64,000 bases of DNA from Alphaproteobacteria bacterium (lineage in GTDB: Bacteria > Pseudomonadota > Alphaproteobacteria > Rhizobiales > JAKIUO01): positions 1 through 64,000 of the forward strand of contig JAJRPI010000051.1 of NCBI GenBank assembly GCA_024280895.1. The letters are read 5' to 3'. Both the position numbers and the translations under genes were made by a program. This document shows, piece after piece, positions 1-64,000 of this stretch (within the stretch, counting starts at the first letter, position 1; the number at the start of each line of letters is the position of its first letter). Under the pieces are notes generated by a model, which was not told the DNA's origin, did not search any database, and saw only the letters and a program-made list of their open reading frames with translations.

Positions 1-111
1 AGCAATGGTGCGAGGGGATTTTATCCGCCAGCGGCCTTCTCTTTTGAACGGCAACTATTCACCAGAAATGATTTTTACATATTATTTTATCAGTGACAAA
101 TTACTCCGGGG

Positions 112-236
112 CGCAGCCAAGCCAAGCCAAGCCAAGGCGGATTGGCCGTTGGGTGTTGCCCGCCCTTAGCCCTCAAACAGCAAAGCGGCAGGGCAACTAG
201 AAAGCAGGCCTGAGCGTAGCGAGGAATAGCGTGAGC
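112..236. repeat. Half-copy of the long palindromic repeat family
   Basis: The stretch ends in GAATAGCGTGAGC, the same end as the right arms at 7215-7249 and 10504-10539. Its inner part (CAAGGCGGATTGGCCG) resembles the inner part of the 10.4 kb copy (CAAGGCCGACTGGCCG). The left arm is missing. The putative start codon of the g1-like gene (GTG at 231) lies inside the conserved terminus. Confidence 0.55.
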
Positions 237-602
237 GAAAAACAAGTAAGCGGCCGGGATCGAGTATCCCGGCTTTTTTTATGGTTGGACGAAAAACTTG
301 AATTTCTTGAGCATCGTCATTTGCAAACAGATGAACCGCTCACATCAGCAGAACATGAAAAGGATGCGCGAACCATGATTTCCCTCATCCGGGTTTATGA
401 AAAACTCGTGGAGATGACAGAGCGTCTTGATCAAAAAACGCAAGGCGAAAGCCAAGACGCCAAGGGAGCTGCCAAAGGAGCCGTCAAGGGTTATGACCCC
501 ATTGAGACGGAGCAAATGCGCCTTGAGATTGCGCAACGCATTGAGCGCTTGCAGCGGCAAAGCGAAGAGCAATGCGAAACTTCTGGCAAGTCTACGCGAT
601 GA
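231..602 (+). CDS. GTA small terminase-like protein (g1 homolog)
   Basis: A 123-aa, mostly helical, charged protein directly upstream of the large terminase, the place and size of RcGTA g1, which recognises or feeds DNA to the packaging motor. The segment LTSAEHEKDARTMISLIR matches what I recall of rhizobial GTA g1 proteins; this is from memory. The GTG at 231 has GAGGA five bases upstream, but both sit in a repeat end and a perfect intrinsic terminator (253-280) falls inside the first 17 codons. The true start may therefore be the in-frame TTG at 285. The 3' end overlaps the terminase gene. Gene reality is fairly sure and the start is uncertain. Confidence 0.65.
   Translation: MSEKQVSGRDRVSRLFLWLDEKLEFLEHRHLQTDEPLTSAEHEKDARTMISLIRVYEKLVEMTERLDQKTQGESQDAKGAAKGAVKGYDPIETEQMRLEIAQRIERLQRQSEEQCETSGKSTR
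253..280 (+). terminator. Intrinsic terminator at the 5' edge of the GTA cluster
   Basis: Perfect 8-bp stem GCCGGGAT / ATCCCGGC with loop CGAGT, followed by seven T. It lies within the apparent 5' end of the g1-like reading frame, so either transcription of the cluster starts after it or the reading frame starts later (TTG 285). Confidence 0.75.
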
Positions 603-1845
603 GCAGCTGGTCAAGATCGCTTTTGACTGGCAGCTTTGGGCGCGAGAAGATCAATTGCCCCCTCGCGGAGACTGGCATACCTGGCTGGTGCTAGGCGGCA
701 GGGGGGCTGGCAAAACACGCACGGGGGCTGAATGGGTGCGCGGCATGGCGCTTGGGCTGCCGGGTTTTTCTGACAAGCCGGTTGGGCGTATCGCTCTGGT
801 TGGTGAGACCCTTGAGGATGTGCGCTCGGTGATGATTGAAGGGGCTTCGGGTCTGCTGGCCATTCATCCCAGAAATGAGCGCCCGCATTATGAAACCTCG
901 AAGCGATTGCTCACCTGGCCCAATGGCTCCATCGCGCAGATGTTTTCAGGTAACCGGCCCGATGGTTTGCGCGGCCCTCAGTTTGAAGCGGCCTGGTGCG
1001 ATGAGCTGTGCAAATGGCGCTATCCGCAAGAGACCTGGGACATGCTGCAATTTTCGTTGCGGCTTGGCCAGCAACCACGCCAGATCGTCACCACGACCCC
1101 GCGTCCGATTGCGCTGCTAAAGCAATTGGTCAAAAGCGAGGGGCTACATATTGATCGCAGCACAACTCGTCTCAACAAGGATTTTTTGGCACCAGGATTT
1201 GTCAAGCGGATTAGCGAGCAATTTGGCGGCACGCGGTTGGGGCGACAAGAATTAGAGGCGGAAATTCTCGATGATCGGCTCGACGCCTTGTGGCATCGCG
1301 GGCAGCTTGATCAGTTGCGGCGGTGTCAGGCGCCAGAGCTGATATGCATTGTCGTTGCCGTTGATCCACCAGTGACCTCGCACGAGAAGTCGGACGCTTG
1401 CGGCATCATTGTTGCGGGTTTGTGCGAACAAGGCCGCGGCTATGTGTTATGCGATGAAACTTTGAGAAAAGCATCGCCGCTTAAATGGGCGCGTGCAGCG
1501 GTCGCTGCTTATCACCGATTTGAAGCCGACCGCATTGTCGCCGAGGTTAATCAGGGCGGCGAAATGGTTGAAACGGTGATCCGGCAGATCGAGCGATCGG
1601 TTGCCATCACATCGGTGCGGGCAACGCGCGGAAAATATATCAGAGCTGAACCCGTAGCAGCTCTTTACGAACAGGGCCGGGTGCACCATGTGGGCTCCTT
1701 GCCTTTATTGGAAGACGAATTGTGCGATTTTGGCCCCGGTGGTCTGACCAGCGGCAAAAGCCCGGATCGGCTCGACGCTCTTGTCTGGGCGCTCACCGAT
1801 TTGATGCTGTTCGGCGGTGCTGAACCAAGGGTGCGCAAGCTGTAA
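493..1845 (+). CDS. GTA/phage terminase large subunit (TerL, g2)
   Basis: DNA-packaging ATPase/nuclease that drives chromosomal DNA into GTA heads. The ATPase domain shows Walker A GGRGAGKTRTGAEW near residue 68 and Walker B with the catalytic acid in AAWCDELCKW. The C-terminal RNase H-like nuclease has acidic residues in VVAVDPP, RIVAEVNQGG and SPDRLDALVWALTD. The frame is open back to 427; I chose ATG 493 because AAGGAG lies 12 bases upstream, and TTG 541 is an alternative. All these starts overlap g1 by 60-110 bases. At 450 aa it has normal GTA TerL length. The stop overlaps a downstream ATG (TAATG at 1843) that leads into sequence antisense to metY. Confidence 0.95.
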   Translation: MTPLRRSKCALRLRNALSACSGKAKSNAKLLASLRDEQLVKIAFDWQLWAREDQLPPRGDWHTWLVLGGRGAGKTRTGAEWVRGMALGLPGFSDKPVGRIALVGETLEDVRSVMIEGASGLLAIHPRNERPHYETSKRLLTWPNGSIAQMFSGNRPDGLRGPQFEAAWCDELCKWRYPQETWDMLQFSLRLGQQPRQIVTTTPRPIALLKQLVKSEGLHIDRSTTRLNKDFLAPGFVKRISEQFGGTRLGRQELEAEILDDRLDALWHRGQLDQLRRCQAPELICIVVAVDPPVTSHEKSDACGIIVAGLCEQGRGYVLCDETLRKASPLKWARAAVAAYHRFEADRIVAEVNQGGEMVETVIRQIERSVAITSVRATRGKYIRAEPVAALYEQGRVHHVGSLPLLEDELCDFGPGGLTSGKSPDRLDALVWALTDLMLFGGAEPRVRKL

Positions 1846-1988
1846 TGTCCTCGCCGGGTGGCAGCTTGTTCAGCTGGAACCAAAGGCTTGGCCTTTGGAA
1901 ACCATTTGATCAGGAGGTTGGGGACTGGTCCTCGATGCCGGCTGCACAGGCTGCCCGCCCGGTGAGGGCGAGCGCCGACAGGGGCTTT

Positions 1989-3281
1989 TTAACCCATCGC
2001 TTGATTGAGATCTTTGGCGATGTCGGTGGCATCTTCTATGCCGATGGACACACGAATAACCTCGGGACCGGCACCGGCTTTTACCAGTGCTTCTTCGCTG
2101 AGTTGCGAATGGGTTGTCGAGGCGGGATGGACGATGAGGGAGCGGGTGTCGCCAAGATTGGCCAGATGCGTGAACAGCTTGACATTGTTGACGAGGTTTT
2201 TGCCAGCTTCATAACCGCCGGTCAGTCCAAACGTGAACACGGAACCCGCACCTTTGGGCACATATTTTTGAGCCAGCGCGTGATTGGCGTGGTTTTCAAG
2301 GCCAGAATAATTGACCCAGGCAACACGGCTGTCTTTTTCCAGCCATTTGGCAACCGCAAGAGCATTGTCGCAATGGCGCTGCATGCGCAAAGGCAGGGTC
2401 TCGATGCCGTTCAAGATCAAGAAGGCATTCATGGGGGCAATGCAGGGGCCAAGATCGCGCAAGGATAAAACGCGGGCCGCGATGGCAAAAGCGATATGGC
2501 CAAAGGCTTCGCCAAACACCTCGCCGAGCACCATATTATTATAGCTTTCGCAAGGTTTGCTAAGGGTTGGGAATTTGTCGCTGGCCATCCAGTCAAAATT
2601 GCCGCCATCAACGATCATGCCCCCCATTGAGTTGCCATGTCCGCCAAGGAACTTGGTCAAGGAATGAACGATGATATTGGCGCCATGTTCAAACGGGCGG
2701 CACAGATAGGGGGTGGCCATGGTATTGTCGACGATGAGCGGGACCCCGGCTTTTTGGGCAACTGCGGCAATGGCTTCGATATCGGTAACAAGACCGGCGG
2801 GATTGGCGATTGATTCAATGAAAATGGCTTTGGTCTTATCGCTGACGAGGGCTTCAAAACTGGTTGGATCTTGCGCATCCGCCCATTGCACGCCCCAACC
2901 GAATTTTTTGAAGGACTGGGAGAACTGATTGATCGAGCCGCCATAGAGCTGGCGGGCCGCGATGATGTCATCGCCTGGCTCCATAAGATTATGAAAGACC
3001 ATCAGCTGTGCGCCATGACCGGACGCTGCGGCAACACCAGCGGTGCCGCCTTCAAGAGCGGCCACACGTTTTTCCAGCACGTCTTGTGTCGGGTTCATGA
3101 TGCGCGTGTAAATATTGCCAAATTCCTGCAGGCCAAACAGACGCGCTGCGTGGTCGGCATCTTGAAAGGCGTAAGCAGTTGTCTGGTAAATTGGAGTAGC
3201 ACGCGCACCGGTTGTTGGATCTGGCGCTGCTCCGGCGTGGATGGCGCGTGTGTTGAACGCCTGGGGAGTATCGTCTGTCAT
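1989..3281 (-). CDS. metY: O-acetylhomoserine sulfhydrylase (PLP-dependent)
   Basis: A 430-aa Cys/Met-metabolism PLP enzyme that converts O-acetylhomoserine plus sulfide (or methanethiol) to homocysteine (or methionine) in the cytosol. The lysine that binds PLP is in HSLTKFLGGHGNSMGG, preceded by VDNTMATPYLCRP with its conserved Asp. The N-terminus FNTRAIHAGAAPDPTTGA and ATPIYQTTAY are typical of the MetY/MetZ fold. Length and the NTMATPYLCRPFEHGA signature favour MetY over MetB or MetC. The ATG at 3281 begins TDDTPQAFNTRAIHAG, the usual family start; a longer upstream frame is not needed. It lies on the opposite strand between terminase and portal, which are normally adjacent in GTAs. It is not expected to have a GTA function. 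Confidence 0.92.
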   Translation of the reverse strand: MTDDTPQAFNTRAIHAGAAPDPTTGARATPIYQTTAYAFQDADHAARLFGLQEFGNIYTRIMNPTQDVLEKRVAALEGGTAGVAAASGHGAQLMVFHNLMEPGDDIIAARQLYGGSINQFSQSFKKFGWGVQWADAQDPTSFEALVSDKTKAIFIESIANPAGLVTDIEAIAAVAQKAGVPLIVDNTMATPYLCRPFEHGANIIVHSLTKFLGGHGNSMGGMIVDGGNFDWMASDKFPTLSKPCESYNNMVLGEVFGEAFGHIAFAIAARVLSLRDLGPCIAPMNAFLILNGIETLPLRMQRHCDNALAVAKWLEKDSRVAWVNYSGLENHANHALAQKYVPKGAGSVFTFGLTGGYEAGKNLVNNVKLFTHLANLGDTRSLIVHPASTTHSQLSEEALVKAGAGPEVIRVSIGIEDATDIAKDLNQAMG

Positions 3282-3329
3282 GATGTGTACTCTCTTGTTG
3301 TTTCTGTGTCGTTTTAATCTGCCGCATCT

Positions 3330-3362
3330 GTCAGCTGAGCGCAAATATATTTGTTCGCTGAC
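3330..3362. promoter_or_regulatory. Nested palindrome between metY and the portal gene
   Basis: Outer arms GTCAGC...GCTGAC enclose the perfect 12-bp palindrome CAAATATATTTG. It lies 49 bp upstream of the metY start and 41 bp upstream of the portal start, so it could be an operator for metY (for example a SAM/SAH-responsive repressor), a portal-side element, or an RNA hairpin. The function is inferred from position only. Confidence 0.45.
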
Positions 3363-3402
3363 TTTCTTCCCAAGGCGTTCCTCGAATTGGAGTTCAAACC
3401 AA

Positions 3403-4575
3403 ATGCCGTCTTTTTTCACAAAACTGTCCAGCTTGTTTGAGCAAAAACAAAGTGCCACTGGCAAATTGATTGCGATGCAAAGTGCGGGTGCGCCGGTATG
3501 GACGCCGCGAGACTATGCGGCGCTGGCGCGCGAAGGTTTTACGCAAAATGCGATATGTTATCGCTGCGTGCGCATGATTTCCGAAAGCGCCGCCTCGGTT
3601 CCCCTTGATCTTTTAGAGGGCAAGCAAGTGCTTGACGAGCATCCTCTTTTAACATTGCTCAAGCGTCCAAATAGTGTGCAATCGGGGCGTGACTTGCTTG
3701 AAGACTGGTACGGACATTTGATGGTGGCGGGCAATGCCTATTTGGAATCTGTCAGCCATGACGATGAAGTGATTGAGCTGCATGTGCTGCGCCCCGACCG
3801 TATGAAAGTGGTGCCAGGCGTTGATGGCTGGCCCGAATTTTATGAGTATAATGTGGCGGGGCAGCAGATGCGCTTTCATCAAGGCGGGGAGGGGCAAAAG
3901 CCCATTCTGCATATGTCCTTGTTTAATCCGCTTAACGATCATTATGGCATGAGCCCGATCGAAGCGGCCGCCTTTGGTATCGATATTCATAATGCGGCGG
4001 GCAGTTGGAACAAGGCGCTGCTTGATAATGCGGCGCGCCCGTCCGGAGCGCTGATTTATGATGCCAAGGATGCCAGCTTAAGCGTCGAGCAGTTCGAGCG
4101 TCTTAAAAATGAACTCGAGAGCGCTCATCAAGGTGCCAGCAATGCGGGGCGGCCGCTTTTGCTTGAGGGCGGCCTCGACTGGAAGCCCATGGGCTATTCG
4201 CCGCGCGATATGGATTTTATTGAAGCCAAATGGGTGGCGGCAAGAGAGATCGCTCTGGCGCTTGGCGTGCCGCCCATGCTGCTGGGCATTCCCGGCGACA
4301 ATACTTATTCAAACTATGCCGAGGCCAATCGAACCTTCTGGCGACAAACAGTGTTACCGCTGGTCAATCGCACAAGTAGCGCGTTGACCAATTGGCTTGA
4401 TGATACCTACGGGGAGGGGATTGTCTTGAAACCTGATCTTAATAATGTCGAGGCGTTGGCATCAGAACGAGAGGCGCGTTGGCAGCGCATTGCCAAGGCC
4501 GGCTTTCTATCGATTAATGAAAAACGTGAAGCGCTGGGTTATGACCCTGTTGAGGATGGAGAGGAAATAGGGTGA
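3403..4575 (+). CDS. GTA portal protein (HK97 family, g3)
   Basis: A 390-aa HK97-type portal, the dodecameric ring at the packaging vertex. Typical blocks are present: YRCVRMISESAASVPL near the N-terminus, LEDWYGHLMVAGNAYLE, HMSLFNPLNDHYGMSPIEAA, WNKALLDNAARPSGAL and REIALALGVPPMLLG with downstream NRTFWRQTVLPL. ATG 3403 was chosen because the longer open frame back to 3241 runs antisense to the metY 5' end and family portals start close to this point (MPSFFTKLSSLF). The upstream gap with metY means this gene probably needs its own promoter or read-through past metY. Confidence 0.93.
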   Translation: MPSFFTKLSSLFEQKQSATGKLIAMQSAGAPVWTPRDYAALAREGFTQNAICYRCVRMISESAASVPLDLLEGKQVLDEHPLLTLLKRPNSVQSGRDLLEDWYGHLMVAGNAYLESVSHDDEVIELHVLRPDRMKVVPGVDGWPEFYEYNVAGQQMRFHQGGEGQKPILHMSLFNPLNDHYGMSPIEAAAFGIDIHNAAGSWNKALLDNAARPSGALIYDAKDASLSVEQFERLKNELESAHQGASNAGRPLLLEGGLDWKPMGYSPRDMDFIEAKWVAAREIALALGVPPMLLGIPGDNTYSNYAEANRTFWRQTVLPLVNRTSSALTNWLDDTYGEGIVLKPDLNNVEALASEREARWQRIAKAGFLSINEKREALGYDPVEDGEEIG

Positions 4576-4682
4576 TCGATAAATTGATCACGACATAAAA
4601 AAACTCCCAATCGTCATCGCCAGGAAAGGGAAAGCCAGACCGGGCGACAACGATGAGAGCAATTTAAAAACCCGTGTTGGAT

Positions 4683-4889
4683 TTACTTTTCTTCCAACTG
4701 GTCCATGAGTTTTTTCCAGGTCAGTTTCTTACCATTCTTTTTGGGCGTTTTACCTTTGCACCAAACGATGCCGCCTTTGGTGACATGAAAATCACCTTGA
4801 TGTTTGCCGTCATTATCTTTGACGCCAATTTCAATACCTGCTGAACCAACTTCTTGATTCACGGCGAGGTCTTTGATGTTGAGTTTCAT
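4683..4889 (-). CDS. Small conserved-looking hypothetical protein, antisense in the GTA cluster
   Basis: 68 aa from ATG 4889; an upstream start would give 82 aa but adds a poor leader. Lysine-rich, with no signal peptide or membrane segment. The motifs SAGIEIGVKDNDGKHQGDF and GGIVWCKGKTPKKNGKK, with one Trp-Cys pair, look like a compact folded beta-domain rather than random translation. Similar short proteins are, to my memory, annotated as hypothetical in other alphaproteobacteria. It faces the GTA genes from between portal and prohead protease. No function is claimed. The 245 bp upstream to 5134 contain no other recognisable gene. Confidence 0.65.
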   Translation of the reverse strand: MKLNIKDLAVNQEVGSAGIEIGVKDNDGKHQGDFHVTKGGIVWCKGKTPKKNGKKLTWKKLMDQLEEK

Positions 4890-5134
4890 TTTGAAAGTCC
4901 CGTTCTTTTTTATGTGTGTTGTACGAATCATATCGCGTGCACACGCACATTAGAAAAACTGTTCGTGCAAATCAACACAAGGCGACAATCGCTACAAGCG
5001 CCCTGTGGATTGCATGGGCGCTACATAGCTCGTTCAAACAATGATCGCAGATATATTTATGATCTCAAATGATTTTGGATTGAACTTTTCAACTCAAAAA
5101 CTTTTTTAACTTCATCAAAGAGTATTGGAAAACC

Positions 5135-5824
5135 ATGAACTCGTCCGACCAACGATCTGTGTGCGAACAAAAGTTCGCACCCCTTGATTTTAAAGGCATA
5201 AATGAGAATGGCAGCTTTGAAGGTTACGCCAGCCTGTTTGGTAAAAAGGACATGGGTGGCGATATCGTTGCCAGGGGAGCGTTTGCTTCAAGCTTAAAAA
5301 AACGTGGGGCCAGCGGTATTCGCATGCTGTTCCAACACGACCCTGGCGAACCCATTGGTGTCTGGCGAGAAATTGTTGAGGATGCGCGCGGTTTGTTTGT
5401 GCGCGGCCAGTTACTGCAACAGGTTGCCAAGTCGCGGGAAATATTGGCGCTGATGCGTGAGGGGGCACTCGATGGTTTGTCGATCGGCTTTCGTACAGTG
5501 CGCGGCAAGTCCGATCGCAAAAGCGGTACACGCCGATTGTTGGAAGTAGATTTGTGGGAGATTTCGATTGTCACATTTCCCATGTTGCAACAAGCAAGAA
5601 TTAGCAGCGTTAAAAGCGCCGACTTACCAACAATGAGAGAATTTGAGCGCTGGCTCGTGCGGGATGCCGGGTTTACGCGCTCCAATGCCAGGGCGGTGAT
5701 CCGCACTGGATTTAAAAACCTTGCCAGCAAGCGGGACGCTGCCGGTGAAGGAAATGAGCAGCTGGTCGACGCGATGCGCCGAGCGGCTGGAATGATGAAA
5801 AGGAAATATAATGACAGACTATGA
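5135..5824 (+). CDS. GTA prohead protease (HK97 gp4-like, g4)
   Basis: 229-aa serine protease of the HK97 prohead family, which cleaves the scaffold portion of the capsid protein during head maturation. The core runs from FEGYASLFGKKDMGGDIV through the catalytic His in LFQHDPGEPIG to the catalytic Ser in DGLSIGF, then LLEVDLWEISIVTFPM. The start ATG 5135 has GGAAAA upstream. The C-terminal ~70 residues are basic and helical. It overlaps the capsid gene by 14 nt, indicating translational coupling of protease and its substrate. Confidence 0.92.
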   Translation: MNSSDQRSVCEQKFAPLDFKGINENGSFEGYASLFGKKDMGGDIVARGAFASSLKKRGASGIRMLFQHDPGEPIGVWREIVEDARGLFVRGQLLQQVAKSREILALMREGALDGLSIGFRTVRGKSDRKSGTRRLLEVDLWEISIVTFPMLQQARISSVKSADLPTMREFERWLVRDAGFTRSNARAVIRTGFKNLASKRDAAGEGNEQLVDAMRRAAGMMKRKYNDRL

Positions 5825-7028
5825 AAACAAGGCGGCGTCGCGCACAGATGTGGCGGGGGCGTTTGACGAATTTATGGAAGCTTTTGAAGAATTTAAAAGC
5901 ACCAATGATGAACGGCTTGAGCAGGTTGAAAAGCGTGTTAGCACCGATGTGGTGACCGAGGAAAAACTGGCACGTCTCAACAAGACCATGGACCAGATCG
6001 TTGCCAAATCGGCGCGCCCGCCTCTGGCTGGTGGTGCTCCTGGTTCCGTTGCCGGACTACAGCACAAATCCGCTTTTGAAACCTATATGCGCAAGGGCGA
6101 TGCGCGTAATCTGCGCGCTCTGGAAGAAAAGGCGCTATCTGTTGGCTCCGATCCTGATGGCGGGTTTCTCGTGCCAAGCGAGACGGAAAGCGCCGTGATG
6201 AGTTCGCTGAAAGACATTTCCCCCATTCGCGCCATTGCCGGTATCAGGCAAGTCTCAGGCACCAGTTTCAAGAAACCGTTTTCCATCTCGGGACCTGGAA
6301 CTGGCTGGGTGGGGGAAAGTGCGGCGCGCCCGGAAACCACCTCGCCAAGTTTGGCCGAGCTGACCTTCCCGACCATGGAACTTTATGCCATGCCGGCGGC
6401 CACCTCAACCTTGCTCGATGATGCTGCGGTCAATGTGGATGAATGGATTGCCGAAGAGGTGCGCATCGCGTTTGCGCAGCAAGAAGGCATCGCCTTTGTA
6501 TCAGGGGACGGCATCAATAAGCCAAAAGGATTTTTGTCCTATGCTAAAGTCGCCAATGACAGTTGGACCTGGGGCAATCTTGGTTATGTTGCAACCGGAG
6601 TAGATGCTGGCTTTGCCGCCACTAATCCATCGGATAATCTGATCGACCTTATATATAGTGTCAAATCGGGTTATCGCGGCAATGCCCATTGGGTCATGAA
6701 CCGAGCAACGCAGGCACAGATCCGCAAGATCAAGGATGTCGATGGTAATTATATCTGGCAACCAGGCAGCCGGCTTGGCGAGGCGCCAACCTTGATGCAC
6801 TTCCCGATCACGGAAAGTGAAGACATGCCTGACATCGCGTCCAATAGCAGCTCAATCGCCTTTGGTGATTTTGGCCGTGGCTATCTCATTGTTGACCGTA
6901 TTGGTTTGCGAGTACTGCGAGACCCCTACAGCTCCAAGCCTTATGTGTTGTTCTACACAACCAAGCGTGTTGGCGGCGGCGTGCAGGATTTCGATGCGAT
7001 CAAGCTGATGAAGTTCGGGGTGTCTTAA
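5811..7028 (+). CDS. GTA major capsid protein (HK97 family, g5)
   Basis: 405-aa HK97-fold capsid protein. The first ~100 residues are charged and helical (FMEAFEEFKSTNDERLEQVE), the delta/scaffold domain removed by the prohead protease. The mature part probably begins near KSAFETYMRKGDARNL. Conserved segments include SVGSDPDGGFLVPSE, MELYAMPAATSTLLDDA, FVSGDGINKPKGFLSY, HWVMNRATQAQIRKIKD and a C-terminal DFDAIKLMKFG. The start lies in the 3' end of the protease gene. It is followed by a large palindromic repeat rather than directly by the connector gene. Confidence 0.95.
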   Translation: MTDYENKAASRTDVAGAFDEFMEAFEEFKSTNDERLEQVEKRVSTDVVTEEKLARLNKTMDQIVAKSARPPLAGGAPGSVAGLQHKSAFETYMRKGDARNLRALEEKALSVGSDPDGGFLVPSETESAVMSSLKDISPIRAIAGIRQVSGTSFKKPFSISGPGTGWVGESAARPETTSPSLAELTFPTMELYAMPAATSTLLDDAAVNVDEWIAEEVRIAFAQQEGIAFVSGDGINKPKGFLSYAKVANDSWTWGNLGYVATGVDAGFAATNPSDNLIDLIYSVKSGYRGNAHWVMNRATQAQIRKIKDVDGNYIWQPGSRLGEAPTLMHFPITESEDMPDIASNSSSIAFGDFGRGYLIVDRIGLRVLRDPYSSKPYVLFYTTKRVGGGVQDFDAIKLMKFGVS

Positions 7029-7032
7029 TATA

Positions 7033-7249
7033 TCTCACGGCTATTCGCGCGTTGCGCGGCCTCCGATGGGGCGCGCAACGCGCGGCGCGTAGTCACGCTT
7101 GCCTCGGCGGGTACACCTGCGGAGTTCTTTTTTCTCAATAAGATTTTTGTATGTGAAAAGAATTCCGATGTACTCATCGGCAAGGGCGACTGCCCGTCGA
7201 GCTTTGCTCGCCTGTCGGAGGCCGCGCGTTAGCGCGAATAGCCGTGAGA
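7033..7249. repeat. Long palindromic repeat, full copy between g5 and g6
   Basis: About 217 bp with ~34-bp terminal inverted repeats: left arm TCTCACGGCTATTCGCGC...GCGGCCTCCGA (7033-7066), right arm its reverse complement (7215-7249). A second internal pair GGAGTTCTTTT / AAAAGAATTCC makes it a nested hairpin. It fills the 322-bp gap between capsid and connector; no gene is visible there. Confidence 0.85.
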
Positions 7250-7350
7250 CAATTATTGCCCGCTTGCGGGCAATGAGGGGAGGTGGGGGTGTTCCCTCCC
7301 TGCCACGTCCGCCTCCCCATTTCCATATTTAAAACCTGAAGGAATGTATC

Positions 7351-7929
7351 ATGGCGCTTGTTTTGACAACTGGCCCAGCACTGGAGCCAGTTTCGCTGGA
7401 CGAGGTCAAGGCGCATTTGCGGATTGATCATGTGGATGAGGATGTGTTGCTCGCTTCGCTTGTTACAACGGCGCGTATTCATCTGGAGACCAGGCTGGGT
7501 CTCTCGTTTATTACGCAAAACTGGATGTTGGTATTGGACCAGTGGCCAGATGCACCAAACATCTTCCTGCCGCTTGGCCCAGTGCAGCAGATTACCGGTA
7601 TCACTCTTTATGATAGCAGCGATCAGACCAGCGTGATCGATACTGCAAGCTATGCGCTTGATGCGATTTCGCAGCCCGCTCGTCTGGTGTGGCGCGGCGC
7701 TATGCCAAAGCCTGCGCCACAGCGCGCTTATAACGGCATCGAAATTTCCCTGACGACGGGTTTTGGGGCAAACGCTCTTGATGTGCCACAGCCATTGCGC
7801 CAGGCGATCTTGTTACTGGTCAGCCATTGGTATGAAAATCGTGAACCCGTTGGTCTTGCCAGTGAGATCAGGGAAATCCCGCAAATGGTTTCCATGCTTA
7901 CGAATTCTTACCGGAGGGTGCGTCTATGA
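7351..7929 (+). CDS. GTA head-tail connector / adaptor (g6)
   Basis: 192 aa of the phage gp6-like connector family that seats under the portal. Typical beginning PVSLDEVKAHLRIDHVDEDV, a VTTARIHLETRLGLSF helix, and a C-terminal helix QPLRQAILLLVSHWYENREPV. ATG 7351 has AAGGAATG just upstream. It overlaps the next gene at ATGA (7926), so g6 and g7 are coupled. It is the first gene after the 7.0-7.25 kb repeat. Confidence 0.9.
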   Translation: MALVLTTGPALEPVSLDEVKAHLRIDHVDEDVLLASLVTTARIHLETRLGLSFITQNWMLVLDQWPDAPNIFLPLGPVQQITGITLYDSSDQTSVIDTASYALDAISQPARLVWRGAMPKPAPQRAYNGIEISLTTGFGANALDVPQPLRQAILLLVSHWYENREPVGLASEIREIPQMVSMLTNSYRRVRL

Positions 7930-8255
7930 GCATGATGCGAACAGGTGCTTTGCGCCATCGGGTGATTTTGGAGAGCGCTACCACAACCAGCGACGGTGGC
8001 GGCGGTTCCTTGATTGTCTGGGAACAGGTGGCGCCCTTGTGGGCGGCCATCAAACCCTTGACCGGGCGCGAGTTGTTGTCGGCGGGGCAGTTCTCATCAA
8101 CTCTCACCCATCAAATTACATTGCGATACATTCCCCAGGTACTGCCGGAGATGCGGTTTCGCAAAGGCAATCGGATTTTCCAAATCAAAGCCGTGCTTGA
8201 TGTGGAGGAAAAGCGGCGCTGGTTACGGGTTCTTTGTGAAGAACGGGAGCTATAG
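7926..8255 (+). CDS. GTA head-tail joining / stopper protein (g7)
   Basis: 109-aa head-tail adaptor family protein. The N-terminus GALRHRVILESATTTSDGGG followed by VWEQVAPLWAAIKPLTGREL is the classic pattern of phage head closure proteins; the C-terminal half is beta-rich (FRKGNRIFQIKAV). The start overlaps the g6 stop and the next gene begins two bases after its stop, so it lies in a tight translational unit with its neighbours. Confidence 0.9.
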   Translation: MSMMRTGALRHRVILESATTTSDGGGGSLIVWEQVAPLWAAIKPLTGRELLSAGQFSSTLTHQITLRYIPQVLPEMRFRKGNRIFQIKAVLDVEEKRRWLRVLCEEREL

Positions 8256-8257
8256 GC

Positions 8258-8650
8258 ATGAAGGCATCGCGAGAATCATCAGTAGATTCGTTCGAAAATG
8301 ACCTGGTGAAAAAATTTGAGCACATTTCTTTTGATCATGAAATGGCATTGATTGCCGAGCAATTGCGCGACCAGGCAAAGCAAGAGCTCAAGGATGCTGG
8401 AGGTATGTGTGATGAAAAACAAGGGCTTATAGATTCAATCAAGGTCGTTCGTGGGACGAAAAAAGACGAATATCTGGTCGTTAGCTCGGGAGATTATGGC
8501 AAAGATTTGGAATTTGGTACGAGGAATTCCCTTGAAAAGCCTTGGTTCACCCCTGCTTTCGTCACGGTCAGGGGGTCAATTGGTAACTGTCTTCAAGGGG
8601 CACTCAAACGAGCACTCCTGAAGGCGAGGCGGCTTCATACTCGCAGATGA
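8258..8650 (+). CDS. HK97 gp10-like tail-completion protein
   Basis: 130 aa. The central motif YGKDLEFGTRNS followed by PWFTPAFVTVRGSI is the signature of HK97 gp10-like proteins (usually YA.FVEFGT...P..FLRPAF), which act at the head-tail interface. The N-terminal third is an acidic helix. RcGTA has g7 followed directly by the tail terminator g8; here this gene sits between them, an addition also common in siphophages. It begins two bases after g7. The role is inferred from the motif and position. Confidence 0.7.
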   Translation: MKASRESSVDSFENDLVKKFEHISFDHEMALIAEQLRDQAKQELKDAGGMCDEKQGLIDSIKVVRGTKKDEYLVVSSGDYGKDLEFGTRNSLEKPWFTPAFVTVRGSIGNCLQGALKRALLKARRLHTRR

Positions 8651-8804
8651 AATCAGGTCCCGCGGTCATCTACAGTGTGAGCCGTCACATATAGCCCGCC
8701 CCAATAGTATCAGGGGATCAGGCGTTAATTAATATGTGTAAGTTGTACCCCCAGTTGCGTTATTTCAGTTTGTAAGTTTGCTCAACAGTTGTTGGAGTTT
8801 GGTC

Positions 8805-9218
8805 ATGAGTGCGAGTGCCAGTTGGTCAGTACAAAAGAGTTTGGTTCAGGCGTTAAAGTCCGATGTTGCGTTAGTTGGTTTGCTGAACGGTCAGAGTATT
8901 TATGACGCCGTTCCCCAGCGAGCCGCGTATCCGTTTATCTCGATTGGCAATGCGGTTGATCGGGACTGGAGTACCAGTAGTGAGAGTGGTTCCGAGCATG
9001 CCCTGACCTTGCATATCTGGTCAAAAGGCAAAGGTAAAATGCAGTGCTTTGAGATTATGAATGCTGTTCGGCGTGTGTTGCATGATGGTGAGTTGGTTGT
9101 TGAAGATCATGAGTTGGTAAATTTGCGTTTTGAGTTTTCCGATGCCCGTCTCGATCCCGATGGCGAGACCTATCATGGCATCTTGCGTTTTAGAGCAGTC
9201 ACCGAAGTAACTGTGTAA
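8805..9218 (+). CDS. GTA tail terminator (DUF3168 family, g8)
   Basis: 137-aa DUF3168 protein that caps the tail tube. Diagnostic stretches are VQKSLVQALKSDVALVGLL, IYDAVPQRAAYPFISIGN and HALTLHIWSKGKGKMQCFEIMNAVRRVLHDG. ATG 8805 was chosen because GGAG lies eight bases upstream; the frame extends a little further 5' without support. The gene and its flanks (about 8.7-9.55 kb) are richer in GTT/TTG-type codons and T/G runs than neighbouring GTA genes, which may mean separate acquisition of this piece. Confidence 0.88.
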   Translation: MSASASWSVQKSLVQALKSDVALVGLLNGQSIYDAVPQRAAYPFISIGNAVDRDWSTSSESGSEHALTLHIWSKGKGKMQCFEIMNAVRRVLHDGELVVEDHELVNLRFEFSDARLDPDGETYHGILRFRAVTEVTV

Positions 9219-9592
9219 GTTTTGTGAGTTGAGAGTTTGTTTGCGCGTTGTCTTAAGAGTACGCCCCACGCGAAAATATATTATTTTGATCCGGGCCAGT
9301 TCTTCATGTTCGTTCCAGATGGCAAGATGAAGGCCCTGGTGACCTGGTAGTGCGTTGTTTTGAGTAAGAGTGCTGAGTAGTTGCAAGTATGTGTTATGCG
9401 TAAAATGGTTTGAGTAGTTGCAGTATGTATGTGCGTTGAGTTCTCGAAAAACTATATTTTACCTCTCGTTTATGGAGGATAAAAATGTTGTGCGTCACAA
9501 GAGTAAAGCGTATCGCTGGTTTGCGTATTGACTGAACGAGGCATTGATCTTGTAAACGGGTAAAATCAGCCCAGTTTTTGAGCAGAGTTATG
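9219..9592 (+). other. 374-bp T/G-rich intergenic stretch after g8
   Basis: No convincing gene. It holds an imperfect direct repeat (GAGTAGTTGCAAGTATGTG near 9375 and GAGTAGTTGCAGTATGTATG near 9411) and a 37-codon open frame (TTG 9237 to TAG 9350) without a good ribosome site, whose end reads YYFDPGQFFMFVPDGK, possibly a gene remnant. Confidence 0.4.
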
Positions 9593-9622
9593 AAACGGTC
9601 CCTCAGTCAGGGGCCGTTTTGC
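9593..9622 (+). terminator. Intrinsic terminator upstream of g9 (first of two)
   Basis: Stem AAACGGTCCCT / AGGGGCCGTTT with loop CAGTC and a short T run. It would end transcripts coming from g8. Confidence 0.7.
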
Positions 9623-9644
9623 ATTTTCAGGTTTTGGAATTTTT

Positions 9645-9674
9645 AAAGGTCTCCGAAAGGGGGCCTTTTTTGTT
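9645..9674 (+). terminator. Intrinsic terminator upstream of g9 (second of two)
   Basis: Ten-pair stem with G-U pairs, AAAGGTCTCC / GGGGGCCTTT, loop GAAA, then a run of T. It stands 23 bp after the first terminator. Confidence 0.7.
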
Positions 9675-9682
9675 TTAAAATG

Positions 9683-9778
9683 AAGTCCGAAGCAAAGCTT
9701 CGGCAAGGCCGACTGGCCGCCACACCGTAGTGTGCGCCCGCGCAGGCCGTGCGACAGCACGATTAGCCGGGAGCGAGT
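9683..9778. repeat. Partial copy of the long palindromic repeat, upstream of g9
   Basis: Shares CAAGGCCGACTGGCCGCC with the 10.45 kb and 61.07 kb copies and ends CGATTAGCCGGGAGCGA, like the right arms of the family (AATAGCCGGGAGAC at 61.2 kb). The left arm is absent. It follows the tandem terminators. Confidence 0.6.
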
Positions 9779-9800
9779 TAAATACAAAAGGAGAGCCGTC

Positions 9801-10214
9801 ATGGTTGCACAAAAAGGCAAGGATCTGTTGTTGAAGGTCGATGATGACGGGGTCGGCAGCTTCGTGACAATGGCTGGATTGCGGGCCAAAAGCCTGTCAT
9901 TCAACGCTGGCACCGTCGATATCACCCACACAGAATCGGTCGGCCAATGGCGCGAATTGCTGGCTGGTGCTGGTATCAAGAGTGCCAGGATCACAGGCTC
10001 TGGCGTGTTTAAAGATGCCGCAAGTGATGAACGTGCCCGGCAGCTGTTTTTCGATGGCATCATTCGCGACTGGCAAATCATCGTGCCAGGTTTTGGCACT
10101 ATTTCTGGTGCCTTCCAGATCACCGCGCTGGAATTTTCCGGCAATCACGACAATGAGGTGAGTTTCGAGCTGGGCCTTGAATCAGCGGGTGCGCTCTCTT
10201 TCACTCCGGTTTAA
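9801..10214 (+). CDS. GTA major tail protein (g9)
   Basis: 137-aa tail-tube protein of the phage tail 2 (TP901-1-like) family. The start MVAQKGKDLLLKVDDD at ATG 9801 has AAAGGAG upstream; the longer open frame to 9732 lies in repeat sequence and was rejected. Conserved features: LRAKSLSFNAGTVDITHTES, WRELLAGAGIKSARITGSGVF and FEISFELGLESAG-like end (VSFELGLESAGALSF). It is isolated by terminators upstream and a repeat downstream, so as the most abundant tail component it may have its own promoter. Confidence 0.92.
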   Translation: MVAQKGKDLLLKVDDDGVGSFVTMAGLRAKSLSFNAGTVDITHTESVGQWRELLAGAGIKSARITGSGVFKDAASDERARQLFFDGIIRDWQIIVPGFGTISGAFQITALEFSGNHDNEVSFELGLESAGALSFTPV

Positions 10215-10218
10215 TATA

Positions 10219-10539
10219 TCTCACGGCTATTCGCGCTAACGCGCGGCCTCCGATGGGCGGGCTACAGCCCGGCGCGTGGTCACGCTTGCCTCCCGCTGGT
10301 CGGTTTTCTTTTTCCATTCAATAATGTTGTCGAGGTAAAAGAAAACCGCATGTGTACTCACCAAGGCAAGCGTGACTACGCGTCGAGCTTTGCTCGCTCG
10401 TCGAAGGCCGCGCAACGCGCGAATAGCCGCGAGACAATAAAACCAAAACCGCAGGCGTACTCGCCAAGGCAAGGCCGACTGGCCGCCGAGCTGTGCTCGC
10501 CTATCGGAGGCCCGAGCGAAGCAAGGAATTGCCGTGAGA
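10219..10539. repeat. Long palindromic repeat, compound copy between g9 and g10
   Basis: Left arm TCTCACGGCTATTCGCGC... at 10219-10253, a right arm at 10401-10434 and a second right arm at 10504-10539 ending TTGCCGTGAGA. The internal arms CGGTTTTCTTTT and AAAAGAAAACCG pair perfectly over 12 bp. It fills the whole 345-bp gap; no gene is present. Confidence 0.85.
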
Positions 10540-10559
10540 TTTAAAAAAGGATCAATAAC

Positions 10560-10928
10560 GTGGCCAATAAATATCGCGGCGAAATCAGCGCCGAATTTGA
10601 TGGTGCCAAGCAGACTTTGTGTTTGACGCTTGGGGCGCTTGCTGAACTGGAAGAGGCATTTGGCGAGCAGGATTTACTGTCGCTTGCCGAGCGTTTTTCA
10701 TCGGGGCGTATTACCTCGAGTGATGCGCTTGCCATCCTTGGTGCGGGTTTGCGTGGAGCTGGTCACCCGATCAGTGATGAGGATGTTGGCAAGTTGAAAG
10801 TCGAAGGCGGGGCGGCTGGTTATATTTCAATTGTCGCAAGGCTGCTGACAGCGACCTTTGGCGATAATGAAGAGCCATCGGTGCGCGAACCGATCAAAAG
10901 AGGCGCGCCCAGCAAGCCGGGAAAGTAA
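10560..10928 (+). CDS. GTA tail assembly chaperone, short form (g10, GTA_gp10 family)
   Basis: 122-aa protein of the GTA gp10 family (ISAEFDGAKQTLCLTLGALAELEEAFG; SLAERFSSGRITSSDALAILGAGLRG), the equivalent of the lambda gpG-type chaperone that coats the tape measure before tube assembly. GTG 10560 follows AAAAGGAT with an eight-base gap. The last codons contain GGGAAAG (10919-10925), the lambda G-T slippery heptamer, in the right phase for a -1 shift into the g10.1 frame, one codon before the UAA. Basic tail GAPSKPGK. Confidence 0.88.
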   Translation: MANKYRGEISAEFDGAKQTLCLTLGALAELEEAFGEQDLLSLAERFSSGRITSSDALAILGAGLRGAGHPISDEDVGKLKVEGGAAGYISIVARLLTATFGDNEEPSVREPIKRGAPSKPGK

Positions 10929-10967
10929 CCAACTCCCGGGCTTCAGAACCGTTTCCCTGGAAGCGGG
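10919..10967 (+). promoter_or_regulatory. Predicted -1 programmed ribosomal frameshift signal (tail chaperone G-GT type)
   Basis: Slippery heptamer G GGA AAG at 10919-10925 in the g10 frame, then nine nt, then a hairpin: CCC (10935-37) with GCTTC (10940-44) pairing GAAGC (10960-64) with GGG (10965-67), loop of 15 nt. A -1 slip gives GGG AAA GTA ACC and reads on without a stop into g10.1. The stem also covers the GTG at 10967. Heptamer, phase and spacing fit known tail-chaperone signals. Confidence 0.8.
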
Positions 10968-11155
10968 TGATGGGGGTGGGACTTGGTATGCTGAAACTTC
11001 CCCCGGATCACTTCTGGTCGATGACCATTCCAGAACTTGAAGCGGCGGTGAGTGGCACCTTTGGTGATGGTGTTTTGGCGGCGCCGCTTGCGCGCAAAGA
11101 ACTTGATGAGCTGATGCAGCGTTTTCCAGATGAAGGAGAAATTGGAAATGTATGA
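10967..11155 (+). CDS. Phage tail assembly chaperone, GTA g10.1 / long-form domain (rcc01693-like)
   Basis: The first usual start codon (GTG 10967) gives 62 aa: GVGLGMLKLPPDHFWSMTIPELEAAV and a charged C-terminus. This is the small GTA tail assembly chaperone (TAC/DUF2376-like) family, whose members carry an FPW...M motif just before this point. Here that motif (SEPFPWKRVM) is encoded at 10943-10972 in the same frame but upstream of any ATG, GTG or TTG, and the frame is closed further upstream by a TAA near 10866. It is therefore best explained as the extension of g10 made by -1 frameshifting at 10919-10925. GTG 10967 has only a weak ribosome site, which is hidden in the hairpin. It overlaps g11 by 8 nt. 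Confidence 0.8.
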   Translation: MMGVGLGMLKLPPDHFWSMTIPELEAAVSGTFGDGVLAAPLARKELDELMQRFPDEGEIGNV

Positions 11156-11711
11156 TGAAGTTGCCGGACTAACGGTTCGGGTCAATGCGGACACCTCGCA
11201 ATTTAATGCCGGACTAAAAGAAGCGGCGCAATTGGGGGCGCAGTTTTCGCGTTCTATCTCATCGGCTTTTGAGGACGCCATTTTCAAGGGCAAGGATCTT
11301 GGCGATGTGTTTCGCTCCTTGGCGCTTGATATGTCTAAAATGGTTTTCAAATCGGCCTTCAAGCCGTTGGAACAAGCGGTTGGCGGTGCTTTTTCGCAGC
11401 TATTTAGCGGCTTCGGTGGTGCTGGTGGGGCTCCTAGCTTGTTTGCCAAGGGCGGTGTTGTTGCGGCACCAACCGCCTTTTCACTGGGTAATGGAAAATC
11501 TGGCATCGCTGGGGAGGCGGGGCCTGAAGCGATCTTGCCTTTGATGCGCGGTGCAGATGGCCGCCTTGGCGTGCGCCAGGCAGGGGGTGGGCGCAGCATT
11601 ACGGTCAATTTCAATGTCTCGAGCCCTGATGTTGGCGGCTTTAAACGATCAGAAACGCAAATCAATGCCATGCTCAATCGAGCGGTGGCGCGCGGAGAAA
11701 GGAATCTCTAA
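11148..11711 (+). CDS. GTA tail tape measure protein, short (g11)
   Basis: 187-aa tape-measure-like protein. DEVAGLTVRVNADTSQFNAGLKEAAQLG is the usual amphipathic start, followed by a small-residue-rich segment (GGAFSQLFSGFGGAGGAPSLFAKGG) and AGEAGPEAILPLMRGADGRLGV, the lambda-family tail tip segment. ATG 11148 has GGAG at a good distance. Tape measures set tail length; at under 200 aa this fits the short GTA tail (RcGTA g11 is about 220 aa) and not a full phage. A small tail needs the chaperone pair encoded just upstream. Confidence 0.88.
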   Translation: MYDEVAGLTVRVNADTSQFNAGLKEAAQLGAQFSRSISSAFEDAIFKGKDLGDVFRSLALDMSKMVFKSAFKPLEQAVGGAFSQLFSGFGGAGGAPSLFAKGGVVAAPTAFSLGNGKSGIAGEAGPEAILPLMRGADGRLGVRQAGGGRSITVNFNVSSPDVGGFKRSETQINAMLNRAVARGERNL

Positions 11712-11714
11712 GCC

Positions 11715-12353
11715 ATGAATTTTCACGAGGTGCGTTTTCCAACCAGTATTTCTCACGGCTCCATGGCCGGAACGCAAAGGCGCACACAAATTGTCGTGTT
11801 GGGATCTGGCCGCGAAGAGCGCAACAGCAATTGGGCCGATAGTCGGCGTCATTATAATGCGGGCTATGGCATTAAGACACTGGATGATCTGTACGAGGTC
11901 ATGGAGTTTTACGAAGAACGGCGCGGGCGCTTGCACGGGTTTCGCTGGAAAGACCGGCTTGATTATAAAAGCTGTAAGCCCTCCAAAACGCCGCAACCAA
12001 CGGATCAGGTCATCGGCACAGGAGATGGGGCGCAGGTGTCGTTTCAGCTTTCAAAGACCTATGGCGGTGCTTTTTCGCCCTGGCAACGCGATATTACAAA
12101 GCCGGTGAGCGGGAGCGTGCGCATTGCCATCAACGGTATCGAGCAGACGCTAATCAATGATTTTTCTCTGGATACATTGAGCGGTGACATCCTGTTTCAA
12201 AGCGGCGCGGTGCCAGCTATTGGCGCGCTGATCACTGCAGGCTTCGAGTTTGATGTGCCGGTGCGTTTTGACGAAGACACGCTGGAAATTAATCTTGAGC
12301 ATTTTGATGCCGGACAGGTGCCCGGCATCTCGATCCGCGAAATCAGAATTTAA
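11715..12353 (+). CDS. GTA distal tail protein (DUF2460, g12)
   Basis: 212-aa DUF2460 protein, hallmark of GTA and GTA-like phage tail tips. The N-terminus FHEVRFPTSISHGSMAGTQR is followed by GREERNSNWADSRRHYNAGYG, DLYEVMEFYEERRGRLHGFRWKD and the C-terminal IPVRFDEDTLEI-like block (VPVRFDEDTLEINLEHFDA). It forms the ring joining tube to hub. It starts three bases after g11 and is followed by g13 after 13 bp. Confidence 0.94.
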   Translation: MNFHEVRFPTSISHGSMAGTQRRTQIVVLGSGREERNSNWADSRRHYNAGYGIKTLDDLYEVMEFYEERRGRLHGFRWKDRLDYKSCKPSKTPQPTDQVIGTGDGAQVSFQLSKTYGGAFSPWQRDITKPVSGSVRIAINGIEQTLINDFSLDTLSGDILFQSGAVPAIGALITAGFEFDVPVRFDEDTLEINLEHFDAGQVPGISIREIRI

Positions 12354-12366
12354 ATGAAGGTCCTTC

Positions 12367-13266
12367 ATGAAACAATTACCTCAAGGGATGCAGGCGCATC
12401 TTGATAGCGGCGCGACAACCTTGTGCTGGTGCTGGCGACTGACCCGTCTTGATGGGACCGCCTATGGCTTCACCGATCACGACCGCAATCTGACATTTGA
12501 CAACACACTGTTTGAAGCGGCCAGCGGATTTTCCGCCAGCGAGCTGTCAGCCGGAGTTGGCCTGTCGACAGATAATCTTGAGGCAGAAGGGGCTTTGTCA
12601 TCAGATAAACTCAATGAGGACGAGCTGGCACAGGGACGCTTTGATGATGCGCAGGTGGAAATCTTTCGGGTCAACTGGGCCGACCCCGCACAACGGTTGC
12701 TGATGAGTTCTGGCAGTCTTGGCGAGGTCAAACGCGGCGAGAACAGTTTTAGCGCCGAGGTGCGCGGGCTTTCTCATTATCTGCAACAACCAAAGGGACG
12801 GCTGGTGCAATATGGCTGTGACGCGGCACTTGGTGATAGCCGGTGTACGCTCGATGTGGGGAGTGGTAGCTCTTTTCGCACGAGTGGCACGGTTTCGAAT
12901 GTGCAATCAAAACATGCCTTTACGGTCACTGGTCTGGAGGGGTTTGTTTCGGGCTGGTTCGCGCGCGGTAATCTGATCTGGCAAACCGGTGCCAATGCGC
13001 CGGGCCGTATGGAGATCAAGCAACACCGGATTCTTGAAAATGGCGATGTGTTTGTTGAGCTTTGGCAAGACATGGCCTTTGCTATCACACCGGGCGAAAC
13101 TTTTGATGCGGTGGCTGGTTGCGATAAACAGTTTTCGACTTGCCGGGATAAATTTGCAAATCATATCAACTTTCGAGGCTTTCCCCATGTGCCCGGCAAT
13201 GATTTCATTGTCTCCTATCCAGGCCGTGATGATGCCAGCAATGATGGCCAAAGTTTCAGTCAATAG
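12367..13266 (+). CDS. GTA hub protein (DUF2163 + BR0599 domains, g13)
   Basis: 299-aa protein with the DUF2163 N-terminal domain (CWCWRLTRLDGTAYGFTDHDRNLTF region) and C-terminal BR0599-type domain. Four cysteines are arranged as YGCDAALGDSRC and AGCDKQFSTC, matching the set that in RcGTA hub protein was reported to bind an iron-sulfur cluster. FRGFPHVPGNDF near the C-terminus is highly conserved in the family. Start ATG 12367 with GAAGG upstream. The last codons run into a three-fold short repeat (around 13252-13298), so the extreme C-terminus is probably not conserved. Confidence 0.93.
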   Translation: MKQLPQGMQAHLDSGATTLCWCWRLTRLDGTAYGFTDHDRNLTFDNTLFEAASGFSASELSAGVGLSTDNLEAEGALSSDKLNEDELAQGRFDDAQVEIFRVNWADPAQRLLMSSGSLGEVKRGENSFSAEVRGLSHYLQQPKGRLVQYGCDAALGDSRCTLDVGSGSSFRTSGTVSNVQSKHAFTVTGLEGFVSGWFARGNLIWQTGANAPGRMEIKQHRILENGDVFVELWQDMAFAITPGETFDAVAGCDKQFSTCRDKFANHINFRGFPHVPGNDFIVSYPGRDDASNDGQSFSQ

Positions 13267-13308
13267 GGCTTTAGTCAATAGCGGTTTCAGCCAATAAGAG
13301 TTCAAACA

Positions 13309-13743
13309 ATGAGTATCACACGTCAAAAGATTGTCGCGGTGGCGAAAAGCTGGCTCGGTACGCCCTACCATCATCAGGCCAGCGTCAAAGGTATTGGCAC
13401 GGATTGCCTTGGACTGGTGCGCGGTGTGTATCGCGAAGTATATGGTCATGAAGCCGAAGCGCCACCTTCTTATACTCCAGATTGGGCGGAGGCAAGCGGT
13501 ATTGAAACCATGCTGAAAGCGGCGACCAGACATCTTGATCGGCGCTCACTTGAGACAATGGCATTGGGGGATGTGATTATTTTTCGCCTGCGTCCCAGTA
13601 TGGTCGCCAAACATGCCGCGATTGTCGCTGGACCGCAAAAAATGATCCATGCCATCGAAGGCGCACCTGTTAGTGAGGTGGTTCTGTCGGGCTGGTGGCA
13701 TCGCCATATCGCCGGCGTTTTTTCTTTTCCAGATGTTGAATAA
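13309..13743 (+). CDS. GTA peptidoglycan peptidase, NlpC/P60 family (g14)
   Basis: 144-aa NlpC/P60 cysteine peptidase that helps the particle penetrate the recipient cell wall. Catalytic Cys in IGTDCLGLVRGVYREVYG, catalytic His in AKHAAIVAGPQKMIHA, and the usual N-terminal AVAKSWLGTPYHHQASVKG. The C-terminus is the typical GWWHRHIAGVFSFP. The gene follows g13 after 42 bp, and a CCCTCACCCC-type palindrome separates it from g15. Confidence 0.94.
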   Translation: MSITRQKIVAVAKSWLGTPYHHQASVKGIGTDCLGLVRGVYREVYGHEAEAPPSYTPDWAEASGIETMLKAATRHLDRRSLETMALGDVIIFRLRPSMVAKHAAIVAGPQKMIHAIEGAPVSEVVLSGWWHRHIAGVFSFPDVE

Positions 13744-13775
13744 TAGCCAGACGCTTTTAATAGCAAAATCGCTTA

Positions 13776-13897
13776 CCCCCTCACCCCAACCCTCTCCCCA
13801 CAAAGAAAAGGGGGAGAGGGAGCAAGAGGTGCCAAATCTCGAGAATGTTTATTTCTTACTCCTTCTCCCCTTGGGGGAGAGGGCTGGGGTGAGGGGG
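13776..13897. repeat. Intergenic palindrome with CCCTCACCCCAACCCTCTCC arms
   Basis: Left arm CCCCCTCACCCCAACCCTCT (13776-13795) and right arm AGAGGGCTGGGGTGAGGGGG (13878-13897), with further inner complementarity (CTCCCC/GGGGGAGAGGG). The type is widespread in bacterial genomes as a MITE-like or REP-like intergenic repeat. A half-size relative lies at 61896-61922. Confidence 0.8.
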
Positions 13898-13936
13898 CTG
13901 ATCTCTCGTTTCTAAAATCATTTAAGGACAAACTCT

Positions 13937-16900
13937 ATGGCGACCCTTGTTTTAGCAACGGCTGGCGCGGCGGTTGGTGGTGCTCTTTTGCCTGCTGGCG
14001 TTGGCCTGCTGGGTGCGACCCTTTCGGGGGCCGTTATTGGCCGCGCTATTGGTTCGGTGGCCGGGCGCTATATTGATCAAGCCTTGTTTGGGGCCAGTGG
14101 TCAGAATAAAATCGTCGAGAATACGGGCGCGCGGCTGGCCGATTTGCAGGTGACCTCTTCATCTGAGGGAGCGCCCATTCCGCGCATTTTTGGACGGGCC
14201 CGGCTCGGTGGTCAGATCATCTGGGCAACGCGCTTTGAAGAAGAAATCATACGTGATCGCAAAACGGTCAAGCCATCCAGCAAGGGCATCGGCGGCGGGC
14301 CAAGCCAAACCACCATCAATACCAGCTATCAGTATTACGCCAATTTTGCCGTTGCGCTTTGCGAAGGGGAAATCTCGCGTTTGGGGCGCGTCTGGGCTGA
14401 TGGTAAAGAGATCAATCTTGCACAATATACCTACCGGCTTTATCGCGGCGACGAAACGCAACTGCCTGACAGTTTGCTGGAGGCGAAAGAAGGGGCTAGT
14501 AATGCGCCCGCTTATCGCGGCCTTGCTTATATCGTTTTTGAGCGGTTGCCGCTGGAGCTGTTCGGGAATCGTATCCCGCAGTTCAATTTTGAAGTGTTTA
14601 AAGCGCTTGATGATGTAGAGCAAAAAATCACTGCTGTGACCATGATCCCGGCAACGGGAGAGTTTGCCTATGAGGTGGAGCCGGTGGAGCGCGATGCGGG
14701 CAAAGGGGAGACCACGTCCGAGAACACCCATCATCAGATGGGCGGCACCGATTGGTCTTTATCAATGGATCAATTGCGCGACATGATGCCAAATTGTGGC
14801 TCGGTGTCCCTTTTCGTGAGCTGGTTTGGTGGGGACTTGCGCGCTGGTCAGTGCCAGGTCAAGCCCGGCATCGAAAATCGCCAGAAAGTCACCACGCCTT
14901 ATAGCTGGAAAACAGCGGGTCTTTCGCGCACAACAGCTTATGAAATATCAAGCATTGACGAGCGCCCCGTATTTGGTGGCACCCCTAGTGACCGCTCGGT
15001 GATCGCCGCAATTGTGGATCTCAAAGCGCGCGGCATGAGCGTCAGTTTCAATCCTTTTTTACTGCTCGATATTCAAGACGGCAATGTGCTGGGCGATCCC
15101 TATGGCGGCGCCAATCAAGCAGCCTTTCCGTGGCGCGGGCGTATCACTTGCGATCCAGCCCCTGGGCAAGTGGGAAGTCCTGATAAAAGCGCTAATGCTG
15201 GCACGCAGCTCGATAGTTTTATTGGTACTTGCGCCGTTGCAGATTTCGATATTTCCAGCGGCGAGGTCGTTTATAGCGGTCCCAATGAGTGGGGCTGGCG
15301 GCGCATGATTTTGCATTATGCTCATCTGTGCAAACTGGCGGGAGGCGTTGATGCGTTTCTGCTCGGTTCTGAGTTACGCGGCCTGACGCAGGTGCGTGAT
15401 GGTGCCGCCTCCTATCCGTTTGTCAGCGCGCTTGTTCAATTGGCAGCTGATGTTAAAACCGTGCTTGGCACCACCACCAAGGTGAGCTATGGCGCTGACT
15501 GGTCAGAATATTACGGTCATCAGCCATCCGATGGCAGCAATGATGTGTTTTTTCATCTCGACCCTTTGTGGTCGAGCAATGACATCGACATGATCGCTAT
15601 GGATTGCTATTGGCCGTTGGCTGACTGGCGCGACGAGGACACTCATCTGGATGCGGGCAACGGGATTTTATCGACTTATGATCCGTCCTATCTCAAAGGC
15701 AATATCGCTGGCGGCGAGGGTTATGACTGGTATTACGCCACGCAAGCCGACCGCGATGCTCAGACCCGCACGGTGATCAGTGATGGCGCGGGCAAGCCGT
15801 GGGTGTTCCGATATAAGGACATTGCCAGCTGGTGGGGGCAACCCCATTTTAATCGCCCCGGCGGTGTCGAAGCTGCATCGGCGACAAGTTGGGTGCCGCA
15901 ATCAAAACCGTTCTGGCTGATGGAAGTGGGCTGTCCGGCCATCGACAAGGGTGCCAATGAGCCTAATGTATTTTATGACGGTAAAAGTTCTGAAAGCCGC
16001 TTTCCACATTATTCAAATGGCACCAGAGACGACACCATGCAGCGGCGTTATCTGCAAAGTTTCTACGAATGTTATAATGAGGCTCATGAGGATTTTGTCG
16101 AGGGCGATAATCCTCAATCCAGCGTTTATAGCGGGCGCATGGTTGATGTCTCGAAAATCCATGCCTATACGTGGGATGCGCGACCCTTTCCAGCTTTCCC
16201 CTATGATAGCGATGCTTGGTCGGATGGCGAAAACTGGTTTTTGGGACATTGGCTGAACGGGCGTATGGCGGGAGGCCCCTTGCAGGCTGTGGTCGAGGGG
16301 ATTTTGCGCGAATATGGATTTGATCGCTATGACCTGACGCCGCTCGACGGCATGATGGAAGGCTATATTCTTGATAGCGTGATGTCAGCAAGAGACGCGT
16401 TACAGCCTCTTGAAATGGCGTTTTTTCTCGACAGCTTTGAAAGTGGTGGTGCCATTCGTTTTGCCCATAAGGGGCAAGACGGTGTGAGTTTGTCGCTGGC
16501 GCGCTCTCAACTAGTTGAGCCAAGCGCCAATGCCGATCTTTATACGCTGACCAGAGCGCAGGAAACCGATCTGCCCCTGTCTGCCAAGCTCACTTATATT
16601 GACGGTGTGGTTGATTATCGCCAGGCCGTTGTCGAGGCGCGTAGAGATAATGTCGCGACAAACCGGGTCGCAACGGCGCAGCTGCCGATTGTGCTTGGGC
16701 AAGAGCAGGCGCAAGGCATCGCAGATAGCTGGTTGCACGATGTATGGAGTGGGCGCGAAAAAGCCAGCTTTGCACTGCCCCCTTCAAATCTTGCGGTGGA
16801 GCCGGGGGATGTGGTGCGCCTTTTGATCAAGGACCGCGAATTGGACCTGCGCGTGTCGCAAACAGCGACCGGTGAAGCGCGGTCCATCGAAAGCCTGTCC

Positions 16901-17911
16901 CTGCAGCCTCATATTTATAAAATGCCGGTGGCGCCCAGCCGCGCGGGCATCTCAAGCGGTAGCAAGATTTTTGGCCCCTCTGTCGCGGTGTTTATGGATC
17001 TTCCTTTGTTGCGCGGCGATGAAGCAGCCTCGAACGGCTATATTGCGGGCTATCAATCGCCATGGCCCGGAGCGGTCAGTTTTTTCTCGTCGCCAACCGG
17101 TAGTGGTTATGCGCTGGCTGCCAGCGCCAATCTTCCCGCACTCATGGGAGAGACCGCCAGCGCGCTGGCCACCGGCCCGGTCTCTCGATGGGATTGGGGA
17201 GCGGGTGTGGATGTGGTCATTTATAGCGGCGAGCTATTGTCACGAGAAGGTGAGGATGTTCTGTCCGGGGCTAATCTTGCCGCTGTTGAACATGCCAGCG
17301 GCGAATGGGAAGTGTTGCAATTTCAAAATGCCCAACTGATTGGCGACAAGACCTATCGCTTGCGGGGCTTGCTGCGGGGGCAGGTGGGTACTGAACCTCA
17401 TATAAGTGAGGATCTTCTCATAGGAGCACGATTTGTCATTCTTGATGATGCTCTGACACCGGTTGAGCTGACGCAAGATCAAATCGGGCTTGATTATAGC
17501 TGGAAGGTTGGACCTGCCCCCTATGATCTGGGGCATCGGTCCTATCGAAGCTATCAAAAGAGTTTTGCTGGTCTTGGCCTTAAACCTTTTGCGCCTGTAC
17601 ATCTGCAAGCCGTGTCGGGTGTTGGGGGTGATATTGTCATTAGCTGGATCAGGCGCACCAGATCTGGCGGCGATAGTTGGCAATCGATCGAAGTGCCGCT
17701 TTTTGAAGATAGCGAAGCCTATGAAGTGGATATACTCGATGCGGGCAATGTGGTGCGCACCTTGAGTAGCCCCAGCAGCTCGATACTTTACACCAACGCC
17801 CAGCAAATCATTGATTTTGGTCAGTCGCAAACAGTGCTTGAGATTGCGGTCTGCCAAATGAGCGCCCGCACCGGGCGCGGGCATCAAGCCCAAACAACGC
17901 TGTCCTTATAA
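13937..17911 (+). CDS. GTA host-specificity / tail tip megatron protein (g15)
   Basis: 1324 aa, normal for GTA g15. The N-terminal segment is glycine/alanine-rich (ATLVLATAGAAVGGALLPAG), then the tail hub region (SSSEGAPIPRIFGRARLGGQ). The middle third is the GTA TIM-barrel glycoside-hydrolase-like domain with SYGADWSEYYGH, FHLDPLWSSNDIDMIAMDCY and HAYTWDARPFPAFP; the later part holds the phage tail type 3 (tip attachment) domain and a fibronectin-like C-terminus. It forms the central baseplate trimer and binds the recipient surface. ATG 13937 has AAGGA upstream. Confidence 0.95.
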   Translation: MATLVLATAGAAVGGALLPAGVGLLGATLSGAVIGRAIGSVAGRYIDQALFGASGQNKIVENTGARLADLQVTSSSEGAPIPRIFGRARLGGQIIWATRFEEEIIRDRKTVKPSSKGIGGGPSQTTINTSYQYYANFAVALCEGEISRLGRVWADGKEINLAQYTYRLYRGDETQLPDSLLEAKEGASNAPAYRGLAYIVFERLPLELFGNRIPQFNFEVFKALDDVEQKITAVTMIPATGEFAYEVEPVERDAGKGETTSENTHHQMGGTDWSLSMDQLRDMMPNCGSVSLFVSWFGGDLRAGQCQVKPGIENRQKVTTPYSWKTAGLSRTTAYEISSIDERPVFGGTPSDRSVIAAIVDLKARGMSVSFNPFLLLDIQDGNVLGDPYGGANQAAFPWRGRITCDPAPGQVGSPDKSANAGTQLDSFIGTCAVADFDISSGEVVYSGPNEWGWRRMILHYAHLCKLAGGVDAFLLGSELRGLTQVRDGAASYPFVSALVQLAADVKTVLGTTTKVSYGADWSEYYGHQPSDGSNDVFFHLDPLWSSNDIDMIAMDCYWPLADWRDEDTHLDAGNGILSTYDPSYLKGNIAGGEGYDWYYATQADRDAQTRTVISDGAGKPWVFRYKDIASWWGQPHFNRPGGVEAASATSWVPQSKPFWLMEVGCPAIDKGANEPNVFYDGKSSESRFPHYSNGTRDDTMQRRYLQSFYECYNEAHEDFVEGDNPQSSVYSGRMVDVSKIHAYTWDARPFPAFPYDSDAWSDGENWFLGHWLNGRMAGGPLQAVVEGILREYGFDRYDLTPLDGMMEGYILDSVMSARDALQPLEMAFFLDSFESGGAIRFAHKGQDGVSLSLARSQLVEPSANADLYTLTRAQETDLPLSAKLTYIDGVVDYRQAVVEARRDNVATNRVATAQLPIVLGQEQAQGIADSWLHDVWSGREKASFALPPSNLAVEPGDVVRLLIKDRELDLRVSQTATGEARSIESLSLQPHIYKMPVAPSRAGISSGSKIFGPSVAVFMDLPLLRGDEAASNGYIAGYQSPWPGAVSFFSSPTGSGYALAASANLPALMGETASALATGPVSRWDWGAGVDVVIYSGELLSREGEDVLSGANLAAVEHASGEWEVLQFQNAQLIGDKTYRLRGLLRGQVGTEPHISEDLLIGARFVILDDALTPVELTQDQIGLDYSWKVGPAPYDLGHRSYRSYQKSFAGLGLKPFAPVHLQAVSGVGGDIVISWIRRTRSGGDSWQSIEVPLFEDSEAYEVDILDAGNVVRTLSSPSSSILYTNAQQIIDFGQSQTVLEIAVCQMSARTGRGHQAQTTLSL

Positions 17912-17921
17912 ACTTAGTAGA

Positions 17922-18119
17922 ATGGAAAATATGAACCACTTTCTTACACCACAAGAACAAGATGCAATTATTGCCGCGGGGTTGATCAGCTCTCCCGCCT
18001 GGGCCAGCTGGCTTGCCGATGTCAATCTGGTCCTGACGACGATTACACTGCTGCTGGGCGGTGCGCTTGGTGCGACAAGGCTTTGGCGTGCATATGTGCG
18101 GCGCAAGCCATCCGACTAA
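17922..18119 (+). CDS. Small single-TM protein downstream of g15
   Basis: 65 aa. FLTPQEQDAIIAAGLISSPAWASWLADV is followed by one membrane helix (VLTTITLLLGGALGATRLW) and a basic end (YVRRKPSD). It begins 10 bp after g15 and ends just before an intrinsic terminator, so it is the last gene of that transcript. A small membrane protein next to an endolysin suggests a lysis accessory, such as a holin-like or spanin-like protein, but no family is recognised. An in-frame ATG at 17931 is an alternative start. Confidence 0.6.
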   Translation: MENMNHFLTPQEQDAIIAAGLISSPAWASWLADVNLVLTTITLLLGGALGATRLWRAYVRRKPSD

Positions 18120-18144
18120 ATGATCAGATAAATTATCACTTTTG

Positions 18145-18168
18145 AACCCGCCTTTTGGCGGTTTTTTT
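18145..18168 (+). terminator. Intrinsic terminator after the GTA structural genes
   Basis: Stem AACCCGCC / GGCGGTTT with loop TTTT and seven T. It separates the structural transcript from the endolysin gene, whose ribosome site lies just downstream, and rules out the longer TTG 18142 start for that gene. Confidence 0.8.
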
Positions 18169-18186
18169 GTGCGAGAGGATCGGCCT

Positions 18187-19251
18187 TTGCCAGAACAGAC
18201 ATTGTTGACTTATGCGCAGTTGCGCAGGCTTAGTCCTCGCGGCAAGCGCGACATTCTGGAAGGGATTGCTGCCCACTCATCAATATTGGAGACGTATGAT
18301 CTGACCGTCAATAAATTGCGTTTGTGCCATTTCCTGGCACAGGCAGCACATGAGACGGCGGGTTTTCGCACATTGGTTGAATATGGCAGTACCCGCTATT
18401 TCCGGCGTCGCTATGGGCACCGGCGCGATCTTGGCAATGTCAGAATATCGGACGGCTCGAGGTTTCGGGGCAGGGGGATTTTTCAACTGACCGGGCGTGC
18501 CAATTACCGCCGGTTCGGGCGGCTTCTTGACATTGATCTGGAAGCTTTTCCTTTGCTTGCCAAAAAGCCAGAGCTGTCACTGCGCATCGCTTGTGAATAT
18601 TGGCAGCGTCATGATCTCAACCGTTTTGCGGACGCCAATGATATTCGCGCCATTACCAAGCGCATCAATGGCGGCTTTAATGGCCTGCAGGACCGGCGGC
18701 GCTATCTTCAACGTGCCATGTCGATCTGGATGCCGGGCGCCAAGCCTTTTGCAGATCAGCGCATTGTGCAATTTGGCGATCGCGGCAAACAAGTCATGCA
18801 ACTGCAATCATTGTTGCGCGCCACGGGGCGCCGCATTGCTGTTGATGGTCTGTTTGGCGATCAAACGCTGCGGGTGCTGAAAAACTTTCAATCCAGACAT
18901 CGCTTGCGAGCAGATGGGCTATTTGGGCGCCGATCAAGACAGGCACTTGCGCGCACTAACTCGCAATCAGGCAAGGCAAAACCTCATAAACCTCCCATTC
19001 CCTCACCAACCAAACCAAAGGAAACGAAAATGGATCAATGGAAAAGCTATCTTTCAAGTCGGACAATCTGGGCCAATCTAATCGGCTTTGGCGCTCTGGC
19101 ACTCGATATTCTGGGTTTTAACGGGTTTAGTACCGAGGATAAGTCCCAACTCGTCGACCAGGTGCTAAAGCTTGTGGAAGCCGGTGGGTTTATCGCTGGC
19201 GTTATATTCCGGGCGTTGGCTCGCAATCGTTTGGGCCCGCATATGTTTTAG
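18187..19251 (+). CDS. GTA endolysin: GH19 chitinase-like hydrolase + peptidoglycan-binding domain + holin-like membrane tail
   Basis: 354 aa in three parts. Residues ~1-190 are a GH19 lysozyme/chitinase-like domain, catalytic Glu in AAHETAGFRTLVEYG and substrate loop FRGRGIFQLTGRANY. Residues ~195-265 are a PG_binding_1 domain (GDRGKQVMQLQSLLR; VDGLFGDQTLRVLKNFQ). After a Pro/Lys-rich linker the last ~74 residues contain two hydrophobic helices (TIWANLIGFGALALDILG and FIAGVIFRALA), as in small phage holin-like proteins. TTG 18187 was chosen because AGAGGA stands seven bases upstream, right after the terminator. It probably lyses the producer cell to release particles. An internal ATG at 19030 with its own ribosome site may make the membrane part alone. 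Confidence 0.85.
   Translation: MPEQTLLTYAQLRRLSPRGKRDILEGIAAHSSILETYDLTVNKLRLCHFLAQAAHETAGFRTLVEYGSTRYFRRRYGHRRDLGNVRISDGSRFRGRGIFQLTGRANYRRFGRLLDIDLEAFPLLAKKPELSLRIACEYWQRHDLNRFADANDIRAITKRINGGFNGLQDRRRYLQRAMSIWMPGAKPFADQRIVQFGDRGKQVMQLQSLLRATGRRIAVDGLFGDQTLRVLKNFQSRHRLRADGLFGRRSRQALARTNSQSGKAKPHKPPIPSPTKPKETKMDQWKSYLSSRTIWANLIGFGALALDILGFNGFSTEDKSQLVDQVLKLVEAGGFIAGVIFRALARNRLGPHMF
19030..19251 (+). other. Possible internal translation start: holin-like 73-aa product
   Basis: ATG 19030 (MDQWKSYLSSRTIWANLIG) lies in frame inside the endolysin gene with AAAGGA seven bases upstream. The product would be the two-helix membrane segment only, which resembles stand-alone phage holin-like proteins. 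It could be a relic of two fused genes or a working dual start. Confidence 0.5.
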
Positions 19252-19807
19252 CATCAACAAGTCATCGATAAGAGATCTGGCGGGAAAATCAGCTCCACTG
19301 GGGAAGGTTTTTCCGTTCGCAGGCGCTTGCGGCCGCTGATCAGGTTCTTCACGTAAAGAGCGCTTAGCCTTGTGGAAATCTGTGTAGACAATCTGCCACA
19401 CCTCAAAACCTGTGAATTTGTCATGAAATGGATTAGATCAGCCTCTAGCCATGCACAAATCCACTATTACACGGACCTGCAATTCTCTAGATTGTTCAGT
19501 CGTGTATTGCAAAATACACCTTTAAAGTGTGCTATATTTAGGTATTTGGTAGGCATGTGACAATTTATACGTGTTATCAAAGTAGATATGCGACAAATAG
19601 GTCTATTTCTTTGATAAACTATAAAAATAGTTGGTAACGCTACAATTCCTATGCTAAAAGCCCGCCACTAAGCGGGGTAATTTTTATGGGCAATAAGTAT
19701 CTTTAGTTCTACCGGTTAATTATACCTCGTGTGGTGGGAGTTGTTCCTTCTAACAAGTGCCGGTGAGTAGCCCATTGAAATGAACGAAAAAAAGTAGGGA
19801 AAGTAAG
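19252..19807. other. 556-bp intergenic region between GTA cluster and lytic transglycosylase
   Basis: AT-rich, no gene seen. It contains a TTATCAAAG / CTTTGATAA inverted repeat (about 19574-19617), a TATATT box near 19533 and a terminator-like hairpin at 19661-19685. A short non-coding RNA between the box and the hairpin is possible but not shown. Confidence 0.4.
19661..19685 (+). terminator. Terminator-like hairpin without an obvious gene upstream
   Basis: CCCGC / GCGGG stem with a six-base loop, then TAATTTTT. There is no reading frame for 400 bp upstream, so it may end a small RNA. Confidence 0.4.
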
Positions 19808-20575
19808 ATGATTACAACTAAAATGTCTGCAGGGCGTAATTGGATGGGTGCATTTGCGCTTGCCATTATGGCTGTTTTTGCAGGTTCGCAATCAACGGAT
19901 GCTGCGGTTATGCATTCCAACGATAATATTACCTTTGCCAAGGCCGAAACGGTCTCTCAGGTAAAAAAAGCGCGTGTGAAGAAGGCATATCGGAAGAAGG
20001 TTTCCAAGAGAAAGAAATATACAAAGCGCAAAAAGCTTCGTAAATCTCTTAGAAGAGTAGCCAAGCGCAGCTATAGCAAACGCAAATCTGTCAGAAAGTC
20101 CGCCAAGCGTAGATATGCGAAGCGGAAATATGCTAAAAAATCTTATAAGAAAAGATATGCGAAAAGATCCAGCAAACGCAGAAGCAAACGCTTTGGTCGC
20201 GGTCGTAGTTCTTTGATGGCAACGCTTCGAAGCGTTAAGCCTGCCGGTCTGCCACTGCGTCTTGCAGCTGCTGTTGTAACGGTTGAAAGTGGTTGGCGCG
20301 TAAATGCCAGAGGTTCTTCTGGTGAACGTGGCCTCATGCAGCTTATGCCAGCGACCGCCCGTATGATGGGCGCACGCGGTAATCTGTACAATCCTCGCGT
20401 TAATATGCGTGCCGGCACAAAATACCTGCACTGGTGCTATCGTCGGGCCCGCAAAAATGTGGCAGTGACCATTGGTTGCTACAATCGTGGCCCTGGCCTG
20501 ATGTGGAAATGGAGTGGAAACCCCATCACCCGTCGTTATGTCAGCAAGGTTCGCAGATATATGGGTCGTAGCTAA
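19808..20575 (+). CDS. Secreted lytic transglycosylase (SLT domain) with Lys/Arg-rich region
   Basis: 255 aa. A signal peptide (WMGAFALAIMAVFAGSQS) is followed by ~85 residues almost wholly Lys, Arg, Ser, Tyr and Ala, with repeated units such as KRYAKRKYAKKSYKKRYAKR. Residues ~138-255 are the SLT goose-lysozyme-like domain: catalytic Glu in VTVESGWRVNARG, then SGERGLMQLMPATARMMG and VTIGCYNRGPG. It cleaves peptidoglycan glycan strands in the periplasm. The cationic segment probably tethers the enzyme to anionic wall or lipopolysaccharide (inference). AGGGAAAG precedes the ATG, and a terminator follows. Confidence 0.9.
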   Translation: MITTKMSAGRNWMGAFALAIMAVFAGSQSTDAAVMHSNDNITFAKAETVSQVKKARVKKAYRKKVSKRKKYTKRKKLRKSLRRVAKRSYSKRKSVRKSAKRRYAKRKYAKKSYKKRYAKRSSKRRSKRFGRGRSSLMATLRSVKPAGLPLRLAAAVVTVESGWRVNARGSSGERGLMQLMPATARMMGARGNLYNPRVNMRAGTKYLHWCYRRARKNVAVTIGCYNRGPGLMWKWSGNPITRRYVSKVRRYMGRS

Positions 20576-20602
20576 ATTTTAGATATGAGACCGCAATATG
20601 AT

Positions 20603-20638
20603 AACTCGCTTCCTCTGTCGAGGAGGCGAGTTTTTCTT
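20603..20638 (+). terminator. Intrinsic terminator after the lytic transglycosylase gene
   Basis: Stem AACTCGCTTCCTC / GAGGAGGCGAGTT with loop TGTC, followed by TTTCTTT. Confidence 0.8.
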
Positions 20639-20832
20639 TGAGAAATGGGCTGTTGAAAACTCAACGAACCAATTGTTTTTTATTATATTTTTGCCATAAT
20701 TTAGAATGGCTATACAGTTCATGGTAGGTTCATAATTGCTACGATAAACTGCCATCAGATTGAAATTTGACCAAATGCCGCTATTGAGCGATTTTGGCGA
20801 TTTGCGAGATGCGGGAGAGAACGACGTTGAAA

Positions 20833-21222
20833 ATGGGTAACTACTTCTTGGCAAGGGCCTTAGCACCGGTGATATTTACCGTTGTGCTGCTGTTTGGCAG
20901 CGAAGCGATGGCCGGTTGTGTCAAATGGTCTAATTCCCCAAAAATTATCAAGAAAAATGGTCTGATGAAACCCGGTCCCGTGCGGGCGCGCGCCATCCGG
21001 CGTGGGGAGGATGTCATCAGCATTGACCTTTGTCGTCGTGGCGGTGGGTATATTTATCGTATGACGGTACTTGGCAAGAAAAAGCGCGTCCGTGATATTA
21101 TCGTTGATGCGCGCACTGGTAATAGAATCGGCGGTAGATCCGGTAAGCGACAGAAATTGGAAGATCGGATTATTAACCGGGTTAAACGCAATCTGCGACG
21201 CCATGGGATCAATTATTACTAG
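20833..21222 (+). CDS. PepSY-like secreted protein upstream of two-component genes (copy 1)
   Basis: 129 aa with a signal peptide (FTVVLLFGSEAMA) and a PepSY-type beta-alpha motif: EDVISIDLCRRGGGYIYRMTV followed by VRDIIVDARTGNRIG. PepSY-like periplasmic proteins next to kinase genes commonly modulate the kinase sensor. Rhizobial feuPQ also has a small periplasmic inhibitor gene (feuN) at this position; equivalence is a guess. ATG 20833 was used, and TTG 20827 has the better-spaced GGAG. The C-terminus is very basic. 41 bp separate it from the regulator gene. A diverged counterpart is at 31975-32490. Confidence 0.75.
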   Translation: MGNYFLARALAPVIFTVVLLFGSEAMAGCVKWSNSPKIIKKNGLMKPGPVRARAIRRGEDVISIDLCRRGGGYIYRMTVLGKKKRVRDIIVDARTGNRIGGRSGKRQKLEDRIINRVKRNLRRHGINYY

Positions 21223-21263
21223 GCCGCAAATTCATTTATGAGCTGAAACAGGGAAAAGGCACG

Positions 21264-21941
21264 GTGCGATTACTCGTTGTAGAAGATGAACCTGATCTAA
21301 ATCGCCAACTGGTGGACGCCTTGAGCGATGCCGGTTATGCGGTGGATACCGCTCTTGATGGCGAAGAGGGGCATTTCCTTGGAGATACAGAGCCTTACGA
21401 TACTGTCGTGCTGGATCTTGGTTTGCCGCTGATGGATGGTATTAGTGTTTTGGAGCAATGGCGACGCAATCAGCGCAATATGCCCGTTTTGATCCTGACC
21501 GCCCGTGATCGCTGGAGCGACAAGGTTGCTGGAATGGATGCTGGTGCCGACGATTATGTTGCAAAGCCGTTTCACATGGAAGAAATACTGGCGCGCGTAA
21601 GGGCGCTTTTGCGTCGGGGTGCTGGACATGCCAGCAGCGAAATCGAAGTCGGACCTTTGCGGCTAGATACCCGTGCTTCAAGGGTGACCCTTGACGGGGC
21701 GGCCATCAAATTGACCTCCCATGAATTTCGCCTGCTTTCCTATCTGGTCCATCATGGTGGTCGGGTGGTGTCTCGTACCGAACTTATCGAACATCTGTAT
21801 GATCAGGATTTTGATCGCGATTCCAACACTGTAGAAGTGTTCATTGGTCGATTGCGCAAAAAACTTCCCGACCAGATGATCAAAACGGTGCGGGGTCTTG
21901 GCTATTGCCTGGAAGACCCCAATGGCAAGTGTACTGAATGA
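21264..21941 (+). CDS. OmpR/PhoP-family response regulator (FeuP-like)
   Basis: 225 aa: receiver domain with acidic pocket (LLVVEDEPDLN), phospho-acceptor Asp in TVVLDLGLPLMDG, conserved Thr in LILTARDRWSD and Lys in DDYVAKPFHMEE, then an OmpR winged helix ending with FIGRLRKKLPDQMIKTVRGLGYCL. It begins with GTG and overlaps the kinase start by four bases. Next to a cycHJKL-type operon, the pair resembles rhizobial FeuP/FeuQ, which regulates envelope and cyclic-glucan functions in rhizobia. The target genes here are unknown. Confidence 0.92.
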   Translation: MRLLVVEDEPDLNRQLVDALSDAGYAVDTALDGEEGHFLGDTEPYDTVVLDLGLPLMDGISVLEQWRRNQRNMPVLILTARDRWSDKVAGMDAGADDYVAKPFHMEEILARVRALLRRGAGHASSEIEVGPLRLDTRASRVTLDGAAIKLTSHEFRLLSYLVHHGGRVVSRTELIEHLYDQDFDRDSNTVEVFIGRLRKKLPDQMIKTVRGLGYCLEDPNGKCTE

Positions 21942-23437
21942 CGTTCATGAGAAATGCCCTGCGTCCTAATTCTCTGCGTTTTCGCCTGTTGGCCTCGACC
22001 GCTCTTCTGGTGGCCATCATCTTGCCTATTACGGCCTTTGCCCTCACATCCTATTATCGCATTGCTGTTGAGCAGACGTTTGATCAGCGGCTGGAAGTGC
22101 ATCTTGATAATCTTGTCGCCCTGAGCTTGCTTCAGGCACGCGATGATGAAAGCCGCGAACCGGAAGCTGTCGCTGGTGAGGTAAAAAACCAAAGTGCCGT
22201 GCCCGTCGAGAAAAAAAACACGCAGCGCAAGGAAATCGAGCTTGGTGACCCCTTGTTCAAGCGACCGTTTTCGGGTTGGTATTGGCAGATAAGGGCGCTT
22301 GACAGCGCCTTGAACAGTACGGTTATTTCTGACAGCCTGCTCGATCAGCGGCTGACGGCCTTGCCAGAACCCACCGACCCTCAAACGGGCGATACATTGA
22401 AACACGGATATATTTCAGGGCCAGAAGGTCAGCTCTTGCGGGCCGTGGAGCGCTTGATAATTGCCGGGGGGGAAGAAGTCGGCGAAAAAACCGAACGCTA
22501 TACCTATATGGTTGCGATCAGTTCGTCGCAGCTTGATGGGCAGGTCTCACAATTTCGCAACATGTTGTTTTTGGCGTTGGGTGTGCTGGGGTTAGGGTTG
22601 ATCCTGGCAGGCGTCATGCAAGTGCGCTATGTCTTGGCACCACTATCCGTTATCTCTCGTAAACTCAATGATATAAGAGCTGGCAAAGCCGATCATTTAG
22701 GCGGTGAATTTCCCGCTGAAATCGAACCGCTGCAAGTCGAGTTGAATGCTCTTATTCGCTCCAACAAAGATATTGTTGAACGCGCCCGTACCTATGTTGG
22801 CAATCTGGCCCATGCGTTAAAAACACCCTTGAGTGTGCTTGCCAATGAAATAGACAAGGCACGTGAGGGAGACGGGGCGGCAAAGAAATTTGCCGGTATC
22901 TTCGACAAGCAGACAAAGGTCATGAATGATCAGGTGCGTCATCATCTTGATCGTGCCCGTATGGCCGCTCAGATTAGTGTAATTGGTAGCTCTACCAGTG
23001 TGCCGCCAGTGATGCGCTCCTTGTCTCGCACCTTGCAAAAAATCTACCGGGAAAAAGATATCGAACTAGTTTGTGAATGTGGGGACGGTTTGTTGTTTCG
23101 AGGGGAGCAGCAAGATCTTGAAGAAATGCTGGGAAACTTGCTCGACAATGCGTTCAAATGGGCTGGAGGCAAGGTGCATCTATCGATTGCAAAGGCCCCT
23201 GACAAGCCCGGTTTTTTGACGATCAAAGTGGAAGATGATGGTCCGGGATTGACCGCCGATAAGCGGGCACGGGCCATGAAGCGCGGCCAAAGACTGGATG
23301 CAAATCTTCCAGGATCTGGACTTGGCCTGTCGATTGTGGCTGATCTGGCACATCTCTATAATGGTGTTTTTCTGCTTGAAGCCTCGGAAATGGGCGGCCT
23401 TCGGGCCAAATTGCAGCTCCCGGTCGCAATTGCATGA
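21938..23437 (+). CDS. Membrane sensor histidine kinase (FeuQ-like)
   Basis: 499 aa with two membrane helices (near residues 13-38 and 208-230) bordering a ~170-residue periplasmic sensor, a HAMP-like segment (KLNDIRAGKADHLGGEFPAEI), the phospho-His in NLAHALKTPLSVL, and ATPase boxes EEMLGNLLDNAFKWA, VEDDGPGL and GSGLGLSIV. The sensor contains KRPFSGWYWQIR, which recurs as QKPFSGLYWQIE in the second kinase of this window, so the two are paralogues with the same ligand-type fold. Translation is coupled to the regulator. Confidence 0.92.
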   Translation: MTFMRNALRPNSLRFRLLASTALLVAIILPITAFALTSYYRIAVEQTFDQRLEVHLDNLVALSLLQARDDESREPEAVAGEVKNQSAVPVEKKNTQRKEIELGDPLFKRPFSGWYWQIRALDSALNSTVISDSLLDQRLTALPEPTDPQTGDTLKHGYISGPEGQLLRAVERLIIAGGEEVGEKTERYTYMVAISSSQLDGQVSQFRNMLFLALGVLGLGLILAGVMQVRYVLAPLSVISRKLNDIRAGKADHLGGEFPAEIEPLQVELNALIRSNKDIVERARTYVGNLAHALKTPLSVLANEIDKAREGDGAAKKFAGIFDKQTKVMNDQVRHHLDRARMAAQISVIGSSTSVPPVMRSLSRTLQKIYREKDIELVCECGDGLLFRGEQQDLEEMLGNLLDNAFKWAGGKVHLSIAKAPDKPGFLTIKVEDDGPGLTADKRARAMKRGQRLDANLPGSGLGLSIVADLAHLYNGVFLLEASEMGGLRAKLQLPVAIA

Positions 23438-23634
23438 TTGTGCCCCCTGAATGCACAATGTCCCAATTTCGCCTGAATCTTCCAACACAGTTCCCTATAT
23501 ATGGATCACAGAGTTTGTCGTTCTTTGCATAAATGTTGGCGCGTAATGATCCAAAGCAAGTTTGGTGGGAGAACGCGGCTTCTCAGCTGAGGGCGAAAAA
23601 TCTCACGCAAGCAACAAAAATCTGGAATTTGAAC

Positions 23635-24105
23635 ATGAAAACTCAGTCGATTTTAGCCGTGGTGCTAATCCCTTTGACCATTGGTTTGAGTGGTTGCGGT
23701 GGCGGCCCGCGCGAAGATATGGGCACGGTTGTGGGCGCCGTGGCTGGTGGTGCCATTGGCAACCAGTTTGGCAAGGGTGATGGTAAGGTTGTGGCAACGA
23801 TTGCTGGCATCTTGATTGGCGGCATTGTTGGCAGTGATATTGGTCGCTCGCTCGACGAGAATGATCGTCGCCGTGCGTCGGCAGCCGAATTTGAAGCCCT
23901 TGAAAATGGCAGCTCTGGTCAGGCACGAGAGTGGCGCAATCCCGATAGTGGTCATTACGGACGTATCATACCGCAAAGACCTTATAAAGTGGGTCAGCGA
24001 GATTGCCGTGATTATACTCATACAATCTATATAAATGGGCAACCTGAGACCATGCGTGGGCGGGCGTGCCGCAATCGGGATGGTTCCTGGAGCCGTACGA
24101 CTTAG
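23635..24105 (+). CDS. Outer-membrane lipoprotein, 17 kDa surface antigen / glycine-zipper type
   Basis: 156 aa starting at ATG 23635 (MKTQSILAVVLIPLTIGLSGC); the open frame upstream lacks a signal-like start. Lipobox LSGC, then glycine-zipper 2TM pattern MGTVVGAVAGGAIGNQFGKG and IAGILIGGIVGSDIGRSLD, and a C-terminal domain with two Cys (QRDCRDYTHTIYINGQPETM; GRACRNRDGSW) as in the rickettsial 17 kDa antigen family. It stands alone behind the kinase gene, 197 bp away. Likely an envelope-stability or surface lipoprotein. Confidence 0.88.
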   Translation: MKTQSILAVVLIPLTIGLSGCGGGPREDMGTVVGAVAGGAIGNQFGKGDGKVVATIAGILIGGIVGSDIGRSLDENDRRRASAAEFEALENGSSGQAREWRNPDSGHYGRIIPQRPYKVGQRDCRDYTHTIYINGQPETMRGRACRNRDGSWSRTT

Positions 24106-24321
24106 TGTTATTGTAGTTTGAAGGGTTATAAACTTGCATCTATTTTCGACAGACAAGCTAATTAAAAGCGGTAACTTCACTAAGTGGCCACTTTTTTTAG
24201 TTATTCCAAAGAGAACTCTTGCGGGTAAATGCCCTGTTGTGCCATTCTGCCGGTCGTATTGGGATCCATGCTGATTTATGGTCGATTAGTCTGCGGTAAT
24301 TAGGTAATGAATTTGTGAGGA

Positions 24322-26121
24322 ATGATGCTTCTCTGGTCTATCATAATTGTGCTGCTTTTTGTGACATTGGCAGGCCTTTTGCTGCCTCTTTATCGAGGCG
24401 AGGATACGCTTAGCAATAGAGAGGCGTATGATGCAAATGTTTTTAAGGATCAACTCAAAGCGATTGATCGTGAACATGATGAGGGGCAGCTTGAAAAGCA
24501 GGATGCCGAGTCTGCACGCGTAGAGATTTCCCGCAAGCTTCTGGCCGCTGCTGACAAGGCAGAGCAAGAACCTTCCATGCAGGCGCAAAGCCGACAGCTC
24601 AGTCGCTTTACAGCGGTCTCGCTTGCGCTTGGAGTGCCTTTGTTTGCGATTGGGCTTTATCTGCAGGTTGGTAGTCCCCAACAAGGTGATTTGCCACTGG
24701 AGGCGCGCGCTAAAACCACTCCAGCAAAAACGCGGATCTCTGCCTTGATTTCCCGGGCTGAACAACGGCTTGAGTCTAACCCTGGTGATGGCAATGGTTG
24801 GGAAATCATGGCGCCAATCTATCTGCGTCATCAGATGTATGGCAAGGCAGCCCGTGCCTATCAAAACGCGCTGCGGCTACTTGGTTCCAATATCGATCGC
24901 TTAAGTGGTCTGGCAGATGCGATGGTTCTGGCAAATGACAATATCGTTAGTGACGATGTCGTGCCGATTCTGACGCGCGCCATCAAGGCTGACCCTGATC
25001 ATCCGAAACCTCAATTCTGGATGGGGCTCTATCATGAGCAGAATAACAAACTCAAACAGGCTGAAGAAATTTTCACAAGTTTGCTGAAGAAAACCAGTGC
25101 AACGGCCGCTTGGCGCCCGACAGTCGTTGTCCGCCTCAATGAAGTGCGCAAAAAGCAGGGATTGCCGCCAATCAATATTGTTGGTGTGGAGCCTGCCAAG
25201 CAACCCGCGATCAAGCTGGGTGATGCTCGCAAGCAAAATGGGGCACCCCTCAGGGGGCCAAGTGCCGATGATATTAAAGCGGCAGGTCAGATGAGCGCCG
25301 GTGATCGCCAATCAATGATCAATAATATGGTGGCGCGCCTTTCCACGCGGCTCAAGGAAGAAGGCGGCGATCTCAAAAGCTGGATGCGTCTCGTCAATGT
25401 CTTGAACGTACAGGGCAAAAAGGCGAAGGCGCTAGCTGCTGTGCAAGATGCCAAGAAGAATTTGGCTAACCAGAGCGGCGCGGCAGCTCAGCTTGATGCC
25501 CAGGCGCGTCGTCTTGGACTTACTTCCGCCAAAACAAGCCAGCCCTTAAAAGGGCCGACCGCCGCCGATATCAAGGCAGCTGGCCAGATGAGCGCAGATG
25601 ATCGCAGCTCAATGATCAATAATATGGTGGCGCGCCTTTCCACGCGGCTCAAGGAAGAAGGCGGCGATCTCAAAAGCTGGATGCGTCTCGTCAATGTCTT
25701 GAATGTACAGGGTAAAAAGGCGAAGGCGCTAGCTGCTGTGCGAGATGCCAAGAAGAATTTGGCTAACCAGAGCGGCGCGGCAGCTCAGCTTGATGCTCAG
25801 GCGCGCCGTCTTGGACTTACTTCCGCCAAAACAAGCCAGCCCTTAAGAGGGCCGACCGCCGCCGATATCAAGGCAGCTGGCCAGATGAGCGCAGATGATC
25901 GCAGCTCAATGATCAATAGTATGGTTGCGCGCCTTTCGACCCGTCTCAAGGAACAAGGTGGTGATCTCAAGAGCTGGATGCGTCTTGTGAGTGTCTTGAA
26001 TGTGCAAGGGAAAAAGGCCGAGGCGAGGATCGCGGTGCAAGATGCCAAAAAGAATTTGCAAAATAGCAGTGCCGCAGCCCAGCTCGAGGCGCTGGCAAAA
26101 AGACTACAACTAGGCTCCTGA
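24322..26121 (+). CDS. ccmI: Cytochrome c maturation protein CcmI (CycH) with triplicated C-terminal block
   Basis: 599 aa. Two membrane helices near the N-terminus (LLWSIIIVLLFVTLAGLLLP; FTAVSLALGVPLFAIGLYL) border a cytoplasmic loop EAYDANVFKDQLKAIDREHDEG typical of CcmI. TPR-like repeats follow (residues ~150-290). CcmI holds apocytochrome c for haem ligation by the CcmF/H complex. Family members carry one C-terminal MSAxDRxxMI...VARLSTRL block; here it occurs three times in tandem (residues 309-407, 408-506, 507-599), nearly identical at DNA level. First gene of ccmI-E-F-H; no SD is obvious before the ATG except GAGGA close to it (GTGAGGAATG). Confidence 0.92.
   Translation: MMLLWSIIIVLLFVTLAGLLLPLYRGEDTLSNREAYDANVFKDQLKAIDREHDEGQLEKQDAESARVEISRKLLAAADKAEQEPSMQAQSRQLSRFTAVSLALGVPLFAIGLYLQVGSPQQGDLPLEARAKTTPAKTRISALISRAEQRLESNPGDGNGWEIMAPIYLRHQMYGKAARAYQNALRLLGSNIDRLSGLADAMVLANDNIVSDDVVPILTRAIKADPDHPKPQFWMGLYHEQNNKLKQAEEIFTSLLKKTSATAAWRPTVVVRLNEVRKKQGLPPINIVGVEPAKQPAIKLGDARKQNGAPLRGPSADDIKAAGQMSAGDRQSMINNMVARLSTRLKEEGGDLKSWMRLVNVLNVQGKKAKALAAVQDAKKNLANQSGAAAQLDAQARRLGLTSAKTSQPLKGPTAADIKAAGQMSADDRSSMINNMVARLSTRLKEEGGDLKSWMRLVNVLNVQGKKAKALAAVRDAKKNLANQSGAAAQLDAQARRLGLTSAKTSQPLRGPTAADIKAAGQMSADDRSSMINSMVARLSTRLKEQGGDLKSWMRLVSVLNVQGKKAEARIAVQDAKKNLQNSSAAAQLEALAKRLQLGS
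25246..26118 (+). repeat. Three tandem 297-bp units inside ccmI
   Basis: Units begin at 25246, 25543 and 25840, each at a Pro codon of a P-L-(R/K)-G-P motif. Units 1 and 2 are almost identical over most of their length, unit 3 diverges more towards its 3' end. The frame is kept, so each encodes a 99-residue block. Confidence 0.9.
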
Positions 26122-26183
26122 TAGAATTTGAGAGAAATTTTGGTACGGTTGGCCAGGCAAGAAAACAGTAAGGAACGATAGGA

Positions 26184-26648
26184 ATGACAAGAAAACAGCG
26201 CAGATCCGCAATGATATTTACCGGACTTGGCGTGCTTGCGGTCGCCGTTAGCCTCGTTTTATGGGGCCTGTCGGGTAATATCATGTTTTTCTACAGTCCC
26301 TCTGATCTCGTTGAAAAACAGGTGCAGCCGGGGCAGCGATTCCGGCTTGGCGGTCTTGTCGAAGAGGGATCTTTGGTGCGCGGCCAGAGCACAAAAATTA
26401 CTTTTAAGGTAACGGACAATGCCAAAACCGTGGCGGTGAGTTTTGAAGGAGTGTTGCCGGATCTGTTTCGCGAGGGACAAGGTGTTGTTGCTGAAGGAAA
26501 GCTGAATACGACGGGCGTTTTCGTTGCAGACAGTGTGCTCGCCAAGCATGATGAAAATTATATGCCGCCAGAAGTCGCCTCTTCGCTAAAGAAGAAGGGC
26601 GTGTGGAAGGACAAAGACACAAAAGCTGTCAAAGGGATGGGTAGCTAA
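26184..26648 (+). CDS. ccmE: Haem chaperone CcmE (CycJ)
   Basis: 154 aa: an N-terminal membrane anchor ([19 protein letters not shown]), then the periplasmic beta-barrel with [36 protein letters not shown]-type strands and the haem-binding His in [13 protein letters not shown]. CcmE binds haem covalently and passes it to CcmF/CcmH. It sits 62 bp after ccmI and keeps the usual order. Confidence 0.95.
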
Positions 26649-26809
26649 CAGCGACCTTTGTAAGGAAGTGTCATAGTCCAAGAGCGACGATAACGAAAAT
26701 GTGGTTTGTCGGGTTAAAGACATACAGACTAAGTTAGTGCAAAAGCGGGATCGCCGCCCCGGGAGGATTTCCTCCCAAAGGGTGAGTGGTTTTGAAGGGA
26801 GTTTGATCA

Positions 26810-28792
26810 ATGATCGTGGAGACAGGGCATTTCGCTCTAATATTGGCAGCCATCGTTGCGATGGTGCAATTTGCCGTCCCCTTGTGGGGAAGTTACAAGT
26901 CCGACCCCATATTGATGCGCGTTGCCATCCCCGCTGCTCAAGCGCAGCTCATATTATTGCTGATCTCCTTTCTGGCACTCATGTGGGCCTATGTCACGTC
27001 CGATTTCTCGGTGAAGAATGTGTTCGCTAATTCACATTCTGCAAAGCCGTTGTTTTTCAAAATTTCCGGCGTATGGGCCAATCATGAAGGTTCGATGCTG
27101 TTATGGGTGATGATCCTGTCTTTTTATGGCGCTATGGTTGCAATGTTCGGGCGTAATCTTCCCCCTACACTTAAAACCCATGTTCTGTCCATACAGGCCC
27201 TGGTATCGCTCTCTTTTTTGCTGTTTCTCATCTTCACCTCCAATCCATTCGAGCGTATTGTCAATCCACCGATGGATGGCAGGGGGCTCAATCCTCTTTT
27301 GCAGGATTTCGCGCTGGCCATTCATCCGCCGTTCCTCTATTTGGGATATGTGGGTTTCTCGGTTGCTTTTTCCTTCGCAGTTGCCGCCTTGATTGAAGGT
27401 CGTGTTGACGCGGCGTGGGCTCGTTGGGTACGCCCGTGGACTTTGCTTGCTTGGGTTAATCTGACCATTGGTATTGCGCTTGGATCCTGGTGGGCTTATT
27501 ACGAACTTGGTTGGGGCGGCTGGTGGTTCTGGGACCCGGTTGAAAATGCCTCCTTCATGCCATGGCTTGCAGGGACTGCTTTGCTTCACTCTGCCCTCGT
27601 TGTTGAGAAACGCGGCGCGCTGAAGCTGTGGACTATTTTATTGTCGATCCTGACCTTTTCCTTATCACTGATGGGGGCGTTCCTTGTGCGGTCAGGTGTG
27701 CTGTCATCGGTACACGCCTTTGCCGTTGATCCGGAACGAGGTATATTTATTCTTGGTATTTTGGCCTTTTTCACCGGCGGTGCTCTGGCCCTGTTCGCGT
27801 GGCGTGCGCCAGATCTTAAGCAAGGGGGAATATTTGCACCTATTTCGCGTGAAGGGGCGCTTGTTTTCAATAACCTTATCCTCGTGATTGCTTGCGGAAC
27901 GGTGCTAATCGGTACCTTGTGGCCGCTCGTTACAGAAGCTTTTGGGTACAAAATTTCGGTTGGTGCTCCCTATTTCGAATTGACATTTGCGCCCTTGATG
28001 ATCCCGTTATTGCTGGCCATTCCGTTTGGTCCGTTGCTGGCTTGGAAACGAGGCGATTTACGGGGGGCTGCGCAGCGCCTTTATGCAGCCGCCGGCATTG
28101 CTGTTTTGGTGGTGATCGTGACCTTTTCGGTAACTTCGGGTGAATCGATGGTTGCGCCTTTGTTGATTGGCGTTGGTATTTACATCGTTGTTGGTGCGGT
28201 ATCGGAGATCCTCTGGCGCGCCAAGGCTTTTCGCACTGACTGGAGCGAGGTGGGACGACGCCTGCGCAACATGCCACGTGCCTCTTATGGGTCCATGTTC
28301 GGGCATATTGGTGTCGGTATTTTTGTCATAGGTTCCGTTGCGACAAGCGTTTGGAATACTGAAAAAATCGTAGCCATGACACCGGGAAGTACGCAGACGG
28401 TTGCAGGATATGAAGTTCGTTTTGATGGCGTTGAGGAGAGAAAAGGGCCAAATTTCTCGGAGAAGTTGGCAAATTTCAACGTAACCAAGAATGGCAAACA
28501 GATTGCCACCCTTCATCCGGCCAAACGGACCTATATCACGCGATCAGCAATGCCGATGACGGAAACCGGTATCTATAATGCCTGGAATGGCGATCTCTAT
28601 CTGGCGATCGGCGATAAATTGCAGCAAGGTGCTTATACAGTGCGCTTTTATTTCAATCCGTTTATCCGGTTGATCTGGCTTGGTTGCCTGATCATGGCGC
28701 TGGGCGGTCTGGTATCGTTGTCTGATCGGCGCTTGCGTATTGGCGCGCCGAAACTGGCGAAGAAATCGCCAGTAGCAGTGCCAGCGGAGTAG
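26810..28792 (+). CDS. ccmF: Cytochrome c haem lyase subunit CcmF (CycK)
   Basis: 660-aa polytopic membrane protein with the haem-handling tryptophan-rich WWD motif (GWGGWWFWDPVENASFMPW) and about 15 hydrophobic segments; conserved His residues in WANHEGSMLLW, AIHPPFLYLGY and LRSGVLSSVHAF-like (LVRSGVLSSVHAFAV). It acts with CcmH and CcmI to attach haem to CXXCH motifs of apocytochromes in the periplasm. ATG 26810 has GGGAG upstream. The 161-bp gap after ccmE contains a GGGAGGATTTCCTCCC hairpin close to the start, possibly a translational control element. Confidence 0.95.
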   Translation: MIVETGHFALILAAIVAMVQFAVPLWGSYKSDPILMRVAIPAAQAQLILLLISFLALMWAYVTSDFSVKNVFANSHSAKPLFFKISGVWANHEGSMLLWVMILSFYGAMVAMFGRNLPPTLKTHVLSIQALVSLSFLLFLIFTSNPFERIVNPPMDGRGLNPLLQDFALAIHPPFLYLGYVGFSVAFSFAVAALIEGRVDAAWARWVRPWTLLAWVNLTIGIALGSWWAYYELGWGGWWFWDPVENASFMPWLAGTALLHSALVVEKRGALKLWTILLSILTFSLSLMGAFLVRSGVLSSVHAFAVDPERGIFILGILAFFTGGALALFAWRAPDLKQGGIFAPISREGALVFNNLILVIACGTVLIGTLWPLVTEAFGYKISVGAPYFELTFAPLMIPLLLAIPFGPLLAWKRGDLRGAAQRLYAAAGIAVLVVIVTFSVTSGESMVAPLLIGVGIYIVVGAVSEILWRAKAFRTDWSEVGRRLRNMPRASYGSMFGHIGVGIFVIGSVATSVWNTEKIVAMTPGSTQTVAGYEVRFDGVEERKGPNFSEKLANFNVTKNGKQIATLHPAKRTYITRSAMPMTETGIYNAWNGDLYLAIGDKLQQGAYTVRFYFNPFIRLIWLGCLIMALGGLVSLSDRRLRIGAPKLAKKSPVAVPAE

Positions 28793-28801
28793 GGGAGTGC
28801 G

Positions 28802-29296
28802 ATGAAAAAAAATACACTTGGTGCCTTCTTGATGCTCGCAGCTCTGGTTATGCTCTCGCCTTTTCAGGCGATGGCGGTTGAGCCAGATGAAATATTGAGC
28901 GACCCAAAGCTTGAGGCGCGGGCCCGCGAAGTGTCGGTAAATTTACGCTGTCTGGTCTGCCAGAATCAGTCGATCGATGACAGTAATGCCGCACTGGCCA
29001 AAGATCTGCGGGTGCTGGTGCGTGAGCGTTTGACCAAAGGCGATACAAATGAGCAGGTTATCTCCTATATTGTTGATCGCTTTGGAGAATATGTGCTGCT
29101 GAAACCACGCATGGCTCCGCATACGATGGTCTTGTGGTTTGGTCCCTTGGCACTTTTGCTGCTGGCAGGGGGGTATTTCTATATGAATTTTCGCAGCCGA
29201 CCTTTGGCTAGTGTTAGCGGTGCCACCTCGTCTAAAGTGGATGCTTTGTCGAGCGAAGAACAAGCGGCATTGGACAAGTTGATGGACAAGGATTAA
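28802..29296 (+). CDS. ccmH: Cytochrome c maturation thioredoxin-like protein CcmH (CycL)
   Basis: 164 aa: a cleavable signal peptide (AALVMLSPFQAMA), the redox motif LRCLVCQNQSIDDSNA and a C-terminal membrane helix (VLWFGPLALLLLAGGYFYM). It keeps apocytochrome cysteines reduced for haem ligation. It starts nine bases after ccmF and ends the operon before an intrinsic terminator. In many rhizobia a degP gene follows, but not here. Confidence 0.94.
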   Translation: MKKNTLGAFLMLAALVMLSPFQAMAVEPDEILSDPKLEARAREVSVNLRCLVCQNQSIDDSNAALAKDLRVLVRERLTKGDTNEQVISYIVDRFGEYVLLKPRMAPHTMVLWFGPLALLLLAGGYFYMNFRSRPLASVSGATSSKVDALSSEEQAALDKLMDKD

Positions 29297-29329
29297 AGCA
29301 GAATTTTGAATTCTGTTTGATATGAAGAA

Positions 29330-29357
29330 GGGGAGGCTGGATCAGCCTCCCCTTTTT
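29330..29357. terminator. Intrinsic terminator after ccmH, probably bidirectional
   Basis: Perfect stem GGGGAGGCTG / CAGCCTCCCC with a four-base loop and TTTTT. A second small palindrome (CAGAATTTTGAATTCTG) lies just upstream. It lies between convergent genes. Confidence 0.85.
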
Positions 29358-29368
29358 ATTGTTAGGTT

Positions 29369-29683
29369 CTAATTGTGTTTCTTACGGTAGATACGCCGGC
29401 TCTGGCGGTTTTGCTGGTGATGAATTCTGGCCCGCTCTCGTTTTGTTATGACGCCGTCGCGTTGGGCGCGGCGCTCCATTCGATGGACGCGTGCCTGTCC
29501 GTGCAACAATTGTCCCGTTTCGCGAAAGCTCAATGAGCCATTTTGAATACCGTCAAAGATGCGGTGCTTCTGGTTGTGTTCGCGCCAGTCAATACCAGGT
29601 GTGAGATTTTCGGCAGATGCCATATTCGACCATAGAATAAGATAGGCGGAGATAATTGCTATTGTGAACATTAATACACGCAT
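29369..29683 (-). CDS. Small secreted basic protein of unknown function
   Basis: 104 aa with a signal peptide (TIAIISAYLILWSNMASA). The mature part is basic and helical, with GIQNGSLSFRETGQLL, DGVITKRERARIHHQQN and a terminal RRIYRKKHN. I recognise the pattern of a widespread uncharacterised proteobacterial secreted family (R-I-x-x-G-x-x-S-G-x-L-T repeats, ending IY..KHN), but no function is known to me. It lies 166 bp downstream of the second histidine kinase gene on the same strand and may belong to that regulon. Confidence 0.75.
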   Translation of the reverse strand: MRVLMFTIAIISAYLILWSNMASAENLTPGIDWREHNQKHRIFDGIQNGSLSFRETGQLLHGQARVHRMERRAQRDGVITKRERARIHHQQNRQSRRIYRKKHN

Positions 29684-29849
29684 TAAAGATCTTCCTTTTG
29701 GTTTTTCAATTTGGGACCGGCCCGCTGAGATGTCGATTGATCAACCATATGCAAAGCATGCTGCTCACTACCTGACTTGAATTGTCAGCGAAATGTCAGG
29801 TTTAGATTATTGGCAATAAATAGTTTTATTTAAGTTGCTTATCGTGGTG

Positions 29850-31217
29850 CTAAGTTTGTGAGGAGGAGTGAGGGAAGGTAATGCAGATACACGTACCGCC
29901 ACTGTCGCAGTTTTTCACGACCAGTCGCGCATTGTAAGTTTCGAGCACTTTTTTGGCGATGGGCAGGCCAAGTCCTGTACCTGTTTTTTGTTCGTCGAGC
30001 CGCCGCCCGCGCTGTAGTACCTTATTGATTTTATCGTTGGGAATGCCGGGGCCATCATCTTGCACTGATAGCATGATCTCGCCCTTTATCTCTTGTCCAC
30101 CAATATGTATTTCGTGCGACGCCCATTTACGGGCATTGTCCAGCAGATTACCAAACACCTCAAAAAAATCCTGCGTATCGATGGCCACCCCAAGTTCGTC
30201 GGGAACCTTGATCGACCAGATCAATTCATCTCCTCTGGGCATGGTCTGCATGGCCTTGACGATTTTTACAAAACCAATTTTGGCATCTGTGCGCCCCGGT
30301 GAGCCACCGCTTGGCCCCCGCATGCGCACAATGGCCAGATGATGATCGATCCGGCGCCGCATCTGTTCGATCTGTGCGGTGATTTCATCGGCGGCCTGTG
30401 TCTGCTGGTGTTCGGCCAGCGCGTGACTTTCAGCCTGCAAAACTGCGAGCGGCGTTTTTAAGCCATGAGCCAGATCAGCGGCACTGTCGCGGGCGCGCTG
30501 CACGGCTTCTTGATTGGCTGTTAACAAGGCGTTGACCTCCCCAACCAGCAGTTCGACTTCTTTGGGAAACTCCCCTTCCAGGCGCGAAGTCTCGCCGTTT
30601 CTTATATCATTGACCCTTTGTCTGATCTGATTGAGCGGGCGCAAGCCGATATGGATTTGCAATGCAGCAGCGAAAAGCAGGGCCAGGGCCAGTAACCCAA
30701 GGGCGATCATCAAATCACGCGAAAATTGCGTAAGAGCAGCGTTGATTTCATTCTTGTTGATGGCAGCCGAAAGGCGAAATGGGCGCGCACTATTACCAGT
30801 CTCAAAAAATATCACACGCGCACGGATGATCAAGGTTTCATCTTCGGGACCGGTGATCTCGCGGCGAGTTGGGGCAGGGTGCTTGGCATTGAACGGGGGA
30901 AGCGCCAGAGTTTGATCCCACAAGGAACGCGAATGTAGTACCGATTTTTTGCCATCTTCAATCTGCCAATAGAGACCAGAAAATGGCTTTTGAAATCGGG
31001 GGTCGGCCAATTGGCTGATCAATGATGGTTTGCCATCCGTGCCGATTTCCAACGTGGCGGCGAGTTGCTTGATATAAACAGATAGTTCTTGGTCGACGCG
31101 GCGTGTGACATGGCGCTCAAACAAATAGTTGAGGAACAGGCCGGAAATAGTGAGGGCCACAAGAATTGATATAAGGGCTGCTGCAGAAAGCCTGACATGC
31201 AAAGAGGCGTGTTTCAT
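29850..31217 (-). CDS. Membrane sensor histidine kinase (copy 2)
   Basis: 455 aa with two membrane helices bracketing a periplasmic sensor that contains QKPFSGLYWQIEDG, HAMP-like segment (QRVNDIRNGETSRLEGEFPKEV), phospho-His in DLAHGLKTPLAVL, and ATPase boxes FEVFGNLLDNARKWA, VQDDGPGIP and GTGLGLPIA. It is clearly paralogous to the kinase at 21938-23437. The start ATG overlaps the stop of the response regulator gene (ATGA), so the two are coupled. Confidence 0.92.
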   Translation of the reverse strand: MKHASLHVRLSAAALISILVALTISGLFLNYLFERHVTRRVDQELSVYIKQLAATLEIGTDGKPSLISQLADPRFQKPFSGLYWQIEDGKKSVLHSRSLWDQTLALPPFNAKHPAPTRREITGPEDETLIIRARVIFFETGNSARPFRLSAAINKNEINAALTQFSRDLMIALGLLALALLFAAALQIHIGLRPLNQIRQRVNDIRNGETSRLEGEFPKEVELLVGEVNALLTANQEAVQRARDSAADLAHGLKTPLAVLQAESHALAEHQQTQAADEITAQIEQMRRRIDHHLAIVRMRGPSGGSPGRTDAKIGFVKIVKAMQTMPRGDELIWSIKVPDELGVAIDTQDFFEVFGNLLDNARKWASHEIHIGGQEIKGEIMLSVQDDGPGIPNDKINKVLQRGRRLDEQKTGTGLGLPIAKKVLETYNARLVVKNCDSGGTCICITFPHSSSQT

Positions 31218-31897
31218 GTCGGGATATTTCCCTTGGTGGGGTCACTGGCGATAATGTAGCCATATCCCCGGCGGGTCTCGATCAATTTGGTGCCGACTTT
31301 GCGCCTCAAGCGGCCAATCAGGACCTCCAGCGTATTTGTTTCGCGATCAGAATTAGTCCCATAGACATGTTCGACCAGTTCATGCTGGGGTACCACGCGG
31401 TCGCGGTGGTGAATGAGATAGGCGATGACCCGGTATTCGAGGGGAGAGAGTTGCAACGGCGTGCCATCAAGACAGACCCGCATTTGCCGTGGATCGAATA
31501 AGAGAGAACCAATGGTTATAACCGAGCTGGCATGTCCGGCCGTGCGGCGCAATACGGCGCGCAGGCGGGCCAGTAGCTCTTCGATCTGGAACGGTTTGGC
31601 GAGATAGTCGTCGGCACCAGCATCAATCCCCTCAACCCGTTCGCTCCAGCTGCCACGGGCCGTTAAAATGAGCACAGGCGTCGTCATATCTGAAGCGCGC
31701 CATCGCTTGAGAACAGATATACCATCCAGCTCCGGCAAGCCCAGATCAAGAATGATCGCGCCATAATCTTCCGTGTCACCGCGAAACCAGGCCTGTTCTC
31801 CATCCCTAACAATATCGGGGATATAGCCTGATGCTTCTAACGCACGGGCAATGTCACTGGCAATTTTTTGTTCGTCTTCAACGACAAGAATGCGCAT
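31214..31897 (-). CDS. OmpR-family response regulator (copy 2)
   Basis: 227 aa: acidic pocket LVVEDEQKIAS, phospho-acceptor Asp in AIILDLGLPELDG, Thr in LILTARGSWSE, Lys in DDYLAKPFQIEE, and a winged helix ending LIGRLRRKVGTKLIETRRGYGYII. The receiver is strongly similar to the regulator at 21264-21941, including a shared DGISVL segment. The unit PepSY-like gene, regulator, kinase is in the same order as copy 1 but on the opposite strand across the ccm operon. Confidence 0.92.
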   Translation of the reverse strand: MRILVVEDEQKIASDIARALEASGYIPDIVRDGEQAWFRGDTEDYGAIILDLGLPELDGISVLKRWRASDMTTPVLILTARGSWSERVEGIDAGADDYLAKPFQIEELLARLRAVLRRTAGHASSVITIGSLLFDPRQMRVCLDGTPLQLSPLEYRVIAYLIHHRDRVVPQHELVEHVYGTNSDRETNTLEVLIGRLRRKVGTKLIETRRGYGYIIASDPTKGNIPT

Positions 31898-31974
31898 TGC
31901 TCAATCATCCGGTTGTTGTTTCAATCATGATATAATATAGGGGCAAAATTCGCGGCTCCGAGGGTTATTACTTC

Positions 31975-32490
31975 TTATGGTAACGGGATCGGTGCCGGTT
32001 TTTTGGGCAACAGAGGTGGCGGTGGACCTTGTAAAGGCCGGGGAAGAGGGACGCCGTCCACACCTCCTCTTGGTTTTTCAATACGCAAAACGTCGAGGGT
32101 TCGGGCATCAAGAAAAACATCACGAACCCGTCCTTTGGTGGTAAGCAATCGCAAAGCATAGACCCAGCCATCAGGGAGTTTGTAGAGGTCAACATCAAGG
32201 ACTTCGGCATCGGAGCGTTGTTGCACTTTCGCCATGACTTCGCGCAGCGGACGGATTTTCCCCTGTCGAACAGCAGTTCTGGCATGGTTTTCAATACGGC
32301 TACCGCGCCGCCTCATTCGGCGTAGTGCACGTCGACGCAATCGGCGACGTCTACCTCGACGGCGCCTTCTGCGATCGGCCAGGGTGGGGGTTGCTGACAT
32401 CAAGGCGATTAGCGCGGCGAGGCCAGATCGTAGAAAATGACGCCGAGCTATCAGATTATTGTCGGCACTTTCAAGATTGTGGTCAGTCAT
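31975..32490 (-). CDS. Tat-exported Arg-rich PepSY-like protein (copy 2)
   Basis: 171 aa from ATG 32490. The twin-arginine motif ARRHFLRSGLAALIALM is followed, after cleavage, by an extremely Arg-rich stretch (DRRRRRRGRRRRLRRRALRR). A PepSY-like core follows (DAEVLDVDLYKLPDGWVYAL; RVRDVFLDARTLDVLRIE), and the protein ends in a Pro-rich tail. It corresponds to the PepSY-like protein at 20833 in domain and place, next to a regulator/kinase pair. A periplasmic modulator of the kinase is the likely role, and the cationic stretch could bind anionic envelope components. A TTG at 32520 is an alternative start. Confidence 0.75.
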   Translation of the reverse strand: MTDHNLESADNNLIARRHFLRSGLAALIALMSATPTLADRRRRRRGRRRRLRRRALRRMRRRGSRIENHARTAVRQGKIRPLREVMAKVQQRSDAEVLDVDLYKLPDGWVYALRLLTTKGRVRDVFLDARTLDVLRIEKPRGGVDGVPLPRPLQGPPPPLLPKKPAPIPLP

Positions 32491-32633
32491 GACATGAGTA
32501 TCTCGTTCTTCACCTGACAATTCGCTGACATCGACCAGCAGGTTCTTGTCAGCTGGTCTCGACTATCTCTGGTGATGTTCAGACGTTACAGCGTCTGGGA
32601 AAATTAATGATCACCTAATTGCGAGGATATATT

Positions 32634-32900
32634 ATGAAAACCACAGTACTCATTACCAGCATTATTGCCTTTTTCGCGTTTACGGCCACCGCCAATGCCG
32701 GTCCTGGACATCGTCATGGTCTGCGCGGTGCCCATATCCTTGGGCATGTTGCCAAGCATGCTATACGCCGCGGACACGTTCGCCATCATCGGCGCCATGC
32801 ACGGCGTCATTGTTGGCGCCATCGTCATTGGGTTGGGGGAAGACTGCATAGACATTGCAATCGGAACCATAACGGCCATCACCGTCATCACAATCGCTAG
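32634..32900 (+). CDS. Small secreted His/Arg-rich protein
   Basis: 88 aa. A signal peptide (TSIIAFFAFTATANA) is followed by about 66 residues with 19 His and about 16 Arg, plus two Cys and two Trp (HVRHHRRHARRHCWRHRHW). The start ATG 32634 has GAGGA upstream. It could bind metals or haem in the periplasm or be a low-complexity cationic protein; no family is recognised. It is divergent from the PepSY-like gene and ends before a long palindrome. Confidence 0.65.
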   Translation: MKTTVLITSIIAFFAFTATANAGPGHRHGLRGAHILGHVAKHAIRRGHVRHHRRHARRHCWRHRHWVGGRLHRHCNRNHNGHHRHHNR

Positions 32901-32943
32901 AAGAGGTGCGCTCGGGATTTTCCCTTATTGATCCCATGAGCTC

Positions 32944-32990
32944 ATACCAACCGCCTTAGATACTGATCAGTATCTAGGGCGGTTTGGTAT
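32944..32990. terminator. Long perfect-type palindrome between convergent genes
   Basis: Arms of 23-24 nt (ATACCAACCGCC... and ...GGCGGTTTGGTAT) centred on ACTGATCAGT, with one bulge and one G-T mismatch. It lies between the His-rich gene and the MotB gene that face each other, so a bidirectional terminator is likely. Confidence 0.7.
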
Positions 32991-33043
32991 TTATCGTCGA
33001 CTCCGTCGGCGAGTTTTCTTTTTGGCACGTGTGGATCGCTTGT

Positions 33044-33901
33044 TTATGGTTTCATATCGTTGGGCAAAGGCGGAGCTTCGCTCATCACGAGAATTGAAAT
33101 ACGCCGATTGGCAGCAAGAAATGGATCTTCTGGAAACAAGGGGTCACTGTCGGCTTTCCCCGCAACGGTGAAAAAACGATTATGTGGCATGCCGGCACGA
33201 GCCATGATCTTGCGCGCTGACCTTGCTCGGTCACTGGACAGATCCCACAAAGTATAATCAGAGTGACCATAGAGCTTGGTGGCGTCGGTGTGGCCGGTTA
33301 TGGCAATGCGGTTTGGCAGCTTGCGCAGTACAGGCACCATTTTGGCTAATAGTCTGTGTGTGCGCGGATAGGGTTCGCTGGAGCCTTGGGGGTACATGGA
33401 GCGGCCATCCTGGTCGATCAGCTGAATATGCAGCCCTTCGGGGGTTACCTCGATCATGATATTATCTGATATTTCGAGAATTTCCGGCATTTCTTCAAAT
33501 GCCTGGCGCAAGGATGCGGCAGCGAGGGCAAACTGTTTTGTCTGGCGGATTTCGTTGCGTTCAATATCGTGGGTGTTGGCTTCGGGACCTTGTTTGGAGC
33601 GTTCGTCCTGCCTGACACTATCATAGTCACTGTCTTTGCTTTCATCGGCAATCGAGCTAACAGATTTGACATATTCGCGAATGGGGGCACCTTCTATTTC
33701 GATCATGCCGGCTTTGTGGGCAACCTCGCGTACGCCAAAGGCTTCACGCATGGAGCCAGCCACCACCTGCAGTTTTTCCTTGTCCTGGATCGAGAAGGAA
33801 ATGATCAGCACAAAAAAGCAGACAAGAAGCGACATAAGGTCAGCAAATGTTACCAGCCATTCTGGCAGGCCATCTGGGCAATCACATTTAGCTTTGGCCA
33901 T
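33044..33901 (-). CDS. Flagellar stator protein, MotB/PomB-like
   Basis: 285 aa. One N-terminal membrane helix with the ion-carrying Asp in VTFADLMSLLVCFFVLI, a long charged plug/linker, and an OmpA-like peptidoglycan-binding domain (RIAITGHTDATKLYG; LSSDRARSARKIM; ANRRISILVM). It anchors the stator to the cell wall. CGGAG lies upstream of its ATG. The N-terminal Cys pair (KCDCPDG) and the partner sequence resemble the sodium-type PomAB or lateral MotAB class more than classical rhizobial MotB, which is longer. No other flagellar genes are nearby. Confidence 0.85.
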   Translation of the reverse strand: MAKAKCDCPDGLPEWLVTFADLMSLLVCFFVLIISFSIQDKEKLQVVAGSMREAFGVREVAHKAGMIEIEGAPIREYVKSVSSIADESKDSDYDSVRQDERSKQGPEANTHDIERNEIRQTKQFALAAASLRQAFEEMPEILEISDNIMIEVTPEGLHIQLIDQDGRSMYPQGSSEPYPRTHRLLAKMVPVLRKLPNRIAITGHTDATKLYGHSDYTLWDLSSDRARSARKIMARAGMPHNRFFTVAGKADSDPLFPEDPFLAANRRISILVMSEAPPLPNDMKP

Positions 33902-33944
33902 TTACTCAACTCCGTTTAACAATCACTATTAAATTTGTTGCGAC

Positions 33945-34721
33945 TTAACCTGCCGCCATTTCCAACTCGGCCATATGGCGTTCTTTTTCAGGAAGATAGG
34001 CCAGCAACATTTCTTTGATTAGTTGGGGAGAGCGATTGGCTCGCAAATGGGAAATGCCGTCAATTGTCAAAGTCTGATTGACTTCTTCATGCTTGCTTTT
34101 GGTGGCAAGCTTGTCCGAAATCGGCAGCGCGATGACATTGGCAAGGATCGCACCATACAAGGTTGTCAGCAGGGCAACCGCCATGGACGGGCCAATAGCC
34201 GAGGGATCATCCATGGTTGACAGCATCTGCACAAGACCCACAAGGGTTCCGATCATACCAAAGGCAGGGGCGGCATCACCAAGTTGTTTGTAAATCTTGG
34301 AGGCTTCGCTCAGGCGTTCAAGATAGAGGTCGCGTTCGCGCTCCAGGATGCCAACCAGCATCTCTTCTTCATAGCCATCAGCAACCATCTGAGATCCTTT
34401 TTTCAAAATGACATCGCTAATTTCGGCATTTTCAAGTGCCAGCGGGCCGTCTTTGCGGATCAGTTCAGCAAGCTCAACAATATTGTCGATTTTATCTTTA
34501 GGGGTAGATTTTTTGTGGGTGAAAGCGATTTTGGCTCCCATCGCCAGAGCAGAAGCGACATTTGCGAGGGGAAACCGCATGACGGTCACCGAAAATCCGC
34601 CGCCAATAACAATCAATAATGATGGAATATTGACAAATGTTCCAAAGTCGCCACCTAAGAAGATAGCAATAAGAATGACAATGAGGCCAGCTATAGAGCC
34701 GACAATAGTAGCAATATCCAT
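33945..34721 (-). CDS. Flagellar stator protein, MotA/PomA-like
   Basis: 258 aa with four membrane segments (VGSIAGLIVILIAIFLGG; FVNIPSLLIVIGGGFSVTV; PAFGMIGTLVGLVQML; AVALLTTLYGAILANVIALP). The cytoplasmic loop contains ILERERDLYLER with charged residues that contact FliG, and the PAFGMIGTLVGLV motif is characteristic of the PomA branch. It forms the pentamer around the MotB/PomB dimer; the ion (sodium or proton) cannot be decided from sequence alone. Upstream of, and likely co-transcribed with, the MotB-like gene (43-bp gap). Confidence 0.87.
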   Translation of the reverse strand: MDIATIVGSIAGLIVILIAIFLGGDFGTFVNIPSLLIVIGGGFSVTVMRFPLANVASALAMGAKIAFTHKKSTPKDKIDNIVELAELIRKDGPLALENAEISDVILKKGSQMVADGYEEEMLVGILERERDLYLERLSEASKIYKQLGDAAPAFGMIGTLVGLVQMLSTMDDPSAIGPSMAVALLTTLYGAILANVIALPISDKLATKSKHEEVNQTLTIDGISHLRANRSPQLIKEMLLAYLPEKERHMAELEMAAG

Positions 34722-34983
34722 AATTCACCCAACCCAATACAATTTTAAGCGTTACATTTTCGGTGTGTTTGAAAGTATTAAACAGCAGTAAGGTTAAATC
34801 TTCGTTGAAATCTAAGGATAAAAATAGATAAGCCATTAGAATAGTGATGAAATATTCGTGATTGCCCGAAACAGCGATAGGGACAGTAAAGCCGGACATC
34901 ACTTATCATTTGTCCTTATTGCTCTGAGCGGCTAAACAGTCACTTCAAAACAAATCTGTGAATGAAAGAGCGTGGAAATCCCT

Positions 34984-36639
34984 ATGGCAACCCCCCAATA
35001 TGTTTATGTTCTGGATGGACTTTCCAAAACCTATCCTGGCGGCAAAAAAGTTCTCGATAATGTCCGACTGTCGTTTTTGCCAGACGCAAAAATCGGCGTC
35101 GTTGGCACTAATGGCTCTGGTAAATCGACCCTGTTGAAAATCATGGCGGGGATGGACACCGAATTTAATGGTGAGGCTTGGGCGGCTGATGGCATTAAAG
35201 TTGGCTATCTGCCTCAAGAGCCCCAGCTGGATGAAGATTTGGATGTGCGCGGCAATGTAATGCTGGGCGTTTCCGAGAAGAAAGCCAAGCTTGACCGGTT
35301 CAATGAGCTGGCTATGAACTATAGCGATGAAACCGCGGATGAGATGGCGCAATTGCAAGACGAGATCGATGCTCATGATCTTTGGGATCTTGATACGCAG
35401 GTCGAACAGGCAATGGAAGCTTTACGTTGTCCTGAACCAGACGCGGGCGTCGATAAGCTGTCAGGTGGTGAAAAACGCCGCGTTGCGCTATGCGCGCTGT
35501 TACTGTCGAAACCCGATATGTTGTTGCTTGATGAACCAACCAACCATCTGGACGCCGAAACAGTGGCTTGGCTTGAGCATTTTTTGCATGGTTTCAAGGG
35601 CTGCATTGTACTGGTCACCCATGATCGCTATTTCCTCGACAATCTGACCACCTGGACGCTGGAGCTTGATCGCGGACAGGGCATGCCCTATGAGGGCAAT
35701 TATTCGTCATGGCTGGAACAAAAGGCCAAGCGCCTGGAGCAAGAGGGCCGCGAGGACAAATCCAAGCAGCGTACTCTGGAACGTGAGCTGGATTGGATAA
35801 GAGCCAGCCCCAAAGCCCGTCAGGCCAAGAGTAAAGCGCGTATCAACGCCTATGAAGAGCTGCGTGATCGTGCGGAAATGGACAAGGTTGCCAGCATGCA
35901 GATCACTATTCCACCGGGCCCGCGGCTTGGTGGCATTGTAGTGGAAACCGAAAATCTTAATAAGGGGTTTGAAGACAAATTGCTGATTGGGGATCTGTCA
36001 TTTCGATTGCCGCCCGGTGGCATTGTCGGGGTGATCGGTCCCAACGGTGCGGGCAAAACCACCCTGTTTCGCATGATCACTGGTCAAGAAGAGCCAGATG
36101 GTGGCATCTTGAAAGTCGGTGAGACGGTGAAGCTTGGCTATGTGGATCAAAGCCGAGATGCTCTTGAGGCGAAGCACAATGTCTGGGAAGAAGTTTCCGA
36201 CGGCAATGATATGATCATGCTAGGCAAGCGAGAAGTGCCTTCGCGTGCTTATGTAAGCTGGTTTAATTTCAAGGGATCCGATCAACAAAAGAAGGTCGGG
36301 CAGTTGTCAGGCGGGGAGCGCAACCGTGTGCATTTAGCCAAGATGCTCAAGCAGGGCGCCAATCTATTATTGCTCGATGAACCAACCAATGACCTGGATG
36401 TAGAGACCTTGTCGGCGCTTGAAGCAGCGCTTGAAGACTTCCCCGGTTGCGCCGTTATCATCTCGCATGACCGTTTTTTCCTTGACCGTATCGCCACCCA
36501 TATTCTGGCCTTTGAGGGGGATAGCCATGTGGAGTGGTTCGAGGGAAATTTCGCCGATTATGAAGAAGATAAAAAGCGCCGCCTTGGCGATGATGCGGTG
36601 GAACCTCATCGCATAAAATTCAAAAAATTCGAGAGATAA
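34984..36639 (+). CDS. ettA: Energy-dependent translational throttle protein EttA (ABC-F)
   Basis: 551-aa ABC-F protein with two ATPase domains: Walker A GTNGSGKST and GPNGAGKTT, signatures LSGGEKRRVAL and LSGGERNRVHL, Walker B LLLDEPTNHLDAE and LLLDEPTNDLDVE. The inter-domain linker contains KQRTLERELDWIRASPKARQAK, as in EttA. It binds the ribosomal E site and couples the first peptide bond to ATP/ADP level. ATG 34984 (MATPQYVYVLDGLSKTYPGG) is the usual start; GTG 34972 is less likely. It is monocistronic with a terminator behind it. Confidence 0.95.
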   Translation: MATPQYVYVLDGLSKTYPGGKKVLDNVRLSFLPDAKIGVVGTNGSGKSTLLKIMAGMDTEFNGEAWAADGIKVGYLPQEPQLDEDLDVRGNVMLGVSEKKAKLDRFNELAMNYSDETADEMAQLQDEIDAHDLWDLDTQVEQAMEALRCPEPDAGVDKLSGGEKRRVALCALLLSKPDMLLLDEPTNHLDAETVAWLEHFLHGFKGCIVLVTHDRYFLDNLTTWTLELDRGQGMPYEGNYSSWLEQKAKRLEQEGREDKSKQRTLERELDWIRASPKARQAKSKARINAYEELRDRAEMDKVASMQITIPPGPRLGGIVVETENLNKGFEDKLLIGDLSFRLPPGGIVGVIGPNGAGKTTLFRMITGQEEPDGGILKVGETVKLGYVDQSRDALEAKHNVWEEVSDGNDMIMLGKREVPSRAYVSWFNFKGSDQQKKVGQLSGGERNRVHLAKMLKQGANLLLLDEPTNDLDVETLSALEAALEDFPGCAVIISHDRFFLDRIATHILAFEGDSHVEWFEGNFADYEEDKKRRLGDDAVEPHRIKFKKFER

Positions 36640-36664
36640 TTAAGACACTTCTTGAATTGATATA

Positions 36665-36707
36665 GCCCTCGATAACGGTTCAAAACCTTCGTTATCGGGG
36701 GCTTTTT
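36665..36707 (+). terminator. Intrinsic terminator after ettA
   Basis: Stem GCCCTCGATAACG / CGTTATCGGGGGC with a 12-base loop, followed by TTTTT. Confidence 0.85.
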
Positions 36708-36779
36708 GCGTTTTTATTTCCTGTTGAAGTGGTTTTTTAGTCACCTGAAACAGTGTTTTAGGTGTGCTATTCAGAGGGT

Positions 36780-36793
36780 TTAACATTCATTAA
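36780..36793 (+). promoter_or_regulatory. CtrA-like TTAA-N6-TTAA motif upstream of the giant surface gene
   Basis: TTAACATTCATTAA lies 130 bp upstream of the start. The spacing is one base shorter than the CtrA consensus TTAA-N7-TTAA, but the sequence is nearly the same as the exact-spacing box at 61237-61251 (TTAACCATTCATTAA). Weak evidence of control. Confidence 0.3.
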
Positions 36794-36922
36794 GCAGTCG
36801 CGTGCTTTAAGAAACGGTGTGCGCGAATCATATTTACGATTGCTGTTTGCGCGAAGTTATTTGTCCTGTCGCTTTTGTTGTTGGTTTTTCCCGATTTAAA
36901 CAATTTTGCTATGGGGTTCTTT

Positions 36923-39900
36923 ATGGCTTGCAGCAAACGCTGGCTCATTGCGGTGTCGTCATTTTCTATTTTGTTGATTTTCGGCTTGATCGGCCAAAAT
37001 TCTAGTGCTCATGCACAAGCAGATATTGCGCTTACGACGTTGCATGACAGTCAGGATCCGATATCAGGAAAAAACGACTTCAGCTATAATTTGCGGCTTT
37101 TCAACTATGGTGATCAACCGGCCAAGAAAACGCGTGTCACTTTGCCAATTCCGCAAGGGCTGACATTCATATCGGTTTCGCCAGAGCAACAGTGCAAGCT
37201 GGATAAAGCCAATAATCAGGTTGAGTGCGATTTTGGGACCTTGCAGGCGGATGCCAGCAAATCAACAGATATACGTGTCACCGTCCGTCATGAGGAATTT
37301 GTTGCAACTAGCTACACTCTCACGGCGACCGCACAGACAAGTTCAATGGAACTTATCACCAACAATAACGGGCAAAGTGAAACCACGACATTTTCAAACG
37401 GAACTGCAAGAGGCCCTGATATAGGGATCACCCGTTTGGAAGAAGTCACGAAACCTAATAAGAAAAATGAGAGATCATTTGATCTTATCATCAAGAATTT
37501 TGCTAATCAAAAAGCGGTTGATGCCAAACTGGTTGTGATGATCCCCTCATTGCTTGAATTCGACGGGGCTCATCCTGCACGTGGTTGTAAGTTTGAGGCC
37601 AACCTCGGCAGATTGTCATGCAATCTGGATGAGCTGGAGCCGATTAGCAAGGGCGGCGAAGATGTCGCTCTACGTTTAAGCTTGCTGGATCGCTCACAAA
37701 CCCTTGGAGCCGTGCAGCTCAAAGCCTTGTTGATTGCCAGCGGCGATGATGTTGATATTCGCAATGATTTGCACAAGCTGACTGTCACGCTTGGGGTAAA
37801 GGCTATTGAGGCAAAGCCATTTGAACCTGCATCAGTTGCCCGGGTGGATCAAAAAGATATGGTTCCCGAGGTTACCGCTGCCATAGAAAGCACGCCTCAA
37901 GCCGAGCCAGTCTCGCCCCCTCAAGCTCAACCAGCCCCTAGTCCGCAAGCGAGTACTAGCGCGAGTTCTGGCGGAGATACTGGATCTGGCGGATCTACTG
38001 ACGCAGCCAGTAGCGGGGGAAGTACTGCAAACAAAGGTTCTTCTTTCTTTGACAATTTCGTCAATCTATTTGGCGGTGTGGTTGCATTAAAGCAAAATGC
38101 GGGGCCAAGTGGCGGCGATGTCGATTTCCAGATCCAGAGCTTTGAAACCAACCCGGATGTGTTTCCGGCAGGTAGTACTTTTACGCTCAATACCGAGCTG
38201 ATCAATAATGGCCCGGGCACGGCGAATAATGCGACGCTGGACATTAACTTGCCGCTAGGTGTGGCCTTTGTTTCTGGTCCTGCTGGTTGTGTCCATGACG
38301 GCAATCCGCCAACCGGAGCAAGTCAGGTCAACTGCAGCTTTGGCAATCTGGCCAATGCGGTCAATGTAAGTGTTCCCATTATTTTGCGGGCCACAGTCCC
38401 TGGGCGCGTGGTGAAAAGTCTGTCGGCAGTAATTGATAGCTCCAGCGTCGAGACCAATCCCACAAACACCACACAAGAGATCACCGCCACCATCTCCAAT
38501 GGGGCAGATCTGCTGCTGGACATCGTTGGTACTCCAAACCCAGCGGTCGCCGGCAGCAATGTCACCTACGGCCTGACCGTAACCAATCAGGGTTTGAATA
38601 TCGCAGAGGGTGCCAGTGTCATTTTTAATCTGCCACCGGGGATCAGTTTTGTTTCAAGTGGTAGCGGCGGTAGCGGCTGGAGCTGTTCGGCTGCTGGCCA
38701 GGTGGTGACCTGCGCAAGTGGCGCAAATATTGCGGCAACAAGTGGCACGGTAAGCTTTTCGGTCGTTGGCCAGATTGGCGTTGGTGGGGGAACCTATACA
38801 GCTTCTGGAGCTGTTTATTCGGCGGTGACGCCAGATGTCGAAGGCTCCAATGATACCACGACATTTGATCTCATCGTGGAACCTGGCACAGATCTGTCAG
38901 TTAGCAAAAGCGTCAGCCAGAATCCCATGTTTGGCGGAAGCACTCCATCTTTCACGATCACTGTTACCAATAACGGTCCCGTTGTGGCTCAAAACCTTGT
39001 GCTGACAGATACACTTCCGGTCAACTTTACTTATGTGCCAGCTGGCAGCGGCGGCGCAGGCTGGAGTTGCTCGAATGCCGGGCAGCTCGTAACTTGTACA
39101 CGTCCTACGATGGCTGTCGGTGCATCGGATGTGACCATCAATGTTGTGGCACCTGCCAATAATCTTATTCCAGAAGCAGGTGCAACGGTTGTCAATTCGG
39201 CCAGCATTTCAACAGATACCAATGATGCTGTCGTTGGTAATAATACTGGTGAAGTGAGTTTTGCTTTGCAACGCGACGGGGCAGATCTGCAAATTCAGTT
39301 TGTCGCCTCTCCCGATCCAGTTGCCCAAGGAGCGGCGCTAGCACGGGATATCAGGGTCAAAAATCTTGGTCCGCGCACGGCGACTGGAAATTACCGAATT
39401 ACCTATCAATTGACGGCAGGGGAAACCATAACTTCGGCCTTGGGCCTTGGCTGGAGCTGCCTCCCCGCCGCGGGAGTGCCATTGAAATTGACTTGTGAAC
39501 ATGCGGGACCGCTCGGGGTCGGTGTGACGAGTTCGACCCTTCGTGTGGCTAGCCAGGCAAATGATGCAGGTGCTGTGGTCAATGAAACCTGTACGAGTAG
39601 CCAAACCGGTCTCGAGCCGATTGAAGGCGATCCGGCGGCCTCGAACAATTGCGTGACCCGCACAGGGGTCTCCACAGCGCAAATTGCTGATATTGTCGTA
39701 ACAAAGACAGTGAGTCCTAGTGTTTTAACTAGTAACAACAACAGGTTAACTTATCAGGTTGTGGTAAGAAATGACGGCCCGGATGACGCGACATCGGTAT
39801 TGATGACAGATCGGATACCAGGATATGTCGATGCCTACGGCCCGCGGCCAGCCACGGCGATTACCGCAACTTTTGGGGCAACGGCATGTGACGTCGGGCG

Positions 39901-42900
39901 TTTTCAAATTAATTGTCGGTTGGGAACAATTGCCAATGGAGACCGTAAGGTGATTGACATAACGGTTGATCGCCCGCTGGTAGACGGTGCTTTTGTCAAT
40001 CTTGCTCAAGCCTATTCGAGCACTATTGGTGATCCTGATCGGGCGAACAACCGGGCCACGGTAAATGTGAGTATTGAACCGGCAACCGACCTGCAACTGC
40101 GTTCTGCCGTATGGACCCCGGATCCGGTCAAGGCCGGTGTCGAGGCCACCTATGTATTGACCATGCGCAATAACGGACCATCAGTAGCTGATGGCGTCAC
40201 ACTGAAAAGTATTTTTATCGGCGATTTTACCTTTATTTCGGCGATTCCAAGCCAGGGAACATGTGCCCCGTTCAATGTTGGCACGGGTACTCTGGATTGT
40301 AGTATTGGCAACATGGCCTTTACCAACCAGCAGACCGTGACCGTCAAGCTGCGCCCCAATCATCAAGCAGCGCCGCCAGTAACGTGGGAGGTGACAAACA
40401 CAACAACAATCGCAACCACAACGCAAGAAAGCGATTACGCCAACAATGCCGGGGGAGCGAATCTTGGGGTGGTCGGTGCCGAGATTGATCTTGACGTCGC
40501 GCAGACAGATTTGGTTGATCCGATCGCCTATAATCCAGGCGTCCCGGCTGACAATCTGATTACCTATCAAGTGATCGTCAATAATTTTGGCCCTTCTTAC
40601 GCCACCGGTGTGAATTTCGATGACAAATTCACGACGCCGGTCGGTTCTCATGCCTTGAAATTTATCTGTGACAAGGCGTCCTCTGCGGGTGCTTGTGTTG
40701 AAGCCACGCCGGGACAGCACTGTACCGGGCAGGGCACCATTGCCAACAATGGTTTGCAGGCAAGCATCAATTGTATCGTCAAAAAGGGCGCTGCAGATCA
40801 GGGCGAAATGGCAGCTGGGTCTACGTACACCCGCTATTTGATGTATGAAGTGCTCAATACGCCGGTCGCTGGCGGCGAAACCCATCAAAAAGAAGTCGTT
40901 GTCACCGCCAATGAATTTGACCCTAACGAGGCCAGCACTCCCACAAACAATAAAGCGGTCGCACAAACCACGGTGCGTATTCGCACCGATGTAGCTGTGG
41001 CATGTGCTGCGCCCTCCATTAGTGGGACGCCGGTTGTTGGTCCTGTTAATTTACGCCAGCCATTCGATCTCAAACTGACCGTTGACAATAATGGACCAGG
41101 TGATAGCCAAGTAACGACACTGACGCAAAACCTGCCTTCAGGAATGGTACTTACCGGACCGCCGATACCAGATGTAGGCGTTTGCTCGGGTGTTGCTGGG
41201 GGAACAAGCTTTACCTGTGATCTGGGTGTGGTGGGTACCCCTGGTACAACTGTCGTGACAGTACCGGTACGTGCCGTATCCTTTCCCTCGGGTGGGACAT
41301 ATTCGAATGTTGGTGCCAATGTTGCCAGCAATGAAATCGATACCAATGCGGCCAATGATAATTGCGCGATCAATGTCAATGTTGCCCGCTCTTCCATCGC
41401 TGGTTTTGTCTATGAAGACCATAGTGATGATGGTGTAAAGGATGGCGGCGAGACGCCCTTGCAAGGCGTGGTCATTCGCCTAACCGGCACCGATGCCTAT
41501 GGTAATGCGGTCAATACAACGGAAACGACCGATGGTAGTGGTGCTTATAAATTCTGGAACCGCAGCCCCTCTGACGGGGCCGGCTATACTCTGACGGAAA
41601 CGCATCCGGCAAACTATCAAGATGGGCTGGAAAATGCTGGTGGTAGCTCCGTTGTCGGTGGTAGTCGGACAACCGACCTTATTTCAAGCGTTGCGCTTGG
41701 CACAGGTGAGGACAAGGTCAATTACAACTTTGGTGAATTGCCTGCCGACCTGGAGGTGGTCTCCAAGACACCGGCAGCGCCAAGTGCTTCTTTGCGCGAG
41801 CCTTTCGACTATACGATTGTTGTGCGCAATAATGGTCCCGCAATCGCAGTGGCCGCGACCCTTGCTGACAATTTGCCAGCCAATATGGAACTCACGGCGC
41901 AGCCAACCTCGACAACGGGCACCTGTACGGGCGCGAGTGGCGCTGGCAGCTTTACCTGCTCATTTGGCGATATGGCAAAAAATGCCAGTCTGACAGTCAC
42001 AGCTCTCGTAATGATTACGGTCACTGGCAACTATTCAAACACGGCGACCGCCAGCACAGATACAACTGAAATTACTCTGACCAACAATGCCAAGAGCGGC
42101 GGCGTGGGTGTCACGGGATCCTCCATCGCCTGCGCGGTCTATCGAGATCTCAACGATAATGGCATCAAGGAAGGTGGGGAGCCGGTGTTCGCTGGTGTTC
42201 CGGTCACCCTCACGGGCACCGATGCCTATGGCAACACGGTTAGTCTTTCCCAGAACACCTTGGGGGATGGTAGCTGCTTGTTTGCCAATCTGTCGCCTTC
42301 AAATGGGGCTGGGTATACGCTTACCGAAACGGTGCAACCCGCTGGATTTGGAGATGGTAAGGAAAATCGGGGTGGTGCTTCGGTGATCGCCAACAGCAAG
42401 ACGAGCGATCAGATTGATGCCATCGTGCTGGGGGCGAACGAGAACCTCGCCAACAACTGGTTTGGTGAATTGCCAGTTGATCTTGAGGTTACATCCAAAA
42501 CGCCAACGCTGGCGACAGTCAGCTTGCTTGAACCGTTCGATTTCACCATTGTTATGACCAATAATGGTCCAGGTGATGCCACTACTTCAGTGCTTACCGA
42601 CAATTTGCCCGTTGGTATGGAGCTGACAACAACGCCAACCTCGACCCTTGGGATCTGTACCGGCAATGCCGGTGATACAGCGATCAGCTGTAATCTTGGC
42701 ACCGTTGCCAATGGGCTTGTTGTGACCATCACCGTACCGGTCAAGGTGACAGTCTTGCCAGGCAGTGGCAGTTATACAAATTCCGCCAGTATCACAACTG
42801 ACAAAACCGAGACAACACTGGCCAATAACGCCAGTTCTGGAAGTGTCTCGATCATCAAGTCGCGCATCTCGTGCGTGGTTTATCAAGATCTAAATGATAA

Positions 42901-45900
42901 TGGCAACAAGAATATAGGGGAACCTGGTATCGCCGGTGTGGCCATGAGCCTTGTTGGCACAGATGACTATGGCAATGCGGTTAATTTGACGCAAAATACA
43001 GCCGGAGACGGTAGCTGTTCGTTCGATAATCTGGCGCCTTCGACAATCGCAATCGGCGGCGGCTACACACTGAGCGAAACAGTTCAGCCAGCGGGCTTTA
43101 ATGATGGTCAGGAAAATAACGAGGGTACGATCATTCCAGGTTCGGGCAATGGCAATGATGTCATCGGTCCCATTGACCTTGCAGCCAATACCGATTTGCA
43201 GACCCATCAGTTTGGCGAAGTGCCTCCATCGGGACTTTCTGGCACTGTATGGTGTGACGACAACAATAATGGCACCATTGACGGGGGTGAAAACACTCTC
43301 ATCGGGGGCGTCACCATTACGCTTTCAGGCACAGATGCAGATGGACCGGTCAACGCCACGAAGATAACCGATGGCAACGGGTATTATCTTTTCGCTAATC
43401 TGAGCCCTGGCACCTATACGCTAACCCAGACACAGCTCACCTCTCACGCTTGTAAGCTACCGGGCAAGGCGTCGCCTGGGACAGGCGCAACAACGGCGGC
43501 AGGGGCAGCTGACAATGCCAATGCCTCGGCCAGTTTCGGTAACGTCATCTCCGGCATTCAGCTGGCGGCCAATGATGTTGCGGTGTCCTATAATTTTGGT
43601 GAGCTGGAACCTGCCAATATTGCCGGTCATGTTTATCTTGACGCCGATGGCAGTGGTGATCGCCAAGGTACGGAAAGCGGAATTGTTGGCGTTGCCATTG
43701 CTCTTTCGTGCACCGGTTATCGCGACAATGCCTATACAGCAAATACGTCAACCATTGCGGATGGAAGCTACAGCTTTAACAATATTTTACCTACCAATGC
43801 AGCGGGTTGCTCCATAACGCAAACTCATCCTTTGTCTTATGTAGATGGTGGCGAGAGCGTTGGAACGCTTGGCGGAACGGTTGGGGCTGATGTCTTTACG
43901 ACTATCCCTGTTGCCTCTGGCAATAACGGCATCGGCTATGATTTTGGCGAACGTCAAACCGGCCTTTCGGGTGTGGTCTATTACGATCCAAATAATAATG
44001 GCCTTGTCGAGGGCGGCGAAACCCGTCTTGCTGGTGTGACCATCACCCTGACTGGTACGGACGCGGCGGGAAATGCCGTTAGCAGAACCACGACGACCAA
44101 TGGCACTGGCGACTATGTGTTTACAGCACTCGCTCCAAGTGATCCTCGCGGCTATACGGTGACTCAAACACAACCCGCGACTTATTTGCAGGGCAAGGCG
44201 AGTGTTGGCACAGGTGCTGCAACAGTTGGCACCGCCGATAACACAGGGGCCAATGCCACCTATGGCAATATCATTGCTGGCATTGTTGTCACCGATGCGG
44301 CCTCTGCCATCAACTATAATTTTGGTGAATTACGCCCTGCGTCCATCGCTGGTCTGGTGTTCAACGACATCTCGCGAGATGGTACAAGAGATATCGGAGA
44401 ACCAGGCATTGAGGCGGTTGAAATCACTCTCACATGTACGGATCACCGTGGTCGCGCCGTTTCACTGACGACCCCCACATTGGCGGATGGAACATATCTG
44501 TTCGACAATCTTGAACCATCTGATGGTAGCGGCTGTACACTGGCCGAAACCCAGCCAACCATCTATCTCGATGGTGTCGATGTGGCCGGTACGCTTGGCG
44601 GTACGGTTGCCAATGACAATATCAGCGCTATTCCGCTGCTCTCGGAAGATGCTGGTACCGGTTATGATTTCGCCGAACTAAGCGCCGGGCTGTCTGGTCA
44701 TGTCTATGTCGATAGCAATAATGACGGGGTGCTCGATAGTGGTGAACGGCTATTGGCTGGTGTCACGATTGAGCTAAGCGGCCTTGATGCTTCTGGTGGC
44801 AATGTACTTGTCACCACGACCACGGATGCCAATGGTTATTATATATTCACCGGGCTTTCCCCAAGTGATGCGGCGGGTTATCGCGTTGCTGAGACGACCC
44901 AGCCCGCAGCGTGGGCTGATGGTAAAGATACGGCCGGTTCGGTCGGTGGCACGGTTGGCAATGATGAAGTGACAGGCATTGTGCTGACGGCGACCGATTT
45001 TGCGACCGATTATAATTTTGGCGAAGTTGGCGGTGCTCTGTCGGGCGTTGTCTATACCGATCTTAATAATGATGGCCAGCAAACAGGCACAGAGTCCGGT
45101 ATTCCGGGCGCAACGCTGACGCTGTCTTGTGTCGATGTGAATGCTCAGGCTTTTTCCGCAACCACAACAACTGGTGGTGATGGTAGTTATCGCTTTGCCG
45201 ATATACCTGCAACCGACGCGGCCGGATGCGCGATCAGCGAAACCCAGCCGCCAAACACAAGCGATGGTCTAGACCGTGTGGGTACGCTCGGCGGTACACT
45301 TGGCAATGATGTTCTCAGCGCCATTCCAGTTGCTCCCGGCGATGAAGGCTTTGGCTATAACTTTGGTGAAATCCTCACCAATCCCGCTCGTATTAGCGGC
45401 ACGATCTGGCATGATAGTAATCATGATCGCCTCGACAATGATGGCAATCCACGAACCGGCTGGACCGTCGAGCTGATCAATCGTGATATAGCATCAGATT
45501 GTCAGGCTGGTCACAGGATCGTTGCCAGCCAAACAACCAATGGTGCTGGTGATTATGCCTTTGAAGGCGTTTCACCAGGGACCTATGGTATTCAGTTCCG
45601 CTCCCCAACGGGCGGCTATCTGTATGCCGGTGCGCAAAGTGGTCACACCACTGGCGCGGCCATCGCTTGTGGCATTGGCTCGATTGTTGTCATTGCTGGT
45701 GATGACATCATTGATCAGGATTTGCCAGTGGATCCTTCAGGTGTTGTGTATGACAGCTTAACCAGAATTCCAGTTTCTGGCGCAACGGTGACGATTTCGG
45801 GCCCTGTCGGCTTTAATCCATCCAACCACTTGGTTGGCGGTATAAGCAATGTCAGCCAGACGACCGGCACGGACGGCTATTACCAGTTCTTGCTCTATGT

Positions 45901-47221
45901 GGGTGCTCCCGCTGGTGATTATAGTCTGTCTGTCGGACAGCCCACTGGCTATGTTCCGCAAGACAGCGCCATTATTCCAGTTTGTACCAACACGTTGAGC
46001 GTTGGCCAGTCATTGACACCAGCGCTGGTGCAATCGAGCGATACAGCTCCGACTTTGGCCGCTTCTACTCATATCCCGGCCAATTGTCCAACCAGCTCTG
46101 CGGGATTGGCAGCGGGTGCTGGGTCGACACAATATTACTTTACGTTCAATCTTAGACCAGCGCTGCCATCAGCCAATGTGGTCAATAACCATATTCCGCT
46201 TGATCCTGTCACAGCAGGGGCCTTCACGGTGACTAAAACAACACCCAAGGTCAATGTCTCAATCGGCCAGCTGGTGCCCTACACGATTACCGCCAGAAAC
46301 AATATTGCGGCAACGCTTCCCAATATGGAGCTGGAAGATCAGATTCCACCCGGCTTTAAATATAAGCGCGGCTCCGCGTCCCTTGATGGCGTGCGAACGG
46401 AACCGGTGATCAATGGGCGCCGACTGACTTGGCCAGCCCTGACATTCACGGCCAATCAGGTCCGCTCCATCAAATTATTGATGATTGTTGGGTCGGGGGT
46501 CTCCGAAGGGGACTATATCAACAAGGCTTGGGCAGAGAACGGCTTTGTACAGGCGCTGGCCTCCAATATCGCTACTGCCAAGGTACGCGTCACGCCAGAT
46601 CCGACCTTTGATTGCGCAGGTGTCATCGGCAAGGTATTCGATGATAAAAACCGCAATGGCTATCAGGACAAGGGGGAGTTGGGGCTTGCCAATGTACGCC
46701 TTGCGACCGTGCGCGGCCTGTTGGTGACAACCGATAAATATGGCCGCTATCATGTGGCTTGCGCTGATGTGCCCAATCCCGATCGCGGCTCGAACTTCAT
46801 CATGAAGCTGGACCCTCGCACGCTTCCAAGCGGCTATCGTTTAACAACCGAAAACCCGCGCATCATTCGCTTGACGCGCGGCAAGATCGGCAAACTCAAC
46901 TTCGGTGTCGCCATTCACCGCGTCGTGCGGCTTGATGTGACGCGTGACGCTTTCACAGCTCGAGGCAATCGTCTGAAACGCACTTGGGAAAACGGCATCA
47001 AACGTCTTGTCGGTATTTTGGACAAAGGCCCAAGTATTTTGCGCATCGCTTACGCGCGCTCTCACATCGAGAGCGGCGCAGAAGTGCGGGCTCGTATTTC
47101 AATCATCAAAAAACATGTGACGCGCCTTTGGAAGCGCAAGAGGAGGAGGGTGCTTGTCATTGAGACAGAGTCCCATCTTCTAGCCCAAGGTTCCTTTAAA
47201 GGCGGGAGTTTCAAGAAATGA
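36923..47221 (+). CDS. Giant secreted modular surface protein: DUF11 and SdrD_B-like repeats
   Basis: 3432 aa. ATG 36923 has GGGG six bases upstream; longer starts (36875, 36911) lack one. Signal peptide SSFSILLIFGLIGQNSSAHA. About ten DUF11-type Ig-like modules (NNGPxxAxxxxxxDxLP) fill residues ~35-1480, with a Pro/Ser/Gly-rich linker near 330-390. Next come about ten SdrD_B/Cna-B-like modules (VYxDxNxDGxxDxGExxLAGVxIxLxGTD; acidic, probably Ca-binding loops), two of them alternating with DUF11. A last DUF11 module, one more SdrD_B-like module and a basic C-terminal domain (GILDKGPSILRIAYARS) close the protein. It has no LPXTG or membrane anchor. It overlaps the following outer-membrane protein gene by ATGA, implying a working pair. 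Adhesin, surface layer or filament roles are inferred only. Confidence 0.9.
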   Translation: MACSKRWLIAVSSFSILLIFGLIGQNSSAHAQADIALTTLHDSQDPISGKNDFSYNLRLFNYGDQPAKKTRVTLPIPQGLTFISVSPEQQCKLDKANNQVECDFGTLQADASKSTDIRVTVRHEEFVATSYTLTATAQTSSMELITNNNGQSETTTFSNGTARGPDIGITRLEEVTKPNKKNERSFDLIIKNFANQKAVDAKLVVMIPSLLEFDGAHPARGCKFEANLGRLSCNLDELEPISKGGEDVALRLSLLDRSQTLGAVQLKALLIASGDDVDIRNDLHKLTVTLGVKAIEAKPFEPASVARVDQKDMVPEVTAAIESTPQAEPVSPPQAQPAPSPQASTSASSGGDTGSGGSTDAASSGGSTANKGSSFFDNFVNLFGGVVALKQNAGPSGGDVDFQIQSFETNPDVFPAGSTFTLNTELINNGPGTANNATLDINLPLGVAFVSGPAGCVHDGNPPTGASQVNCSFGNLANAVNVSVPIILRATVPGRVVKSLSAVIDSSSVETNPTNTTQEITATISNGADLLLDIVGTPNPAVAGSNVTYGLTVTNQGLNIAEGASVIFNLPPGISFVSSGSGGSGWSCSAAGQVVTCASGANIAATSGTVSFSVVGQIGVGGGTYTASGAVYSAVTPDVEGSNDTTTFDLIVEPGTDLSVSKSVSQNPMFGGSTPSFTITVTNNGPVVAQNLVLTDTLPVNFTYVPAGSGGAGWSCSNAGQLVTCTRPTMAVGASDVTINVVAPANNLIPEAGATVVNSASISTDTNDAVVGNNTGEVSFALQRDGADLQIQFVASPDPVAQGAALARDIRVKNLGPRTATGNYRITYQLTAGETITSALGLGWSCLPAAGVPLKLTCEHAGPLGVGVTSSTLRVASQANDAGAVVNETCTSSQTGLEPIEGDPAASNNCVTRTGVSTAQIADIVVTKTVSPSVLTSNNNRLTYQVVVRNDGPDDATSVLMTDRIPGYVDAYGPRPATAITATFGATACDVGRFQINCRLGTIANGDRKVIDITVDRPLVDGAFVNLAQAYSSTIGDPDRANNRATVNVSIEPATDLQLRSAVWTPDPVKAGVEATYVLTMRNNGPSVADGVTLKSIFIGDFTFISAIPSQGTCAPFNVGTGTLDCSIGNMAFTNQQTVTVKLRPNHQAAPPVTWEVTNTTTIATTTQESDYANNAGGANLGVVGAEIDLDVAQTDLVDPIAYNPGVPADNLITYQVIVNNFGPSYATGVNFDDKFTTPVGSHALKFICDKASSAGACVEATPGQHCTGQGTIANNGLQASINCIVKKGAADQGEMAAGSTYTRYLMYEVLNTPVAGGETHQKEVVVTANEFDPNEASTPTNNKAVAQTTVRIRTDVAVACAAPSISGTPVVGPVNLRQPFDLKLTVDNNGPGDSQVTTLTQNLPSGMVLTGPPIPDVGVCSGVAGGTSFTCDLGVVGTPGTTVVTVPVRAVSFPSGGTYSNVGANVASNEIDTNAANDNCAINVNVARSSIAGFVYEDHSDDGVKDGGETPLQGVVIRLTGTDAYGNAVNTTETTDGSGAYKFWNRSPSDGAGYTLTETHPANYQDGLENAGGSSVVGGSRTTDLISSVALGTGEDKVNYNFGELPADLEVVSKTPAAPSASLREPFDYTIVVRNNGPAIAVAATLADNLPANMELTAQPTSTTGTCTGASGAGSFTCSFGDMAKNASLTVTALVMITVTGNYSNTATASTDTTEITLTNNAKSGGVGVTGSSIACAVYRDLNDNGIKEGGEPVFAGVPVTLTGTDAYGNTVSLSQNTLGDGSCLFANLSPSNGAGYTLTETVQPAGFGDGKENRGGASVIANSKTSDQIDAIVLGANENLANNWFGELPVDLEVTSKTPTLATVSLLEPFDFTIVMTNNGPGDATTSVLTDNLPVGMELTTTPTSTLGICTGNAGDTAISCNLGTVANGLVVTITVPVKVTVLPGSGSYTNSASITTDKTETTLANNASSGSVSIIKSRISCVVYQDLNDNGNKNIGEPGIAGVAMSLVGTDDYGNAVNLTQNTAGDGSCSFDNLAPSTIAIGGGYTLSETVQPAGFNDGQENNEGTIIPGSGNGNDVIGPIDLAANTDLQTHQFGEVPPSGLSGTVWCDDNNNGTIDGGENTLIGGVTITLSGTDADGPVNATKITDGNGYYLFANLSPGTYTLTQTQLTSHACKLPGKASPGTGATTAAGAADNANASASFGNVISGIQLAANDVAVSYNFGELEPANIAGHVYLDADGSGDRQGTESGIVGVAIALSCTGYRDNAYTANTSTIADGSYSFNNILPTNAAGCSITQTHPLSYVDGGESVGTLGGTVGADVFTTIPVASGNNGIGYDFGERQTGLSGVVYYDPNNNGLVEGGETRLAGVTITLTGTDAAGNAVSRTTTTNGTGDYVFTALAPSDPRGYTVTQTQPATYLQGKASVGTGAATVGTADNTGANATYGNIIAGIVVTDAASAINYNFGELRPASIAGLVFNDISRDGTRDIGEPGIEAVEITLTCTDHRGRAVSLTTPTLADGTYLFDNLEPSDGSGCTLAETQPTIYLDGVDVAGTLGGTVANDNISAIPLLSEDAGTGYDFAELSAGLSGHVYVDSNNDGVLDSGERLLAGVTIELSGLDASGGNVLVTTTTDANGYYIFTGLSPSDAAGYRVAETTQPAAWADGKDTAGSVGGTVGNDEVTGIVLTATDFATDYNFGEVGGALSGVVYTDLNNDGQQTGTESGIPGATLTLSCVDVNAQAFSATTTTGGDGSYRFADIPATDAAGCAISETQPPNTSDGLDRVGTLGGTLGNDVLSAIPVAPGDEGFGYNFGEILTNPARISGTIWHDSNHDRLDNDGNPRTGWTVELINRDIASDCQAGHRIVASQTTNGAGDYAFEGVSPGTYGIQFRSPTGGYLYAGAQSGHTTGAAIACGIGSIVVIAGDDIIDQDLPVDPSGVVYDSLTRIPVSGATVTISGPVGFNPSNHLVGGISNVSQTTGTDGYYQFLLYVGAPAGDYSLSVGQPTGYVPQDSAIIPVCTNTLSVGQSLTPALVQSSDTAPTLAASTHIPANCPTSSAGLAAGAGSTQYYFTFNLRPALPSANVVNNHIPLDPVTAGAFTVTKTTPKVNVSIGQLVPYTITARNNIAATLPNMELEDQIPPGFKYKRGSASLDGVRTEPVINGRRLTWPALTFTANQVRSIKLLMIVGSGVSEGDYINKAWAENGFVQALASNIATAKVRVTPDPTFDCAGVIGKVFDDKNRNGYQDKGELGLANVRLATVRGLLVTTDKYGRYHVACADVPNPDRGSNFIMKLDPRTLPSGYRLTTENPRIIRLTRGKIGKLNFGVAIHRVVRLDVTRDAFTARGNRLKRTWENGIKRLVGILDKGPSILRIAYARSHIESGAEVRARISIIKKHVTRLWKRKRRRVLVIETESHLLAQGSFKGGSFKK
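41390..45760 (+). repeat. Array of SdrD_B-like modules in the giant gene
   Basis: About ten related ~330-400-bp segments, each starting with a (I/L)(A/S)G.V(Y/W).D.N.(D/N)G motif, for example AGFVYEDHSDDG, SGTVWCDDNNNG, SGHVYVDSNNDG and SGVVYTDLNNDG, and ending in YNFGE(L/V). DNA identity between modules is moderate, so this is an old array rather than a recent expansion. Confidence 0.8.
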
Positions 47222-50200
47222 AACAGATAATTGCTGCATTGACATTTATTGCCATTGTCATGGCTCCCTCAACGGCGAGCACACGTGATGGCAAAAGTAT
47301 CGAAACCAAACAGGTCCACTCCAAACGGGCCCCCGCCAATAGCGAGCGCCAGAGTACGGCTGGCACCAGCAAGGCGAAAGGGTGCAAAAGCGTGGATGCG
47401 CCGGCGTTGCCCTTTGCCATCAGTGTTGATGGACAATCGCTTGACACCGGGACGCTTTCTGGAGAAGCCGGAGCGGCTCGTTGCGTCGATGTGGCGCTGG
47501 AGCGTGCTGATATTAGCGTTAGCTTTGATGCGGGAGATCAAACACGAGCTTTGAACGTCGATGGTTCGCTTGCTCATATCGGGGAGCGGCGTGAAGTACG
47601 CTTTTCGCTCTATTCCAACTATTCAGCCTTTATTGATCGCGCGGAACTTCGCTTGTTCAAAACCAGCGACAGCACTTTACAATCCCCCCTTGCGGTGATC
47701 AAAGCGCCAGTCTATGGGGCGATGGCCTGGGCACCTGGAGAGTTGCAGGAAAAAGAAATTACCTATGTGCTGCGGGTTTATGGCAGGTCGGGCCGTTTCG
47801 ATGAAACCAGGCCGAAAAAACTGGCGCTTAATGTGGTGCGCACGGATGAGCGTTGGCACGCCTTCATGGTCTATGGCAAAAATAATATTGCCAAACAAAA
47901 CATCCATGTCGCTGGTGGTATGGTGACGGTTGATGGGCGCGATTTGCGTCCCGATCAGAGTGTCACGGTTCTGGATTATGAGGTGCCGGTTGACCTTAAG
48001 GGGACATTCGCCTTTCGCCAGATTTTACCTTCTGGCCCCCATGAGATCAAGGTCGCAGTGCGTGATGGCAATCGCCAGATCTCCGCGTTCACGCGCGCCG
48101 TCACTATTCCTGATCAGGACTGGTTCTATGTTGGCCTCGCTGACCTGACGATTGGCAAGAACAGCTCAAGTGGCCCCGTTAAACTGGTACGGGCTGATGC
48201 TAGTGACGAGTTTGACAATAAGGTTTTCGTCAATGGTCGTCTGGCTTTTTATCTCAAGGGTAAAATTCGCGGCGATATTTTATTGACCGCTGCTGCTGAT
48301 ACAAGAGAGCAACCGATTAAGGATCTGTTTTCGAATTTCACCAGCAAGGACCCGCGTTACCTGCTGCGTCGTCTCGATCCAGAGAAATATTATCCGGTTT
48401 ATGGAGATGACAGCACGCTGAAAGAAGATGCACCGACCCAGGGAAAATTCTATGTGCGTCTGGAACGTGGTGACAGCCATGTCATGTGGGGGAACTTCCA
48501 CACGACGATCAATGGCACCGATTTCATGCAGTTTAGGCGCGGTCTTTATGGCGGTAAGCTGAAATGGGTTTCCGAGCAAACCACAAGTCATGGCGAAAAA
48601 CGTGCGCGGCTTGATCTGTTTGCCGCAGAGCCTGGTTCTTTGCCAGCGCGCGATGAATTTCGCGGCACGGGGGGATCTCTTTATTATTTGCGCCGTCAAG
48701 ATATAACCCAGGGCTCCGAACAGGTATGGATCGAGTTGCGGGACAAAGACACTGGATTGGTGCTGAGCACCCGCGCGCTCAAAGCTGAAACAGATTTCGA
48801 CGTCAACTATCTACAAGGGCGGGTGGTGCTGACAGTACCGCTACCCTCAACGGCAGATGACCATAATCTGATTCGCACAGGCTCCTTGTCCGGGCACAAG
48901 CAATATCTTGTTATCGCCTATGAATATACGCCAGGGCTAACCCGCACGGATGAGCTGACCATTGGCGGCAGAGCCAGCATATGGGCTAATGACCATGTGC
49001 AGATCGGCGCGACGGGCTTTCGCCAGGATGGCAGTAAAAGCGGTCAAAAAGCGGGGGGCATTGACGCTACCCTGCGCTATAAGCCAGGGACCTATATCAA
49101 GGGTGAGCTGGCCCGCTCAAGCGGCGCTGGCACGGGATCGAACCTGTCGCAGGACGGCGGTTACACCTTTTTTGAAAAAAGTGCAGGGGGCCAGATGGCC
49201 AACGCGTTTCGTATCGAAGCGGCGATGGACCTGTTTGAAGTCGCCAACCGCGAAGGCCGCTTATATGCCTATTGGCAGCACCGCGAAAAGGGATTTTCTT
49301 CACCGGGCTTCCTGACGGGAAGTACCAATGAAGCGCGTGAGGCCGGTGTTAGTCTTGTCATGCCGCTGGACGTGGAAAAACGTACCAATATACGGATCAA
49401 GGGCACACAAAAACGCAGTGGTAGCGATAGCAATGAGGCTCTTGAAGTCGGTGTCGATCGCAAGCTTGATGACAATTGGACGGTGACAACGGGTGTGCGC
49501 TCTGACCGTAGACGTCTCAAAAATAGCGCAGCAGCAGGCGTTGATGGCGAAGGCCACCGCGTCGATATTGCCGCAAAAGTGCAGTTTCGTCCCAGCATCA
49601 TCGAAGGGGAAGCCCCCTGGATGGTGTATGGCTTTGGACAAGCCACTGTCTTTAAGGACGGCAAGCGGCGCGACAATCATCGCGGCGGCGTTGGCGGTGA
49701 GGTGCAAGTCACACAAAATATCAAGGCAACGGGCGAAGTTTCAGCTGGCACCGGCGGCTTTGGTGCGCTGGCTGGCGCTGAATATAAGGTCGATGATAAC
49801 ACCACGCTCTATCTCAATTATCGCCTCGATACGGATCGCTCGCAATCTGATGTCAATGGTCGCTACGGGGTCTTGACGACAGGTGGGCGCACGCGCTTTA
49901 CGGACAATCTCTCGGTGTTTGCCGAAGAGCGTTTATATCATGGGGATGGCCCCTCTGGCCTGGCCAGTGCATTTGGACTGGATTACGCTTTTTATGAACA
50001 CTGGAATTTTGGTATCAACGCGGAATTTGGCGAGCTGAATGATCCCAACCTTGGCGATCTTGATCGCAAGGCTGGCGGCGTGACACTTGGTTATGGGCGC
50101 AAGGGTTTCAAATATGTCAGCTCCCTTGAGGGGCGCTACGAAGACGGCACTGCTGGGACCCGCAAGACTATTTTGTCGCGCAATGTCGTCACCGCTGATC

Positions 50201-50799
50201 TCAATGAAGATTTTAGATTGCTGACACGCTTTAATGCTTCATGGTCCGATAGCTCTAATGGGCAGTTTTATGATGCCAATTATATGGAAGCTGTGGCGGC
50301 CTTTGCTTATCGCCCGGTCGATAATGATCGCCTCAACACCTTGTTTAAATATACATTCTTCACAGACCTGCCAACCACAGGGCAGCTGGATGGGGGTGGT
50401 GCTCTGTCAGACTATGCACAGCGCTCGCATGTGCTGGCCATTGATGGTGGTTACGATATTGTTCCCTGGCTGTCGGTGGGCGGAAAATATGCTCTGCGGA
50501 TTGGCGAGTTGCGTGATAATCGTTCCAATGGGCAGTGGTTTAAAAGTACCGCCCAGCTAGGGATTGGCCGGATCGATCTACATCTTGTGCATGACTGGGA
50601 CTTTGTTCTGGAAGCACGTGTGCTCGATCTGCCAGATGCCGGTGATCGCAAATATGGCGCGTTGGCCGCGCTCTATCGCCATATCAATGATAATCTCAAA
50701 ATTGGCGGTGGCTATAATTTCGCAGACTTTAGCGATGACCTCACCGATCTTGACTATAATCATCGTGGCTGGATGCTGAATATCACCGGTAAGTTTTAG
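47218..50799 (+). CDS. Large outer-membrane beta-barrel protein paired with the giant repeat protein
   Basis: 1193 aa with a signal peptide (MKQIIAALTFIAIVMAPSTA). The N-terminal half is periplasmic with beta-sandwich-like segments (GMVTVDGRDLRPDQSVTVLDYEVPV) and a conserved DPEKYYPVYGDDSTLKEDAP / GKFYVRLERGDSHVMWGNF region. From about residue 580 on there are alternating amphipathic strands ending in a terminal Phe (WMLNITGKF), the usual signal for BAM-dependent insertion. Family members, as far as I recall, occur beside DUF11 proteins in other Proteobacteria, without known function. The ATGA overlap with the giant gene indicates coupled translation, so this protein may anchor, present or export its partner. 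Confidence 0.8.
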   Translation: MKQIIAALTFIAIVMAPSTASTRDGKSIETKQVHSKRAPANSERQSTAGTSKAKGCKSVDAPALPFAISVDGQSLDTGTLSGEAGAARCVDVALERADISVSFDAGDQTRALNVDGSLAHIGERREVRFSLYSNYSAFIDRAELRLFKTSDSTLQSPLAVIKAPVYGAMAWAPGELQEKEITYVLRVYGRSGRFDETRPKKLALNVVRTDERWHAFMVYGKNNIAKQNIHVAGGMVTVDGRDLRPDQSVTVLDYEVPVDLKGTFAFRQILPSGPHEIKVAVRDGNRQISAFTRAVTIPDQDWFYVGLADLTIGKNSSSGPVKLVRADASDEFDNKVFVNGRLAFYLKGKIRGDILLTAAADTREQPIKDLFSNFTSKDPRYLLRRLDPEKYYPVYGDDSTLKEDAPTQGKFYVRLERGDSHVMWGNFHTTINGTDFMQFRRGLYGGKLKWVSEQTTSHGEKRARLDLFAAEPGSLPARDEFRGTGGSLYYLRRQDITQGSEQVWIELRDKDTGLVLSTRALKAETDFDVNYLQGRVVLTVPLPSTADDHNLIRTGSLSGHKQYLVIAYEYTPGLTRTDELTIGGRASIWANDHVQIGATGFRQDGSKSGQKAGGIDATLRYKPGTYIKGELARSSGAGTGSNLSQDGGYTFFEKSAGGQMANAFRIEAAMDLFEVANREGRLYAYWQHREKGFSSPGFLTGSTNEAREAGVSLVMPLDVEKRTNIRIKGTQKRSGSDSNEALEVGVDRKLDDNWTVTTGVRSDRRRLKNSAAAGVDGEGHRVDIAAKVQFRPSIIEGEAPWMVYGFGQATVFKDGKRRDNHRGGVGGEVQVTQNIKATGEVSAGTGGFGALAGAEYKVDDNTTLYLNYRLDTDRSQSDVNGRYGVLTTGGRTRFTDNLSVFAEERLYHGDGPSGLASAFGLDYAFYEHWNFGINAEFGELNDPNLGDLDRKAGGVTLGYGRKGFKYVSSLEGRYEDGTAGTRKTILSRNVVTADLNEDFRLLTRFNASWSDSSNGQFYDANYMEAVAAFAYRPVDNDRLNTLFKYTFFTDLPTTGQLDGGGALSDYAQRSHVLAIDGGYDIVPWLSVGGKYALRIGELRDNRSNGQWFKSTAQLGIGRIDLHLVHDWDFVLEARVLDLPDAGDRKYGALAALYRHINDNLKIGGGYNFADFSDDLTDLDYNHRGWMLNITGKF

Positions 50800-50806
50800 G
50801 GGTCAT

Positions 50807-51154
50807 TCACCAGAATTTTTTACGTGTCAGCGCCAGCTGCTCGGGGGGGATGATTTCCCCCTCGATAGGATCGCCGTTGCCGGTTTCGTGATGCCGCGAT
50901 GCTCCTTGCTCATCTTGCAAGACTTGCAGGTAGGCCAGCACGGTGCTTATGTGAGCTAACAGATTGCGGTTTTCGATCTGGTCTTCGAAATCCCCCTTGA
51001 GTAGCAGGTTTTCGGCGACGTCCGCATCGAGCTGGGCGATCTTGATCCAGCGATTGACGATTTCAGTACCGACTGTTTCGTCTTCGTCAAACTGGCTTTG
51101 CTGCTGATGAGCAGCGTTGAGAGCAGCAATGATGGCAGAGATCTGATGGGGCAT
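50807..51154 (-). CDS. Hypothetical protein, acidic helical
   Basis: 115 aa from ATG 51154, which has GGAAAA upstream; the open frame further up adds an unlikely leader. It has no signal peptide. Predominantly helical and acidic (VNRWIKIAQLDADVAENLLL; HISTVLAYLQVLQDEQG) with a C-terminal IIPPEQLALTRKKFW. No family recognised. It converges on the outer-membrane protein gene with only seven bases between the stops, and lies 79 bp downstream of the alcohol dehydrogenase gene on the same strand. Confidence 0.55.
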   Translation of the reverse strand: MPHQISAIIAALNAAHQQQSQFDEDETVGTEIVNRWIKIAQLDADVAENLLLKGDFEDQIENRNLLAHISTVLAYLQVLQDEQGASRHHETGNGDPIEGEIIPPEQLALTRKKFW

Positions 51155-51233
51155 GTAAATTTTCCGTATCATATAAATTTGATATCGTGAGTTTAGCAGA
51201 TCGTTTGGCATCTCCCAAACCCGTATTGAAAAC

Positions 51234-52427
51234 CTAAAGGCATATTTCAAGTAGCTGGGTTATTTCCCGGTCTTTGAGAGCCAGCGGATTGGTTTTCATG
51301 CTCGATGGGCTGATATTTTCGATGATATGGGGGAAATCTTCGCGCACAACGCCATAGTCTGAAAGGCGCGGCAGCTTCAGCTCGCGCGTCCATTTGGCGA
51401 GCGCGTCATCTAGTCGAGCCAGCGCGTATTCTTGCGCCAGGTTTTGATCACCGCCGAGCAGGCGTCCGACCCGGGCATATTTTTTCAGTGCTTCGGCATT
51501 TTCGCCGCGCGAGCGTAAAGCGGTCATATTGATCTTGGTGGCAGCAGCGACCAGAACGCCGCAACAAATACCATGAGGGATGGGGAAGAAAGCGCCGAGC
51601 GGTGAGGCTAGCCCGTGGACGCTGCCAAGGCCAGTTTGCGCCAGACAAATACCCGACAACAAAGAGGCAAGAGCCATATTTTCGCGCGCCCCTGCATGTT
51701 CGCCATCGCTGTCATAAAGCTGTTGCAAGCTGTGTTTGGTGGCCTCCAATCCCTGTAATGCCAAACCGTCCGTGAAGGGATTTGCTTTCGTCGAGAGGTA
51801 GCTTTCGAGCAATTGCGTCACCGCATCCATGCCATTGCCCGCCAGCACGGATTTGGGGCAGGTGGCAAGCAGGTCAGGGTCAATAATGGCCCATTGTGCG
51901 ACCAGTTGATCATCGCGAAAACTTTTCTTAAAGCCAGTTTTTCCATGCTGGGAAAGCACCGCGTTTTTAGTGGCCTCCGAGCCGGTGCCAGCCGTTGTCG
52001 GCACGGCAATGAACGGTGTGCTGGGGCCTTTATATGAGAGCTGTGGTCCAACGCCTTCAAGATAATCCATGACCGAGTGATCAACGCGCAATAGACCAGC
52101 AATGGCTTTTGCTTCGTCAAGGACGGAGCCGCCTCCAATGCCAATGACAACATCAATATGTTCGCCCGATAAAGCCGTTACTTTTTCATCCACCTGCTCT
52201 GGCGTGGGTTCACCGGCACTGCGTTTGATATGGGTTATGTGGATGCCGGATTTTTCAAACTCTGCTTGTAGCTGCGCCCAGTGCTTTGTCTGCACAAAGC
52301 TTTGATGGCCCGTCAGGACCAGGGCATGGCTGCCATAGGACCGGGCAATCGGTGTGAGCTTATTGATCGACGCCGCACCAAATTCAATGCGCGGCAATCG
52401 AGCGATGGAAAAAGCAGCAATTGACAT
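51234..52427 (-). CDS. Iron-containing alcohol dehydrogenase family protein
   Basis: 397-aa group III (iron-type) dehydrogenase: Rossmann-like nucleotide-binding domain with IGIGGGSVLDEAKAIAGL, PTTAGTGSEATKNAVLS, and the metal site. Usual ligands are Asp-His-His-His; here the sequence gives Asp and Gln in GNGMDAVTQLLESY, and two His in GSVHGLASPLGAFFPIPHG. Gln in the second position occurs in some subfamilies and may alter metal or substrate use. Substrate unknown. ATG 52427 was taken; its frame is also open to a TTG overlapping the upstream DUF262 gene, whose stop lies 11 bp away, so both are probably co-transcribed. Confidence 0.87.
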   Translation of the reverse strand: MSIAAFSIARLPRIEFGAASINKLTPIARSYGSHALVLTGHQSFVQTKHWAQLQAEFEKSGIHITHIKRSAGEPTPEQVDEKVTALSGEHIDVVIGIGGGSVLDEAKAIAGLLRVDHSVMDYLEGVGPQLSYKGPSTPFIAVPTTAGTGSEATKNAVLSQHGKTGFKKSFRDDQLVAQWAIIDPDLLATCPKSVLAGNGMDAVTQLLESYLSTKANPFTDGLALQGLEATKHSLQQLYDSDGEHAGARENMALASLLSGICLAQTGLGSVHGLASPLGAFFPIPHGICCGVLVAAATKINMTALRSRGENAEALKKYARVGRLLGGDQNLAQEYALARLDDALAKWTRELKLPRLSDYGVVREDFPHIIENISPSSMKTNPLALKDREITQLLEICL

Positions 52428-52437
52428 GATGGGTGAG

Positions 52438-54213
52438 TTATTTCCAGAGATTATCAACCATCGCCATCAGCAGGTCCTGGCGCTTGGCGATGTCATTTAA
52501 GGTCCATTCTCGCATGTTTTTCAAGGCATTGGTGAAATGCACGGGATGGTCAGCATTGTTCTTGAAAAGGATCGCATGCTTTTTTTCAAAGTCATAATTT
52601 TTCATCAGCCTGTTTTCGCTGTTTTTACGCACCAGAAACAGATTGCCAAGTAGTTGGGTATTGAATATCCGCAGATCTTCATTGGGAAAATTCACCAGCC
52701 ATTGACTATTTTGTTCGGGACTGAGCGGCAACAGATGCTCGACCGACAAGGCTTCTTTTTCAATCAGCTCGCTATAATATGTGGCGGGCCTACCTGTCTC
52801 CTGCATATCAAGGCGCATCAAGAGCAACCGCGCGGCAGCTGGTCGGCTTTTGTGCAAGCCGCGCTCAATGGATTCGCGGATGATGCGCATCTCAGGGACT
52901 GTCAGTTCGACAACAGTGAATGGGTCCTTACTCTTTTGCGGATCCCTCAATGCGCGCCTTAACGGATTATATTTTTTCTTGCGATCGGGGGCACCGCCCT
53001 TCAAAATAGACAGTCCGTAAGCCAGGCGTTCAAGTTTTTGAAAAAATGCCAGGGCCTGTGCAGGATCATTTCTATATCGTGTGATTGCCAACATGGCCGG
53101 CGCGATCCAGTCATCATGGGGCAACCAGTTCAGCGTACCCAGAATACGGTCCAGTGCGGGCTTGTTTTCCTGATCAGGCCAGTTAGCATCATTGATGATA
53201 TTATAGGCTTCAACATTGGGAATGATGAAGTTTTCGATGAAGGGGACGGCCCCACCTGCCTTGTCGACCATCTTGCGAAAATCGGCAAGAATATTGATAT
53301 GGTCGGAGGTCAGCACAAAGCGAAAATGATTGAAAAAGTTTTTTTTGCGGCTTGAAGCTTTGCTGCGCGCTGTGCCCAGGGCATCGTTCCACTGCTTCCA
53401 GATAGGATGATATTTTTCCACATATTCGTCACTTAGACTAGCCATCAACTCGACTTTTAATATGTCGCCCTCTGTGAGCCTGGTGCCGCTATCATTGATG
53501 GATAAAAAGATCTGAAAAGCGTGATCGATTTTCTCTGACAAAATAATGACGACCTGACAATGATTGACAATATAGTCAAGCAGTCTGGTGCGGTCGCTTG
53601 CCGACAGATCAAGCAGGTTTTGATGCAGGCTGTCACGCACCTTGATCATGTTCTCCTCACCTGTGGAGAGATTGTCCAGATCGGAAACTGGGCTAATTGA
53701 GGATCCCAATGTTAGCACGTGCTTTTGCAAAAATACCCCTTCTCCGCCGCATAGATCCAATCGGTATAGATTGTCGTCGCGCCCATCACCAATCAGATTT
53801 CTGAAAGAGGAGTGGTCCCCATTACTGGAGAGATCGCGCAGTAGACAAAGAAGAATTTTCAAGGTGACAAGGCGCTGTTTGCCGTCAACAACATCGAAAT
53901 TTCCCTTGATATTGTCGGGGAGGCCAGTTTGCCCCGTTATAATGGCGGTAAAGGCGGCAGAAAGTTTTCCTGCAAGCGGTTTTTTTGCTGGCTCTGCCAT
54001 ATTGCCGGTGAGAATTAAGGCACCAAGGAAGAAACTGTCTACCTGGTTTTGCTCACCTTCGTCCCCCATCGCCTCGACAAGATCTTCAAACAGCTTGCTG
54101 CTTTGATTATTGGACCAGGAAAAGGCGCGTTGGTAAATCGGGATTGTGTAGGAAAATCTGCGGTCAAAAAGTTGTCTGAGAAGAATGGCGTGAGAAACAA
54201 ATGATTTGGTCAT
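52438..54213 (-). CDS. DUF262/DUF1524 protein, GmrSD-like putative type IV restriction nuclease
   Basis: 591 aa. The N-terminal DUF262 (GmrS-like, ParB/sulfiredoxin fold) shows IPIYQRAFSWSNNQ, FFLGALIL and DVVDGKQRLVTLKILLCLLRDL. The C-terminal DUF1524 (HNH-like) region shows SVEHLLPLSPEQNSQWLVNF with its His, then NTQLLGNLFLVRKNSENRLM. The fusion matches single-chain GmrSD enzymes, which cut glucosylated or otherwise modified phage DNA. The ATG at 54213 starts MTKSFVSHAILLRQLFD; the longer frame is unlikely. No other defence gene flanks it, and the next gene is a dehydrogenase on the same strand. Function as defence is from family knowledge. Confidence 0.82.
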   Translation of the reverse strand: MTKSFVSHAILLRQLFDRRFSYTIPIYQRAFSWSNNQSSKLFEDLVEAMGDEGEQNQVDSFFLGALILTGNMAEPAKKPLAGKLSAAFTAIITGQTGLPDNIKGNFDVVDGKQRLVTLKILLCLLRDLSSNGDHSSFRNLIGDGRDDNLYRLDLCGGEGVFLQKHVLTLGSSISPVSDLDNLSTGEENMIKVRDSLHQNLLDLSASDRTRLLDYIVNHCQVVIILSEKIDHAFQIFLSINDSGTRLTEGDILKVELMASLSDEYVEKYHPIWKQWNDALGTARSKASSRKKNFFNHFRFVLTSDHINILADFRKMVDKAGGAVPFIENFIIPNVEAYNIINDANWPDQENKPALDRILGTLNWLPHDDWIAPAMLAITRYRNDPAQALAFFQKLERLAYGLSILKGGAPDRKKKYNPLRRALRDPQKSKDPFTVVELTVPEMRIIRESIERGLHKSRPAAARLLLMRLDMQETGRPATYYSELIEKEALSVEHLLPLSPEQNSQWLVNFPNEDLRIFNTQLLGNLFLVRKNSENRLMKNYDFEKKHAILFKNNADHPVHFTNALKNMREWTLNDIAKRQDLLMAMVDNLWK

Positions 54214-54492
54214 GTGCAAGGGCTCGACAATAAGGGAAAGGTCAACGCACAAGATGAGCAAACGGGGTGAGGGGCGAAAAAATCGATCCTTATACAGAGT
54301 GCCGAGATTTCAATCTTTGTGCGAACATTTTATCCCTAAAATGTAACCAGCTTTTCAATGCCTCGCAACTGAAATATGATCTTGCGAGCATTAATTTTTA
54401 GTCATTAAAAATAATGCCTTATGCGCCGAACCTCCCAGCGCTAGAGGGGTTTAGGATTAGAAACCTAGATGTGGGGTGCGTGGTCGGCAGGC

Positions 54493-55131
54493 CTATTGGC
54501 TTGCCCAGACAATGCGGGCGATCCAGTCAAGCTCTTGAAGTGCGAATGACAGAGTGGGATGTTCGGGATTAAGGGAATACAACTCGATCTGGGTTGCTGT
54601 TTTTCGCATCAGCTCTTTTGCCAGAATTTGTCCCTCGAGCGTTTTGACAACGACCCGGTCGTGACGTCTGATTTCTGCACCTGGCGAGACGATCAAAATA
54701 TCCCCTTCGCGGTACATGGGTTCCATTGAATTCCCAGAGACTTCAAGAGCGTAAGCATTTTCGTCGCGAATTTCAGGAAATTTGACCAGATCCCAGCTAC
54801 CACCAACCGGGAATCCACCATCATCAAAAAAACCCCCGACGCCGGCTTGCGCAAAGCCAATGAGGGGGATGGGGGCCGTGTGATCAGGAATCTTGCCGCC
54901 AGCGGTCATAACGAGACGAGAAAAATCATCAAAGCTGGCATTCGTCGCCTCCAATATTTTGGCAATGCTTTCAGTGGAGGGCCAGCGCGGTTTGCCATTT
55001 GCTGTTGTGCGTTTTGATTTATTGAACGTGGTGGGGTCCAGACCAGCTTTTTTAGCCATGCCCGAAGGGGTCAAGCCATTTTTGCTGGCGAGCGCTTCAA
55101 TTCCCGTCCAGATTTGCCAGTGTGTCAGCAT
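54493..55131 (-). CDS. S24-family self-cleaving HTH repressor (LexA/CI-like)
   Basis: 212 aa. An N-terminal helix-turn-helix (SGMAKKAGLDPTTFNKSKR) is joined to a LexA-type S24 peptidase: cleavage site Ala-Gly in GFAQAGVGGFF, catalytic Ser in VSGNSMEPMYREGD and catalytic Lys in RVVVKTLEGQILAKEL. Such proteins cleave themselves on stress signals and derepress targets. Divergent from an exported hypothetical gene, with a GATGGG...CCCATC palindrome in between that is a plausible operator, and a TATAAT-like box for itself (reverse strand 55149-55154). No prophage lies around it, so it may be a general stress regulator. Confidence 0.88.
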   Translation of the reverse strand: MLTHWQIWTGIEALASKNGLTPSGMAKKAGLDPTTFNKSKRTTANGKPRWPSTESIAKILEATNASFDDFSRLVMTAGGKIPDHTAPIPLIGFAQAGVGGFFDDGGFPVGGSWDLVKFPEIRDENAYALEVSGNSMEPMYREGDILIVSPGAEIRRHDRVVVKTLEGQILAKELMRKTATQIELYSLNPEHPTLSFALQELDWIARIVWASQ

Positions 55132-55168
55132 CAAGATACACCATTTAGATTATATGATAATTGTACAC

Positions 55169-55188
55169 GATGGGGATAAATTCCCATC
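55169..55188. promoter_or_regulatory. Palindromic operator candidate for the S24 repressor
   Basis: GATGGG (55169-74) and CCCATC (55183-88) flank GATAAATT, midway in the 77-bp divergent intergenic region. Position upstream of both genes and near the reverse TATAAT box suggest self-regulation and control of the neighbour. Confidence 0.45.
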
Positions 55189-55208
55189 AATAGGAATATA
55201 GGCGCTAG

Positions 55209-55847
55209 ATGATTAAAATGTCCATAAAAATACCTGCGAGTGCATTTTGGATTGCCAATCGATCCCGGTCACAATGGCTATTCCCATCATTATTTATTGT
55301 CAGCATGCTGATGACTAGCTTTATCGCAAGCATTCCAGGGAGAACGCAAGAAAAAACAATGGTTATTACCCGGTTCGATCAGCTGCCGCGCGGGGTCAGG
55401 GGGTTTCATCAAGCGTTAACGCTGGCCGTACGGAGCGGTAATATCGAGAAAATGCGCGAGGTTTTGCAGATGAACGAACTCATGCCCTTGATTAATGGCC
55501 AATTTATCCACGACCCGGTCAAGCATTGGCGCGCTCGCTCCCTTGATGGCAGTGGCCGCGAGTTTCTGGCAGCCTTATCGGAAATTCTCGAGCTGCCACC
55601 TATAAAGGTCATGGTTAAACAACAAGCGATTTATATCTGGCCCTATTTTGCGCGCGTGCCGCTCGATAAGCTGACCTCAAGCGAGCTGGTGCGGCTTTAC
55701 CGGTTGGGGCCAGTTACTAAAATTGCGCAAATGCTGAAGAATAATCGCTATAGGCATATGCAAATGAGCGTTGGCGCTGATGGCACCTGGCATTCCATTG
55801 AGGTTACGCTGGGTCGTTTGCTCGAAAATGGGTCACAAAAGCCTTAA
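55209..55847 (+). CDS. Exported hypothetical protein (Hyphomicrobiales type)
   Basis: 212 aa. A hydrophobic signal-anchor lies near residues 23-42 (WLFPSLFIVSMLMTSFIASI); the rest is soluble. Motifs: PRGVRGFHQALTLAVRSGNIEKM, NELMPLI, DGSGREFLAALSEILELPP and IYIWPYFARVPLDKLTSSEL, with a C-terminal ADGTWHSIEVTLG. I recall similar conserved hypothetical proteins in rhizobia and Brucella, without function. Divergent from the S24 repressor and so possibly controlled by it. Confidence 0.7.
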   Translation: MIKMSIKIPASAFWIANRSRSQWLFPSLFIVSMLMTSFIASIPGRTQEKTMVITRFDQLPRGVRGFHQALTLAVRSGNIEKMREVLQMNELMPLINGQFIHDPVKHWRARSLDGSGREFLAALSEILELPPIKVMVKQQAIYIWPYFARVPLDKLTSSELVRLYRLGPVTKIAQMLKNNRYRHMQMSVGADGTWHSIEVTLGRLLENGSQKP

Positions 55848-56039
55848 AAAGCGCCTATAGTGCGATCAAACATGTCGGGCCATTGAATGCCCCTTTTAAA
55901 TTGCATACTTCTTGCAAAACATGTGTGTGCGCCACAAAATACGACCCAATCGCGCTTTAAGATGGGACGGATTGGACGCAAATATTATTATAAAGCGAGG
56001 CTTCACATCAGGTGTGCCGCGTTTTTCCGGGAGAATAAA

Positions 56040-57659
56040 TTGTCCGCTAGAACACTTATATCGCGTATATTTACGAGCGGATTGAAGGTTGCATTACCGA
56101 TTTTTGCATTGTTTGTCGGGGTTTCGTCTTATCTGACGTTGAAATCCAATCGGCCACCTCCGCCCAAACCGCAAAAACACGAGACCGTGCAGCCCGTTCG
56201 CACCAAATTGATCCACCTGTCGTCTCATCAGCCTGCCTTAAAGCTCTATGGAGAAATCAAAACCGGGCGTAAACTCGAATTGCGTACGCTGGTGGCTGGC
56301 AAAGTGCTGGAAACAGGGGAGCGCTTTCGCGAGGGAGCGCTTGTTAAAAAAGGCGATCTGCTGCTCAGGGTTGATCCTTTTTCCTATGCGGGTGCCGTGG
56401 TTGAGGCCAGTGCCAATATGGTTGAGGCGCGCGCCCGTTTGAAAGAAAATGCCGTCCAGGCCAAGGCGGAAGAAACCAGCATCAAATATGCGGTTGAGCA
56501 GCTTAGATTAGCCAAACGTGATCTGGAGCGTGCAAAAAAGCTCATGAGGAAAGGGTCCGTTACCCGTCAGGGAGGAGACCAGCGGGCACTGATCGTCTCG
56601 CAAAGACGCCAGGCCCTTGACACCAAGCGTGCTAATCTGGCGATCCTGCGCGCCAAGGCCGAGCAACAAGCCGCCAATATCAAAAGTTTAAAATGGCGCC
56701 TCCAGCAGGCAAAGCGCAACCAGCGCGATACGCAGTTAAAAGCCCCCTTTAGTGGTTATATCAATGAGATCAACGCCAATGTCGGGAAGTTGCTCAATGT
56801 CAATGACCGGGTGGCGGTGCTGCTCGATGCCAACTGGATGGAGGCTGTTTTTACGCTTTCTGATCGCCAGTATGGCCGATTGTTAGAGTCCTCAGATAGC
56901 GCAGCGGTAGGACAAAGGATAAAGTCCTCAGATAGCGGAGCGGTAGGACAGGGGATAAAGTCCTCAGATAGCGCAGCGGTAGGACAGGGGATAAAGTCCT
57001 CGAACAGCACAGCGGTAGGACAGCGAAAAACCCCGAAGGGCGGGCTTATTGGGCGACAAATCAAGGTCACCTGGAAACTGGGGGCGACCGATCTCACATA
57101 TAAGGCTGTGGTGGAGCGGATCGGCGCGCAGATTTCGTCTGAAAGCGGCGGTGTGACCGTCTATGCTCGATTGCTAAACCCCTCACACCCGCAACCAATC
57201 AGAGCCGGGGCCTTTGTCGATGTGAAAGTGCCGGATCGGCTTTATCACAAGGTGGCACGTTTGCCGCAAACCGCCCTTTACGGGCGCACTAAAGTCTATG
57301 TTGTGGGACCCGATAAAAGACTGCGCGAGCGGCTTGTTACACGGCATGCCATTGACGGTGAATTTGTGCTGGTCAGTGGCGCTCTGGCAGACGATGAGCG
57401 CGTTGTTGTAACGCGCATGTCGGTGATCGGAGAGGGCATGAAAGTCCAGGATCTGGATGTGCCTTTGAGGCCATCAACAAAGACCGGAAGTTCAGGCACG
57501 TTAAGTGATGCCAAAACCCGCAACGAGAACAGTTGGAGACCAGCAAAGGGGAGCGGCGGTATCAGAACCCCTGGTGCGGGGCGTCTTGGTAAGCAACGGG
57601 GCAAGTCCTCCGGGGACCGGCGCAGTCTAAGCCGTGTGGAGCACAAAAACCGTGGCTGA
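56040..57659 (+). CDS. RND efflux periplasmic adaptor (membrane fusion protein) with internal minisatellite
   Basis: 539 aa from TTG 56040, chosen because GGGAG stands six bases upstream; the frame is open to 55887. N-terminal membrane anchor (LKVALPIFALFVGVSSYLTL), lipoyl-like half (LYGEIKTGRKLELRTLVAGKV), a coiled coil (residues ~125-230), and second lipoyl part LKAPFSGYINEINANVGKLL. In the beta-barrel domain four copies of a 12-residue SSDSAAVGQxIK repeat (56889-57027) are inserted, and the C-terminus is extended and basic. It links the inner-membrane pump encoded downstream to an outer-membrane channel not found here. The pump gene starts inside its 3' end. Confidence 0.88.
   Translation: MSARTLISRIFTSGLKVALPIFALFVGVSSYLTLKSNRPPPPKPQKHETVQPVRTKLIHLSSHQPALKLYGEIKTGRKLELRTLVAGKVLETGERFREGALVKKGDLLLRVDPFSYAGAVVEASANMVEARARLKENAVQAKAEETSIKYAVEQLRLAKRDLERAKKLMRKGSVTRQGGDQRALIVSQRRQALDTKRANLAILRAKAEQQAANIKSLKWRLQQAKRNQRDTQLKAPFSGYINEINANVGKLLNVNDRVAVLLDANWMEAVFTLSDRQYGRLLESSDSAAVGQRIKSSDSGAVGQGIKSSDSAAVGQGIKSSNSTAVGQRKTPKGGLIGRQIKVTWKLGATDLTYKAVVERIGAQISSESGGVTVYARLLNPSHPQPIRAGAFVDVKVPDRLYHKVARLPQTALYGRTKVYVVGPDKRLRERLVTRHAIDGEFVLVSGALADDERVVVTRMSVIGEGMKVQDLDVPLRPSTKTGSSGTLSDAKTRNENSWRPAKGSGGIRTPGAGRLGKQRGKSSGDRRSLSRVEHKNRG
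56889..57027 (+). repeat. 36-bp tandem repeat, 3.9 copies, in the adaptor gene
   Basis: Units at 56889, 56925, 56961 and 56997, each beginning GTCCTCAGATAGCG or a close variant and encoding SSDSAAVGQxIK. The length is a multiple of three, so copy-number changes keep the frame. The last unit is truncated and more diverged. Confidence 0.95.
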
Positions 57660-60600
57660 AGCAGGCAATAATACGAAAGAACCAATAGATCAGGGCGCTC
57701 ACAAGCTGATCTCCATGTTCGTGCGCCATCCAACGGCTGCCAATCTGTTGATGGTGCTGATGCTGATTGCTGGCATGTTCGCGCTTGGTAAATTAAACAC
57801 GCAATTTTTTCCAACCTTCAGTGTCCCCAATATTTCCGTGAAAGTGTCTTGGCCCGGAGCCAGCGCCGCGGATGTGGAGAGCACAATTATCGACGCACTG
57901 GAGCCGCAATTGCGCTTTCTCGATGGCGTTGACGCCATTGGTGCGGTGGCCCGCGAAGGTTTTGCAACCATTGGCATTGAGTTCATTCCATCGACGGATA
58001 TGCAAAAAGCGTTGGGGGATGTGCAGCAAGCAGTGGATAGCGTCACAACCTTGCCAGCTGACGCCGAAACACCGGTAATTGCGCGGATCCAGCGCTATGA
58101 CCGCGTCGCCAATATGTCTGTTTCTGGTCCCTATAGCGAGCAGGCCATTCGCAGTTTTGCCAAAACCATTCGTGATGGTTTGCTGGATGCAGGGATTGAT
58201 AAGGTCGATTTTGTGGGGATGCGAGATCCCGAAATCGAAATCCGTGTCAAGGATCGCGATCTGCGCCGTCTCAATCTGACGCTTGCCGATATTGCTAAAA
58301 AAGTAAAAGAAGATAGTCGCGATTTTCCCTCAGGCATTCTGGAGGGAGCGGTGGAGCGGCAATTGCGCTCGGTGGCGGAACGCAAAACCCCAGAGACCAT
58401 TGGCCAGGTTGAAGTGCGCTCCGATAAGGCGGGCAATAAAATTGTGCTGCGCGATATTGCAGATCTGCGTGAGCGCTTTGATGAGAGTAGCCTTGTGGGG
58501 CTGAAAAACGGCCAGCCGGCAATTGAGCTGATTATCCGCCGCAGCCTCAAGTCTGATACCCTCAAATCGTTAAAGATCTTGCGTAAATATATCAAGCAGA
58601 TCCGCCCGACCTTGCCGCCTAATTTGCAGGTGCAGCTCTATAATGTGCGCGGCGATCATGTGGTCAACCGGCTTAATATCTTGATCAAGAACGGCGCGCA
58701 GGGGCTGGTCCTGGTGTTGGTGATATTATTTTTGTTTCTTAATGCGCGGATTGCCTTTTGGGTCGCAGCTGGTATTCCTGTTGCCCTGATGGCGACCTTT
58801 TCGGTGATGTATTTTACCGGCCAGAGCATCAATATGGTGTCCATGTTCGCGCTTATTATGATGCTTGGGATTATCGTTGATGATGCAATCGTTGTGGGGG
58901 AGCACACGGCCACAAGACAGGGCATGGGAGATAACCGTCTTGAGGCCTCGATCGCGGGGGCTGGGCGCATGCTGACACCGGTGTCAGCCGCTACCTTGAC
59001 CACGATGGCTTCATTTTTGCCCATGACCCTTATCAGTGGCCGCCTTGGCGATATTATGGGCACCATGCCAAAGGTCGTGCTGGCAGTGCTGATTGCCTCG
59101 ATCATTGAATGCTTTTTTATTCTGCCGGGACATTTGCGTCATGGCTTTGGCAAAATGCAGGAAAAACCGGGACGTTTTCGCAGCTGGTTTGATCGCTATT
59201 TTGATCGTTTTCGCGAGGGGCCGTTCAACCGGTTTGTGACGCTTTCTTATCATTGGCGCTATTCCACCTTGACCTTGTCGCTGATTTCCATGTTCATTGT
59301 TATCGGCCTGATTGCGGGTGGGCATATCCATGTGCGCCGCTTTCCATCGCCGCCTCCTGAACAGTTACGCATGAGCGTTGAATTTGCGGTGGGCACGCCG
59401 CGCGAACAACAAATCAGCACTCTGCTGGAGCTTGATCGTTCCTTATATCGCGCCGAAAAGAATGTCGCTGGTCGCAAAGGCACTTTCATCACATCAAGTT
59501 TTACCACCATTGGCTCGATCGGGCGCGATCGTGGAGATAATCTGGCCGAAATCGAAGTGCAATTGACCTCAAGCGAAACCCGCTCGAAACCAAGCCGGTT
59601 AGCACAATACTGGACGCGCTTGACGGGGGGCGCAGACCAATCGGTCGAGCAAAGTAAAAAGGGCGCATTGACAGCGCGCCGGTTCATTTCGGTCTGGCGA
59701 AAATCGCGACCAAAAATCGCTGGCGTGGAGCGCTTGACCCTGTCAGCCCGGCGTCATGGCCCCGGCGGCAAGGATGTGCATATCCAGCTGACGGGCGGCA
59801 CGGTACGGCAAATGAAAAAAGCCGCCGAGGCGTTGAAGCCATTGTTGACTGCGTTTCCCGGCGTATCGGCGGTGGAAGATGATTTGCCTTATGGCAAGCC
59901 TGAACTTGTTATGGAGTTGACGTCCCGTGGGCGGGCCCTTGGCTTCACCGCGCAAAGTGTTGGCACCAAGGTGCGCAACGCTTTTCAAGGGGCCATTGCC
60001 ATGCGCTTTGCGAGGGGCGACGAGGAAATTACCGTGCGCGTCAAGCGAGAGCAAAAGTCTCGCGGGTTGGGTGTTTTGGAGCAGCTTTATCTGCGCAGCC
60101 CCGCTGGCATCAGCGTGCCTTTGACGGAGATCGTCTCGATCACCGAAAAGGCTGGTTTTTCGATCATCAAGCATGATGAAGGTCAACGCATTGTCTCGGT
60201 GACAGCTGATCTTGACAGTGATCAAATGGAAGTGCCGCAGTTGACGAACGAGCTTGACACCAAGGTGATGCCGCAGATCATGGCAGACTATGGAGTGCGT
60301 TACGAATATTCGGGCGCCGCCGAAGAGCGCAAACGAAATTTTAAGGATATGAAGAAGGGCGCACTGGTGTCGTTGGCGCTCATCTACATTATTCTGGCCT
60401 GGGTATTTGGTCACTATGCCAAGCCGCTGGCGGTGATGGCGATTATTCCTTTCGGGATTGTTGGTGCTGTTTACGGGCATATGATCATGGGCATCAATCT
60501 GACCATGATCAGCATGATCGGCCTACTTGGCCTGTCGGGTATTTTGGTCAATGACAGCATCATTCTTGTCTCGACCGCCAAGGAGCGCCTTGATCGCGGG

Positions 60601-60888
60601 CAAAGCATGATGGAGGCCTCGATTGGCGCCTCCAAAGATCGCTTGCGCGCCGTGGTGCTAACCTCGCTCACCACCATTGTCGGCCTGACGCCCTTGATGT
60701 TTGAGACCAGCCGTCAAGCGGCATTCTTGATCCCCATGGCCATCACTATGGTGTTTGGCCTGCTTACCGCCACCATCCTTGTGCTGGTGCTGGTGCCAAG
60801 TCTGCTGGGCATTGGTCGCGATTTGGGGCTCATCGGCAAATGGGTGATTGATCTTTATCGCACTCCCAATACACAAGCGGGGGAGTAG
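57652..60888 (+). CDS. RND efflux pump inner-membrane permease (HAE-1/AcrB-like)
   Basis: 1078-aa RND permease with 12 membrane helices and two large periplasmic loops. Typical sections: HPTAANLLMVLMLIAGMFAL, FPTFSVPNISVKVSWPGASA, LALIMMLGIIVDDAIVVGEH-type TM4 (proton-relay Asp pair in VDDAI) and MIGLLGLSGILVNDSIILV in the second half. It exports drugs or other amphiphiles by proton antiport as a trimer with the upstream adaptor. Starts at GTG 57652, overlapping the adaptor stop; GTG 57634 is an alternative. Substrates cannot be predicted. No TolC-type gene is adjacent. Confidence 0.92.
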   Translation: MAEAGNNTKEPIDQGAHKLISMFVRHPTAANLLMVLMLIAGMFALGKLNTQFFPTFSVPNISVKVSWPGASAADVESTIIDALEPQLRFLDGVDAIGAVAREGFATIGIEFIPSTDMQKALGDVQQAVDSVTTLPADAETPVIARIQRYDRVANMSVSGPYSEQAIRSFAKTIRDGLLDAGIDKVDFVGMRDPEIEIRVKDRDLRRLNLTLADIAKKVKEDSRDFPSGILEGAVERQLRSVAERKTPETIGQVEVRSDKAGNKIVLRDIADLRERFDESSLVGLKNGQPAIELIIRRSLKSDTLKSLKILRKYIKQIRPTLPPNLQVQLYNVRGDHVVNRLNILIKNGAQGLVLVLVILFLFLNARIAFWVAAGIPVALMATFSVMYFTGQSINMVSMFALIMMLGIIVDDAIVVGEHTATRQGMGDNRLEASIAGAGRMLTPVSAATLTTMASFLPMTLISGRLGDIMGTMPKVVLAVLIASIIECFFILPGHLRHGFGKMQEKPGRFRSWFDRYFDRFREGPFNRFVTLSYHWRYSTLTLSLISMFIVIGLIAGGHIHVRRFPSPPPEQLRMSVEFAVGTPREQQISTLLELDRSLYRAEKNVAGRKGTFITSSFTTIGSIGRDRGDNLAEIEVQLTSSETRSKPSRLAQYWTRLTGGADQSVEQSKKGALTARRFISVWRKSRPKIAGVERLTLSARRHGPGGKDVHIQLTGGTVRQMKKAAEALKPLLTAFPGVSAVEDDLPYGKPELVMELTSRGRALGFTAQSVGTKVRNAFQGAIAMRFARGDEEITVRVKREQKSRGLGVLEQLYLRSPAGISVPLTEIVSITEKAGFSIIKHDEGQRIVSVTADLDSDQMEVPQLTNELDTKVMPQIMADYGVRYEYSGAAEERKRNFKDMKKGALVSLALIYIILAWVFGHYAKPLAVMAIIPFGIVGAVYGHMIMGINLTMISMIGLLGLSGILVNDSIILVSTAKERLDRGQSMMEASIGASKDRLRAVVLTSLTTIVGLTPLMFETSRQAAFLIPMAITMVFGLLTATILVLVLVPSLLGIGRDLGLIGKWVIDLYRTPNTQAGE

Positions 60889-60914
60889 GGCTCTATTTGT
60901 CTCGTATTAATTTG

Positions 60915-61223
60915 TCTCACGGCTAATCCTCGCAAGTTCGGGCCTCCGACGGGCGCGCAATGCGCGGCGCGTAGTCACGCTTGCCTCCCTATGGTCGGAG
61001 TTCTTTTCCAATAGACAATTTAAAAGGGAACAAGAATACCGATGCTTGCATCGGCAAGCCCGACTGGCCGCCGGGCTTAGGCCCGCCCCAGCGGAGGCCC
61101 GGCGTTAGCCGGAATAGTCGTGAGCTCAAACAAAACCACCGATGTACACATCGGCAAGCGTGACCACGCGCCGGGCTTTGCCCGCCCGTCGGAGGCAGTG
61201 CGGAGCACGAATAGCCGGGAGAC
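60915..61223. repeat. Long palindromic repeat, compound copy after the efflux genes
   Basis: Left arm TCTCACGGCTAATCCTCG...GGCCTCCGA (60915-60949), right arms at 61091-61124 and 61189-61222 (ATAGCCGGGAGA). Internal arms GGAGTTCTT / AAGAATACC. Same compound layout as the 10.2-10.5 kb copy: one left arm and two right arms. Confidence 0.85.
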
Positions 61224-61236
61224 AAACCAAACCCCG

Positions 61237-61251
61237 TTAACCATTCATTAA
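61237..61251 (+). promoter_or_regulatory. CtrA-type box TTAA-N7-TTAA
   Basis: TTAA-CCATTCA-TTAA matches the alphaproteobacterial cell-cycle regulator CtrA consensus exactly in spacing. It lies 97 bp upstream of the small hydrophobic protein gene at 61348. Confidence 0.5.
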
Positions 61252-61347
61252 GTTGCCACATTTGCGCCATGCCCTGATCACGAATCGGGGGTAGGTTCTG
61301 TTCATCGCCAAACACGAGGCGACAGTTAACAAATCAGGGGATATTTG

Positions 61348-61443
61348 ATGAGCGATTTTAACATGACATTGATGGCATTAACAATGGCAAGCGGCTTGGT
61401 CGCTCTTCCAATGGCACTCGCTCTATCCCCGCTTGTTGGCTAA
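61348..61443 (+). CDS. 31-aa hydrophobic small protein
   Basis: ATG 61348 to TAA 61441-61443 encodes a Met/Leu/Ala-rich peptide (starts MSDFNMTLMAL, ends LALSPLVG) long enough for one membrane helix. CAGGGG lies nine bases upstream at normal distance and a CtrA-type box further up; a strong terminator follows at 61717. No homologue is known to me. Evidence is the ribosome site, composition and promoter-like context, so it could also be chance. Confidence 0.45.
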   Translation: MSDFNMTLMALTMASGLVALPMALALSPLVG

Positions 61444-61716
61444 CAAAACTTACATACACACACAGTTCTTACACTACACACTTCTTACACAGAGAAAACC
61501 GGCCTCAAATAGCGCAAGCGGTAGGCCAACTAGACACGACAAGCACTTTTCGGGGCGAGAAAAAACTCCTACAAACTCCCCCCCGTCCAACGAATTCGAG
61601 GCGTTGAACAAAGTATTTTTGATCGAGAAATTGCTCCTACGGTTTTTTGATCCCAAAATGCGACAGTAGCGTTAGAGTTTGCCATACCGGTCCATAAAGT
61701 GGACCGACAAAAAGAA
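61444..61716. other. Intergenic stretch between the 31-aa gene and its terminator
   Basis: It contains low-complexity Ca/T-rich sequence (ACATACACACACAG) and short open frames on both strands without ribosome sites. Together with the region to 61954 it holds only repeats and a terminator. Confidence 0.4.
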
Positions 61717-61754
61717 AGAGACCCGGTTTTATCACCCCTGGGTCTCTTTTTTTG
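61717..61754 (+). terminator. Strong intrinsic terminator
   Basis: AGAGACCC / GGGTCTCT stem with a 15-base loop and nine T. A short GGTCC/GGACC hairpin precedes it (61689-61704). It probably ends the transcript of the 31-aa gene or a small RNA. Confidence 0.8.
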
Positions 61755-61764
61755 TGCTGTTTTG

Positions 61765-61875
61765 TCTCACGGCTATTCGTGCTAACGCACGGCCTCCGAC
61801 AGGCGCGTTACAACGCGGCGCTCAGTCGAGCTTGCCGATGGTGACCATCGGACTTCTTTATTGTCTCACGGTCAA
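61765..61875. repeat. Partial copy of the long palindromic repeat
   Basis: Left arm TCTCACGGCTATTCGTGC...GCACGGCCTCCGA at 61765-61799; the inner section is short and it ends with a second TGTCTCACGGTC at 61862-61872 in direct instead of inverted orientation, so the element is truncated or rearranged. Confidence 0.7.
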
Positions 61876-61895
61876 GTTATTTGCTGAACGAATTG

Positions 61896-61922
61896 CTCCC
61901 TCTCCCCCAAGGGGAGAGGGAG
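61896..61922. repeat. Short palindrome related to the 13.8 kb repeat
   Basis: CTCCCTCTCCCC / GGGGAGAGGGAG around CAA. Same sequence family as the inner part of the 13776-13897 element. It may act as a terminator for the HxlR gene running towards it. Confidence 0.6.
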
Positions 61923-61954
61923 TAAGAAGATCACATTGAAGGGTTAATGGCCGA

Positions 61955-62287
61955 TCATTTTTCGTTTTGAATAAACTGAAGTCCCCAGCTTTTCATGTGT
62001 TGCAATACTGGTTCCAGCGAACGGCCCAGTGGGGTCAGGCTGTACTCAACTTTTGGTGGCACCTGCGCGTAGACTTTTCGGTGGACAAGGCCATCTGCCT
62101 CCAGTTCGCGCAGCTGATTGGTCAAGGTGCGCTGGGTGACTTTAGTGAGCATTTTTTGCAGCTCGTTAAAGCGCTTGATGTCTTCCAGCAAAATAAACAG
62201 GATCACACCCTTCCATTTACCGCCGATAATATCGAGGGTCGCTTCTACCGGGCATTCAATATATTGCTGGTGACGCTGTTTGCGCAT
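61955..62287 (-). CDS. HxlR-family winged-helix transcriptional regulator
   Basis: 110 aa. Typical sequence CPVEATLDIIGGKWKGVILFIL with the N-terminal sensing Cys, the recognition helix region KVTQRTLTNQLRELEADGLV and the wing VPPKVEYSLTPLGRSL. ATG 62287 has AGGAG eight bases upstream. Divergent from the MAPEG protein gene, which it probably regulates; HxlR proteins often sense aldehydes, quinones or other electrophiles. The 147-bp shared intergenic region must contain the operators, but I could not pick one with confidence. Confidence 0.93.
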   Translation of the reverse strand: MRKQRHQQYIECPVEATLDIIGGKWKGVILFILLEDIKRFNELQKMLTKVTQRTLTNQLRELEADGLVHRKVYAQVPPKVEYSLTPLGRSLEPVLQHMKSWGLQFIQNEK

Positions 62288-62434
62288 GTTCTCTTCTCCT
62301 AAAATACGCCCCAACCGCCCAAAACACGCATAGTATAAAATAGGACACTAGTGGCAATATTACTGCGTACTTCACAAAATTCTCATTTGTACTCATGCTG
62401 CTCCACATCAAGATCAATCGCAAGGAGCAAATTT

Positions 62435-62842
62435 ATGAATTCCCTCTCTCCCGAACTTTATTGGACCACCGCCACCGCTGTTATGACGTCTGTGATGTGG
62501 GCGCCGCACATATTGCAGCGCATCTTTGAGATGAAACCCTACAAGGCCTTTCGCGACCCGCGCCATGATGAGCCAACGCTGGCGCCGTTCGCCCAGCGAG
62601 CCATACGCGCGCACACAAATGCGGTTGAAAATCTGGTGGTGTTTGGTTTGCTGGCGATCATTATTCATTTGACCAGCGCAGGGGACAGTCTCACGGCGCA
62701 AGCGGCGCTGGTTTATTTCGTTGCGCGAGCCGCTCACTATGTGATCTATGTCACCGCCGTGCCGTGGATGCGCACGCCGGTTTATCTGGTCAGTTGGGCC
62801 TGCCAGATTGTGCTGGGTGGACGTTTGCTTGGTTGGTGGTAG
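62435..62842 (+). CDS. MAPEG family membrane protein
   Basis: 135 aa with four hydrophobic segments (LYWTTATAVMTSVMW; VVFGLLAIIIHLTSAG; ALVYFVARAAHYVIYV; VYLVSWACQIVLGGRLLG). The conserved MAPEG motif is in RAIRAHTNAVENLVVF, which in eukaryotic relatives binds glutathione. Bacterial members detoxify electrophiles or lipid peroxides with glutathione; the exact substrate is unknown. ATG 62435 with AAGGAG upstream. Regulation by the divergent HxlR gene is likely. Confidence 0.88.
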   Translation: MNSLSPELYWTTATAVMTSVMWAPHILQRIFEMKPYKAFRDPRHDEPTLAPFAQRAIRAHTNAVENLVVFGLLAIIIHLTSAGDSLTAQAALVYFVARAAHYVIYVTAVPWMRTPVYLVSWACQIVLGGRLLGWW

Positions 62843-62848
62843 GGATTG

Positions 62849-63283
62849 CTATGTTTGCGCATCTTTTTGCGCTGGTGCGATTTTGCCGCCAGCTGCTTCA
62901 TAGGCGGCAAATCCGCCTTCCACAAAGCGCGCATTAAACCCAAGCGAGCATAATTTGGCAACGGCGTTCTGGCTGACTTCATGGCCGTGCACGCAATAGA
63001 CAATCAGCTCGTCGCCGGTTTGGTATTGGCTGGCCCAGCTCTCGACATTTTCATGATCATGCCAGCGCGCCCCGCGCACGATCTGGCCAGAGGCTTCAAA
63101 GGCTGGCATTTTGCGCACATCGATAATGCGCGGCGGTGTTGCGGCCCCGGCTTGTTCAATCAGCCAAAGCGCAGAAACGGATTGTTGTGATTTGTCCAAT
63201 GCGTGCTTTTCCCTCAAATGGTGAGCATGAGACAGTGCTTGGGGGAGCGAGCGCTTAAAGGCCGGGAGACTGTCTTGATCCAA
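62849..63283 (-). CDS. Rhodanese-like domain protein
   Basis: 144 aa. Single rhodanese domain with PPRIIDVRKMPAFEAS, GARWHDHENVESWA and the active-site loop IVYCVHGHEVSQ containing the catalytic Cys, followed by GFNARFVEGGFAAYEAAGG. It transfers sulfur (sulfane) or acts in related thiol chemistry. The start TTG 63283 has no clear ribosome site; a later TTG near 63197 is possible and would remove a non-conserved N-terminal extension. Converges closely with the MAPEG gene (6-bp gap). Confidence 0.85.
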   Translation of the reverse strand: MDQDSLPAFKRSLPQALSHAHHLREKHALDKSQQSVSALWLIEQAGAATPPRIIDVRKMPAFEASGQIVRGARWHDHENVESWASQYQTGDELIVYCVHGHEVSQNAVAKLCSLGFNARFVEGGFAAYEAAGGKIAPAQKDAQT

Positions 63284-63415
63284 TGAGGACTATCTAGCAT
63301 GAGAACAAGGGGCGGGCAATAATGTGCCTGCCTGCGCGGCACGCCATGCCCGCCAAATTGTGCCATGAGGGCCGCCTGATTGGTTTGTTTATTCGAAAAC
63401 CTCCAGCACAAACAC

Positions 63416-63570
63416 TTCCGTCATCCTCGCGCAGGCACGGATCCAAGCGGGTTGCAACTTGTGGTGTGATTGAGGAGAAAAAGAAACCAGCCGCTTGTCT
63501 TTGCCCTATCAGCAATCACGGTACCCACAGATGGTCGCTTGGATTCCCGCCTTCGCGGGAATGACGGAGG
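63416..63570. repeat. MITE-like inverted repeat (GTCATTCCCGCG type)
   Basis: Left arm TTCCGTCATCCTCGCGCAGG...GGATCCAAGCG (63416-63450) and right arm CGCTTGGATTCCCGCCTTCG...GGGAATGACGGA (63536-63569). This GTCATTCCCGCGAAGGCGGGAATCC-like terminus is common in many bacteria. It fills the 307-bp gap between the rhodanese gene and the last partial gene. Confidence 0.8.
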
Positions 63571-63590
63571 GGAGGGCTGATTTCAATTTG

Positions 63591-64000
63591 CTATTTGTTA
63601 GATTGGTCTACTGATTTTGCTCGGCTGCGGGCTGTAGCACGTTGTTTTCTCTTTTTGAGCCAGTTTTTTAGCCAGACGCGGTACCGCTGTCCCTGAGGGT
63701 GATCATCGAGATCGGTTTTGGTAATCCTGATCGCTGATATGAGGCTTTTGACATTTGCCAGCGGCTTGTTGTCGGTTGCTGGCGGTGCTTCAATTCTCAG
63801 ATTGAAAGCAGCGCATCCATTGGACACGTTGACTTCAACTATATCATGCGTAACGACCCCTTTGAAGCTCGCTTCAATAGAGAGCGCCCAGCCGTTGAAG
63901 CCATTGAATGAAATTTTTCTGGGTTCACCGCGAATTCTTCTGGCATCGAAACGGCGGTGCCACCAAAATCGAAAATTGTCCGGTTTTAGAGTTTTTACAT
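63591..64000 (-). CDS. C-terminal part of a hypothetical protein running off the right edge
   Basis: The reverse frame is open from the window edge to the stop at 63591, at least 136 residues, with the start outside the window. Readable parts: FRFWWHRRFDARRIRGEP, ISFNGFNGWALSIEASFKG, VEVNVSNGCAAFNLRIEAPP, and a basic C-terminus (VWLKNWLKKRKQR). It has no recognised family. The GTG near 63827 is inside the frame and not a likely start. Beta-rich in the middle, so a domain of a larger protein is probable. Confidence 0.55.
   Translation of the reverse strand, partial: VKTLKPDNFRFWWHRRFDARRIRGEPRKISFNGFNGWALSIEASFKGVVTHDIVEVNVSNGCAAFNLRIEAPPATDNKPLANVKSLISAIRITKTDLDDHPQGQRYRVWLKNWLKKRKQRATARSRAKSVDQSNK

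Follow-up and report, generated by a model that had tools for sequence, protein, structure and literature searches.

Tail assembly chaperones of long phage tails are thought to be produced generally as a fusion. The G/GT chaperones of lambda exemplify a frameshift that is conserved in long-tailed phages (Xu, Hendrix and Duda 2004, cited in PMC3556154). Whether the same device operates in a gene transfer agent (GTA), a domesticated virus particle, is the question raised by a locus in which the second chaperone gene, g10.1, lies in the −1 frame of the first, g10, and has no usual start codon in front of its conserved motif. The stretch of DNA analysed (the window; 64,000 nt) comprises positions 1–64,000 of the forward strand of contig JAJRPI010000051.1 from Alphaproteobacteria bacterium (Rhizobiales, JAKIUO01; GCA_024280895.1). 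The evidence presented below points strongly to −1 ribosomal frameshifting of the lambda G/GT type as the process that would join g10 and g10.1.

The GTA cluster and its chaperone genes

The window contains a head–tail cluster resembling that of RcGTA, with genes for portal, protease, capsid, g9, g10, g10.1, tape measure, and the tail-tip proteins through the megatron, and the GTA-specific tail genes match the profiles TIGR02217, TIGR02218, TIGR02219, and NF048004 (megatron). Judged by its genes, the cluster is of the RcGTA head–tail type. Two open reading frames separate the tail tube gene from that of the tape measure (profile order PF06199, PF11836, PF09550, NF058675), and both belong to Pfam families named TAC; no match to g10 was found among PDB sequences. 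The features of the junction, all on the forward strand, are the following.

9798–10214 (+): g9, major tail protein (tail tube), upstream of g10 (PF06199, 2e-45; TIGR02126)
10560–10928 (+): g10, tail assembly chaperone 1 with a putative gpG-like role (PF11836, GTA-gp10, E 8e-30)
10899–10903 (+): AGAGG, possible internal Shine-Dalgarno-like stimulator with a putative role, 15 nt upstream of the heptamer
10919–10925 (+): slippery heptamer G_GGA_AAG, in phase, with TAA directly 3'
10925–11155 (+): −1 frame extension with the g10.1 domain (PF09550, 1e-18; TIGR02216, 6e-19)
10935–10967 (+): arms of the hairpin proposed in the first-pass annotation, present in the sequence, unconserved, and different from the predicted minimum-energy fold
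10952–10960 (+): FPW codons (TTT CCC TGG) of g10.1, upstream of every ATG, GTG, or TTG in the −1 frame
10967–10972 (+): GTG and ATG, candidate internal starts of g10.1 under the rival explanation, with GGAAG at 10959–10963
11130–11711 (+): g11, tail tape measure, its 5' part overlapping the end of g10.1 (NF058675, RcGTA_tape, 2e-45, below the curated cut-off)

Other elements interrupt or adjoin the cluster. A gene for a PLP-dependent enzyme of Cys/Met metabolism (1989–3464, −; PF01053, 3e-127) splits it by sitting between the likely terminase ORF (427–1845) and the portal gene. A possible lysis gene (18142–19251, +), whose ORF combines a glycoside hydrolase 19 domain with a peptidoglycan-binding domain, follows shortly 3' of the tail genes. 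A dispersed intergenic repeat of approximately 70–95 bp, which has 55 matches in the genome and often occurs as inverted pairs, forms two clusters between GTA genes (g5/g6 and g9/g10); its copies in the window lie at 7033–7128 (−), 7169–7253 (+), 10208–10291 (−), 10340–10545 (+), 60912–60986 (−), and 61132–61225 (+).

A slippery heptamer in phase with g10

The gene g10 encodes 122 amino acids, with a GTG start preceded 8 nt upstream by AAGGA and a TAA stop at 10926–10928. Because it spans 10560–10928, its end codons are CCG GGA AAG TAA and the heptamer falls in the phase G_GGA_AAG; the full 3' end reads AGC AAG CCG GGA AAG TAA. This bears out the slip phase that the first-pass annotation had assigned to GGGAAAG, a motif that ranked among the top three for slipperiness in Escherichia coli measurements (PMC4066793). 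The same annotation had described an open −1 frame leading from the heptamer into g10.1, and indeed no stop interrupts this frame from 10871 until the TGA at 11153–11155, and it carries a significant chaperone domain. Its statement that the FPW motif is encoded upstream of any usual start codon also holds, since ATG, GTG, or TTG codons of the −1 frame occur only at 10967 or later; no near-cognate start was found between the heptamer and FPW in this sequence. The locus has these features of the lambda G/GT type: a phased heptamer, a −1 frame that remains open past the first stop, and the lack of a start before the domain.

Two details of the earlier proposal require revision. The junction peptide, given as AGKVTNSR, should read ...SKPGK/VTNSR... 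(the slash marks the junction), because tandem slippage decodes CCG-GGA-AAG in frame 0 first. The hairpin following the heptamer exists insofar as its arms (10935–10937 and 10940–10944 with 10960–10967) can be located, but its role as a conserved stimulator finds no support: the predicted fold of this stretch is another one (z = −2.0), and neither structure is conserved in the four relatives. A stimulatory RNA element is, however, not needed by every frameshift of the lambda type.

Conservation in the family

The first-pass annotation had made its proposal depend on the conservation of heptamer and phase in relatives. Among the five genomes of the family that were compared, all five possess GGGAAAG followed by TAA, an open −1 frame, and a distance of 26 nt from the stop to FPW; the linker from the g10 stop to FPW differs in its bases but has the same length and frame throughout. 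Among the amino-acid-invariant g10 codons with four-fold degeneracy, only 7 of 43 are identical in all five genomes, and the last four codons of the gene (AAG CCG GGA AAG) represent its longest run of identical codons. The retention of the heptamer and TAA in the family exceeds chance. The AGAGG motif upstream of the heptamer is kept in four of the five members and absent from the fifth (L006). Heptamer, phase, open −1 frame, missing start, and their conservation are direct observations on the sequences.

Survey across Alphaproteobacteria

A survey of relatives, the order, the class, and a named genome collection yielded 213 distinct loci with both genes. The frame of g10.1 relative to g10 is −1 in 187 of these loci, +1 in 19, and 0 in 7, and 87 of the 187 loci in the −1 frame lack a start upstream of the motif. 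A comparison across alphaproteobacteria had been suggested as a check; in the region that is open in both frames, 74 of these 87 start-less loci contain an XXXYYYZ heptamer in phase, whereas out of phase the counts are only 7 and 6. The expectation from codon permutation is 24.5 (sd 4.0), and none of 300 permutations exceeded 36. The cleanest class, heptamers of the type NNNAAAN, occurs 20 times in phase versus 2 and 3 times out of phase (expectation 2.5, maximum 8) and is present in 16 family-level groups. When each of the 46 family-level groups contributes a single locus, the counts become 35.4 in phase versus 4.6 and 3.9.

In a second sample, drawn from viral contigs and limited to g10 proteins new to the survey, the heptamer is in phase in 30 of 31 loci, versus 1 and 0 for the other phases; this set is only partly independent because its lineages overlap with those of the first. 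A tree-based comparison of "no start" against "heptamer" in independent pairs, of which 12 were supported, showed no clear association in either direction; the g10 tree is short, and many xTGA "starts" may be incidental. Where the motif of start-less loci lies beyond the g10 stop, FPW is exact in 33 of 44 loci. Cultivable relatives whose g10.1 is start-less include Hyphomicrobium facile, Methylocystis rosea, and Rhodobium orientis. On one viral contig (L364, ORF from 1687), g10 and g10.1 share a reading frame and are joined near the C run GCC CCC TTT AGC, an arrangement that may represent a true fusion or an indel or sequencing error.

Types of slippery sites and possible stimulators

The heptamer type varies by lineage, comprising GGGAAAG/C, AAAAAAG, CCCTTTC within the FPW codons, and AAACCCT. 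CCCTTTC is found in 30 loci, mostly within the FPW codons, which themselves partly force its phase; other heptamers are AAACCCT (17 loci), GGGAAAG (10), CCCTTTG (6), GGGAAAC (4), and a few more. In the CCCTTTC class, frame 0 reads P-F-P-G and ends approximately 12 nt later, and frame −1 reads P-F-P-W. CCCTTTC(CCT), an unusual site, is embedded in the FPW codons in such a way that P-F-P is encoded in both frames. An in-phase C_CCT is present in many of the start-less loci that have no heptamer, a tetramer that was slippery in E. coli when measured with a pseudoknot (PMC4066793) and possibly represents a weaker slippery site near the end of g10; in L088, L128, L133, L143, L085, and L017, for instance, which are start-less and have no heptamer, CGC CCT or a similar C_CCT lies in phase near the g10 end.

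Shine-Dalgarno-like 4-mers are located 5–16 nt upstream of the heptamer in 49 of 74 loci (codon-shuffled expectation 28.0, sd 3.8), an excess that may reflect stimulation or merely the order of codons in an E/G-rich stretch. The host genome, whose tRNA genes were taken from individual loci, encodes tRNA-Lys(CUU) beside tRNA-Lys(UUU), and slippage on AAG may therefore be lower than in the host of lambda; nevertheless, insertion sequences still use AAAG-type motifs in species with both tRNA-Lys (PMC4066793).

Alternative explanations

The main alternative to a frameshift is that g10.1 is made separately, with translation beginning at GTG 10967 or ATG 10970 either as internal initiation or coupled to the termination of g10, so that the heptamer would be incidental. 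Several observations are compatible with it: GGAAG (10959–10963) is placed 6 nt before ATG 10970, a methionine at the place of this ATG is common in the family, the public annotation of phage homologs starts after the motif, and Rhodobacteraceae use a separate g10.1 start, though one that precedes the domain. Initiation at 10967 or 10970 would, however, leave the FPW codons untranslated, yet FPW is conserved in start-less loci; it would explain neither the in-phase heptamers nor why the last codons of g10 are conserved, and L006 lacks both GGAAG and GTG. A separate start is therefore improbable.

Transcript slippage and initiation at a non-canonical codon, as routes into the −1 frame other than a slip of the ribosome, are considerably less likely still. 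No support for either process was found in the window; the run consists only of GGG AAA, which is generally too short for efficient slippage of the polymerase, and near-cognate starts between heptamer and FPW are absent here and conserved in none of the relatives. An assembly or sequencing error in a single gene might be suspected in a draft genome of 96 contigs, and the single-frame arrangement on viral contig L364 would be in line with such an error, but g10.1 occupies the −1 frame in 187 of 213 loci. The presence of the same two frames in five separate genomes refutes this explanation, which retains practically no probability.

Proposed mechanism

Ribosomal frameshifting at G_GGA_AAG is thus the favored explanation; that the slip occurs, how often it does so, and what its products do are predictions, set out as follows. 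In this RcGTA-like GTA, g10 and g10.1 would together represent one unit of the lambda G/GT type. Most ribosomes would stop at TAA 10926 and release g10 with its 122 amino acids. A minority would slip back by one base, with tRNA-Gly and tRNA-Lys on G_GGA_AAG re-pairing with GGG AAA, and would then translate past the stop in the −1 frame. The predicted extension of 76 amino acids after the slip, ending at the TGA at 11153–11155, would yield a fusion of 198 amino acids with the sequence ...SKPGK followed by VTNSRASEPFPWKR... at the junction. If the roles match those in lambda, the tape measure protein would be the binding partner of g10, the tail tube protein would be recruited through the g10.1 portion of the fusion, and the frequency of the slip would set the ratio of g10 to fusion. 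The fusion proposed in the first-pass annotation remains a prediction, which is supported by the conservation of heptamer and phase in the family and by in-phase heptamers in most start-less loci across 46 family-level groups.

Comparison with lambda, other phages, and RcGTA

The locus resembles lambda G/GT in how its genes are arranged (tail tube gene first, then the two chaperones, the second of them in the −1 frame, then the tape measure gene), in having GGGAAAG as its heptamer, and in a second ORF without its own start. Differences from lambda are the stop directly after the heptamer, the host with two tRNA-Lys species, and the location in a chromosomal GTA cluster.

The same two chaperone families as in g10 and g10.1 are encoded by Desulfofustis phage LS06-2018-MD02 (OP947159) and Siphoviridae ctuI7215 (MW202777), where GGGAAAC lies in phase and begins 10 and 7 nt, respectively, before the g10 stop; unlike the present locus, both are phages rather than GTAs, and their heptamer ends in C. 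A −1 frame chaperone 2 also occurs in Rhizobium phage 16-3, although a heptamer of the form XXXYYYZ was not found there. The annotated chaperone 2 genes of OP947159 (L296, 737–922), MW202777 (L297, 1257–1421), and phage 16-3 (L425, 8888–9040) begin only beyond the conserved W motif and look N-terminally truncated. Frameshifting has been described for phages of Rhodobacter capsulatus (PMC8601537). The R. capsulatus phages RcRhea and RcKemmy possess GTA-like tail-tip genes and a chaperone CDS joined from two pieces in the database record, with GGGAAAC, but their chaperones differ and do not match the g10 and g10.1 profiles.

RcGTA of R. capsulatus, the species assigned here to the one genome (G1074) with a 100% match to g12 from the RcGTA structure (6tba), has the same gene families in the same order, with g10.1 corresponding to g10.5 ("tail chaperone 2"). 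Unlike the present locus, it has no in-phase heptamer, and the GTG start of its g10.1 overlaps the TGA of g10 (L331). Nearly all of 35 other Rhodobacteraceae loci likewise have a g10.1 start at or near the g10 stop, most of them overlapping, and an in-phase heptamer leading into a −1 frame g10.1 was found in none of the 35. Since Rhodobacteraceae do without the heptamer, the fusion would not be needed in every GTA.

Implications

The first-pass annotation was not aware of an earlier report for GTAs, and no description of g10–g10.1 frameshifting was found among 5.39 million open-access papers, a set with no preprints and few subscription papers. A paper on the origin of RcGTA names g10 and g10.5 as chaperones 1 and 2 and does not bring in frameshifting (PMC11409702), and the RcGTA structure paper makes no mention of chaperones or frameshifting. 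The mechanism is known but seems to be unreported at this place, and the lack of the signal in the model RcGTA may explain the silence of the literature. The more interesting part is the combination of lineage-specific sites with their absence from the model organism. There is an even chance that the link between the GTA chaperones has changed repeatedly, with slippery sites specific to individual lineages and with Rhodobacteraceae having lost the fusion and using overlapping stop and start codons; the fusion would then be dispensable after domestication.

Because g10 and g10.1 are treated as separate genes and RcGTA lacks the signal, the product is probably missing or truncated in many annotations of Hyphomicrobiales-type GTAs. 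The slippery site would provide a marker by which the descent of GTAs from phages can be followed, and a single type of tail whose chaperones are made either by frameshifting or separately would offer a natural comparison by which the importance of the G:GT ratio becomes testable.
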